DNA of 38,630 bases, taken from Deltaproteobacteria bacterium. GTDB taxonomy: Bacteria; Desulfobacterota; Syntrophia; Syntrophales; UBA2210. The position numbers and the translations under genes are program-made. The notes beneath the pieces are model-generated. The model saw only the letters and a program-made list of their open reading frames with translations, was not told the DNA's origin and did not search any database. The stretch spans positions 1 to 38,630 of the forward strand of contig JAFGBH010000097.1 of NCBI GenBank assembly GCA_016933215.1, read 5' to 3'. Below, in pieces: positions 1 through 38,630 of this stretch. The first letter of the stretch is position 1, and every line of letters starts with the position of its first letter.

Positions 1-143
1 AGAATTTATTTTCTGTGTTTTCTGGCAGAAAATAAATTCGTTAACTCACTTATCCCGATTGTCGGGATTAAGGAAAATGTTTGTTTTGTATTCTCGCTTC
101 TCCCGCCGCAGAGAGCGGGGAATGCGCTCACTGTTTAATTCAC
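1..143 (+). repeat. Dispersed repeat R1, copy a (cut by window edge)
   Basis: Right two thirds of an R1 element. It has the TTATTTTCTG / CAGAAAATAA inverted repeat (8-37), the CCCGAT-type dyad (about 53-68), the pyrimidine-rich TTCTCGCTTCTCCCGCCGC segment with its GCGGGG partner, and the right end. The right end overlaps the stop codon of the histidine kinase on the minus strand (TGA read from 142 to 140). Bases 1-45 are identical to the last 45 bases of the window. Confidence 0.85.
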
Positions 144-1915
144 GCCTGATTACTCTCCGTTGGGAGCAGAATTTCAAAGGTGGTCCCCGAGTCTATTGTG
201 CTCTCCACTTGAATTTCCCCGTTGTGACCCTTTATGATTTCATAAGCGAGAGGAAGCCCCAGTCCCAAACCTTTTTCCTTCGTCGTATATTCAGGATTGA
301 ATATCCGATCAATCTCGGCAGAGGTCAATCCGGAACCCGTATCGGAAATCCTGATGCTCATCTTGTCCCTTCCGTTCGGCTCAACGACAACCGAGATGGT
401 TCCTTCACCCGAAATAGACTCCATGGCGTTCTTCAAGATATTATAGAGGGCCTGTTTCATCTTATCCATGTCCATGGGAACCATAATATTGCGATCGTTA
501 TATCGGGCCTCCACCCTGATTCCCCTCGATGTGGCCTCCTCTTCCATGAGACTTATTATCTTTTCCAATACATATCCCACTGAATGATCACTCAGTTCCA
601 GCCTGCGACTCCTGAAAAAGGTGGCAAATTCTTCAATGATTCCGTTCAGGCGCAGTATCTCATCGCGAATTATTCCCGTAATATGGTAGAAGCCTTTCTT
701 CTTTTTCTCATCCGCCGGCATATATTCCCGCCTGACTCGTTGACTCGCCATACTGATGGCATTCAGAGGATTGCGGATCTCATGGGCGACGCCGGCGGCA
801 AGCTGACCGAGGGCGGAAAGCCGCTCCGCCTGCTGCAGCTGTTTTTCCATTTCCTCCACTCTTTCGGCATTCCTCTTCTGATTCCTGTAAAGTGCCCACA
901 CTGAAAGTATACCGATAACCATAATGAAAATCATGGAGGTTATCATTCGGTTCCTGTTTTCCAATAATATCGTGTCTCCCCCGGCTCGGTCCAGACCGAG
1001 ACGTGCGAATCCGACCACCTTTTCGTCAAGATGAACGGGAACAATAATCTCCAGGAGTCTCTTGTCCTGGAAGACCATCTTCCGGCTCGCCTTTGTTAAC
1101 CTGCCCTCCAACACATCCAGGGATATTGCATCCATTTCTTCAAATTTTTCGGGAACTTCACCTGCACGGCCGAGGGCCTTGCCATATTTGTTCATGACGA
1201 CAAGGTAGGCCAGTCCCTGCCCCCATCCTACCTCTTCGATCGCCTTCTCCACGGCAATCTTGGAGCTCCAATACCGCAATCCCTTGTCGTCAAGTGCTAC
1301 AACTATGGTACCGCTTCCATCCTTTCGGCGAAGTGCGATATATCCGATCTCGTCGAGTTTTCCAAATCTGTTGAAGAGATCTATCATGATCTCCTCCTGC
1401 CTCGATGCGGCAACGCTCGTTTTCGGGGGAAGGTCCTGAAGAAACTCCCTGCTCTGAAACACGATCGCCCCCTCCTTATTGAGAACGGCGATAAGCCAGA
1501 GGCTTTCCCTTTCGGCTATCTCCTCAAGATCTTTTTCGCTCAAAAGTTCCTTTTTCCATTCGACATCAATGTCACGCGCCAGATCGACCAGATTCTTAAC
1601 GAGGGACTCCTGCGGAGAAAATGCCTTATCTGTGAGAGGAACAAATTCGTCCTCCTCCTGATCTTCCTTCAGTGTCTGATAGAGATAGGTCAGATTCTCC
1701 TGCGCCACATTCTCGACCGTCGTTATTATGTCGAGGCCCCTGTTTTCCATGAAACCGATGAGCGTTTTGTCGAGTCTTCCCAAATCCATGAGCCCCATTA
1801 CCAGAATAAGGATAACAAAACCCACCATGACGAAGGCCACCGTAAGAGGCTGGAGGAAGGTCCTGCTATACCGGGCGGACGATCTCTGCTGAATTATCTT
1901 TTTTACCCTTTTCAT
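140..1915 (-). CDS. Membrane-bound sensor histidine kinase, ZraS/NtrB-like
   Basis: Two-component sensor of about 591 residues. A transmembrane helix lies at about residues 24-44, a large extracytoplasmic sensor region (about 45-323) follows, then a second helix (about 324-343). A short coiled coil precedes the H-box AAGVAHEIRNPLNAI, with phospho-acceptor His near 378. The ATPase domain has the N-box (NILKNA, about 493-498), DTGSG (about 525) and GLGLGL (about 549). No HAMP domain is evident. The start at 1915 is chosen because ATG overlaps the TGA of the upstream gene as ATGA, which suggests translational coupling; an in-frame ATG 39 bases further upstream lies inside that gene. The pairing with a ZraP-like protein suggests envelope or metal stress sensing (inference). 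No response regulator is in the window; it may lie beyond the left edge. The stop codon is in repeat R1. Confidence 0.9.
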   Translation of the reverse strand: MKRVKKIIQQRSSARYSRTFLQPLTVAFVMVGFVILILVMGLMDLGRLDKTLIGFMENRGLDIITTVENVAQENLTYLYQTLKEDQEEDEFVPLTDKAFSPQESLVKNLVDLARDIDVEWKKELLSEKDLEEIAERESLWLIAVLNKEGAIVFQSREFLQDLPPKTSVAASRQEEIMIDLFNRFGKLDEIGYIALRRKDGSGTIVVALDDKGLRYWSSKIAVEKAIEEVGWGQGLAYLVVMNKYGKALGRAGEVPEKFEEMDAISLDVLEGRLTKASRKMVFQDKRLLEIIVPVHLDEKVVGFARLGLDRAGGDTILLENRNRMITSMIFIMVIGILSVWALYRNQKRNAERVEEMEKQLQQAERLSALGQLAAGVAHEIRNPLNAISMASQRVRREYMPADEKKKKGFYHITGIIRDEILRLNGIIEEFATFFRSRRLELSDHSVGYVLEKIISLMEEEATSRGIRVEARYNDRNIMVPMDMDKMKQALYNILKNAMESISGEGTISVVVEPNGRDKMSIRISDTGSGLTSAEIDRIFNPEYTTKEKGLGLGLPLAYEIIKGHNGEIQVESTIDSGTTFEILLPTESNQA

Positions 1916-2352
1916 TTCCAGTCTCTCTTGGCGGACATTTCCCCGCTGGTGCACCAGACCTTTATCTGCTCGGGCGAGAGAACTCTCCGTATCTCTAACT
2001 GGTAATTGAGCACAACCCTGTCGAACGCCCTGTTCAGATCTTCGATTTCACCCGCCTTGACAAGCACCTTTTCTTCGCCTGTTTCCGGATCATTCAACAG
2101 GTTTCGTATCTCAATTCTCTTCACCATAAGATCGCTGCGAAGCTGGAGAATTCTTCTCCGATAGCTGGACCTGATCGCCTCTATCGCCTCCGCCTGCCCT
2201 GAAGAGAACTCCATTTTCGAGAGGGGGATACAGTCCTTGCTTTCTGAAACTGCATTATTGTCTTTTTTTTCTTCCACTGACCCCTGAGCCCAGAGAGGGG
2301 CAAATGAACCCAGAAAAATAAAAATGATGGCAATCAGGAAATAGTTTCTCAT
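1912..2352 (-). CDS. Periplasmic Spy/CpxP/ZraP-like stress protein
   Basis: A 146-residue exported protein. It has an N-terminal signal peptide (MRNYFLIAIIFIFLGSFAPLWAQ, cleavage near residue 23) and then a helical region rich in Arg, Glu and Leu (about 48-135). The spacing SxxRRRILQLRSDLMVKRIE and the closing LSPEQIKVW are typical of the Spy/CpxP/ZraP heavy-metal-resistor family, which act as periplasmic chaperones or feedback regulators of sensor kinases. A good ribosome-binding site (GGGAAGG) precedes ATG at 2352. The gene overlaps the kinase gene by four bases, so the two are one operon, as with zraP and zraS. The family assignment comes from overall pattern, not from an alignment. Confidence 0.78.
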   Translation of the reverse strand: MRNYFLIAIIFIFLGSFAPLWAQGSVEEKKDNNAVSESKDCIPLSKMEFSSGQAEAIEAIRSSYRRRILQLRSDLMVKRIEIRNLLNDPETGEEKVLVKAGEIEDLNRAFDRVVLNYQLEIRRVLSPEQIKVWCTSGEMSAKRDWK

Positions 2353-2453
2353 TTTTTCCTTCCCTTTTTAAAAGCTATCAAAACCTTCCCCCATGACCGC
2401 AGGTCTCGCGCACCTTGTATATCACGATTTGCACTATTAAAATACCTTCAAAA

Positions 2454-2503
2454 GTGAATCTCCTCGCCCACAGGGCAGGGCTTGCGGGTGCGCTCCCGGT
2501 CAA
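2454..2503 (+). repeat. Dispersed repeat R2, internally deleted remnant
   Basis: Fifty bases that match the left end and then the right end of the 110-bp R2 element (GTGAA..CTC.TCGCCCACAGGGC followed directly by GGGCTTGCGGGTGCG and CCCGGTCAA). The middle about 60 bases are missing. The loss looks like a fusion between the two GC-rich hairpins of the full element. It lies about 100 bp upstream of the ZraP-like gene and is not translated. Confidence 0.8.
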
Positions 2504-2538
2504 TTGATTTGGATTCTACCACATAAAACACATCAGCG

Positions 2539-2556
2539 TTCGACAATTTTGTCGAA
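2539..2556. promoter_or_regulatory. Perfect dyad, candidate enhancer site for a sigma-54 activator
   Basis: TTCGACAATTTTGTCGAA: two perfect 8-bp arms separated by TT. It lies about 190 bp upstream of the predicted start of the sigma-54 promoter at 2721, a usual distance for upstream activating sequences of NtrC-family regulators. Half-site-like TCGACA (near 2628) and TGTCG (near 2696) occur between the dyad and the promoter. Assignment to a ZraR-like regulator is inference from the adjacent ZraP/ZraS-like pair. Confidence 0.55.
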
Positions 2557-2720
2557 TTTTACAAAAAATGCACCTTGAGACCAACTGGTTGTTATCATTA
2601 ATTTATTGTAATTCAGTCAGGAACTTCTCGACATTTCTTTCCTGAATGCGTAATGATTGCACCGTCTGCTTATCTCATAAACATCCATAATTTCATGTCG
2701 TTATTTAATTATACCGTGGC

Positions 2721-2736
2721 TGGCACGTAATATGCA
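2721..2736 (+). promoter_or_regulatory. Sigma-54 (-24/-12) promoter
   Basis: TGGCACGTAATATGCA matches the consensus TGGCACGnnnnTTGCA at every fixed position but one, with GG (2722-2723) and GC (2734-2735) at the obligatory spacing. The predicted transcription start is near 2747 on the plus strand. The nearest downstream gene starts at 3295, beyond a strong terminator, so the promoter probably drives a small RNA. Confidence 0.75.
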
Positions 2737-2746
2737 TCTACATAAC

Positions 2747-2952
2747 ATAGACAAGTCAGAAAACCCCTCCTAATTTTCTGGCTTAGACCCTAACCAACCG
2801 ATCTATTTATACAAGATACTGGCCTTTTATAAGTGCCAGTATCGCTGTTTCTGAGCCGGTTATTAAACATTGACGTGATTCTGATAGTAGGAATACGTCG
2901 GTTGGCAAAAACCTCCGGGGGGAGATTATCCAATCTCCCCCCATATTTTTTT
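2747..2952 (+). ncRNA. Candidate sigma-54-dependent small RNA (about 206 nt)
   Basis: Bounded by the sigma-54 promoter (2721-2736) and an intrinsic terminator (2917-2952). It has no credible reading frame with a ribosome-binding site. Hairpin 1 (2755-2782) has a 7-bp perfect stem CAGAAAA/TTTTCTG, extended by two pairs, and a ten-base loop CCCCTCCTAA that carries CCTCC, the complement of a Shine-Dalgarno core. Hairpin 2 (2815-2843) has a perfect 9-bp stem GATACTGGC/GCCAGTATC. A second single-stranded CCTCC lies at 2912-2916, just before the terminator stem. A loop exposing CCUCC suggests pairing with ribosome-binding sites of target mRNAs. This is inference; expression is unproven. It could instead be a leader that only partly terminates before the gene at 3295. 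Confidence 0.55.
2917..2952 (+). terminator. Strong intrinsic terminator
   Basis: Perfect 11-bp stem GGGGGGAGATT (2917-2927) / AATCTCCCCCC (2932-2942), loop ATCC, then ATA and a run of seven T (2946-2952). It is the natural 3' end for the transcript starting near 2747. Confidence 0.8.
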
Positions 2953-2978
2953 CAGAGCCACAAAACACTTTCGCTTCA

Positions 2979-3173
2979 GTTGAGTCTCCCCGCAACAAGT
3001 TGCGGGAAATCTCCGACTGTTTAGTATGGTAGAAATTGTTTTCTGTGTACTTCTGACAGAAAATAATTTCGTTAACATACTTATCCCGTTTATCGGGGTT
3101 AAGGAAAAATGTATTTTTATTCGCTCGCTAACCCGCCGCATAAAGTGGGAAATGCGCTCGCTCACCAATTCAA
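2979..3173 (+). repeat. Dispersed repeat R1, copy b
   Basis: Diverged but nearly full-length copy. The left end TTGAGTCTCCCC is followed by a CCCGCAAC/GTTGCGGG stem, the conserved linker AATCTCCGACTGTTTAGTA, the TTTTCTG..CAGAAAA inverted repeat (one mismatch that would be G-U in RNA), the CCCG..CGGGG dyad, the ATTCGCTCGCTAACCCGCCG block and the right end CCAATTCAAA. It lies upstream of the gene at 3295 and is not attached to a stop codon, unlike most other copies. Confidence 0.85.
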
Positions 3174-3181
3174 AATTCAAC

Positions 3182-3210
3182 TTGACACAAAATTTCTTGC
3201 CGTATACATA
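3182..3210 (+). promoter_or_regulatory. Sigma-70-type promoter for the nitronate monooxygenase-like gene
   Basis: TTGACA (3182-3187), 17-base spacer, TACATA (3205-3210); an overlapping TATACA at 3203 is an alternative -10. It begins only nine bases after repeat R1 copy b ends. It would give the gene at 3295 its own promoter, separate from the sigma-54 unit upstream. Confidence 0.45.
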
Positions 3211-3294
3211 ATGCACGATCTGCGCCAGAGGAGATGACAAAAAAAATAGCAGCTATTTTTTCCATATACAATAAAGCGAAAAAAGGAGAGATCT

Positions 3295-4344
3295 ATGAAG
3301 ACACGGATGACTGAACTTCTCGGGATCAAATATCCCATCATGCTTTCCGGTATGAGCTGGATCAGTATCCCCGAAATGGTAGCCGCCGTTTCAAATGCAG
3401 GGGGGCTTGGCATACTCGCCACCGGTCCTTTGAATGCCAACGAAACACGAAAGGCCATCATCAGGATTCGCGAACTGACTGATAAACCATTCGGGGCAAA
3501 CGCGACACTTCTCTTCCCAGGGGCAAAGGAAAACGCAAAGGTACTCCTCGAGGAAAAGGTGCCCGTTATTAATTTTTCTCTTGGCAAGGGCGATTGGCTG
3601 GCAGAGGGCGCTCACAAATACGGAGGAAAGGTCTTTGCAACCGTGGTCAATGAACGGCACGCACTGGCGGCTCAGAAGCAGGGTGCCGACGGTATCGTTG
3701 CAACGGGGCATGAAGCAGCCGCACACGGCGGCGACGCAACGTCACTTGTCCTGATACCAACGATTGCCGATGTGGTAGACATCCCCGTCATCGCCGCCGG
3801 TGGATTCGCCGACGGGAGGGGGCTTATGGCGGCCCTTGCACTTGGAGCCTCGGGGATATCAATGGGGACCCGTTTAATGGCGACAAAGGAAAGCGGTCTT
3901 CATGAAAACTACAAGAAACTTTCACTCGAGAAAGGTGCAGACGATACGATTTATGGACGCTACTTCGACGGGCTCGGGTGCCGTTCACTGAAGACGCCTG
4001 CGGCTGTCAAGGCATACAGAAAGGGTTTCCTCGGAATGCCGAATTTCATTACCGCCATGAGCACTTCCAAGGATATCGCCAAGATGTTAAATCTCCCCTA
4101 TTTCAAATTGTTTATCGGGATACTGCTTTCGGGACCCAAGAACGCGATCATGATGGCCTATCTGGCGAATGCCTTCAAGGCAATAAGCCTTGCGACCGAA
4201 GAGGGGGATATGCAAAGAGGAGTTCTGACGGTAGGACAGTCGACGGGGCTTCTCCATGACATTCCCACCGTTGCCGAGCTCTTTGAGCGGATGACTGCCG
4301 AGGCCGAGGGGATTCAGAATCAGCTCTCCGAGGCAGTCAAATAA
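3295..4344 (+). CDS. Nitronate monooxygenase / FabK-like FMN-dependent TIM-barrel enzyme
   Basis: A 349-residue flavoenzyme of the 2-nitropropane dioxygenase family. The N-terminus TELLGIKYPIMLSGMSWIS and NAGGLGILA are family hallmarks. GHEAAAHGG (about residues 138-146) corresponds to the catalytic/flavin motif GxExGGHxG. IPVIAAGGFADG and ALALGASGISMGTRLM form the FMN phosphate site. Members oxidise alkyl nitronates or act as enoyl-ACP reductases (FabK); sequence alone does not decide which. AAAGGAGAG precedes ATG at 3295. The gene is monocistronic, with its own promoter upstream and a very strong hairpin downstream. Confidence 0.85.
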   Translation: MKTRMTELLGIKYPIMLSGMSWISIPEMVAAVSNAGGLGILATGPLNANETRKAIIRIRELTDKPFGANATLLFPGAKENAKVLLEEKVPVINFSLGKGDWLAEGAHKYGGKVFATVVNERHALAAQKQGADGIVATGHEAAAHGGDATSLVLIPTIADVVDIPVIAAGGFADGRGLMAALALGASGISMGTRLMATKESGLHENYKKLSLEKGADDTIYGRYFDGLGCRSLKTPAAVKAYRKGFLGMPNFITAMSTSKDIAKMLNLPYFKLFIGILLSGPKNAIMMAYLANAFKAISLATEEGDMQRGVLTVGQSTGLLHDIPTVAELFERMTAEAEGIQNQLSEAVK

Positions 4345-4364
4345 CTGAATAACATTAGACATAA

Positions 4365-4415
4365 AAAATAAGAAGGGAACCTGTATTTACGTAATACAGG
4401 TTCCCTTCTTATTTT
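4365..4415. terminator. Bidirectional intrinsic terminator with a 23-bp perfect stem
   Basis: Arms AAAATAAGAAGGGAACCTG... (4365-4387) and its exact complement (4393-4415) with loop TACGT. The A-rich outer left arm and T-rich outer right arm let it act in both directions. It follows the stop codon at 4344 by 20 bases. Confidence 0.85.
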
Positions 4416-4885
4416 CGGTGGAATTAAGGACGGTCGAACCCCTAAACGCAGGGATGCCGACGGATGCATGGCTATTGCGTAAGACCCCAAAATCACTGAA
4501 TATAAAAACCCTACCAAAAGCATTTCGACTCCTTACTCCTTTCAATCCAACAAGGCCAAGCCCAGCATATCATGTGGCAGCTCGGAGCGACTGCATGTAT
4601 TTGCCAGTAAGAGGGGAACAAATGTTCCAGTAGGGAGTCATGCAGCATGTGCTGGCCAAAGGTCTTAACATGCCTCCTCTTTTCGTGCAGGGAGTGTATG
4701 GAAAGCGGCCGTTAGTGTCAATGGAATAATTGATTCGCAGGCGTAAGTTCCGTAACTTTTACAGAAACTGGCTTTACTCGAATTCCTTGCTTATTCATAA
4801 CCATATAACACCGCTACTGTGGGACGCATAGTACGCTACGAATCCCAAGCAGCAGCATGGTATATAGCTTGAATCTGAAGATGGC
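4416..4885. other. Intergenic stretch without recognised gene
   Basis: About 470 bases between the terminator and mscL. Short reading frames here lack ribosome-binding sites and resemble nothing I recognise. A tRNA-like scrap (GGTCGAACCC near 4433) does not fold into a cloverleaf. Nothing else is supported. Confidence 0.5.
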
Positions 4886-5281
4886 TTACTTTCGTTCCTG
4901 CAGTAAATCACGTATTTCTGTAAGTAATACTTCCTGAGCAGGGGGCGCTACGGGCGCTTCTTCTTCTTTTTTCTTGAGTGAGTTAATTGCCTTAACAGCG
5001 ATAAAAATAGCAAATGCGATGATAGTGAAATCGATAATCGTTTGTATGAACTTTCCATAGCTGATTATTACAGCCGGAAGGTCTCCCGCAGCTGCTTTGA
5101 CAGTATATGCCAAACTGGAGAAATCGACTCCACCCAAAAGCACTCCTATTGGAGGCATAAGCACATCACCGACAAAGGAAGAAACGATTTTACCAAACGC
5201 GGCGCCAATAATGATACCAACGGCCATATCGACAACATTCCCCTTTACTGCAAAATCCTTAAACTCTTTCATCATGCCCAT
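4886..5281 (-). CDS. mscL: Large-conductance mechanosensitive channel MscL
   Basis: A 131-residue inner-membrane channel that opens under membrane tension to release solutes on hypo-osmotic shock. The signature [20 protein letters not shown] with [20 protein letters not shown] marks the N-terminal amphipathic helix and TM1 (about 8-50). TM2 is [23 protein letters not shown] (about 78-102), followed by a charged cytoplasmic helix ending [12 protein letters not shown]. The length is close to the usual 130-140 residues. GGAGGA precedes ATG at 5281. It is monocistronic. Confidence 0.97.
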
Positions 5282-5862
5282 GATAAATTCCTCCGAGTTA
5301 AAAGATTGACCTGTTAGGTTGCAACTCTAATACTCTCTTTACTTAGAATTGCCGCTGTCATTGCTTACAATTGATTAGCAGGTACATTGTCTTGATATGA
5401 GGATATTGAGGGTGGTTTCAGAAAGGTCTGCCCAACAGTATTATTCCCATTCGTCAGTGCAAACATTTTGAAAAATCGATTGAGATCAACGGAATTTCAA
5501 TAAAGCCCTGCTTCTCCTTTCGAAAAATAGGACTGTAAGATCATAACCTCCTTTTCTTTGTTAGGGTTGTTCAAAAGAATCTCATACCATATTCTAAATT
5601 CAGCAGAACATGCTAAATCACTAACTCCATTACGATATTTTGTCAAGGTGTATTACAGTAAGACTTCCAAACGATAATCGATAATTTTTACACTGAACGA
5701 TTCTATTGATTTGGCAGGCGGCGTTCAGTTTGGCTATATGCCAAATATTTACGGATTTCCTATCTCACTGGAATGACGGATGCGGGCCGAGATTGCCTTT
5801 TAATGGGTGCTTCGCCTTACCTGCAACGACGACGGAAGTGTGAATCCCTTCATAATTAGTTA
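5282..5862. other. Intergenic stretch without recognised gene
   Basis: About 580 AT-rich bases between mscL and the J-domain gene. It presumably holds the mscL promoter (minus strand, reading left). A weak TTTGGC/GCCAAA hairpin lies near 5727-5744. No open reading frame with a credible start, no RNA gene and no R1/R2 copy was seen. Confidence 0.5.
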
Positions 5863-6675
5863 TTATTTGTTGATGATGTTGTTTATAAAGCCCTTGATTT
5901 CTTCAAGAATGGGTTTTTTGATGTGGACTTTCAGGTAGAGGTCGCCCGGTTCGGCACCCCCCTTTCCGGTTTCTCCCATACCGGCAAGTCTAATCTTCTG
6001 ACCGTCTTTCACTCCCGCGGGAATTTTAATCATAATTTTCTTCTTGTCCCTTCCCCAGTGGGTGTACTCGCGCGATCCCCCTGTCGCTGCCTCCCGGGGT
6101 TCGAGACGAATGATGTCGGCAAGATCCCTTCCCTTTTCGGGCAATTCTATCCCGCTTAACTTTTTAAAGGCGAAGCGGACAATCTTTCCCAGGCCCCCTT
6201 CAATATGTGGAAACTGGACAGAGCTTTCTCCCCCTCTCCCGACGTTGCCCGTAAAGACGTATCCCCTCCCGTTCGTGCCGTTGGTTCTGAATTCAAAGGT
6301 CCGGTAGCCGTTTCCGTAGGCATCCTTGAATATATCTTCAAATCCCCGAAGGCCGAATGACCGGGCAAGCTCCTCGAATATCCTGTTGATGTCGGAACCC
6401 CTGAAGATATCCTGGTCGGAATAGGTCTGCCTGAACTGGCCGTAGGCGGAGGAGCCGTAGCGATCTCTCATCAGGTCGTAATCCTGCCGTTTCTGGGGGT
6501 TCGAGAGGACAGCGTAGGCCTCGTTGATTGACTTCATTTTCTCGGCGGACGCGGGGTCGCCGTTGTTCCGGTCGGGATGGTACTTGAGGGCTAGCTTTCT
6601 ATAAGAATCTTTAATCTCGCCCGCCTCGGCATCCTTTTCGATACCGAGGACCTGATAATAATCCATATGTTCCAT
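5863..6675 (-). CDS. CbpA-type J-domain co-chaperone
   Basis: Predicted 270-residue Hsp40. The J domain occupies about residues 5-70 with the HPD tripeptide at 33-35 (KYHPDRNNG) and recruits and stimulates DnaK. A middle Gly/Phe/Arg-rich linker (about 85-165) is followed by a C-terminal DnaJ-type substrate-binding domain, including [19 protein letters not shown] and [11 protein letters not shown]. The zinc-finger CxxCxGxG repeats of DnaJ are absent, so it is CbpA-like. The start at 6675 ([11 protein letters not shown]) is preferred because the 53 residues upstream in frame are Cys- and Pro-rich and not J-domain-like; the ribosome-binding site is weak (AAAGAG). It is separated by about 250 bases from the FlhG-like operon on the same strand. 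Confidence 0.88.
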
Positions 6676-6927
6676 GTACAACTCTTTTCTTTCAGAAACT
6701 GAATCTCTAAGCAAATTACAGGGGACGCAGCCGAGAGGAGCGTGCCGGGCCATCCCCGTACCCAATTCTTGACTAATATAATCACTATTTTTACTGTGAC
6801 AACAGGAACTCCCTGAAAGATGTCCCGGTCTCATCTTGTTTTACGCAGAAAGAAAGGTAAAGTGCTATCGATATACGTAGCAGGGGGGATATCGTGACGG
6901 CAAAGAGGGAAAAATCTCTCTCGGCTC

Positions 6928-7851
6928 TTAGAGCAATTTCATCGTAATATCGTAGGTATTCGCAAAGGCATCACTCGATTGCACCAGCCTGGTGATCGGT
7001 ACCATATCGGAAACCATCTGATTTATCTGCTTATCAAAGGCGATACCTCCATAATTTCGGGGATATATCATCAGATATTTTTCCGATACGAGTTGGATGA
7101 CCCGTCCGGCATTTTTATCGTTGCTGTTCACTACCATATTGGTGATCACCGCGGGCCGGATTGCTTCAATCTCTTTCTGCAGCTTTTCCATCATTTCCTT
7201 CCCGCTGATGTCTTCTGCCGCCTGCAGGAGGTCCCTGATCGTTCGCACTCTCAGCTCGTTATTCTCGTCCATGGCACTTCTTATCAGTGCCTGAAGGGGC
7301 GGTTGCTGACCGGCAAGCTTGCTGAGTTGCCGGTACACTGCATTTCTCACAAATGAATAGGCATTCTGAATGGACGTCGGCTGCGGCGTCAGCACGACGA
7401 TTTTCCTCTCGGCAACAAGAAAGAAATCGAGTACGTTAAATGAGGTGCCTGCCCCGAGGTCCAAGACAATATAATCGGCATCCAGTTTGCGGATGTGGTG
7501 AATAATTTTGATTTTCTGAGCCACATGCGGATTGGCCAGCGTGAGGACGTCACTGGCACCACAGATAAGACGGAGGTCTGCGATATCAGTATCGATGCAT
7601 ACCTCTTCGAGTGAGTCGAGCCTTCTTGTGACGAAATCATTCAGCGTCTTGGGCGGACTTTTAATCCCCATGAGGGTATGCAGATTGGCTCCGCCGAGGT
7701 CGAGGTCAACCAGGATGGTCCGTTTCCCCATGCGGGCCAGCCAGAAGGCCAGCAGGATACTGACCGTGCTCTTTCCGATTCCGCCCTTCCCCCCGCCGAC
7801 AGCCCATATCTGCGGATACGTGTCTATCTGTAGATTCTTTTCCACTTCCAT
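6928..7851 (-). CDS. MinD/ParA-family ATPase, FlhG-like
   Basis: A 307-residue deviant-Walker ATPase. GGGKGGIGKS (about residues 19-28) is the P-loop with signature Lys, TILVDLDLGGANLH (about 46-59) holds the Walker A' region, and DYIVLDLGAGTS (about 125-136) is Walker B. Such proteins dimerise on ATP and position envelope structures; the FlhG/MinD2 branch sets the number or place of flagella or pili. No flagellar or pilus genes lie in the window, so its partner is unknown. It is the last gene of a four-gene operon with AMIN, coiled-coil and PilZ proteins. Confidence 0.85.
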   Translation of the reverse strand: MEVEKNLQIDTYPQIWAVGGGKGGIGKSTVSILLAFWLARMGKRTILVDLDLGGANLHTLMGIKSPPKTLNDFVTRRLDSLEEVCIDTDIADLRLICGASDVLTLANPHVAQKIKIIHHIRKLDADYIVLDLGAGTSFNVLDFFLVAERKIVVLTPQPTSIQNAYSFVRNAVYRQLSKLAGQQPPLQALIRSAMDENNELRVRTIRDLLQAAEDISGKEMMEKLQKEIEAIRPAVITNMVVNSNDKNAGRVIQLVSEKYLMIYPRNYGGIAFDKQINQMVSDMVPITRLVQSSDAFANTYDITMKLL

Positions 7852-7881
7852 TCGGTATCTTTCGTTAGCTCATCGGCACGG

Positions 7882-9048
7882 TTATTGCTTTATATAGGAT
7901 TCCCACATGCTGTATATCATGTCCTGCTCGCCGTCGCCCACATAACAATACTTTTTGAGGAATTTAAAATCTTCCTCGCTTATCTGAGTAAATTGAATGC
8001 CCACCAGAACATGTGTGACTTCATCGTGGGACACCTCTTTTTTCCACACAATGTTTCCCGTCACTTCAAAACTGAGCGATGCCTTGGGAACACTGATCAT
8101 CATCTTCGCTTTTCTGCCCACCAGATCGGCAGATGAACCGATCCAGTATTTCTCGCCGAGATTGATGCAGGCGCCCCCCTCCGACACGTTGTCCGTTATA
8201 CACTTCAGTACGAGAAGATTCTCATTTTTCTCTTTCGGGAAAATTTCCAGGGTTACTTTTGTCTGAAGCTGATATCTTGTAGCAGCTCTAACTATATGGG
8301 AATATTGTCGCGATTCCGACCCGCGGCGCGTCTGGCAGAGTTCCATAATCAGCAATCTGATATTCGGGTATTTTCGACACACCCGCATGATATCGGGCCT
8401 TGAGAATCTCAGTAGTTGAACGTCGGTGATTGTTTCAACGCGGGACGGTGAGAGGTTTTCCTCCTCCAAGGGATAAATATCGCCGAAGAACATGTTCTCA
8501 GCCAGGGTTGCCGTGAACTGTTTCAATTCCCCCTTCGTTGACTGATAATCGACGGTCTCGCGCAAGAGTCCTGAGACGATAAAAAAGATGTCGTACTCGG
8601 GATCATTCTGTTCTCTGAGGACCTGACCTGAAGAGAAGAGGACCTGCTCCAACTCGCCCATCACGGCAATGAGTTCCGAATAGGTCATTCGTGCGAAAAA
8701 GTTAAAGGCAGGAACTTCTTCGGATTTGATATCATGCAGTGCCCTGTATATCGACCGGCATTCTCTTTCCGAGACCTTGATGACACCCCACTGGAGGATA
8801 TTTGAGAGAATTGCCGGTACAATGGCAGCCGATTTCACGAAAAGACCCACCGACTTTTTATAGACGGACGCCGCTCCATCGAACATTTTCTCGCCTACGA
8901 GAAAATCTCCATAGGCACGCAAAAGCGATGGATTTTCAGGATCGGTCTGAAGAATAGTTTGGAACTCCTCGGCCGTGTTGATAGTACGCGATCCATCCAG
9001 GATACTGCTCACGATATCATCACGTTTTTGATTCAGATCGTCAAACAT
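7882..9048 (-). CDS. TPR-like, cyclic-nucleotide-binding-fold and PilZ domain protein
   Basis: About 388 residues in three parts. An N-terminal helical region (about 25-115, TPR-like around NPSLLRAYGDFLVGEKMFDGA) comes first. A cyclic-nucleotide-binding-type beta roll follows (about 120-245; FSSGQVLREQNDPEYDIFFI, NMFFGDIYPL and RVETITDVQLLRF). The C-terminal PilZ domain (about 255-375) carries both c-di-GMP motifs: RAATR (RxxxR) and NVSEGG (NxSxxG). It could therefore respond to c-di-GMP and perhaps a cyclic nucleotide. ATG at 9048 follows AGGGGG; a GTG at 9063 overlaps the previous stop and is the alternative start. The output is presumably through the FlhG-like ATPase next to it (inference). 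Confidence 0.85.
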   Translation of the reverse strand: MFDDLNQKRDDIVSSILDGSRTINTAEEFQTILQTDPENPSLLRAYGDFLVGEKMFDGAASVYKKSVGLFVKSAAIVPAILSNILQWGVIKVSERECRSIYRALHDIKSEEVPAFNFFARMTYSELIAVMGELEQVLFSSGQVLREQNDPEYDIFFIVSGLLRETVDYQSTKGELKQFTATLAENMFFGDIYPLEEENLSPSRVETITDVQLLRFSRPDIMRVCRKYPNIRLLIMELCQTRRGSESRQYSHIVRAATRYQLQTKVTLEIFPKEKNENLLVLKCITDNVSEGGACINLGEKYWIGSSADLVGRKAKMMISVPKASLSFEVTGNIVWKKEVSHDEVTHVLVGIQFTQISEEDFKFLKKYCYVGDGEQDMIYSMWESYIKQ

Positions 9049-9059
9049 AGGCCCCCTGT

Positions 9060-9371
9060 TCACGCATTCTTTTTGCCCGTTAGGTATTCTGTGATGGTCG
9101 TAATACGGTCGTTGATGGCCTCACTCTTTTTATGGGAGAGCCTTACAATCTCATACAGTGACTTTATCCTGTCATCAAATTTCAGCATCATATCGGAGAG
9201 ACGGACCATCTTTTCCACCATTGTTTCAACATACCGGCGGATATCGTCGAGTGATACGTCTGGACCGGTTGCAAGTTTGTCTTCCCGAAGCGATTTAATG
9301 AGGCCTTCAAGTTCGTCCCGTTCCTCTTCGGAAAGGCCTCTATTCAGTTCGGGATGAAGTTCGTCGTCCAT
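9060..9371 (-). CDS. Small coiled-coil protein of unknown function
   Basis: A 103-residue soluble, acidic then basic protein. Long heptad-like helices at about 18-33 and 44-95 (VSLDDIRRYVETMVEKM, MMLKFDDRIKSLYEIV) suggest a coiled coil or helical bundle. It has no signal peptide or membrane segment. It sits between the AMIN protein (13-base gap) and the PilZ protein, so it probably works with them, perhaps as an adaptor. I do not recognise a named family. The ribosome-binding site before ATG at 9371 is weak. Confidence 0.75.
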   Translation of the reverse strand: MDDELHPELNRGLSEEERDELEGLIKSLREDKLATGPDVSLDDIRRYVETMVEKMVRLSDMMLKFDDRIKSLYEIVRLSHKKSEAINDRITTITEYLTGKKNA

Positions 9372-9384
9372 AATGATTACCCAA

Positions 9385-10371
9385 TCATAACGCTTCGTAT
9401 TTTTGAAATTTTTCTCTAATCTCGCTGTCGATGGCCTCTACAGTAAAGTCCTGCTCCATGAGCACATCTCCAATCTCATCCGCTTCATCGTATTCGGATA
9501 AGTCAGTCCTTCGCAGACGGGACCGGTTCATGACTGCAAAAACAATAATGATGATTATATTCAAAGCAATCAGTGTTACGACGGAATAAACCTGCCACCT
9601 GCTGGACTGCGGCGCAACCTGCGGGAGCTTGACGGCATCCGGTGTCGTTGTTTCAGGAGGCCGGGAAACGGTTGCACTGGAGGGCTGCGTCAACGATTCC
9701 TCATCTTCCTCAGGTATCTCCGCTATCTTTTCAGGCGTTGCCATTACCGGCGCACTGCTCTTTTGAGGCTCCGGTACTACGGCGATTTTCTCCGGTAGCT
9801 TCGGCACTGCTTCCTCTACTGAAACGTCTCTATTTTGCAACTCCGGTGATGGTGAGACTTCCTCTGGGTGCTTCGGCTCTGCCTCCTCAGGCAGGAGTGG
9901 CAGCGGTTTTTTTACGTTCTCGAGAGCCGGCGGGGCAACTTGTGCCTGAAGCGGCGCATCGAGCCAGTATACGTCGACCACGACACGGTGCGGTTTCAGC
10001 AAGGTAAACGCCTTAAGCTCGAAATGAGGGTATGTTACGGTCACCTCTGCAGTCAAATCGGGTCCCTGCTGATCGAATCCAATGGTATTGAAATGTCTCG
10101 TATTTCTTTTAAGGGTGCGGCGGGGCAATGTGTAGGGCGTTGTACTTTCAGGAAAGGTCACCGAGATGGTGTTGTTGTCTTTGAGTACCGGTTGCGAATA
10201 TCGCGCAGGACTGTCAAATTCAAATGCCAGTCTCGTGAAATCCTTATGTTCTCCGACTCTTACTGCCCGAAGAAGTGCGGCATTCGCCACCGTCGTCACA
10301 CCACAACAGACTGCTATACAAACTGTTATCGATACTGCCCATGCCCTGCTAACAGATATCATTCGTAACAT
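9385..10371 (-). CDS. AMIN-domain single-pass membrane protein
   Basis: A 328-residue envelope protein. A signal sequence (about 1-32, ending ANA) precedes an AMIN-type beta domain (about 34-145; RLAFEFDSPARYSQP, ISVTFPESTTPY, HRVVVDVYWLD). AMIN domains bind peptidoglycan or secretin partners, as in AmiC and PilQ. A Pro/Glu/Lys-rich, repeat-like spacer (about 150-255) spans the periplasm, then a transmembrane helix (about 262-284, VYSVVTLIALNIIIIIVFAVM) and a 40-residue acidic cytoplasmic tail. This layout could couple the cell wall to the cytoplasmic PilZ/FlhG partners encoded downstream (inference). ATG at 10371 has a second in-frame ATG nine bases on. Confidence 0.82.
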   Translation of the reverse strand: MLRMISVSRAWAVSITVCIAVCCGVTTVANAALLRAVRVGEHKDFTRLAFEFDSPARYSQPVLKDNNTISVTFPESTTPYTLPRRTLKRNTRHFNTIGFDQQGPDLTAEVTVTYPHFELKAFTLLKPHRVVVDVYWLDAPLQAQVAPPALENVKKPLPLLPEEAEPKHPEEVSPSPELQNRDVSVEEAVPKLPEKIAVVPEPQKSSAPVMATPEKIAEIPEEDEESLTQPSSATVSRPPETTTPDAVKLPQVAPQSSRWQVYSVVTLIALNIIIIIVFAVMNRSRLRRTDLSEYDEADEIGDVLMEQDFTVEAIDSEIREKFQKYEAL

Positions 10372-10732
10372 CCGTCTCTGTAAAAAATCTGTTGGTACTT
10401 TCTTCAGAAGGACTGAAAACGCTTCTCCTCTTCACATGGCAGATCTGAACGGTTTTAAAAAAGCACCGTGTGGAATCGCGATAAATTCTCCGAGGACATT
10501 ATACTGTCTCTGTAAATCGCGGCTCTCCCCCTGCCCTCGCGCTACAATGTAGAAAAAAATATATTTCGTGTCAAGCATTTACTTATTTTCAAGCCATTAT
10601 GACCACATATGATCCTGGTTGATCTGATAGACAGGCACAAATAAACTTGAAGCACTTTTAATATTCTTATATGAAGGTATGTTTTGCCGGCAAATAAGGA
10701 TAATCAGGCCCGGCAAAGGGGAGAATACCGAA
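10372..10732. other. Divergent intergenic region between AMIN operon and MFS gene
   Basis: It holds the minus-strand promoter described at 10546-10574. A weak plus-strand candidate (TTGAAG near 10648, TATATG near 10669) lies toward the MFS gene. No gene with a credible start is seen. Confidence 0.45.
10546..10574 (-). promoter_or_regulatory. Sigma-70 promoter of the AMIN-PilZ-FlhG operon
   Basis: On the minus strand TTGACA (10574-10569), a 17-base spacer and TACATT (10551-10546). This predicts a start near 10539 and an untranslated leader of about 165 bases before the AMIN gene at 10371. Confidence 0.55.
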
Positions 10733-11929
10733 TTGGAATTGCATGAAAAGGCGGTAAAAAGGGAGAATGAAAACGGATCGGTACTGCGATTGCAGCTTGC
10801 CCCCATTATCTTTCTCACGGCAATTTTCCTGCTGAATTTTATATCCCGGATAGAGCTGTCTCCACTGGTTCCCATCATTGAAAAGGACATGGGGCTTGGT
10901 CACGGGGAGATGGGGTCCTTCTTCTTCTACATCACCATAGGATATTTCATCTCTCTCGTCGGATCAGGGTTTGTTTCGTCACGAATCTCACACAGGATGA
11001 CAATTGTCATGTCTTCCATCGCCGTCGGTTTTACCCTCCTGGGAGTATGCCTGACTGAAACGGCGTGGGGTTTCGGTCTATGCATGTTCGTTCTGGGACT
11101 TGTGACGGGCATCTATCTCCCCTCTGGTATCGCGACAATTACCGATCTGGTAAATCCGCGCCAGTGGGGAAAGGCCCTTGCCATCCATGAAGTTGCACCG
11201 AATTTAGCCTTTGTGATTGCTCCGCTGGTGGCTGAGGCGCTTATGGCATGGTTTTCATGGCGCTGCGTGATGGGGTCTCTCGGCGTTGCCTCCCTTGTTG
11301 TCGGAATTTCCTATGCATGCCTCGGGAGGGGCGGAGATTTCAGGGGGGAAATCCCCAATCTCAGTTCAGTCCGTTCTGTTATCGGAAAGCCATCTTTTTT
11401 TATCATGATATTTTTTTTCGGCCTCGCTATCAGCAGTACCGTGGGCATCTATTCGATGCTCCCCCTCTACCTGGTTTCCGATCACGGTATCATGAGGACG
11501 GAGGCAAATACGATCGTCGCCCTTTCGAGGGTCTCGACCCTCTTTATCGTCTTTCTCGGCGGTTGGGCTGCCGACAGATTCGGTGCCTCCCGTACCATTC
11601 ATGTCGTATTTCTGATCACGGGAACATTGACGATGCTGCTCGGAATTGCCCCTACAGCATGGATCAAACTGATCGTCATCCTTCAGCCCGTCTTTGCCGT
11701 CTGCTTCTTCCCCGCAGGGTTTGCTATGCTTTCGTCCACTGTTTCGCCCCAAAGCAGGAATCTCGCCGTATCGCTTGCGATACCCATCGCCTTCATGATT
11801 GGGGCCGGTATCGTCCCCACGTTTATCGGTCTTATGGGAGACGCGGGATCTTTTACAATAGCCTTCATCCTCGTGGGGGCCCTTATCCTCTCCGGCGGTA
11901 TCATGTTGAGATTTATTAACCTTCGGTAA
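10733..11929 (+). CDS. Major facilitator superfamily transporter
   Basis: About 398 residues with roughly 12 hydrophobic helices. After a charged N-terminus the first helix is IIFLTAIFLLNFISRIELSP. Motif-A-like residues occur in the loop after helix 2 (GSGFVSSRISHR) and GGWAADRFGASR in the second half, which is typical of MFS antiporters and uptake carriers. The substrate is not evident. TTG at 10733 is preferred because AAAGGGGAG lies nine bases upstream; the upstream in-frame ATG at 10679 lacks a properly spaced site. The gene stands alone, divergent from the AMIN operon. Confidence 0.85.
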   Translation: MELHEKAVKRENENGSVLRLQLAPIIFLTAIFLLNFISRIELSPLVPIIEKDMGLGHGEMGSFFFYITIGYFISLVGSGFVSSRISHRMTIVMSSIAVGFTLLGVCLTETAWGFGLCMFVLGLVTGIYLPSGIATITDLVNPRQWGKALAIHEVAPNLAFVIAPLVAEALMAWFSWRCVMGSLGVASLVVGISYACLGRGGDFRGEIPNLSSVRSVIGKPSFFIMIFFFGLAISSTVGIYSMLPLYLVSDHGIMRTEANTIVALSRVSTLFIVFLGGWAADRFGASRTIHVVFLITGTLTMLLGIAPTAWIKLIVILQPVFAVCFFPAGFAMLSSTVSPQSRNLAVSLAIPIAFMIGAGIVPTFIGLMGDAGSFTIAFILVGALILSGGIMLRFINLR

Positions 11930-11993
11930 AAAAAGAAGCCAATGATGATAAACACTATTCATGCAGCGGAAGGCAATCACCAGGTTAGGCCGC

Positions 11994-12027
11994 GTATACT
12001 AACACAATATTAGTATGTTACGTATAC
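11994..12027. promoter_or_regulatory. Nested inverted repeat, possible operator
   Basis: GTATAC (11994-11999) and GTATAC (12022-12027) flank inner arms TAACA and TGTTA around a central AATATT. It lies between the MFS gene and the small basic protein genes. No T-run follows, so a protein-binding site is more likely than a terminator. The role is unknown. Confidence 0.3.
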
Positions 12028-12179
12028 ATGCCATCATCGAACATGGCAATTGCTTTCATTTTGTTATATGAAGTATCTTTAAAATATGTGTTAATATCTT
12101 GTATTTTTTGCAAACTTTCTATAAGAAGTCATTGCAGATAAAAAATATCGATAGAAAAAAAGGAGACGCGGTATACAAC

Positions 12180-12248
12180 ATGAGCAACGATCTTAAAAAG
12201 AGAAGAAAAAAGATCCGCAAGCACAAACACAAAAAGAGAAGCAAATAA
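12180..12248 (+). CDS. 22-residue highly basic protein, COX24/AURKAIP1-like
   Basis: MSNDLKKRRKKIRKHKHKKR followed by SK and stop. AAGGAG lies about 13 bases before ATG. The K/R-rich core KKRRKKIRKHKHKKR resembles the short COX24/AURKAIP1-domain proteins annotated in many bacteria and related to a mitochondrial ribosomal protein. Those are usually about 30 residues or more, so this copy is short at its C-terminus. It is probably ribosome-associated (inference from resemblance). It is followed by a second small basic frame. Confidence 0.6.
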   Translation: MSNDLKKRRKKIRKHKHKKRSK

Positions 12249-12289
12249 GACACCCTGGTATTTCCCTTAAAATTTTTACGGATTTTTTT

Positions 12290-12394
12290 ATGTCAAAAGA
12301 GAAACCAACTCGAAGGCAAAAGGATATCTCCCGCCTGATGCGCGAAAAGAAGAAGGTACAGGCGGAAAAGATACGAAAGAGCAGGAAGAAATAG
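12290..12394 (+). CDS. 34-residue basic protein, possible
   Basis: Starts MSKEKPTRRQKDISRLMREK and ends KSRKK. It is helical and strongly basic, with 42 bases separating it from the first small basic gene. The ribosome-binding site is poor (GGA then seven T before ATG), so translation may be coupled or low. I do not recognise a family. Composition and position suggest a nucleic-acid- or ribosome-associated micro-protein, but it may not be translated. Confidence 0.4.
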   Translation: MSKEKPTRRQKDISRLMREKKKVQAEKIRKSRKK

Positions 12395-12414
12395 AAGTAA
12401 AGAGGCAACCGGCT

Positions 12415-13338
12415 GTGAGAATACGTGAGGCGGGAAAAGTTTGTGACAATCTCTGGTACCTCGGAAAAGAGGTGTCGGGCGTCTATCTCCTCGAAGGACT
12501 GTATGAATCAATGATCGTCAGCGGAGGAATGAGCTTTATCGTTCCCGATCTCCTGCGCCAGATCAAAGCCTTCGGCATCGATGAAACAAGGATACGGAAA
12601 CTTCTCATCCTGCATGCCCATTTCGATCACGTTGGCATCGTCCCCTACTTCAAACGACTCAATCCCGAACTCGAAATCTACGCATCAGCCCGGGCATGGC
12701 AAATCCTCGAGATGCCCAAAGCGATCACTACCATCAACGCCTACAGCGACTTGAATAACGAGGAGCTCGGGTTCAAAGACATCATGTCCGCCTATGATAC
12801 AGAATGGCGGGATGATGTATCGGGTATAGCGGTGGCGGAGAGTGACACTATAGATCTCGGCAACATGGAGGTCCATATACTGGAAACGCCGGGGCATTCT
12901 TCCTGTTCCATCTCCGCATACGTGCCTGATATCAAGGCGCTCTTTCCATCAGACGGAGGGGGGATTCCTTATAAAAATGAGACGATCCCCTCCGGCAATT
13001 CCAACTACACGCAGTTCCAGGAGAGTCTTGAAAAGCTGAAGGATCTCGACGTGGACTATCTCTGCGCTGACCATTTCGGATACATAAAAGGCGACGAGGC
13101 TGGAACGTTCATCTCGGAAACCATCGAAGCGGCAAAGAAATTCCGCACGCTTATGGAGCGGGTTTACGGCAGGATCGGCAATGTTGAAGGGGCCGTTCAG
13201 AGGCTCGTCGCCGTTGCCACGGCGGAAAGGCCGGACTACTTTCTCTCCCAGGAAATCATGACCGGTGTCTACCGCCAGATGGTCAAACATATCGCCTCCG
13301 TCATGGAGAGTGGTGCAGACCAGGGTGTGAAAAGCTAA
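12415..13338 (+). CDS. Metallo-beta-lactamase-fold hydrolase
   Basis: A 307-residue MBL-fold enzyme starting at GTG 12415, with AGAGG about ten bases upstream. The metal motif HAHFDH is at 67-72, the second-shell histidine is in ETPGHSSCS (about 160), the bridging-acid position is in LFPSDGGG and the distal His is in LCADHFGY. The C-terminal about 75 residues are helical and may form a substrate lid. The family includes thioesterases, lactonases and glyoxalase II; the substrate is not evident. It lies 20 bases before the SAM hydroxide adenosyltransferase gene in the same direction, a likely operon. Confidence 0.85.
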   Translation: MRIREAGKVCDNLWYLGKEVSGVYLLEGLYESMIVSGGMSFIVPDLLRQIKAFGIDETRIRKLLILHAHFDHVGIVPYFKRLNPELEIYASARAWQILEMPKAITTINAYSDLNNEELGFKDIMSAYDTEWRDDVSGIAVAESDTIDLGNMEVHILETPGHSSCSISAYVPDIKALFPSDGGGIPYKNETIPSGNSNYTQFQESLEKLKDLDVDYLCADHFGYIKGDEAGTFISETIEAAKKFRTLMERVYGRIGNVEGAVQRLVAVATAERPDYFLSQEIMTGVYRQMVKHIASVMESGADQGVKS

Positions 13339-13358
13339 CCGAAACGGGACAGTTTACT

Positions 13359-14162
13359 ATGATCGTCTTGATGACCGACTTCGGGCTGAAAGACCCCTAT
13401 GTCGGAATCATGAAAGGTGTCATAAAAAAGACCTTTCCCCTCGCCGAGATAATCGACCTTACCCATGATATACCTTCCCACAACGTGAGGATTGCACATT
13501 TTGTGCTGAAAAACGCACACCGGCACTTTCCCGAAGGGACGGTTTTTGTCGCCGTCGTCGACCCGGGCGTGGGAACAGTCCGGAGGCCACTGGCGATAAA
13601 AAGCGGAGATTTTTTCTTCGTGGGACCCGATAACGGGATCTTCGGTTTCCTGAAAGAAGCCGATTTCGGGATAACCGAGGCTGTGGAACTGACAGAAAGG
13701 CGGTATTATTATAAAGAGACTCCCGACGGCACATTTCATGGCAGAGACATCTTTGCGCCCGCAGCAGCACATATCAAAAGCGGCGTTCCCCTTTCCCGTC
13801 TCGGCACCCCGGTTCAGGAAATAAAGAACATCGAAACGCCCCAATGTCGAGAGATTCCAGGGGGAATCGATATACCCCTCCTTCACACAGACCGGTTCGG
13901 CAATCTCATCTTCTCCCTCACAAAGGAGGAATTTGCTGCACTGACAAAAGGCGGAAAATTCTCTCTGAGGTTGGGAAATCATAAAATCGACACTATTTCC
14001 GAAAACTATCAGTCAGATATACCTATCATCGCTCTTTTCAACAGCTATGGTCTCCTTGAAATTGCCGCACCGTCTGAGAGCGCAGCAGACATCCTGGAGA
14101 TTTCCGGAAAATCAGATAAGGCGACGGTGTATGTAACGCTTAATCTTCGTGAGGGAGAGTAA
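13359..14162 (+). CDS. SAM hydroxide adenosyltransferase (DUF62 family)
   Basis: A 267-residue enzyme of the fluorinase/chlorinase-like fold that splits S-adenosylmethionine to adenosine and methionine using water/hydroxide. Hallmarks are LMTDFGLKDPYVGIMKG at the N-terminus, the hydroxide-holding region VDPGVGTVRRPL (about 67-78), GPDNGIF (about 88-94) and FHGRDIFAPAAA (about 124-135). The C-terminal beta domain includes DRFGNLIFSL. It follows the MBL gene and precedes the Cys-rich membrane protein by five bases. Confidence 0.92.
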   Translation: MIVLMTDFGLKDPYVGIMKGVIKKTFPLAEIIDLTHDIPSHNVRIAHFVLKNAHRHFPEGTVFVAVVDPGVGTVRRPLAIKSGDFFFVGPDNGIFGFLKEADFGITEAVELTERRYYYKETPDGTFHGRDIFAPAAAHIKSGVPLSRLGTPVQEIKNIETPQCREIPGGIDIPLLHTDRFGNLIFSLTKEEFAALTKGGKFSLRLGNHKIDTISENYQSDIPIIALFNSYGLLEIAAPSESAADILEISGKSDKATVYVTLNLREGE

Positions 14163-14167
14163 GTATA

Positions 14168-14671
14168 ATGCATGAAAATGAAACCGGATTGAAGGAACAT
14201 CACCAGTTTCGCGATTTTCTCTACTGGAACGCCGTTGCCGCTGTTCCCGTCGTTTCGGCTTCGCTTGCTATCATAAGGATTTCCATTCTCTGGTTCGTCA
14301 TGTACCTTATCGTCTGCATCGCCTGCTTACTTATCCTCTATAAATTCTACTGTAGTCATTGTCCCCACTATATCTACGGTGGCCATTTAATGAGGTGCAT
14401 GTTTTTCTGGGGGGTTCCAAAGATATTTGCGCCCCGGCCGGGCCCTCTGAGTCTCGCCGAAAAGACCCTGTCCATTGCCGCCCCTTCTGTCGCGATACTT
14501 TTTCCTCTCTACTGGCTCATAGGGGAGCCGGGTCTGCTTCTGATCTTCCTTCTCTCGGTGTTTATTCTTGTGGCGACAGCACGACGATACGAATGCCGCC
14601 GTTGTGTCTATTTTGAATGCCCCGCAAACTGCGTCCCCAAAGAGATAAGAAAACGATCTCTTGAGGATTGA
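14168..14671 (+). CDS. Membrane protein with cysteine clusters, unknown function
   Basis: A 167-residue protein with about four hydrophobic helices (about 22-42, 44-61, 102-120 and 122-140) in two hairpins. Each hairpin is followed by a Cys-rich segment: FYCSHCPHY (about 60-68) and YECRRCVYFECPANC (about 141-155). The paired CxxC-type clusters suggest metal or redox chemistry at the membrane face. I do not recognise the family. It is probably co-transcribed with the SAM hydrolase (five-base gap). Its TGA stop (14669-14671) is the first part of repeat R1 copy c. Confidence 0.75.
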   Translation: MHENETGLKEHHQFRDFLYWNAVAAVPVVSASLAIIRISILWFVMYLIVCIACLLILYKFYCSHCPHYIYGGHLMRCMFFWGVPKIFAPRPGPLSLAEKTLSIAAPSVAILFPLYWLIGEPGLLLIFLLSVFILVATARRYECRRCVYFECPANCVPKEIRKRSLED

Positions 14672-14801
14672 ATTGAACAGCGAGCGCTAACCCCGCTGCT
14701 TGCAGCGGGGTTAGCGAGCGAATATAAAACAAACGTTTTCCTTAACAATGGAGATTCCCCACAACTGTCGGAGTTATACGGGATTGTGGGGAGCTTCAAT
14801 T
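14668..14801 (-). repeat. Dispersed repeat R1, copy c (inverted, internally deleted)
   Basis: Reverse-oriented copy lacking the TTTTCTG..CAGAAAA hairpin. It contains a near-perfect GC-rich cruciform CGCTAACCCCGCTGC / GCAGCGGGGTTAGCG (about 14684-14714) and the terminal stem CCCCACAA / TTGTGGGG. Against copy h (CCCCGCAA / TTGCGGGG) both arms have changed together, which keeps the pairing. Its edge supplies the TGA of the gene at 14168. Confidence 0.85.
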
Positions 14802-14845
14802 AACGGGAATTCCTGCTGTGACTGGCAAATAAAGGAGAGGTGCTT

Positions 14846-16675
14846 ATGAGGAGAAACGGGAATACCCTTGTAAAAACGGCACTGTTTTTCATCGCCTGTC
14901 TGGCCCTGCTTCTTGGAGCCGAGTTGATCGCGTGGATGACGCAAAGAGATTTCGGCACCGTCGGTGTCACAAATGTCACCTATGATAATTACAACGGCAT
15001 TCCGATACGAGCCAAACTCATGAGACCTGTCGATGCAACGGATACAAATACCGTGCCCGGCATTGTCTATATTCACGGCTATCAGAACAACAGGGAAACA
15101 AGTGACGCATACTGTATTGAACTCGCCCGGAGGGGATTTGCGGTGCTCAATATCGACGCCATAGGACAGGGGAATTCGGGTATTCCGGGTGATCCGAAAA
15201 AACCCTTTTTCGACGGAACCTACGGAGCTAAAACATCCCTTGATTACCTCAAGAGCCTTTCCTTCATCAACACTGACTCTCTCGGGATGATGGGTCACAG
15301 CCTCGGTGCGGAAATGGCCTACAGGGTGGCCCTCAATGACCCCTCCGTCAAGGCTCTTGTTATCTCCGGTTTTGCCTACGGGACCGATGCAACGGAGAAG
15401 AGGCCGAGAAACATGCTGATGATCTTCGGAAAGTGGGACGAATATCGGAAGCGTATGACCGGGACGGACGATTTTGAAAGCGAATGGATGGAGACGCCAC
15501 AAACGAAAAAGGCGATACTGGCGGATAATCCCCGAATCGGTGTCACCTACGGGGATTTCGCAACGGGAACGGCGCGCCGGGTATTCATGCCGAAGTGCAT
15601 CCACATCCAGGAATCACACAGCAGGGAGTCCATCGCAGAGGCGATTCTGTGGATGAGACAGGCACTCCATCCTGATGAGAGATACTGGAAGGATGCTCAC
15701 GTACAGACATGGCCGGCAAAAGAGTGGGCAACGCTCATCGCCATGATTGCCTGCTTTGCCTCACTTTTCCCCCTCGGGTCGATGCTTCTTAAAACCCGGT
15801 TCTTCGCTTCCGTAAGCGGAAAGGTCACGGGTGACTATTTCTGTTCCGGGCGCTCCTACTGGAAATTCTTTGCCATAAACGGAATCCTTATGTGGCTCTA
15901 TCTTCCCCTCATCTTTCTTCTCTTTGGTATCCATATGTACGTGGTCAACATTGACACGGCATTCCCGATGATGATGACGAACGCAATCGTATGGTGGTTT
16001 GTCTGGATCAACTTCTTCGGTCTTCTCCTCTTTTGCTGCTGGTTCAGAAAAAAATCGAGGGAAACGGGACTCTCACTTGATGACCTGGGAATTTCCTACC
16101 GCTACGACCGTTTTGCCTTCGACGCGGAAGAGATAGCAAAGACGATACTCCTTGCGGCAATCCTCGTCGCCTTCGCCTATTTTGCCGAACACATCCTGGA
16201 GCAGATATTTATCGTCGACTTCCGCTTTGTCTTTCCCTTTGCAAGCGATCTCACGCCATACCGCGCGGGCCTCGCGATTCTCTATTTTCCTTACCTCCTT
16301 TTCGGCTTCGTCATGATGGCTATCTTTCTACACGGCGAATTACGAAGACCGCCGAAGAATACGAGGCTAACAACATTTTTCTCCTGGACGGCGACAAACA
16401 CCTTTGCCATGGTAGCACCGCTTATTGCTTTTCTCATGGTTCAGTACATACCGCTCCTGACGACGGGATTCATCCCCTTTGTCGGTCCCGGAGGAATGCT
16501 GGCAAACTTTGTAATGAACCTTTTCCACATTATCGGTGTTCTTGCTATTGCCGTTCCGATTTCCACATGGTTCTTCCAGATTACGGGAAGGATCTACCTG
16601 GGTGCCTTCGTCAATGCGGGGCTCGTTGCCTGGATGTTCGCCTCTTCGCAGGTTATCGCACCCATACCTATCTGA
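14846..16675 (+). CDS. Alpha/beta hydrolase fused to a multi-pass membrane domain
   Basis: About 609 residues. An N-terminal helix (about 9-30) anchors the protein. An alpha/beta hydrolase domain (about 45-285) follows, with VYIHGYQNN (oxyanion region), the nucleophile motif GHSLG (Ser near 152), a possible acid at FGKWDEY and a possible His near IHIQESHS. From about 295 to the end there are roughly eight hydrophobic helices. The fold resembles dienelactone-hydrolase/peptidase-type serine hydrolases; the substrate is unknown. ATG at 14846 follows AAGGAGAGG. The size and membrane half are unusual for the superfamily. Confidence 0.8.
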   Translation: MRRNGNTLVKTALFFIACLALLLGAELIAWMTQRDFGTVGVTNVTYDNYNGIPIRAKLMRPVDATDTNTVPGIVYIHGYQNNRETSDAYCIELARRGFAVLNIDAIGQGNSGIPGDPKKPFFDGTYGAKTSLDYLKSLSFINTDSLGMMGHSLGAEMAYRVALNDPSVKALVISGFAYGTDATEKRPRNMLMIFGKWDEYRKRMTGTDDFESEWMETPQTKKAILADNPRIGVTYGDFATGTARRVFMPKCIHIQESHSRESIAEAILWMRQALHPDERYWKDAHVQTWPAKEWATLIAMIACFASLFPLGSMLLKTRFFASVSGKVTGDYFCSGRSYWKFFAINGILMWLYLPLIFLLFGIHMYVVNIDTAFPMMMTNAIVWWFVWINFFGLLLFCCWFRKKSRETGLSLDDLGISYRYDRFAFDAEEIAKTILLAAILVAFAYFAEHILEQIFIVDFRFVFPFASDLTPYRAGLAILYFPYLLFGFVMMAIFLHGELRRPPKNTRLTTFFSWTATNTFAMVAPLIAFLMVQYIPLLTTGFIPFVGPGGMLANFVMNLFHIIGVLAIAVPISTWFFQITGRIYLGAFVNAGLVAWMFASSQVIAPIPI

Positions 16676-16793
16676 GAAGGGATTGCGGTCCTGTCGTCAT
16701 GCACAAGGCCGTGAAAACTGGAAACTCAGTGATATCGTCATTCAAAATTTTGTTTTGGGTGAAGGCACATTCAGTGTTAAAATCGAAAGCGTT

Positions 16794-17528
16794 ATGAAAC
16801 CAGAGAAGTCATCCCTGAATTTCAATCCCTTTTCCGATCTGAAGAGTAAACTCAAGAAAGGACAGCTCTTCCCTTCCCCCCTTTCTCTCCCAAGGGACAA
16901 ACCTCTCGATGATGATAGAGTCAGTGGGTGCCGCGATGAAGAGCTCTTTCTGGAGTTAATGGCAGATGTGACCCCCCTATCGCAGGACAAGCATGCGAAA
17001 AAAAGCCCCAAACACAGTATTCAGGAGAAGCCTGAAGACCAAGACGAGGCCGAGGCGCTCCTTCGTCTCACCAATCTTGTCAGAGACGGAGAGGGGTTCG
17101 TCGTAGAGGACACACCCGAATATGTGGAGGGAACATGGCACACCGTCCATCCCGAAGTTGCGAAAAGACTGCACAGGGGCGAATTTTCCATTCAGTCACA
17201 CATCGATCTCCACGGGTGCAGCGCCGATGATGCAAAACATGTTATCGACGAGTTCCTGAGGGAATCAATACGGACTGACAGGAGGGCCGTTCTGGTTGTT
17301 CACGGACGCGGGTTGTCCTCGCCCGTCAAACCGGTGCTGAAAACGAAGGTCATCGAATGGCTCACGTCCTCACCGTGGAACAAGTGGGTCATTGCCTTTT
17401 CGAGCGCCCGTAGCTGCGACGGAGGAGCCGGTGCCACATACGTTCTTTTGAGAAAGAAACCCCTGACAAAACGATTTAAAAAGGTGAAGCTCCCCGCCCA
17501 CAGGGCGGGGCTTCCCGGTAAGGAATAG
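16794..17528 (+). CDS. Smr-domain protein with repeat-encoded C-terminal tail
   Basis: About 244 residues. An N-terminal polar linker with FNPFSDLKSKLKKGQ is typical of stand-alone Smr proteins. The Smr domain (about 150-225) contains IDLHGCSADDAKHVIDEFL, the conserved VVHGRGLSS and GATYVLLRK at its end. Smr domains are nicking or RNA-cleaving endonucleases and include ribosome-rescue factors. ATG at 16794 is preferred, since longer in-frame extensions overlap the previous gene and look unrelated. The last about 15 residues (KVKLPAHRAGLPGKE) come from repeat R2 and are shared with the TetR protein at 37662, so they are not ancestral to Smr. Confidence 0.85.
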   Translation: MKPEKSSLNFNPFSDLKSKLKKGQLFPSPLSLPRDKPLDDDRVSGCRDEELFLELMADVTPLSQDKHAKKSPKHSIQEKPEDQDEAEALLRLTNLVRDGEGFVVEDTPEYVEGTWHTVHPEVAKRLHRGEFSIQSHIDLHGCSADDAKHVIDEFLRESIRTDRRAVLVVHGRGLSSPVKPVLKTKVIEWLTSSPWNKWVIAFSSARSCDGGAGATYVLLRKKPLTKRFKKVKLPAHRAGLPGKE

Positions 17529-17593
17529 TTTCATTATAGTGCGCCCCTTGACCCCGCCTACAAGGCGGGGCTTGCGGGTGCGCCCCCGGTCAA
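17484..17593 (+). repeat. Dispersed repeat R2, copy A (110 bp)
   Basis: GTGAAGCTCCCCGCCCACAG begins a GC hairpin (CCCCGCCC/GGGCGGGG), followed by a TAG-containing AT spacer and a second hairpin (CCCCGCCT/AGGCGGGG) enclosed by TTGACC/GGTCAA. It differs from copy B (38349-38458) at only two of 110 positions. Its first 45 bases are translated as the end of the Smr protein, and the Nudix gene starts 12 bases after it. Confidence 0.95.
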
Positions 17594-17605
17594 GAAAGTG
17601 ATAGC

Positions 17606-18049
17606 GTGGTGAATGAAGAATATTCAGCAGGAGCTGTAATCTTCAGGCGAACAAACGAGGAAACGGAATTTCTCGTCATTTACAGCAAACGAAACGGCAT
17701 ATGGGGGTTCCCCAAGGGCCATAGAGAAAAGGGGGAGACCGAACGGGATGCGGCCATGAGGGAGATCTTCGAAGAGACGGGGCTCAGGAGACTTAAGTTT
17801 ACGGGCACCTTCAGGGAGGAAGACATATACACAGCTATCGGGAGAAGCAAAGAATTTCGGGGGAGCAAAATTATGAAGCACTCCATTTACTTCCTCTGTG
17901 AGACGGATACTGAAGAGATAAAAACGGATAACAGTGAAATAACAGACTACCGGTGGCTTCCCTATTCGGGGGCAGTAGAGATCCTCCCCTTTGAGAGCCT
18001 GAAAAACATACTCCGAAAGGCACTGCTCCATCTGGAGGTGGTATCATGA
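17606..18049 (+). CDS. Nudix hydrolase, MutT/Ap4A-hydrolase type
   Basis: A 147-residue Nudix protein. The Nudix box GX5EX7REUXEEXGU is intact as GHREKGETERDAAMREIFEETG (about 39-60), preceded by GIWGFPKGH. The N-terminus SAGAVIFRR and the compact length suit a diadenosine-polyphosphate or nucleotide-diphosphate housecleaning enzyme. The start is GTG at 17606 or the next GTG; no strong ribosome-binding site is seen because repeat R2 lies just upstream. Its TGA overlaps the ATG of the MBL gene (ATGA), so the two are coupled. Confidence 0.88.
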   Translation: MVNEEYSAGAVIFRRTNEETEFLVIYSKRNGIWGFPKGHREKGETERDAAMREIFEETGLRRLKFTGTFREEDIYTAIGRSKEFRGSKIMKHSIYFLCETDTEEIKTDNSEITDYRWLPYSGAVEILPFESLKNILRKALLHLEVVS

Positions 18050-18789
18050 TCCATCACATTGAGGGCGGGTATGCAAACACCTATCTCATTGAGGGCACCG
18101 AAGGCCTGATGGCCGTCGATGTGGGGTCCAATCTTGCCGCCGAAAAGATACGGGATGTCCTAAGAAAAATGGGCGATACAGCGGTGCATAAACTGAGACT
18201 CATTACTGCCACCCATTTTCATATCGACCACGTGGGTGGAATCGAGAGACTGAAAGAATTCTTTCCCGAATCGGAGGTTTTCTTCTTTACCCGCGTAAAG
18301 AAGTATCTCACGGGGGAAGAAAAGCTTGCCATCCCACCTCTTTCGAGATGGCTTACGGGTCTCATTCCCGTGGTGACCAGAATAGGACACCAGTATCGAA
18401 ATTATCGTCAGAGCTTTGCCAGCAGAAAGGTGGGTATCCCCCTCCCCTTCCTTCGCTCCTGTATCTCCCTTGGATATGAGCCCCGATGCGAACTTGACGA
18501 ATCGTCAGAGATACCCTTTCTCCCCGGCTGGAGACTCATCGAGACGCCCGGTCATACCCCGGACAGTGTCTGTTTTTACAACCCAAAAGAAAAGGTTCTC
18601 CTCTCGGGCGACACCATCCTGAACATGGAGGGAACGGGAGAACTCAACAGGTTCTGCTGCAGTATTCATGACATTGAAAATTCATTCAAAAAAATCTCAT
18701 CCTTTCCCGTAAAGAGCATCTATCCCGGCCATGGAACCCCGATTACGGGTGTGGATGATCCCCTGAAAAGGGTGAAATTGTTTAAATGA
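18046..18789 (+). CDS. Metallo-beta-lactamase-fold hydrolase
   Basis: A 247-residue MBL enzyme. THFHIDHVGG gives the HxHxDH metal site (57-62). Further ligands are in IETPGHTPDSVCFY (His near 170), VLLSGDTIL (bridging Asp) and SIYPGHGTPI (distal His). The layout is like glyoxalase-II/beta-lactamase-type hydrolases. It is translationally coupled to the Nudix gene by a four-base overlap. It is the second of three MBL proteins in the window; they are not near-identical and do not look like recent duplicates. Confidence 0.87.
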   Translation: MIHHIEGGYANTYLIEGTEGLMAVDVGSNLAAEKIRDVLRKMGDTAVHKLRLITATHFHIDHVGGIERLKEFFPESEVFFFTRVKKYLTGEEKLAIPPLSRWLTGLIPVVTRIGHQYRNYRQSFASRKVGIPLPFLRSCISLGYEPRCELDESSEIPFLPGWRLIETPGHTPDSVCFYNPKEKVLLSGDTILNMEGTGELNRFCCSIHDIENSFKKISSFPVKSIYPGHGTPITGVDDPLKRVKLFK

Positions 18790-18882
18790 GACAGAATAAA
18801 TAGACATGGTTATCACCCTGTAAGAGAGCGAGGCAGGCTGGATCGGGGGCCATCGAGATCAAACATAAAAAAGGAGAGGAAT

Positions 18883-21063
18883 GTGATAAGAGACGATCTG
18901 ATTCAGAAGGTAAGGACATGGGAGAATGGGGCGCTCACCGAAAGCGAATCAAAAGAGCTTCTTAAGGCCTACGGTGTTCCCGTTGTTGCCGAGACGGTTG
19001 CAACGAGCGAAGACGAGGCCATCGGGGCCGCAAAGAAAACGGGATTCCCCGTAGTACTGAAGGGTCTCGGCGCCACGCTCCTTCATAAAACGGAGCGGGG
19101 CGTTGTGCATCTCAACCTCGCCGACGAAGAGGCGGTGAGAGAGGCCTCTCTTCATATCATAGAGGAGGCGGGCGACGAACTGGAAGGGATACTGGTTCAG
19201 CCCCAGGTTGCGGGGAAAAGGGAATTTGTGGCAGGTCTCTTTCGGGATGAGCAGTTCGGGCCCGTTATTATGTTCGGCCTGGGGGGAATATTTACTGAAG
19301 CCCTTTCCGACGTCTCCTTTCGTATCGCGCCTCTGACGGAACGGGATGCCTCTGAAATGCTCAGCGAGATAGAGACACACTCCCTCCTTGGGGAATTCAG
19401 GGGCGAAGGTGCCGCCGATCTGGATCAGCTGACGAGGACCTTAATGGGTCTCTCAAGGATCGGGACGGAGTTTCCCGGAATATCCGAAATCGATATCAAC
19501 CCCCTTATTATAGATTCCGCAGGAACTGTTTGCGCCGTCGATGCACTGGTCGTCCTTGGCAAAAGATCTGAATACGTGGGGGCATTTCGCCCCGCCATTG
19601 ACCCCCTCGCCATAGGGGCTCTCTTCTATCCGAAATCTATCGCCTTTATCGGTGCCTCGAGCCGCATGGGAAAATGGGGACACATGCTTCCCTCAAACAC
19701 AATAAGCGGCGGTTATCAAGGCGATATCTACCTCGTGAATCCAAAAGGAGGAACCATCGTCGGACATCAGGTCTGCAAAACAATTGCGGATATTCCGGGC
19801 GATGTTGACCTCGGTATCGTCACCGTACCGGCGAAGATGGTGATGGACCTGATCCCGCAGTTCAGGGAGAAGGGGATCAAAAACATGCTCCTCATCACCT
19901 CGGGGTTTGGAGAAACGGGAGAAGAAGGAAAGGTCCTTGAAAGGGAACTGGTTGAAGCGGCAGAAAAAGCGGGCATTCTTATCCTTGGTCCCAATACGAT
20001 GGGTATCTGCAACCCCCACAGGGATTTTTACTGCACGAGCACCCCTGTAAAACCGATGGCCGGTTCAACGGCCTTTGTCTCTCAGTCGGGGAATCTCGGG
20101 GTTCAGCTCCTCGCCTTCGCCGCCCAGCAGGCGATAGGAATCAGGGGGTTCTGCGGCTCCGGCAACGAGGCGATGATTACCGTCGAAGATTTCATTGACG
20201 GCCTTGAGCTGGATGAACTTACAAATATAGTAATGCTGTACATAGAAAGCGTAAAGGACGGCCGCCGCTTTTTTGAAGGTGCCCGAAGGGTCGGCAAAAA
20301 GAAGCCGATCGTCCTTCTGAAAGGCGGGCAGACACAGGCGGGAAATCGTGCCGCAGCGAGTCACACGGGTGCACTCTCATCAGACTCAAAGGTCTTCGAC
20401 GCCGTATGCAGGCAGTCGGGTATCGTAAAGGTTGAACAGTCAATGGATCTCCTTGATCTCGCCGCCGCATTTTCCTCACTCCCTCTGCCAAAAGGAAACC
20501 GTGTGGCAATCATGACCCTCGGCGGCGGCTGGGGAGTTATCACCGCCGATATGTGCAGCCAGGCAGGACTCGAGGTGCCCGGTCTCCCCGACGATATTCT
20601 GGCACGAATGGACACGATACTGCCGCCCTACTGGAGCAGGTCAAACCCTGCCGATATCGTCGGTGAAAGTGACAACACCATACCGATGAAGATAATGGAG
20701 GAATTTCTCAAGTGGGATGGCTGTGACGCCGTCATTAATCTCGGCATCCTCGGTCGTCGGATATTCGTGAAGGAACTGGCTGATTCCGTTCTCCATGCCG
20801 ACCCCAACTATTCCGAGGATTTTTTAAGATCGGTAACGAAGATGCTTGAAGACTTCGAAGAGGATTATATCGCCTTTGTTGCCCGCCTGATGGAAAAATA
20901 TGAAAAACCGATCCTCGGTGTAAGCCTCCTGGAGGATGAAAAAAACCAGACCGTCTTCAATGTTGAAAACTGCGCCTTCAAGAGCGTCTTTTACCCGACG
21001 CCGGAACGGGCAGTCAATGCCCTGAAGAAAATGTGTGAATATTATTGTTTCCTGAACCGATGA
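18883..21063 (+). CDS. ADP-forming acyl-CoA synthetase, fused beta-alpha order
   Basis: A 726-residue acyl-/acetyl-CoA:phosphate ADP ligase (NDP-forming). The ATP-grasp domain comes first (about 1-230; YGVPVVAET, GFPVVLKGLG, ISEIDINPLI). A CoA-binding Rossmann domain follows (about 247-380; PKSIAFIGASSRMGKWG) and then the succinyl-CoA-ligase-like part with the phosphohistidine motif ASHTGAL (His494) and GGGWGVITAD. In anaerobes the enzyme makes ATP from acyl-CoA. The common bacterial fusion puts the CoA-binding half first; here the order is reversed. GTG at 18883 follows AAGGAGAGG. An alpha/beta hydrolase gene follows at 13 bases. Confidence 0.9.
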   Translation: MIRDDLIQKVRTWENGALTESESKELLKAYGVPVVAETVATSEDEAIGAAKKTGFPVVLKGLGATLLHKTERGVVHLNLADEEAVREASLHIIEEAGDELEGILVQPQVAGKREFVAGLFRDEQFGPVIMFGLGGIFTEALSDVSFRIAPLTERDASEMLSEIETHSLLGEFRGEGAADLDQLTRTLMGLSRIGTEFPGISEIDINPLIIDSAGTVCAVDALVVLGKRSEYVGAFRPAIDPLAIGALFYPKSIAFIGASSRMGKWGHMLPSNTISGGYQGDIYLVNPKGGTIVGHQVCKTIADIPGDVDLGIVTVPAKMVMDLIPQFREKGIKNMLLITSGFGETGEEGKVLERELVEAAEKAGILILGPNTMGICNPHRDFYCTSTPVKPMAGSTAFVSQSGNLGVQLLAFAAQQAIGIRGFCGSGNEAMITVEDFIDGLELDELTNIVMLYIESVKDGRRFFEGARRVGKKKPIVLLKGGQTQAGNRAAASHTGALSSDSKVFDAVCRQSGIVKVEQSMDLLDLAAAFSSLPLPKGNRVAIMTLGGGWGVITADMCSQAGLEVPGLPDDILARMDTILPPYWSRSNPADIVGESDNTIPMKIMEEFLKWDGCDAVINLGILGRRIFVKELADSVLHADPNYSEDFLRSVTKMLEDFEEDYIAFVARLMEKYEKPILGVSLLEDEKNQTVFNVENCAFKSVFYPTPERAVNALKKMCEYYCFLNR

Positions 21064-21076
21064 GGAGGAGATAACA

Positions 21077-21946
21077 ATGCCGGCATACGTTCCATGGGAC
21101 AGCCAGGATCTTCATGAGTGGGCGTCGAAGCATGCCCCGGGAAAGTTTATCGACCTCGAAGGACACACCACACACTACCTGGAAAAGGGCACGGGCAAGC
21201 CGGTTATTCTCATTCACGGCTTTTTCTATAATTCCTGCATGTGGGAAAAGAATATCGATGTCCTCGCCGAAAAGTTCAGGGTATTCGCCATCGATCTCTG
21301 GGGATTCGGGTACAGCACCCGCGAACCCCTCGACTACGGCTATCCTCTCTACGAGAGGCAGTTATGGGCCTTTATGGACGCCCTCGGTATTGAAACAGCC
21401 ACACTGATCGGCCAGTCCATGGGTGGTGGAATCTGCCTGAGACTTGCCGCTCATTGCAGGGATAGAGTCGAGAAGCTGATTCTTGTCAGTCCGGCAGGAC
21501 TCCCCAACCCCTACCCCTTTATCGCCCGTCTTCCTACCCTCCCCGGATTTGGGGAATTTTTCCTGTCTATGCCGGGAAACCTCGCCCGACGAATAGCTCT
21601 CTGGAACTTTTTTTTCGACAGGAACCTCATCACCGACAGCGACTTCGAGAAGGTTACCCTCCCCCACAAAATCAAGGGTTCCAGCAAAGTCATGCTCAGG
21701 ATACTCCGCGCGATGTTCTTCGATACGCTCGCAGGCGAAATCAAAAGCCTGAAAGATACGGATATCCCCCTGCTGATTGTATGGGGGCGTGAGGACAAAG
21801 GAATTCCCCTTGAAAAGGGGATACAGATGAATGCCATCATCAAGGGGTCACGTCTGGAAATACTTGATCGGGCGGGACACTGCCCCCACGATGAGCAATC
21901 GGCACAATTCAACAGACTGGTCCTCGATTTTCTGACATCGAAATAA
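21077..21946 (+). CDS. Alpha/beta hydrolase
   Basis: A 289-residue soluble serine hydrolase. ILIHGFFYNS is the oxyanion region, GQSMGG holds the nucleophile Ser114, WGREDKGIP the likely acid and RAGHCPHDEQS the catalytic His near 268. The cap region (about 140-200) is helical. It resembles the meta-cleavage-product/haloperoxidase-like group (esterases, C-C hydrolases); the substrate is unknown. An excellent GAGGAGGAG precedes ATG, 13 bases after the acyl-CoA synthetase gene, so the pair is an operon and may handle CoA-linked acids (inference). Confidence 0.88.
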   Translation: MPAYVPWDSQDLHEWASKHAPGKFIDLEGHTTHYLEKGTGKPVILIHGFFYNSCMWEKNIDVLAEKFRVFAIDLWGFGYSTREPLDYGYPLYERQLWAFMDALGIETATLIGQSMGGGICLRLAAHCRDRVEKLILVSPAGLPNPYPFIARLPTLPGFGEFFLSMPGNLARRIALWNFFFDRNLITDSDFEKVTLPHKIKGSSKVMLRILRAMFFDTLAGEIKSLKDTDIPLLIVWGREDKGIPLEKGIQMNAIIKGSRLEILDRAGHCPHDEQSAQFNRLVLDFLTSK

Positions 21947-21970
21947 AAGTGTAAATACTTACTTTTATTT
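21941..21970. terminator. AT-rich bidirectional hairpin after the hydrolase gene
   Basis: Perfect 10-bp arms AAATAAAAGT (21941-21950) and ACTTTTATTT (21961-21970). It overlaps the stop codon of the hydrolase and ends 15 bases before the next gene. The stem is AT-rich, so it would be a weak terminator or an operator for the gene at 21985. Confidence 0.4.
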
Positions 21971-21984
21971 GTTATCATAAAGCC

Positions 21985-22278
21985 ATGCCAAAATCCGTGC
22001 AGAATGATTCCTCCTGTCTCGCCGCCGCACGATTGCGAGACGAGGAGAAGGTGCGGGAAAAGATCGACAACAGGGGAAACCGCTGGTGTAAGATCTATTT
22101 TGGAAGCGGTTCTCACTTCAGGAACTGGCTCAGGCAGTGCAAGGAGATATTCGGGGAGGAAAATATAGAGGTGGAAGAGACTGATTCCACGGGACTTGCC
22201 TGTTTTAACGAGAGTGGCGAAAAGGCATACAGGATCTGGATACTGGAACGACAAAACCGAAATAGCAAAGAATCATGA
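21985..22278 (+). CDS. Small cytosolic protein of unknown function
   Basis: A 97-residue protein with an alpha/beta pattern. RWCKIYFGSGSHFRNWLRQC (about 33-52) and a second part IEVEETDSTGLACFNESGEK (about 61-80) look like a compact conserved domain. It has no signal or membrane segment. I do not recognise a named family. It has three cysteines besides the N-terminal one (about 35, 52 and 73). No strong ribosome-binding site is seen before ATG at 21985. It stands alone after the hydrolase operon. Confidence 0.65.
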   Translation: MPKSVQNDSSCLAAARLRDEEKVREKIDNRGNRWCKIYFGSGSHFRNWLRQCKEIFGEENIEVEETDSTGLACFNESGEKAYRIWILERQNRNSKES

Positions 22279-22613
22279 ACGCTTAGATACAACAAACTAT
22301 TTTTATACAGGTGTTCATATCTTTACGCGACGACAGTGCAGGATAATATAAATCCCTAAATTCAGTATTAATTTTTTTAACTATATGATATAATTACTTA
22401 TTTATGATGCATAAATTGTATGCAAAGAGCAATAAAGTCGAGCTTATAAGGTATTTACACATTTCATAAACATATCTATCAACAGGTTTGCTAACAGCTC
22501 TGTGGATTTCTTGAGACCCTCTTTTGGAACTGCTGCCTGACTACTCCCTTACATGCGAAACCTCAGGTGAAAAACCATATTCATTCCTGTTTTTCATGAA
22601 AAGGAGGTGTTCC
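22279..22613. other. AT-rich intergenic stretch upstream of the DUF6765 gene
   Basis: About 335 bases without a credible gene. A TGCATA/TATGCA hairpin with a 5-base loop lies at 22408-22424 and may be a regulator site. An in-frame extension of the DUF6765 gene upstream to 22524 is rejected because the ribosome-binding site at about 22600 fixes the start at 22614. Confidence 0.5.
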
Positions 22614-23666
22614 ATGCAGAAAGATTTTCATTTTTACGGAATATACGTTCTCTGCCGCTGCAAGGGGATGCTCCCCTCGGATTCCAAGATCGTTGCCTAT
22701 GCATCCCAGCACACCGATGACGCAAAGTACAGTCATAACCTGGCATTTGAAAACGGAGGCTATTTCAAACAGGTCCTCTGCGCTCACCAATTTATTCATC
22801 CCGATGTATTTTCTCTCGATACGCAATATGGCGTTTATGTTCCCTTTCACTTTATCCCCGGAAATAAGGGGGGGAGATTTCAGGAAAAAATGGTGTGCCT
22901 GGAAAACAGCGACATCGCCCAGGAAATGATGCGAGAGGTATCAAGGCTGAAAGAAAAGCCCTATACCCTTCACCGGCTTGGAATCGCCCTTCACGCCTAT
23001 GCCGATACATGGGCACATAAAGATTTTTCAGGCCTGCAATCGGAACTTAACGATATCGATGAAATAGACGTGCGCAACGAAGAAAAAAAGGCCATACCGA
23101 AAATTTTTGCACACTTTTTCAGGAATGTGGCCGAGGCGGTGATACCGCAGGTCGGTCATGCAGAAGCGGCAACAATTCCCGATGAACCTTACCGCGAATG
23201 GTCATACTACAGTGTCTATGAGGACAGACAGATATACAAGAGAAACTGGATGCTCTATCTCGATGCGTCACGATCGATCTACCAGGAGTTAAAGTTTTTC
23301 CTCAAAAAAAATCCCGAATTCAAGGCAATGCCAACCGTTCACTGGGGAAATATCAGAAGCCCGTTCCGCATGCAATTGATGACCAAGGGATCACTGGAGG
23401 AGCGCTGCGAGAGCTGGATGAAAAAGATCAATGCCTCTGCCTTCGGTTTTGAATGCCTTCCCGAGGATAAAGACCTCACCTATGATGAGAGGGAATGGTT
23501 CAGAGAAGCGGTCGAGGTGATAAACGAGAAAGGGAAAAACGACAAATATTATCGGAAGGAAAACTTTCATCAAAGCAACTGGAAATACTTCCATGACGCG
23601 GCCCTTTCTCATCGGTTTTTCGTCCATAGCGAACTCCTCGCACCGAGGGAAATCATCTGCAGTTAG
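22614..23666 (+). CDS. DUF6765 family protein
   Basis: About 350 residues. The N-terminus MQKDFHFYGIYVLCRCKGML with AYASQHTDDA is characteristic of the uncharacterised DUF6765 family. Many conserved acids and histidines (HTDD, AHQFIHPD, LGIALHAYADTWAHKDFSG, HWG) recall zinc-dependent phospholipase C / S1-P1 nuclease-like helical metalloenzymes; that link is inference. It has no signal peptide. AAAGGAGG precedes ATG at 22614. The TAG stop lies three bases from repeat R1 copy d. Confidence 0.8.
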   Translation: MQKDFHFYGIYVLCRCKGMLPSDSKIVAYASQHTDDAKYSHNLAFENGGYFKQVLCAHQFIHPDVFSLDTQYGVYVPFHFIPGNKGGRFQEKMVCLENSDIAQEMMREVSRLKEKPYTLHRLGIALHAYADTWAHKDFSGLQSELNDIDEIDVRNEEKKAIPKIFAHFFRNVAEAVIPQVGHAEAATIPDEPYREWSYYSVYEDRQIYKRNWMLYLDASRSIYQELKFFLKKNPEFKAMPTVHWGNIRSPFRMQLMTKGSLEERCESWMKKINASAFGFECLPEDKDLTYDEREWFREAVEVINEKGKNDKYYRKENFHQSNWKYFHDAALSHRFFVHSELLAPREIICS

Positions 23667-23669
23667 GAT

Positions 23670-23826
23670 GAACTGAGAAGCGAGCGAATAAAAAACTTTT
23701 TCTTAAACCCGATAATCGGGATAAGTGCGTTAACGAAATTATTTTCCGCCAGAAAACACAGAAAATAAATTCTAACTTACTAAACAGTCGGAGATTCGTC
23801 GCAAGACGCTGCGGGGGAGCTTCAAT
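23670..23826 (-). repeat. Dispersed repeat R1, copy d (inverted)
   Basis: Nearly full-length reverse copy between two convergent genes. It has the TTTTCTG..C[GA]GAAAA inverted repeat, the CCCGAT/ATCGGG dyad and the GAATCTCCGACTGTTTAGTA linker. The GC stem differs in sequence from other copies (GCAGCGTC..GCGACG) while its flanks are conserved. Its ATTGAAG end supplies the TGA stop of the MBL gene on the minus strand. Confidence 0.9.
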
Positions 23827-24502
23827 ATGTTCTCAGATAGCCTCTGATATAGGACTCCACGCTCTTTTTCGAACGGTAGATCCCGAAATGCCCCTCGCAG
23901 AGGATATCGGCGTTAAGATCAAGGAGCGTTGCCATCGAACGTCTCCACTGCCCGATATCGGACCTGAAGCTCGAGAGAAAGGGACCGTGAATATCCTGTC
24001 CGAAAAGTATCCTCTTCCCTCTCCTGTCAATATAGAGGGAAATAGACCCGGGAGTATGACCCGGCGTATGCACCCAGTGAATCTCTTCATCTCCATACTT
24101 AAGAATTCCGCCGTCACCTGTCAGCTTTCTGTCAAGCGGAGTCGGCGGAAATTCCGTGTCGTACCAGCTCGCCGCTGTGGCAACTGGATCTCCCGATTCA
24201 ATGGCACCGGCATCGAGCTCATGGCAGACAAGGGTGCAGCCGAAACGATCCCTGAAAAAGGGCGCCGAGCCGATGTGATCGATATGACAGTGTGTGAGGA
24301 TAAGGGTTGATATGCGGTATGGATCGAGAAAGAGTCTCTCAATGTTTCCGAGAAGCGTTTCATAAGACCGTCCCGCTCCCGAATCGATCATTACAAGTTC
24401 ATTCCCGCACTCCATGATAAAGACCGCGGCATCATCGGGACTCGTTATATCGGGCCCACCGATGATAAATATCCCCTCTTCAATCCTTTTCTCTCCTCTC
24501 AT
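23822..24502 (-). CDS. Metallo-beta-lactamase-fold hydrolase
   Basis: A 226-residue MBL enzyme. THCHIDHIGS gives HxHxDH at 71-76; other ligands are in VHTPGHTPGS, ILFGQDIHG and LCEGHFGIY. It is compact, of the general thiol-ester/lactone hydrolase type; the substrate is unknown. It lies 35 bases after the nucleotidyltransferase gene on the same strand. Its last codons run into repeat R1, whose ATTGAAG end provides the TGA stop (23824-23822). Confidence 0.87.
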   Translation of the reverse strand: MRGEKRIEEGIFIIGGPDITSPDDAAVFIMECGNELVMIDSGAGRSYETLLGNIERLFLDPYRISTLILTHCHIDHIGSAPFFRDRFGCTLVCHELDAGAIESGDPVATAASWYDTEFPPTPLDRKLTGDGGILKYGDEEIHWVHTPGHTPGSISLYIDRRGKRILFGQDIHGPFLSSFRSDIGQWRRSMATLLDLNADILCEGHFGIYRSKKSVESYIRGYLRTY

Positions 24503-24537
24503 ACTGTCTTCCCTGATTTTCTTTTAGTATCGTGCCT

Positions 24538-25536
24538 CTATTTAGCGTTGTTATCCGATTCCCGAAGCGGACTCTCGTCGTTCATATGGTCTCTCACCAG
24601 TTCGCTGACCGCTTTTATTCTCCTGTTTGACCACTTGAGATAACCTCCAAGCCTTATCACCATTTCATATCCGAGAATGTCGTGTTTTGCATAGGTGCTC
24701 CTCCTGTCGTCCCTGTCGTAACGCACAAAGGGCTTTGCCATATCATGGAGAAGCGCCGCCCAGCGAATATCTCTATCGAGCGGTACCTGAGAGGTTACCC
24801 GGATCGTATGCTCCCATAGGTCATGAGAATGATACCTGCTCCGCTGGTCATATTCCCGCTGACAGGAGAGCTCGGGAATAATATAGTTCAAAAGCCCCGT
24901 ATCCATCAGGCAGTGCAACCCCCGCTCCACAAAGGGCGATAAAAGCAACCGGTCGAGTTCCCCCACCCACCTCTCTTTGCTTATCTCGAGGATTCTGTGA
25001 CTCAGCTTCGTGATAGTTTTCAGAACAGCATCGTCAACGATAAACCCGAGTTGCGCGGCAAATCTGGCGGCTCTCAGCATCCGCAAAGGGTCCTCCTTGA
25101 ATCGGGTTGTCGCAATTCCCACACACCGTATCCTTTTCTCTTTGATATCGCGGGCTCCTGAAAAAGGATCGATTATTCTGCCATCTCTCATGGCAATGGC
25201 GTTGATCGTAAAATCCCTCCTGCTTAAATCAGCCGCTATGTCATCCACATATACAACGTCCGGTTTTCTGCTCCCCCTCTGGTAAATCTCGTTCCTGAAC
25301 GTGGTGATCTCTACCAGGTGGCCGCCTATTTTTACCCCTATGGTTCCGAACCGTTTCCCCGTGAGAAAGGGCTTCCTCTTCGCCTCCCGAATCTTCCGCT
25401 CGATAGTTTCCGGGTCATGTGGTGTGCTGAAATCATAATCCTTCGGTTCCGCCCCCAAAAGACAGTCTCGTACGGAGCCCCCCACCATGTAGACGGGAGA
25501 AATGATGGTTTCCACCTTTTTGTACACTTCATTCAT
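24538..25536 (-). CDS. CCA-adding-type tRNA nucleotidyltransferase with HD domain
   Basis: A 332-residue class II nucleotidyltransferase. GGSVRD (19-24) and DYDF (33-36) form the catalytic head, RRDFTINAIA (106-115) the conserved neck, and DPLRMLRAARFAAQLGF the tRNA/poly(A)-polymerase head-binding region. A C-terminal HD-type phosphohydrolase segment (about 235-320) has YHSHDLWEHT and AALLHDMAKP. It matures tRNA 3' ends, or could be one half of a split CC- and A-adding pair. It is shorter than typical 400-480 residue enzymes; the tail ends soon after the HD region. It is divergent from the acyl-CoA synthetase gene at 25682. Confidence 0.87.
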   Translation of the reverse strand: MNEVYKKVETIISPVYMVGGSVRDCLLGAEPKDYDFSTPHDPETIERKIREAKRKPFLTGKRFGTIGVKIGGHLVEITTFRNEIYQRGSRKPDVVYVDDIAADLSRRDFTINAIAMRDGRIIDPFSGARDIKEKRIRCVGIATTRFKEDPLRMLRAARFAAQLGFIVDDAVLKTITKLSHRILEISKERWVGELDRLLLSPFVERGLHCLMDTGLLNYIIPELSCQREYDQRSRYHSHDLWEHTIRVTSQVPLDRDIRWAALLHDMAKPFVRYDRDDRRSTYAKHDILGYEMVIRLGGYLKWSNRRIKAVSELVRDHMNDESPLRESDNNAK

Positions 25537-25681
25537 TTACAACACCCTGTCGTATGCCGTATAATGCGAATCTATCACAAACAAACAGAGATTAGCAAAA
25601 AATGGTTCACAGAGATAGTGACAACACATCCCTTCCCCACCGGCGTATCCATTGCCCATACCCCCATAAAAAGGAGCGATA

Positions 25682-27079
25682 ATGAGCGATACTGAAAAAC
25701 TAAAGGACCAGCTGGACGCAATCTTTAATCCCGAATCCGTTGCCATTGTGGGAGTTCCCAAGGGAATGAAGGCGGGGAAGCTTTTTCTCATGGCCCTTCT
25801 TGATCAGGGTTTCCCCGGTAGTATCTATCCCGTTCACCCCGAAGCTGAAGAGATAGACGGACTCAGGGCATACCCCGATGTATTATCGATTCCCGGTCCC
25901 GTTGATCTTGCGATTGTCCTGGTTTCACAGGGCCGCACACTCCCCGTTGTTCGCGAATGCGCGACAAAAGGAGTCAGAGGAATCGTCCTTTTCACCGCAG
26001 GATACAAGGAAACGGGAACCGCCGAGGGGAAGGAGACGGAGGCGGAACTGACCCGCATCGCCCGTTCCTCGGGCATGCGAATCATAGGACCGAACTGTAT
26101 GGGACTTTACGCCCCGAAGTCCGGTCTTGCCTATTTTCCTGAGCTTTCCAAAAAGCCGGGTCCGATCGGCATAATTTCTCACAGCGGCTCACTCGCCAAT
26201 ATTCTGTGCCACATGGCACCCGAAAAGGGACTCTACTTCAGCAAGGCGGTCAGTCTCGGTAATGAGTGCGATCTCAGTTTCGCAGACTTCCTGACCTATC
26301 TCGGCCACGATCCCGAGACAAAGGTCATAGGAACCTATATTGAGGGAATAAAAGAGGGTCCGCGCTTTCTCAATGCCCTGAAAGAGGCATCCCTGAAAAA
26401 ACCGGTAGTTGCATGGAAGGTGGGACTCACCTCGGAGGGGAGTTCCGCGGCATTTTCGCATACCGGTTCGCTCTCGGGGTCCCGTGAAATATGGGAGGGA
26501 GTCGTCAGTCAGACCAGGGCGATTCCCGTCGCCGGGTTCGAGGCATGGGTGGATACCCTGATCGGTTTTTCGCTTCTCCCACCTAATCTGGGAGATCGAA
26601 TGGTCATTATCTCCGGGCCGGGAGGACTTGCCGTCTCAGCGGCAGAGGCCTGTGGAACGATGGGGCTTCGGCTTGCCGATTTATCATCAGAAACGACATC
26701 ACTTCTGGCCGATTTTGTCCCTCCCACAGGCACAAGCCTCAAAAATCCGATAGACGTTGGGCTCACCGCATCGCTTGATATCGACATATATATCAATGCG
26801 GCAAAGGCAGCGGCGAGTGATCCCGGAGTCGATGCCGTTGTCATGATGGGTATCGGCCTTTCTCCCGAGGTCAACAAGATCTATGCCGATGCCATCATTG
26901 CAACAGCAAAAGAAGCTCGGAAACCCTTTGTCATCGTCAACATTCCCGGACTCGACGAGAAAGCAATTCAGTCCTTTTTCGATGCCGGGCTCCCCTTTTT
27001 CGAATCGGCGGAGCGTGCCATGAAAACCTACGCGACAGTGAGAGCGTATCAGCTCTGGCGGAGGGAAAGAACCGTTTAA
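25682..27079 (+). CDS. ADP-forming acyl-CoA synthetase, alpha-type stand-alone subunit
   Basis: A 465-residue CoA-binding plus ligase protein. A Rossmann CoA-binding domain (about 10-135; PESVAIVGVPKG, IIGPNCMGLY) leads to the ligase domains with GIISHSGSLAN and the phosphohistidine motif FSHTGSLSG (His260), then VIISGPGGLAVSAAEA. No ATP-grasp (beta) subunit is fused or adjacent, unlike the protein at 18883, so it may pair with a beta subunit encoded elsewhere. AAAAAGGAG precedes ATG at 25682. It sits 61 bases upstream of lipA on the same strand. Confidence 0.87.
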   Translation: MSDTEKLKDQLDAIFNPESVAIVGVPKGMKAGKLFLMALLDQGFPGSIYPVHPEAEEIDGLRAYPDVLSIPGPVDLAIVLVSQGRTLPVVRECATKGVRGIVLFTAGYKETGTAEGKETEAELTRIARSSGMRIIGPNCMGLYAPKSGLAYFPELSKKPGPIGIISHSGSLANILCHMAPEKGLYFSKAVSLGNECDLSFADFLTYLGHDPETKVIGTYIEGIKEGPRFLNALKEASLKKPVVAWKVGLTSEGSSAAFSHTGSLSGSREIWEGVVSQTRAIPVAGFEAWVDTLIGFSLLPPNLGDRMVIISGPGGLAVSAAEACGTMGLRLADLSSETTSLLADFVPPTGTSLKNPIDVGLTASLDIDIYINAAKAAASDPGVDAVVMMGIGLSPEVNKIYADAIIATAKEARKPFVIVNIPGLDEKAIQSFFDAGLPFFESAERAMKTYATVRAYQLWRRERTV

Positions 27080-27140
27080 TGCAAAAAAGTGATCTCCCTT
27101 ACTTTTTCGCAAACCTCATTATGGAAAGACTGAAACTGAA

Positions 27141-28025
27141 ATGATTATGACAGGAAATGAAAAGAAGACGATGCCTATGAGAAAACCCGCCTGGCTCACA
27201 AGAAACCTGCCGAGGGGGCCCGAATATGAGAAGATACGGTCTCTTTTAAGAGAAAAGCGCCTCCACACCGTCTGTGAAGAGGCCCTCTGCCCCAACATAT
27301 GGCAGTGTTTTTCCAGCGGGACTGCCACGTTCCTCATTATGGGTCCCAAATGCACACGAAACTGTAAATTTTGCGCCGTGAATCACGGAAAACCAGAGAG
27401 TCCCGATCCCGGGGAACCCGGAAGAATAGCAGAAACAGCCCTCAGCCTGGATTTAGATTATCTGGTTATCACTTCCGTAACCAGGGATGATCTGCCCGAT
27501 GGCGGCGCGTCATGCTTCGCAGAAACAGTTGCCACAATAAGAGAACATATGCCAGAAGCACTCATAGAAATCCTGATACCGGACTTCCGGGGAGACAGAT
27601 CCCCTCTCAGGATCGTCCTTGAGGCGAGCCCCAATGTGCTTAATCACAACGTTGAAACCGTGCCCCGTCTTTACCCCGCGGCACGGCCGGAGGCCTCATA
27701 CAATCGTTCGCTGGAGCTTCTGCGAACATCCGGGGAAATCAAAGCCATGATACCCACCAAATCGGGTCTCATGCTCGGCCTGGGTGAGACTGACGATGAA
27801 ATCGAAACAACGCTTCGGGATATTGTCGGCACGGGATGCAGTATCCTCACGCTGGGCCAGTATCTTCAGCCTTCAAAGAAACACCTGCCCGTCGAACGCT
27901 TCATCCCTCCCGATGAGTTTGACAAATGGCGCGATTACGCGCATAGAATCGGATTTTCCGCCGTCGCAAGCGGTCCTTTTGTCAGAAGCTCTTACCGAGC
28001 CAGAGAACTCTACGAAACAATCTAA
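27141..28025 (+). CDS. lipA: Lipoyl synthase
   Basis: A 294-residue radical-SAM enzyme that inserts two sulfurs into protein-bound octanoyl groups to make lipoyl cofactor for 2-oxoacid dehydrogenases and the glycine cleavage system. The auxiliary cluster motif C-x4-C-x5-C is C45, C50, C56 (VCEEALCPNIWQC) and the radical-SAM motif CTRNCKFC is C71, C75, C78. The C-terminal RSSY supplies the serine ligand near 283-284. Start ATG 27141 has a weak site; ATG 27147 is possible. No octanoyltransferase (lipB) lies beside it. The TAA stop touches repeat R1 copy e. Confidence 0.96.
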   Translation: MIMTGNEKKTMPMRKPAWLTRNLPRGPEYEKIRSLLREKRLHTVCEEALCPNIWQCFSSGTATFLIMGPKCTRNCKFCAVNHGKPESPDPGEPGRIAETALSLDLDYLVITSVTRDDLPDGGASCFAETVATIREHMPEALIEILIPDFRGDRSPLRIVLEASPNVLNHNVETVPRLYPAARPEASYNRSLELLRTSGEIKAMIPTKSGLMLGLGETDDEIETTLRDIVGTGCSILTLGQYLQPSKKHLPVERFIPPDEFDKWRDYAHRIGFSAVASGPFVRSSYRARELYETI

Positions 28026-28132
28026 TTGAAGATCCCCGCAATCCCGATTATCGGGTTTAAGGAAAAATATATTCTTTATTCGCTCGCTAACCCCGCTGCA
28101 AGCAATGGGGAATGCGCTCGCTGTTCAGTTCG
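28023..28132 (+). repeat. Dispersed repeat R1, copy e (internally deleted)
   Basis: Short copy lying exactly between two convergent genes. The left end TAATTGAAG overlaps the TAA of lipA, and the right end GTTCAGTTCG holds the TGA of the flavoprotein gene read on the other strand. The first and second dyads are fused at GCAATCCCGATTATCGGG, so the TTTTCTG hairpin is lost. The CCCCGCTGC..GGGG block is kept. Confidence 0.88.
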
Positions 28133-29129
28133 CGAAATACCGCTGAATCCACCTCTTTCTAACGAGGGCGAGGGATAACCTGAAAAGGAGGCCCTGTATG
28201 GGGGGAAACGATTCAAATATGCTGAGTATTTTCTCCTGCCTCTTCTTGAGTTTCAGGATTCTCTTCAACCCTGTCATTTCATAGCCGGGATCGAGAATCT
28301 TTTTGCCTATTTCTCTTCCGCTTGCCAGGGCAAAAGAGATCCCTTCACCGGAGGGTTTCGAGGCAAGACCGGCCGCGTCTCCCGCAAGGAAAATGTTTCC
28401 AAAGACGCATCCCCTGAAATCGTAGTTGACGGCACCGCCTCGTATTTCGTGAGGGGAAATCCGATGATTCCTTTTTTCGAGATAGGTTATCAGGACCGCA
28501 CGCGCCCTTTTCGCGGAAAGATGCTTCGGATCGAAATAGATGCCTATATTCGTATGGTCATGGTGGGGAAACTCCCATATATAGGAAGTCCCCAATTCCC
28601 TGGGATTGACATACCAGACAAAACCTTCATGAACCTTTTCCACGTCACAGCAAAGACCGATTGAAACTCTTCTTCCCAGTCCAAGATGTTTTCTCACGAG
28701 CGAGGCGGAACCATCGGCACCGACAAGATACCGGAATGAAAAAATCCCCTTATCTGTCACAACACTTTCGGGGCCTATAGATTTCGCGGAGGTCCCCTTC
28801 AAAAGGGTAATGTTTTTCGACCCTGTTATCTTACCTGCCTGATACTCGCCGAGGTTAGCCCGGCTTATCGTCCGTATCGAATCTGCAAGGGTCAATTCAT
28901 ATTTTTTATCTTCGATAAAAATTGTGTGGTTTTTTGAACCCTGCATTTTTTCCGGAGGAATCTCAGAGTGCTTCTTGAAATTGGTAATACCTCCCGCACA
29001 TATCTTCGGCCCGATAACTGAATTTTTCTCCACCAGAAGTACTGAGAGGCTCGTATTTTCAAGCTCTTCCGCTACAGCAAGTCCGGCCGGTCCAGCACCT
29101 ATAATTATGACATCATACCTGTTTTCCAT
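28125..29129 (-). CDS. FAD-dependent oxidoreductase, geranylgeranyl-reductase family
   Basis: A 334-residue flavoprotein. DVIIIGAGPAGLAVAEEL (about 6-23) is the dinucleotide-binding site, KICAGGI the family loop, YLVGADGSASLVRKHLG the second FAD contact and NIFLAGDAAGLASKPSGEGI (about 244-263) the GD motif. Relatives reduce isoprenoid chains or use electron-transfer partners; the substrate here is unknown. It lacks a transmembrane segment apart from a hydrophobic C-terminal helix. The start ATG is at 29129. The stop TGA (28127-28125) is inside repeat R1 copy e. Confidence 0.83.
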   Translation of the reverse strand: MENRYDVIIIGAGPAGLAVAEELENTSLSVLLVEKNSVIGPKICAGGITNFKKHSEIPPEKMQGSKNHTIFIEDKKYELTLADSIRTISRANLGEYQAGKITGSKNITLLKGTSAKSIGPESVVTDKGIFSFRYLVGADGSASLVRKHLGLGRRVSIGLCCDVEKVHEGFVWYVNPRELGTSYIWEFPHHDHTNIGIYFDPKHLSAKRARAVLITYLEKRNHRISPHEIRGGAVNYDFRGCVFGNIFLAGDAAGLASKPSGEGISFALASGREIGKKILDPGYEMTGLKRILKLKKRQEKILSIFESFPPIQGLLFRLSLALVRKRWIQRYFAN

Positions 29130-29160
29130 CGTCTGTGATTACCCGCTTTGAACTGAATAA

Positions 29161-29197
29161 AAAAAGCGCCACTCATAAACAGGAGATGGCGCTTTTT
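29161..29197. terminator. Bidirectional intrinsic terminator
   Basis: AAAAAGCGCCA (29161-29171) pairs perfectly with TGGCGCTTTTT (29187-29197), and more A on the outer left gives a U-run on the minus strand. It ends the TPR gene transcript (minus strand) ahead of the flavoprotein gene. Confidence 0.88.
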
Positions 29198-29218
29198 ATC
29201 ACGACGTAGCTCTTATTA

Positions 29219-29956
29219 TTACAGGTCTTTCATGAGACGAGTTGCCCAATCACGGAACCACTTTTTATCTGACTTCAGAGCCTGTTCACAAAGAACTTTT
29301 GCCTTGGCCTTATCACTCTTTCCCCCTTTATCGATAAGAGCCTCGGCGAAATAGACCTGAAAATCATCCCTCTCCGGGTAGTACTGCTCAAATTCCTCGA
29401 AATAGGAGATGGCCTTGTCCTTATCCTTCAAGGGCCATGGAAGGACGGACCAGAAACGGCCAAGTGCCAGAACCGCACCGGCATTGTCATACATCTTGTC
29501 AATTTCATAGACCGTTTCAAAGCTCTCCTGGGTCTTATTCTTGAGTCCCTCTTTGAGGGCGGTAAGGATGCTGACGCCGTCGGAATAGTTGCCAACATTC
29601 GTTCCGTACCAGAAGTATCCTTCGGGGCTGTTCGGATCGAGTTCGATGGCCTTATCGGCGTATCCCATACCCTTCTTTGCGTAGACCTTGCAGATATCTT
29701 CCCAGTCTTCGACCTGCTGCCGTTTAGACTCTTCAGAATACCATCGGTAAGCCCTCGCACACTTCCAGTTTGCCTCGTAGCTGTCGGGATTCTCCTCAAC
29801 CGCCTTGAGACATAAATCTATGGCCTTCTTGTAGTTATCCACCCCCCCTGCCTCAAATAAGGCGTCTGCCTCTGCGAGATAGTCAGCAGCTACTGCTCCG
29901 GCGGGAAAGATAAGAAAAACGGAAAGCAAAACCCCTAATAGAAAAAACCTCTTCAT
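29219..29956 (-). CDS. Exported TPR-repeat protein, TatT-like
   Basis: A 245-residue periplasmic protein. The signal peptide MKRFFLLGVLLSVFLIFPAG is followed by AVAA (cleavage near 24). TPR-type helical repeats follow (about 25-240): NYKKAIDLCLKAVEENPDSYEANWKCARAY, GYADKAIELDPNSPEGYFWYGTN (each quoted in part) and a final KAKAKVLCEQAL. The pattern, including GTNVGNYSDGVS, resembles TatT, the trimeric TPR partner of TRAP-T transporters, but no TRAP genes are near. AAGGAGG precedes ATG at 29956. Monocistronic, with a strong terminator. Confidence 0.8.
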   Translation of the reverse strand: MKRFFLLGVLLSVFLIFPAGAVAADYLAEADALFEAGGVDNYKKAIDLCLKAVEENPDSYEANWKCARAYRWYSEESKRQQVEDWEDICKVYAKKGMGYADKAIELDPNSPEGYFWYGTNVGNYSDGVSILTALKEGLKNKTQESFETVYEIDKMYDNAGAVLALGRFWSVLPWPLKDKDKAISYFEEFEQYYPERDDFQVYFAEALIDKGGKSDKAKAKVLCEQALKSDKKWFRDWATRLMKDL

Positions 29957-30067
29957 CTCAGTACCTCCTTTGCGTAATATTCTAATTAATCCCCCTTAGA
30001 AAGCGCTTAAGTATAAAGAAACAAAAATCGCCTGTCAAGGGAACAAAGATTTATTACAGAGAAGCAT

Positions 30068-30994
30068 TTATGTTTTCAGCGTTCCTATCAAATCCTTGAT
30101 ATCATCGATTCCCTTGCGTTCCATATAGGCTGCTATACCCTTAATGATCTCCACAGTGGAACGAGGATTTACAAAATTTGCCGTCCCCACCTGAACGGCC
30201 CGAGCCCCTGCAACGAGAAACTCCAGCGCATCCCCGGCTTTCATAATTCCCCCCACACCGATGACGGGAACCGAAACGGCCCGTACTACCTCCCAGACCA
30301 TTCTCAGTGCGACCGGTTTTATTGCCGGGCCTGAAAGACCGCCCGTAATGTTCTTCAAATGTGGAATCCTCTTTTCGATATCAATGGAAAGCCCCGTAAG
30401 GGTATTGATGAGAGAAATTGCATCGGCGCCCGCATCTTCCACGCTCTTTGCAATCTCGGTTATGTCCGTTACATTCGGGGTGAGTTTCACGATAACAGGA
30501 AGGTCAGTCGCGTTTTTTACACCCTCTGTTACCTTAAAAGCGAGTTCGGGATTCACCCCAAAGTCAATGCCGCCCTGTGCTACGTTGGGACATGATATGT
30601 TTACCTCCAGGGCGTGGATGCCTTCCGCTTCGCTCAAGATGTGCGCCACCTCGCAATACTCCTCTACGGTATCACCGAGAATATTCGCAATAACCGGCAC
30701 ATCGACTTCTCTCAAAAAGGGGAGTTTTTCATCGATAAAGGCCCTTACACCGACATTCTCGAGCCCCACGGCATTCAGCATGCCCGAGGCGGTTTCCATG
30801 ATCCTTGAAGGCGGATTGCCCTCCCGGGGGGTAATCGAAAGCCCTTTGACCACAATCGCACCGAGAACGCTTAAATCTATATAGGCGGCATATTCTTCAC
30901 CGTAGCCAAAGGTCCCCGAGGCGGTCATGACGGGATTTTTCAGGACAAGTCCCCCGATATCGACGGCCAATCTTCTCGAATTATTATCCTTCAC
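30068..30994 (-). CDS. pyrD: Dihydroorotate dehydrogenase B, catalytic subunit
   Basis: A 308-residue FMN enzyme of class 1B that oxidises dihydroorotate to orotate in pyrimidine synthesis. [16 protein letters not shown], the catalytic loop NISCPNV (Cys135 as general base), KLTPNVTDI, the FMN phosphate site [19 protein letters not shown] and VQVGTANF are all present. Class 1B enzymes need PyrK to pass electrons to NAD, and pyrK is directly upstream, overlapping by 11 bases. It is the last gene of the PTS-rimI-pyrK-pyrD operon. Confidence 0.96.
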
Positions 30995-31823
30995 GCCAGT
31001 TCCAGTCTATCTCCCTGGTATCAAAAACGGGGCCTTCTTTGCAGACCCTCATAAATCGTTTTGAGGTATTCTCACCGCTCGCCCTCACGGCACAGCCGAG
31101 ACAAGCCCCGATGCCGCAGGCCATTTTCTCCTCCACTGAAACCTGACAGGGGATGGAAAACTTCTCTGCTATCCGGGCCATCTCTTTTATCATACCGTAG
31201 GGACCGCAGGCGAACAGTGTCGAATCATTCCTTTCGAATGATAGCGCATCACCGGCGACAAGATCCGTCACCGGACCATGATATCCGAAAGTACCATCAT
31301 CGGTACTCAGCTTCAAAGACGAGCAGAGCCTCTCCAGTCGATCGAGACCAAAGAGGTGATGTGAACTCTGGGCACCGAAGTACAAAACCGTCTCCCCCAA
31401 CTCGCCCCGACGCTCCTCTAAGCAATATTCAGCAAGATAGAAAAGCGGGGCAATTCCCATTCCCCCTGCGACAAGAACAATCTTCTTTTTTCCCACAGGC
31501 ACGTCAAATCCCCGCCCCAGGGGTCCCAGTATCGTAACCCTGTCATCGGCCGTCAGCCTTGCAATAAGGGCAGTCCCCATACCGGAAATCCTGTAGAGAA
31601 TCTCCATGACGGTCTCGCCGTTCATACTGTAAAGGGAATGAATGCTGAAAGGCCTTCCGAGGAAAGGGTGATCGCCCTCCTCTCTTCTCAGCATAACAAA
31701 CTGACCGGGAACTGATGCGCGAAAATCAGCGGGTACCCTGAGGATCATCAGAAAGTGATCTTTGAAGATTTCACGGTTTGAGATAATAATACCAGTTGCT
31801 ATCGATTTTTCCGGATCTGCCAT
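30984..31823 (-). CDS. pyrK: Dihydroorotate dehydrogenase electron-transfer subunit
   Basis: A 279-residue FAD/[2Fe-2S] protein. RPFSIHS (FAD isoalloxazine contact), [10 protein letters not shown], the NAD-binding [18 protein letters not shown] and the C-terminal cluster [12 protein letters not shown] with a fourth Cys in RVCKEGPVF are hallmarks of PyrK. It passes electrons from PyrD to NAD. ATG at 31823 (MADPEKS) is preferred; GAGGGG lies upstream, and the GTG at 31853 lies inside the rimI gene. It is part of a six-gene operon. Confidence 0.94.
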
Positions 31824-31825
31824 TG

Positions 31826-32305
31826 CTACAACATCCCCTCGAAGTCCGCCCACAGAATCAGAGCATCTTCGCCGGTATCATTATAATAAAGAGGCCTGAC
31901 TCCCTTTACCACAAATCCAAACTTTTTGTACAAGTCAATTGCGCCTCGGTTTGATTCTCTCACCTCGAGGGTCACCCTGTCTGCCCCTTTTTCCGAGGAA
32001 AGGCATATCATTTCCGCAATCATTTTGGAAGCGATTCCACGTCTCTTCCAATCTCCGTGAACGGCAATGTTTCTCAGGTGAACCTCGTCAACGACAATGG
32101 AAAAACATATATAACCGACGATACGCTCATCGCACATCGCCACGAGATCATGGCAAAGGGGGATAAAAAGCTCTTCTCTAAACATGGCCTTCGTCCAGGG
32201 CGTCGAAAAGGAAGTCTGCTCGATAGCGAGAACCTCGTCAAGGTCGTACGAGGTCATTTCCCTGACCGTCACAGACCCCCCGTTCAGCTTAACCAATGCA
32301 CACAA
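31826..32305 (-). CDS. rimI: Ribosomal-protein-alanine N-acetyltransferase RimI-like
   Basis: A 148-159 residue GNAT enzyme. TVREMTSYDLDEVLAIEQTS, FSTPWT, VHLRNIAVHGDWKRRGIASK (acetyl-CoA pyrophosphate loop, R/QxxGxG/A form) and LEVRESNRGAIDLYKKFGF match RimI, which acetylates protein N-termini. Two starts compete: TTG at 32305 with GAGAGGA nine bases before it, and GTG at 32272 (VTVREM) after GGGGGG. The latter gives the usual RimI N-terminus and about 148 residues. It lies between the PTS genes and pyrK. Confidence 0.88.
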   Translation of the reverse strand: MCALVKLNGGSVTVREMTSYDLDEVLAIEQTSFSTPWTKAMFREELFIPLCHDLVAMCDERIVGYICFSIVVDEVHLRNIAVHGDWKRRGIASKMIAEMICLSSEKGADRVTLEVRESNRGAIDLYKKFGFVVKGVRPLYYNDTGEDALILWADFEGML

Positions 32306-32340
32306 ATTCTTCTATCCTCTCTGGCACTATCGCCCCTCTT

Positions 32341-33027
32341 TCAGAATATTTGCATCATTAGTATGAAGACGAGAAAAAGTCCCGAGAAAACGGGGATGGT
32401 TCCCCGCATCTCTATCGTGCTCAGTGCTACCGAAACTCCAAGAAGCGGAATAAAGAAATAGGCGTAGGTGAGCGCCGTTATCACACTATCGGAAAGCAGG
32501 GGATAAATCAAAACGAGAAGGAATGTCCCTGTCAAAAGAAAGATAAAAATGAAGACAACATAGATACTATAGGTTTTTATGAGTGCGAAGATATGGTTCC
32601 GTGATATTCCCTCTATATTTCCCGACTCGGCATCTTTTATTGCCCTTGCAGAAAGGATCTCATTCAATTTTACAATCCCGATATCGACCTTTTGACCCAG
32701 AATCGCCAGAGGAAGGAACAGGAGAATCGCCAGCGTTATGAGCTCTCTCGACAGATGACCCAGTTCCCGTCCCGCCATTATTGAACCAGCCGTTATTAAA
32801 ACCGAAGCGAGCGAGTCATTGGGGGGAATGTAAGTGCCAATGACAAATCGGTTAATCCAGAGAAGTTCGATAAAGGCACCGATAATCAGACCCGAATAGG
32901 CTTCTCCCATAACAAGGCCGAGAAGCGGGCAGATCACGATGGGTCGCGAGACCATGACCTGCAGAACTATCCTGTCAAGACACAAAGCCCCACCCAAAAG
33001 GGCCACTCCGACCGAGTTTGTTACCAT
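32341..33027 (-). CDS. PTS mannose/sorbose-family IIC component
   Basis: A 228-residue integral membrane protein. GGALCLDRIVLQVMVSRPIV and GEAYSGLIIGAFIELLWINRF match the sorbose/mannose IIC family; TYIPPNDSLASV follows. About six hydrophobic helices are seen. In the classic permease IIC works with IID, but no IID gene is found beside it. It starts at ATG 33027, 15 bases after IIB, and precedes rimI. It may act in a regulatory rather than transport PTS (inference). Confidence 0.86.
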   Translation of the reverse strand: MVTNSVGVALLGGALCLDRIVLQVMVSRPIVICPLLGLVMGEAYSGLIIGAFIELLWINRFVIGTYIPPNDSLASVLITAGSIMAGRELGHLSRELITLAILLFLPLAILGQKVDIGIVKLNEILSARAIKDAESGNIEGISRNHIFALIKTYSIYVVFIFIFLLTGTFLLVLIYPLLSDSVITALTYAYFFIPLLGVSVALSTIEMRGTIPVFSGLFLVFILMMQIF

Positions 33028-33042
33028 AATGAAAACCCGATA

Positions 33043-33531
33043 CTAAAGTTTAATCTTTTCCTCGACGTCCCGAAAATCAACAGGTCTGTCATTCGGGATA
33101 CACTGTATCTCTACTGTTACTCCGGATTCCACGAGAGTTTTCAGGTCTTCAGCATCCTTACGGTCCAGAAAGATTGAAGAGCTTACACAACACTTACCCT
33201 CGCCGTCATGAACGTTTCCTATGTTAATCCTGTCATAGGCAAAGCCCAGGTTATATGCCCTCAGCGCATCGCCTATCGTATCAAAGAGAATGATAGACCT
33301 CCCGAGCTTCCAGTCGTTATATGAACAGCTTTTAGAAAACTCCTCCACATCAAAGACGTATAACTTTATATAGCTCGGCACCACCATCCTGATGACGGAT
33401 TCACGAAAAAGGTCTCGAGCCACCTCATCATTGACGACAATTATTGACACTGCTTTGAAAGAGGGAACCCATGCCTCTAATATCTGACCGTGAACAAGCC
33501 TGTTATCAACTCTTACAAGAATGGAATCCAT
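33043..33531 (-). CDS. PTS mannose/sorbose-family IIB component
   Basis: A 162-residue cytosolic phosphocarrier. VRVDNRLVHGQILEAWVP has the phosphorylated histidine at residue 14; IIVVNDEVARD follows and VEIQCIPNDRPVD lies near the end. It takes phosphate from IIA. It lies 35 bases after IIA and 15 before IIC. It contains a CC pair (KCCVSSS near 121), which is unusual but probably not catalytic. Confidence 0.9.
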   Translation of the reverse strand: MDSILVRVDNRLVHGQILEAWVPSFKAVSIIVVNDEVARDLFRESVIRMVVPSYIKLYVFDVEEFSKSCSYNDWKLGRSIILFDTIGDALRAYNLGFAYDRINIGNVHDGEGKCCVSSSIFLDRKDAEDLKTLVESGVTVEIQCIPNDRPVDFRDVEEKIKL

Positions 33532-33566
33532 TCAATATCCGGGAAGGCATCACGCGGTGCTATTAC

Positions 33567-33980
33567 TCAATCGCTGCCGACTTTTCTATTTAAAACCTCA
33601 CTGGCGAGATAAATATTTTTCCTGCCGTAGTCCCTTATAAAATTAGCAAATTCCCCGAGGTCTGTTTCTTCTCTCATTGTCGATATTTTCAGCAACATGG
33701 GGAGGTTTACCCCCGTTACGACTTCAACCTTGCCCTCTTTGAGAAAGGAGAGCGAAATGTTCGAAGGGGTTCCCCCGAAAAGGTCCGTAAGGATTAAAAC
33801 ACCCTTTTTTGAATCAACCTTTTTGATGGCCGAGGTAATCTCCTTGTTGATGCTTTTCAAGCTTTTATTCGCATCGATCGAAATCGGGATAATCCCCGGG
33901 AGTTCACCCTTTATCATCTCTGCGGCTTTTATCAGTTCGCTGCCAAGGTTGCTGTGAGTTATTACCAGGACCCCTATCAT
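33567..33980 (-). CDS. PTS mannose-family IIA component
   Basis: A 137-residue phosphocarrier. IGVLVITHSNLGSELIKAAE carries the active histidine at residue 9, and LILTDLFGGTPSNISLSFL is the family motif. It is phosphorylated by HPr in the standard pathway, but neither HPr nor enzyme I lies here. It is the first gene of the minus-strand operon IIA-IIB-IIC-rimI-pyrK-pyrD. Good GGAGGGA before ATG at 33980. A minus-strand TTGACA at 34038-34033 may be its -35. Confidence 0.92.
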   Translation of the reverse strand: MIGVLVITHSNLGSELIKAAEMIKGELPGIIPISIDANKSLKSINKEITSAIKKVDSKKGVLILTDLFGGTPSNISLSFLKEGKVEVVTGVNLPMLLKISTMREETDLGEFANFIRDYGRKNIYLASEVLNRKVGSD

Positions 33981-34050
33981 GTTCCCTCCGAAACTACCAT
34001 TAGTCGCTTACGCTAAATAATTACCTTCCATATGTCAAGAATTTCCGTCC

Positions 34051-34079
34051 TTGACAGCAAACATTCTTCACTCTATATA
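34051..34079 (+). promoter_or_regulatory. Sigma-70 promoter of the Nudix gene
   Basis: TTGACA (34051-34056), 17-base spacer, TATATA (34074-34079). The start is expected near 34086, 32 bases before the ATG at 34118. A minus-strand TTGACA nearby suggests back-to-back promoters with the PTS operon. Confidence 0.7.
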
Positions 34080-34117
34080 GTGTTTCTCTGACGATAATAC
34101 TCTGGTAATGGATTAAT

Positions 34118-34582
34118 ATGACAGTAAAAATCAAAAATACCTGTCCAAACTGCGGCATGGTGACCGAAACCTACCGAAATCCCGTACCCACCGTTGACAT
34201 CATAATTGAGGTGGATGAGGGGAAAATAATCCTGATACTGAGAAAGAATGAACCGGCGGGCTGGGCGATCCCGGGTGGATTTGTTGATTACGGCGAGTCG
34301 CTTGAAGAAGCGGCCGTAAGAGAGGCAAAGGAGGAAACATCGCTGGACATAACCTTGAAAAAGCAGATGCATACCTATTCTAAGCCGGACAGGGACCCTC
34401 GCCATCACACAATTTCCACGGTCTATATTGCCACGGGAAGGGGCATCCCGAAAGCGGCAGATGATGCAGCCGAAGTCGGAATATTTACAGAAGAAACCCT
34501 TCCATCACCCATCATGTTTGATCACGGCCGGATACTTGCCGATTACTTTAAACGCTTGAGGGATGAAAAGAAGGACAATTGA
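34118..34582 (+). CDS. Nudix hydrolase with N-terminal zinc motif
   Basis: A 154-residue Nudix protein. CPNCG (9-13) at the N-terminus suggests a zinc knuckle. [20 protein letters not shown] then EAKEETSLD form the Nudix box, with Ser in place of the last Gly; the metal-binding Glu residues are kept. This group includes ADP-ribose pyrophosphatases and NADH-pyrophosphatase-like enzymes. A strong promoter lies just upstream. The TGA stop is part of repeat R1 copy f (AATTGAAGC). Confidence 0.88.
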
Positions 34583-34662
34583 AGCCCCCGCAGCGGCGCT
34601 ACGGGGAATCTCCGATTGTCAGGAAAACGTTTTGATTGTATGCGCTCACTCTTCAGTTCAAA
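34577..34662 (+). repeat. Dispersed repeat R1, copy f (short, internally deleted)
   Basis: 86-base derivative that keeps the left end AATTGAAGC, a GC stem, AATCTCCGATTGT, the AGGAAAACG linker and the right end TGCGCTCACTCTTCAGTTCA. The TGA of the Nudix gene is in its left end. It separates the Nudix gene from the convergent START-domain gene. Confidence 0.85.
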
Positions 34663-34689
34663 GGACTGATCCGATAACGTAGAGTCCCT

Positions 34690-35379
34690 TTATCGTACCC
34701 ATGGTGTGGTGGTAATTATTCGCGTGGCACTTTTATATTTATCTTTTTTTACCATCTCTCGTATGCCTTCTATCGTCTTAACGCCGAGGTTTTTAGAGAG
34801 CATATTGACCAGCCACGACGGTAAATTACCCCCCGGATCTGCGAGAACCTGATAGAGTACCTCGGTTTCATTTTCACCCACGGGAGTGGCGATACACTGA
34901 CCTATGGTAATCGGCATACGCACAGCCTTTTTATCCTTCTCATCGAAATCGGCAGATATATGCTCAACGGCCACCCTCAGCGCTCCCGTTGATGTGTCGA
35001 TCATCTGCTCCGCCCTTAAAATTCCGTATCTGTCATTAACCGGCCACGGCATGTCGGTTTTGTTGTAGATAAACTTGATATCCTTGGTAGTTTGCCATCC
35101 CGGCAGTTCCAGTTCATAGGCCTCACAGCACATAAACATATACTCCGGCTGGGCGGATGCGTCTCTCAGGAGCGCCTCGATAACCGGCACGGAGGCCTTC
35201 ACAATACCGATAGCCATAACCTCATCAACACTCGTCATCGGGGCAGGCCTCGTATAACCCACGATTCCCTCCGATTCATTGACCTTTTTCCATTCATCCC
35301 CAATCTCCGCCGCAGATGCCGCAAAGCAGGCCATCATACCAATCACCGAAACAAACGCAATCACTTTCCAGGTTTTCAT
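34690..35379 (-). CDS. Exported START-domain (SRPBCC) protein
   Basis: A 229-residue secreted or periplasmic lipid-binding-fold protein. A signal peptide (MKTWKVIAFVSVIGMMACFA, cleavage after ASAA) leads to a START/Bet v1-like domain (about 28-220; EWKKVNESEGIVGYTRP, MPWPVNDRYGILRAEQ, TEVLYQVLADPGGNLPSWL). Such domains bind lipids or hydrophobic ligands. ATG at 35379 is preferred, since it opens a signal peptide and follows AAGGGG; a longer in-frame extension overlaps the upstream gene. It lies 19 bases after the amidohydrolase. Confidence 0.83.
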   Translation of the reverse strand: MKTWKVIAFVSVIGMMACFAASAAEIGDEWKKVNESEGIVGYTRPAPMTSVDEVMAIGIVKASVPVIEALLRDASAQPEYMFMCCEAYELELPGWQTTKDIKFIYNKTDMPWPVNDRYGILRAEQMIDTSTGALRVAVEHISADFDEKDKKAVRMPITIGQCIATPVGENETEVLYQVLADPGGNLPSWLVNMLSKNLGVKTIEGIREMVKKDKYKSATRIITTTPWVR

Positions 35380-35398
35380 ATTCCACACCCCTTCTATA

Positions 35399-36334
35399 TC
35401 AAAATTTAAATATCCGCTCCGCATTTCCCCCCAGAACGGCATCAATCTCTTCTTTTGTAAATACCAGGCCGTCGGGTGCATTCTCCGGCAGTTCCCTGAT
35501 CATGGTAAGCCAATCCTTCATAGGAATGACTGATTCAAGGATGGGATTATCTGTTCCCCAGAGAAATTTATCGGCACCCGCATGATCAAAGGCCGTCCTT
35601 AACATATGGCAGAACTCGCCGAAGTTTCGTTTCGCGGGAACCTGCTGTCCCGAAAAATCGGCATAAAAGGTGGTTGCCTTGGCGGCGATCAGATTTACCA
35701 GCTCGTGCCACCAGCAGAATCCCAAATGCGCACCAATCACGGTGAGCTTTGGAAAATCACTGACAATGGCATCCAGATAAACAGGCTGGGCATACTTGCT
35801 CTTCAGTGGCTTCGATATCGGTCCCAGGTGCGACAGGAGAGGAATCCCCAACTCCTGCGCCTTTTCAAGAACCTTGTACGACTCTTCGCCGTCGGGATAA
35901 AACCCCGACGTCGGGTGGTATTTCAGCCCCTGACATCCGAAATCATTCACGGCACGGTCCAGGATATCGGCGGCACCCTCTCTCCTTGGATCAACACCGG
36001 CAAAGGGCATGATACGATCGGGATAGGCCTTTCCGATCGAGCCGTAAAACCTGTTGATATCATCGATGGAATCCTTCGGCTCTCCAATTCCATAGCCCCA
36101 GTCGGTAGCAAGAATAACGGCTTTGTCAACACCTGATGCATCCATATTAGCGATAAGCTTTGAACCGTCGGTGTCCATCATTGAATCCATCACAAGGTTT
36201 TTTATGTCGGCCTTCGATGGTTCTCCAAGATTGTTTCGTCTGAAGAAATCCAGAGCGATTTCAACTAATTCATTCCAGTATGCGTCGGATATGATATCCC
36301 AGTTAAAAATATGGTTGTGTGCATCTACAATCAT
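35399..36334 (-). CDS. Amidohydrolase-2 family metal enzyme
   Basis: A 311-residue TIM-barrel hydrolase or decarboxylase of the amidohydrolase_2 group. DAHNH (4-8) begins the metal site; KYHPTSG, VIGAHLGFCWW and GTDNP (Asp near 274) complete it. The related ACMSD, 2-pyrone-4,6-dicarboxylate and 6-methylsalicylate enzymes show decarboxylation or hydrolysis, so the substrate is uncertain. AAAAGGAGG precedes ATG at 36334. It is in an operon with the enoyl-CoA hydratase and START genes, suggesting breakdown of a ring or acyl compound (inference). Confidence 0.86.
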   Translation of the reverse strand: MIVDAHNHIFNWDIISDAYWNELVEIALDFFRRNNLGEPSKADIKNLVMDSMMDTDGSKLIANMDASGVDKAVILATDWGYGIGEPKDSIDDINRFYGSIGKAYPDRIMPFAGVDPRREGAADILDRAVNDFGCQGLKYHPTSGFYPDGEESYKVLEKAQELGIPLLSHLGPISKPLKSKYAQPVYLDAIVSDFPKLTVIGAHLGFCWWHELVNLIAAKATTFYADFSGQQVPAKRNFGEFCHMLRTAFDHAGADKFLWGTDNPILESVIPMKDWLTMIRELPENAPDGLVFTKEEIDAVLGGNAERIFKF

Positions 36335-36422
36335 TTTTCCCTCCTTTTCAGCTGATCTTTCTTCACGATAGTTTTACTACTCCCCTTTAAGTACTTTTAT
36401 CATATTATAATTTCTTTTCAAA

Positions 36423-37205
36423 TTAATCCTTTCCCTTGAATTCCGGCTTTCTCCCGGATAAAAATGAATCAATCCCCTCCTTCGCATCGGGTGATATGAT
36501 ATTTGCCCTGAAGGTCTCAATCTCCATTGATAATCCCGCTTCAAAGCCTTCGCGAATTCCCGTTATCATGCACTTCTTTATTCTCGCTATCGCCCCTGTT
36601 GCCTGACGGGAAAGCCGGAGGGCGTAATCGAAGGACTTATTGTAGAGCTCCCCCTTTGCAAAGACATCATTCACGAGCCCAATTTCCTTGGCCTCCTCCG
36701 GCGTGATCATCAGTCCCTTGAACATCATCTCCACGGCCTTTGTTTTTCCCACCACAAGGGGCAAACGCTGCGTACCACCGATGGAAGGAATCATACCGAG
36801 TCTCACCTCGGGCAGCCCGATCCTCCCTGATTCTTGTGCCATAAACCGAAAATCACAGGCGAGCGCAAGCTCGAGCCCTCCACCGAGGGCATGACCGTTA
36901 ATCCCCGCCACGGTAGGCAATGGCAGTTCTTCCAGCTCATTCAGGAGCACATGCGCTTTCGGAAGCGTATTGATAAGTTCATCATCAATCTCCTTCAGCG
37001 ACGCCACATCATCCCCGGCAGAAAAAACCCCGGGACAGCTACTCGTAAGAAGCACTGCCCTAACCTCTCCTTCGGTTTTAAGCCTTTCAAGCACATCGGT
37101 AAAATCCTCAAGAAAGGGAATTCCCAGTGCATTGACGGGTGGGTGGTTCATTGTTATCACCGCAACACTTTCAACTACTTCATAGCTCAGCACAGTATAG
37201 CCCAT
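36423..37205 (-). CDS. Enoyl-CoA hydratase/isomerase family protein
   Basis: A 260-residue crotonase. VAVITMNHPPVNALG, the oxyanion-hole strand SAGDDVASL, GHALGGGLELALACDFRF (first catalytic Glu) and GLPEVRLGMIPSIGGTQRLP (second catalytic Glu) are all present, so hydratase activity is likely. It acts in beta-oxidation of acyl-CoAs. GGGGGAGG precedes ATG at 37205. Repeat R1 copy g begins 16 bases upstream of the start codon. It is the first gene of an operon with the amidohydrolase. Confidence 0.9.
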   Translation of the reverse strand: MGYTVLSYEVVESVAVITMNHPPVNALGIPFLEDFTDVLERLKTEGEVRAVLLTSSCPGVFSAGDDVASLKEIDDELINTLPKAHVLLNELEELPLPTVAGINGHALGGGLELALACDFRFMAQESGRIGLPEVRLGMIPSIGGTQRLPLVVGKTKAVEMMFKGLMITPEEAKEIGLVNDVFAKGELYNKSFDYALRLSRQATGAIARIKKCMITGIREGFEAGLSMEIETFRANIISPDAKEGIDSFLSGRKPEFKGKD

Positions 37206-37220
37206 AAAAGCCTCCCCCTT

Positions 37221-37451
37221 ATTGAAGCTCCCCGCAATCCCGTATAAGCGGGATCTCCACTTTGCTCCGACACGTTGCGGGGAATCTCCGACTGTTTAGT
37301 AAGGTAGAATTTATTTTCTGTGTTTTCTGGCAGAAAATAAATTCTTTAACGCACTTATCCCGATTATCGGGTTTAAGGAAAAATGTATTTCTTATTCGCT
37401 CGCAATTCCCGCCGCAAGCAGCGGGGATTTGCGCTCGCTGTTCAGTTCAAA
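37221..37451 (+). repeat. Dispersed repeat R1, copy g (full length)
   Basis: Complete 231-base element, the best reference copy. The left end ATTGAAGCTCC is followed by a long stem CCCCGCAA/TTGCGGGG that encloses a second hairpin ATCCCG/CGGGAT, the linker GAATCTCCGACTGTTTAGTA, the perfect 10-bp inverted repeat TTATTTTCTG/CAGAAAATAA, the CCCGAT/ATCGGG dyad, TTATTCGCTCGC, a CCGC..GCGGGG stem and the right end GCGCTCGCTGTTCAGTTCAA. It lies between two divergent genes. Confidence 0.95.
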
Positions 37452-37580
37452 GTTGACGCGGCACCAAGTATTATCTCAAACATATAATAAGTCAAGTTTT
37501 ATTACATTAATTTCTAATAACATATAGATTATCTGCATAAAAATATACATGCCCTAAGATTTTATACATATTAGTTGACA

Positions 37581-37625
37581 AATAGTATGATTATTTCTTG
37601 ACATAATGAATGATACTATTATAAA
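37581..37625 (+). promoter_or_regulatory. TetR-gene promoter overlapped by an operator-like dyad
   Basis: TTGACA (37598-37603), 16-base spacer, TATAAA (37620-37625). An inverted repeat AATAGTAT (37581-37588) / ATACTATT (37613-37620), with inner ATTAT/ATAAT, brackets the -35 and touches the -10. This is the arrangement expected for autorepression by the TetR protein encoded at 37662. Confidence 0.6.
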
Positions 37626-37661
37626 TCAAAATTCAGCATGTCATAGCATACCCTACTATAA

Positions 37662-38393
37662 ATGCGGGTGGAAAACGAAATGGGAAAAAAGACAAAGAGC
37701 AACGGTCCCAGAAAAGAGAGAAAACAGAACATTCAGAAGGCGATTAATATTATGGAGGGCGCCCTCGATGTTTTCGGAGAAAAGGGCTACGAATCGACGA
37801 CCATATCGGACATATGCAGGGCGGCGAAAATCTCCGATGCAACCCTCTATGAGTATTTCAGTTCCAAAGAGGATGTGCTCTTTTCCATTCCCGAGATCTA
37901 CACGAAAAAAGAGCTCGATCGCATGATCGAGGTGGGTCGCTATATCCACGGTGCAAAAGAGAGGATGCGCCTGATAATTCAGGGATATCTTGAATTTTTC
38001 GAGAACAACCCGCTCTATACATCTGTTGTGCTCCTCACATTGAAGGGAAATAAAAACTTTACCGGTTCACCCGCCTACCAGGTTATTCGAAAATCCTCCC
38101 GCACTGTGGTCGATACATTCCAGCAGGGTATCGAAGAGGGAGTATTCAGGGATGATATCGATCCCTATATCGTCAGAAACATGGTTATGGGCTTTATCGA
38201 GCATTTGACTATACAGTGGCTTCTTATCGGGCGTCCCGAGAGCATATCCGATTATCGCGACACGATTTTCGACATGGTGATACGGGCAATTGAGAAAAGA
38301 GATGACAACGATTTCGTTGAGGTTAAACTGAAGATAGACACGCTAAAAGTGAAGCTCCCCGCCCACAGGGCGGGGCTTCCCGGTGAGGAATAG
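37662..38393 (+). CDS. TetR-family regulator with repeat-encoded C-terminal tail
   Basis: About 243 residues. The N-terminal helix-turn-helix (about 30-78) includes ALDVFGEKGYESTTISDICR and AAKISDATLYEYFSSKEDVL, a classic TetR domain. The all-helical ligand domain (about 85-215) has GYLEFFENNPLY and NMVMGFIEHLTIQWLLIG, as in FadR-type acyl-CoA-responsive repressors; this is inference, supported by the enoyl-CoA hydratase operon across the divergent region. ATG at 37662 has no strong site, and ATG at 37680 (MGKKTK) is possible. The last 15 residues (KVKLPAHRAGLPGEE) come from repeat R2 and match those of the Smr protein. Confidence 0.88.
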   Translation: MRVENEMGKKTKSNGPRKERKQNIQKAINIMEGALDVFGEKGYESTTISDICRAAKISDATLYEYFSSKEDVLFSIPEIYTKKELDRMIEVGRYIHGAKERMRLIIQGYLEFFENNPLYTSVVLLTLKGNKNFTGSPAYQVIRKSSRTVVDTFQQGIEEGVFRDDIDPYIVRNMVMGFIEHLTIQWLLIGRPESISDYRDTIFDMVIRAIEKRDDNDFVEVKLKIDTLKVKLPAHRAGLPGEE

Positions 38394-38458
38394 TTTCGTT
38401 ATAGTGCGCCCCTTGACCCCGCCTACAAGGCGGGGCTTGCGGGTGCGCCCCCGGTCAA
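38349..38458 (+). repeat. Dispersed repeat R2, copy B (110 bp)
   Basis: Matches copy A (17484-17593) at 108 of 110 positions. The two changes are one base in the GGT[AG]AGG stretch and one in TTC[AG]TTAT. Its first 45 bases encode the C-terminus of the TetR protein, ending at an in-repeat TAG. Its left-end hairpin begins TGAAGCTCCCCGC like that of R1, so the two families share a terminal module. Confidence 0.95.
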
Positions 38459-38500
38459 AAAAAGCAAAGGGCCACAAGGCAAAGCCACAAAAGGAACGTA

Positions 38501-38630
38501 ATTGAAGCTCCCCGCAATCCCGTATAAGCGGAATCTCCTCTTTTGCTCCGACAGTTGCGGGGAATCTCCGACTGTTTAGTAAGTTAGAATTTATTTTCTG
38601 TGTTTTCTGGCAGAAAATAAATTCGTTAAC
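38501..38630 (+). repeat. Dispersed repeat R1, copy h (cut by window edge)
   Basis: Left part of a full-length R1 element, beginning ATTGAAGCTCCCCGCAATCC and running to the right window edge inside GTTAAC. It lies 42 bases after R2 copy B. The last 45 bases are identical to bases 1-45 of the window. Confidence 0.95.

Follow-up and report, generated by a model that had tools for sequence, protein, structure and literature searches.

The window (i.e. the whole stretch of DNA that was analysed, 38,630 nucleotides) carries near its left end a gene for a membrane histidine kinase of the AtoS/ZraS kind (140-1954, minus strand; Pfam HisKA and HATPase_c). A gene for a ZraP-like periplasmic protein of 146 aa (1912-2352; Pfam Metal_resist, 31.2 bits against a cut-off of 29.2) lies on the same strand as the kinase gene, and is not transcribed from the divergent promoter described below. 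Facing the other way is a nitronate monooxygenase-like gene (3295-4344, plus strand), and between the two sides lie a set of control sites and a predicted small RNA of ~206 nt (2747-2952, plus strand) that is recognized by its fold and its homologues. The monooxygenase gene is a neighbour outside the RNA, with a terminator between them.

In relatives the kinase gene is followed by a gene for an NtrC-type regulator of ~453 aa, which supports the link to such a regulator drawn in an earlier note on this DNA. The copy in the window's genome lies on a different contig (G000:C1:189-1547), and comprises a receiver, a sigma-54 activation (AAA+) and a Fis-type domain. Contig C1 and the window have an identical 85-base end, but this stretch is a dispersed repeat, so that adjacency of kinase and regulator in this genome is inferred from the relatives. 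We note that this regulator reads RAFTGA where its relatives have GAFTGA, the motif that contacts sigma-54; this might be a real variant, possibly impairing the regulator, or an error of sequence or assembly. The earlier note described a ZraP/ZraS-like pair. This holds only loosely, because kinase and regulator fall far below the curated cut-offs; the window kinase scores 193.5 with the NCBIfam ZraS model (cut-off 479), and the regulator of a relative (G003) scores 457.9 with ZraR (cut-off 760). The AtoS and AtoC models give higher scores than ZraS and ZraR, while also remaining below cut-off.

The region contains several repeats. Dispersed repeats that are up to 97% alike occur in the window at 1-85, 2999-3108, 28025-28111, 37221-37427 and 38501-38630; they carry CGCTCGCT and CCCCGC palindromes, and one copy lies just past the terminator of the RNA. 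Contigs C5 and C1 share the dispersed repeat at their ends, and similar repeats follow the RNA in another genome (G016). In addition there is a 118-base direct repeat, 97% alike, at 17480-17597 and 38345-38462; a shorter, related sequence (2462-2503) lies in the interval from the ZraP-like gene to the dyad.

Control sites and predicted structure of the RNA

The first control site is a perfect dyad, TCGACAATTTTGTCGA, at 2540-2555. It has no strand, and is the sole exact TCGACAN4TGTCGA across the whole 2.69-Mb genome; it is presumed to be the main site of the NtrC-type regulator, in the absence of binding data. A second TCGACA site lies ~88 bases from the dyad, the half-site TCGACATTTCTTTCC at 2628-2642 on the plus strand (TCGACATTTnTTTCC in homologues). 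This is followed by a sigma-54 -24/-12 promoter on the same strand, TGGCACGTAATATGC at 2721-2735 (TGGCACGTAATATGCA when read to 2736). With the correct GG-GC spacing the promoter pattern is GGCAYNNNNNNTGC; in the window GG at 2722-2723 is separated by exactly 10 bases from GC at 2734-2735 (i.e. GG-N10-GC), predicting a start at ~2747, and TGGCA..TGC is aligned across the homologues. TGGCAYN6TGC occurs once in the window where 0.28 occurrences are expected; the match alone is therefore unremarkable, and the case rests on conservation. In the divergent region no consistent sigma-54 promoter was found that would face the kinase gene. Fourteen other dyads with one mismatch were inspected in the genome, none of which has a convincing sigma-54 promoter downstream, so that the regulon could not be extended in this way.

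The sequence 2746-2954 is predicted to fold with a free energy of -72.4 kcal/mol (z = -6.9), and none of 200 shuffled sequences was as good. All the elements of the RNA lie on the plus strand. Hairpin 1 has 11 pairs, including one G-U, formed by 2753-2763 and 2774-2784, and closes the loop CCCCTCCTAA at 2764-2773. Within the loop CCUCC (2766-2770) is predicted to be fully unpaired, and is identical to the core of the 16S anti-Shine-Dalgarno sequence. An unpaired AGACCC (2785-2790; consensus ARACCC) that is conserved in the homologues comes next. Hairpin 2, with nine perfect pairs (2815-2823 with 2835-2843), is enclosed by a long-range helix (2794-2802 with 2897-2905). A second unpaired CCUCC (CCTCC in the DNA, 2912-2916) lies just before an intrinsic terminator that was found by a terminator scan, having an 11-bp stem (2917-2927 with 2932-2942) and seven T at 2946-2952. 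The dyad, promoter, two hairpins and terminator that the earlier note had described are thus all present, between 2540 and 2952. The second TCGACA site, the long-range helix and the second CCUCC were not part of that description; the helix was also found in G003, where pairs are changed, and the second CCUCC is present in G003 and G005.

With Rfam 15 covariance models at gathering score, neither the window nor any of 18 homologous loci matched a small RNA family, and an additional Rfam comparison gave chance-level matches only. We found no description of such an RNA in the literature.

Conservation across the order

When 60 relatives were searched at the DNA level, five genomes from other genera gave short matches, which coincide exactly with hairpin 1. 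On aligning these, the dyad, second site, sigma-54 promoter, CCUCCU loop and a GGCUUARACCC tail were all found to be retained. Models built successively (R1, then R2) found the unit in 18 of 19 genomes of the window's family, and by eye the layout is alike in the nineteenth (G002). They also match five genomes of a second family, f15. The earlier note would have been refuted by homologous regions lacking both promoter and hairpins; when this was put to the test, dyad, second site, promoter and CCUCC hairpin proved to be kept in the 18 genomes and in the locus judged by eye. It had also proposed a search beside zraP homologues. The conserved unit is not confined to zraP neighbourhoods; its constant partner is the kinase/regulator pair, and a ZraP-like orthologue at this place is recognized in some relatives only. 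Weak order-level matches of R1 and R2 (among them L056, L058-L064 and L071) were inspected and rejected, as they have no dyad.

In the window's family the CCUCC motif lies within the loop of the first hairpin, whose stem covaries. In 21 sequences 88.9% of the cells of hairpin 1 are paired, compared with 74.6% on shuffling, and there are 28 double-change cells compared with 11.7; slid versions of the stem reach at most 55%. The alignment was fitted to a model made from six of the 21 sequences, which is a bias in favour. Despite the fitting, hairpins such as GCCGAAAA/TTTTTCGGC and CGAATC/GATTCG can be read directly from the unaligned sequences.

An orthologue of the window kinase is present in 142 of 155 genomes of the order. 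Upstream of it in ~40 genomes from some 18 families we find, in most, the dyad ~190 bases before a sigma-54 promoter. The order-wide arrangement comprises the TCGACA-N4-TGTCGA dyad, a second TCGACATTTnTTTCC site, the -24/-12 promoter and a folded RNA that leaves CCUCC or CUCCU exposed. In families other than the window's and f15 a shorter RNA is usual (mostly ~100-135 nt for the order-wide forms), having a hairpin with a GGGCAU loop, an unpaired CUCCUCCUGA and a terminator, and often a GAAGG..CCUUC hairpin as well. In the order beyond the window's own family, CCUCC or CUCCU is located in single-stranded sequence ahead of the terminator. The long and short RNAs may have a single origin, as their position and control sites suggest without settling the matter, or one and the same locus may have been refitted.

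A model of the order-wide form (R3) was built from 20 kinase-adjacent sequences and run over the 155 genomes without using the kinase. At E < 1e-6 it gave 105 matches, spread over 98 genomes; 94 of the matches are divergent from and upstream of a kinase orthologue, at a median distance of 310 bases. Since R3 was trained on kinase neighbours the recovery of those 20 is by construction; this does not apply to the other three quarters. R3 is in effect mostly a sequence model, as the RNAalifold structure of the alignment on which it was built missed obvious hairpins because that alignment is gappy. Covariation in the order-wide form is weaker than in hairpin 1, although of the same sign, and six members have fold z values of -2.4 to -6.5.

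Seventy-two homologous loci were examined for the individual motifs. The dyad matches at least 10 of 12 positions in 69, mostly 168-199 bases upstream of the promoter; shuffled upstream sequences reach 10 once. The second site has at least 9 of 14 matches in a similar place in 71 loci, for which there is no shuffle control. CCUCC or CUCCU is found in 67 compared with 15 expected from shuffles, and its unpaired probability is at least 0.6 in 54.

Matches of R2 and R3 elsewhere in the phylum, outside the order, are weak and lack the dyad, and these are not homologues. Two loci in the same phylum (L077 and L078, in G356:C81 and G398:C228) have a sigma-54-like promoter, a hairpin with a CCCUCC loop and a strong terminator, all placed after a coding gene has ended. 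A TCGACA dyad was not seen, and this analogous unit is judged not homologous on present evidence.

The loci are of two types. At most of those of type A, to which the window belongs, the RNA and histidine kinase genes are divergent. Copies of type B lie elsewhere without the kinase, most having both TCGACA sites and the promoter; this is what one would expect of a single regulator acting in trans on several RNA genes. In the window's family there are second copies that have diverged in sequence while keeping the same control sites. One genome (G052) we infer to be that of Syntrophus aciditrophicus SB, and hence the order to be Syntrophales. It has two copies, one next to the kinase and the other at a distance of 1.1 Mb, and each of them has the dyad and the promoter; the RNAs are predicted at ~1925216-1925337 (promoter 1925190) and 813866-813993 (promoter 813840). 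Separately, a locus in the window's own genome (G000:C85:8865-8965, minus strand) has a sigma-54-like promoter, a short RNA and a terminator with the loop AACUCCUU; no dyad was seen there.

Conservation at the level of sequence thus establishes the RNA as a unit, with its covarying hairpin, its predicted promoter and enhancer sites and its link to the kinase and regulator. Transcription of the RNA is inferred, and binding of this regulator to the dyad is deduced from the neighbourhood. Even without transcript data we have little doubt that the RNA is controlled by this two-component system.

Probable function of the RNA

We propose that the two-component system comprising the window kinase and the NtrC-type regulator would sense a signal that probably arises at the cell envelope. 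Once phosphorylated, the regulator would bind the TCGACA dyad and half-site, and loop to sigma-54 polymerase at 2721-2736. The product would be a terminated RNA of ~110-210 nt with a structured body that exposes one or more CCUCC or CUCCU sequences. As these copy the core of the 16S anti-Shine-Dalgarno sequence they could pair with the Shine-Dalgarno sequences of target mRNAs, whereby the RNA would block translation starts in trans, without Hfq. We regard this explanation as a whole as probable, while leaving real room for doubt.

The nature of the signal is likewise inferred. In one genome only (G029:C61) the dyad and promoter (767) precede an open reading frame (823, upstream orientation) in place of the RNA. 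This encodes a 154-aa ZraP/Spy-like protein (Pfam Metal_resist and LTXXQ), and its placement under the same promoter ties the regulon to the envelope. Together with the ZraP-like genes found next to the kinase in some genomes and the parallels with GlmY and LhrC discussed below, it points to stress of the envelope or from metals.

For an RNA that exposes the anti-Shine-Dalgarno core the simplest function would be to pair with Shine-Dalgarno sequences, and such masking is an inference that we think likely, though by no means secure. In part of the largest family (f14) CUCUUC replaces a clear unpaired CUCCU, and this counts against it. A bipartite search for targets (GGGCAU with the start codon, CUCCUCCU with the Shine-Dalgarno sequence) yielded nothing convincing and found none that recurs, except for two DsrC-like genes, for which no claim is made. 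These belong to two families (G060:C30:9874-9893 and G033:C12:7304-7323) and start AGGAGGTTTCRAGYATGCCC, complementary to CUCCU plus GGGCAU; the complementarity is possibly due to chance because the start of the protein is conserved. No Hfq was detected with the Pfam model in 12 genomes of the order, while 5 of 14 control genomes gave a match when searched alike. The lack of a match in the 12 fits structured RNAs with C-rich loops of the LhrC kind. It is conceivable, although we doubt it, that the RNA acts as a global stress brake, i.e. that a copy of the 16S anti-Shine-Dalgarno tail broadly lowers the translation of mRNAs with strong Shine-Dalgarno sequences. The RNA would then be the main direct output of one two-component system in an order without recognizable Hfq.

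Alternatively the C-rich stretch might bind a protein or another RNA, making the RNA a sponge, a decoy (as GlmY protects GlmZ) or a protein-binding RNA (as the RsmZ type binds CsrA). The structured body with redundant short motifs is compatible with this, the duplicated copies in several genomes would suit a decoy pair, and GGGCAU, a second conserved unpaired motif across the order, is not explained by Shine-Dalgarno masking. Yet most genomes were found to have a single copy, and sites of the CsrA type are GGA in loops, the opposite of CCUCC, so that we consider this unlikely. We think it very improbable that the RNA is a cis-acting leader or attenuator. In the window's family the nitronate monooxygenase gene is often next and in the same direction, but in most members terminators end the RNA and the downstream neighbour changes between genomes (nitronate monooxygenase, phytoene/squalene synthase-like, a convergent RarA-like gene and others); by eye, moreover, a -35/-10-like sequence belonging to the monooxygenase gene itself can be made out downstream of the RNA. 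That the transcript mainly encodes a small protein is scarcely credible; the promoter does drive the ZraP/Spy-like protein in the one genome, but 2747-2952 has no open reading frame of at least 50 aa, and in the order-wide forms, most of them so short, it is structure rather than frame that is conserved. Finally, a lone consensus match, that of the promoter for example, is no rarity, but a chance assembly of unremarkable hairpins in a gene-free stretch can be set aside in view of the conservation, covariation and fixed linkage over 155 genomes.

Relation to known systems

The preferred reading, a trans-acting anti-Shine-Dalgarno RNA under a Zra-like system, has several partial precedents. The Qrr RNAs are Hfq-dependent and act in quorum sensing. 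In Vibrio they are several small RNA copies under one NtrC-type regulator, LuxO, with sigma-54 (PMC8043402). Several copies under one such regulator are a shared feature, but the present RNA has no Rfam match to them. GlmY of the Enterobacteriaceae is a sigma-54-dependent small RNA with an NtrC-type regulator, the genes of the two-component system QseE/QseF (GlrK/GlrR) being adjacent, and is linked to envelope homeostasis (PMC6075780). The promoter class, the kind of regulator and the adjoining two-component genes are alike. However, glmY lies upstream of the qse operon, has TGTN12ACA sites and acts as a decoy through RapZ, whereas the RNA described here is divergent, has TCGACAN4TGTCGA plus a half-site, and matches nothing in Rfam. 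The E. coli ZraPSR system has a divergent regulated promoter whose product is ZraP, and its regulator is nearly single-target (PMC8249747). Kinase, NtrC-type regulator and divergent regulated promoter correspond, but here almost all genomes have an RNA as the divergent product, and only some have a ZraP-like gene next to the kinase.

LhrC of Listeria (~111-114 nt) depends on the two-component system LisRK, is induced by envelope stress, is present in several copies and can dispense with Hfq; it has redundant CU-rich sites in loops and single strands (PMC4132741). It differs in its motif (UCCC, not CCUCC), its phylum and its lack of sigma-54, and there is no sequence match. RsaE, FsrA, IsrR and other small RNAs of Firmicutes with C-rich loops pair with Shine-Dalgarno sequences by an unpaired C-rich motif (PMC4132741). 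The exposed C-rich motif complementary to the Shine-Dalgarno sequence is common to these and the present RNA, but their motifs and control are different, and this is analogy only.

We conclude that the small RNA family is real and apparently undescribed, although its general kind is already known. What is unusual is its order-wide spread, fixed tie to one two-component system, anti-Shine-Dalgarno motif and occurrence without recognizable Hfq. It would provide a natural case of base-pairing control by an anti-Shine-Dalgarno copy, free of Hfq and outside the Firmicutes. The prediction can be tested at the two loci of the cultured species S. aciditrophicus. For the Syntrophales, key anaerobic syntrophs that are mostly uncultured, this is apparently the first regulatory RNA of order-wide spread, and its control circuit can be named; an NtrC/Zra-type system of unknown output acquires a single predicted main product.
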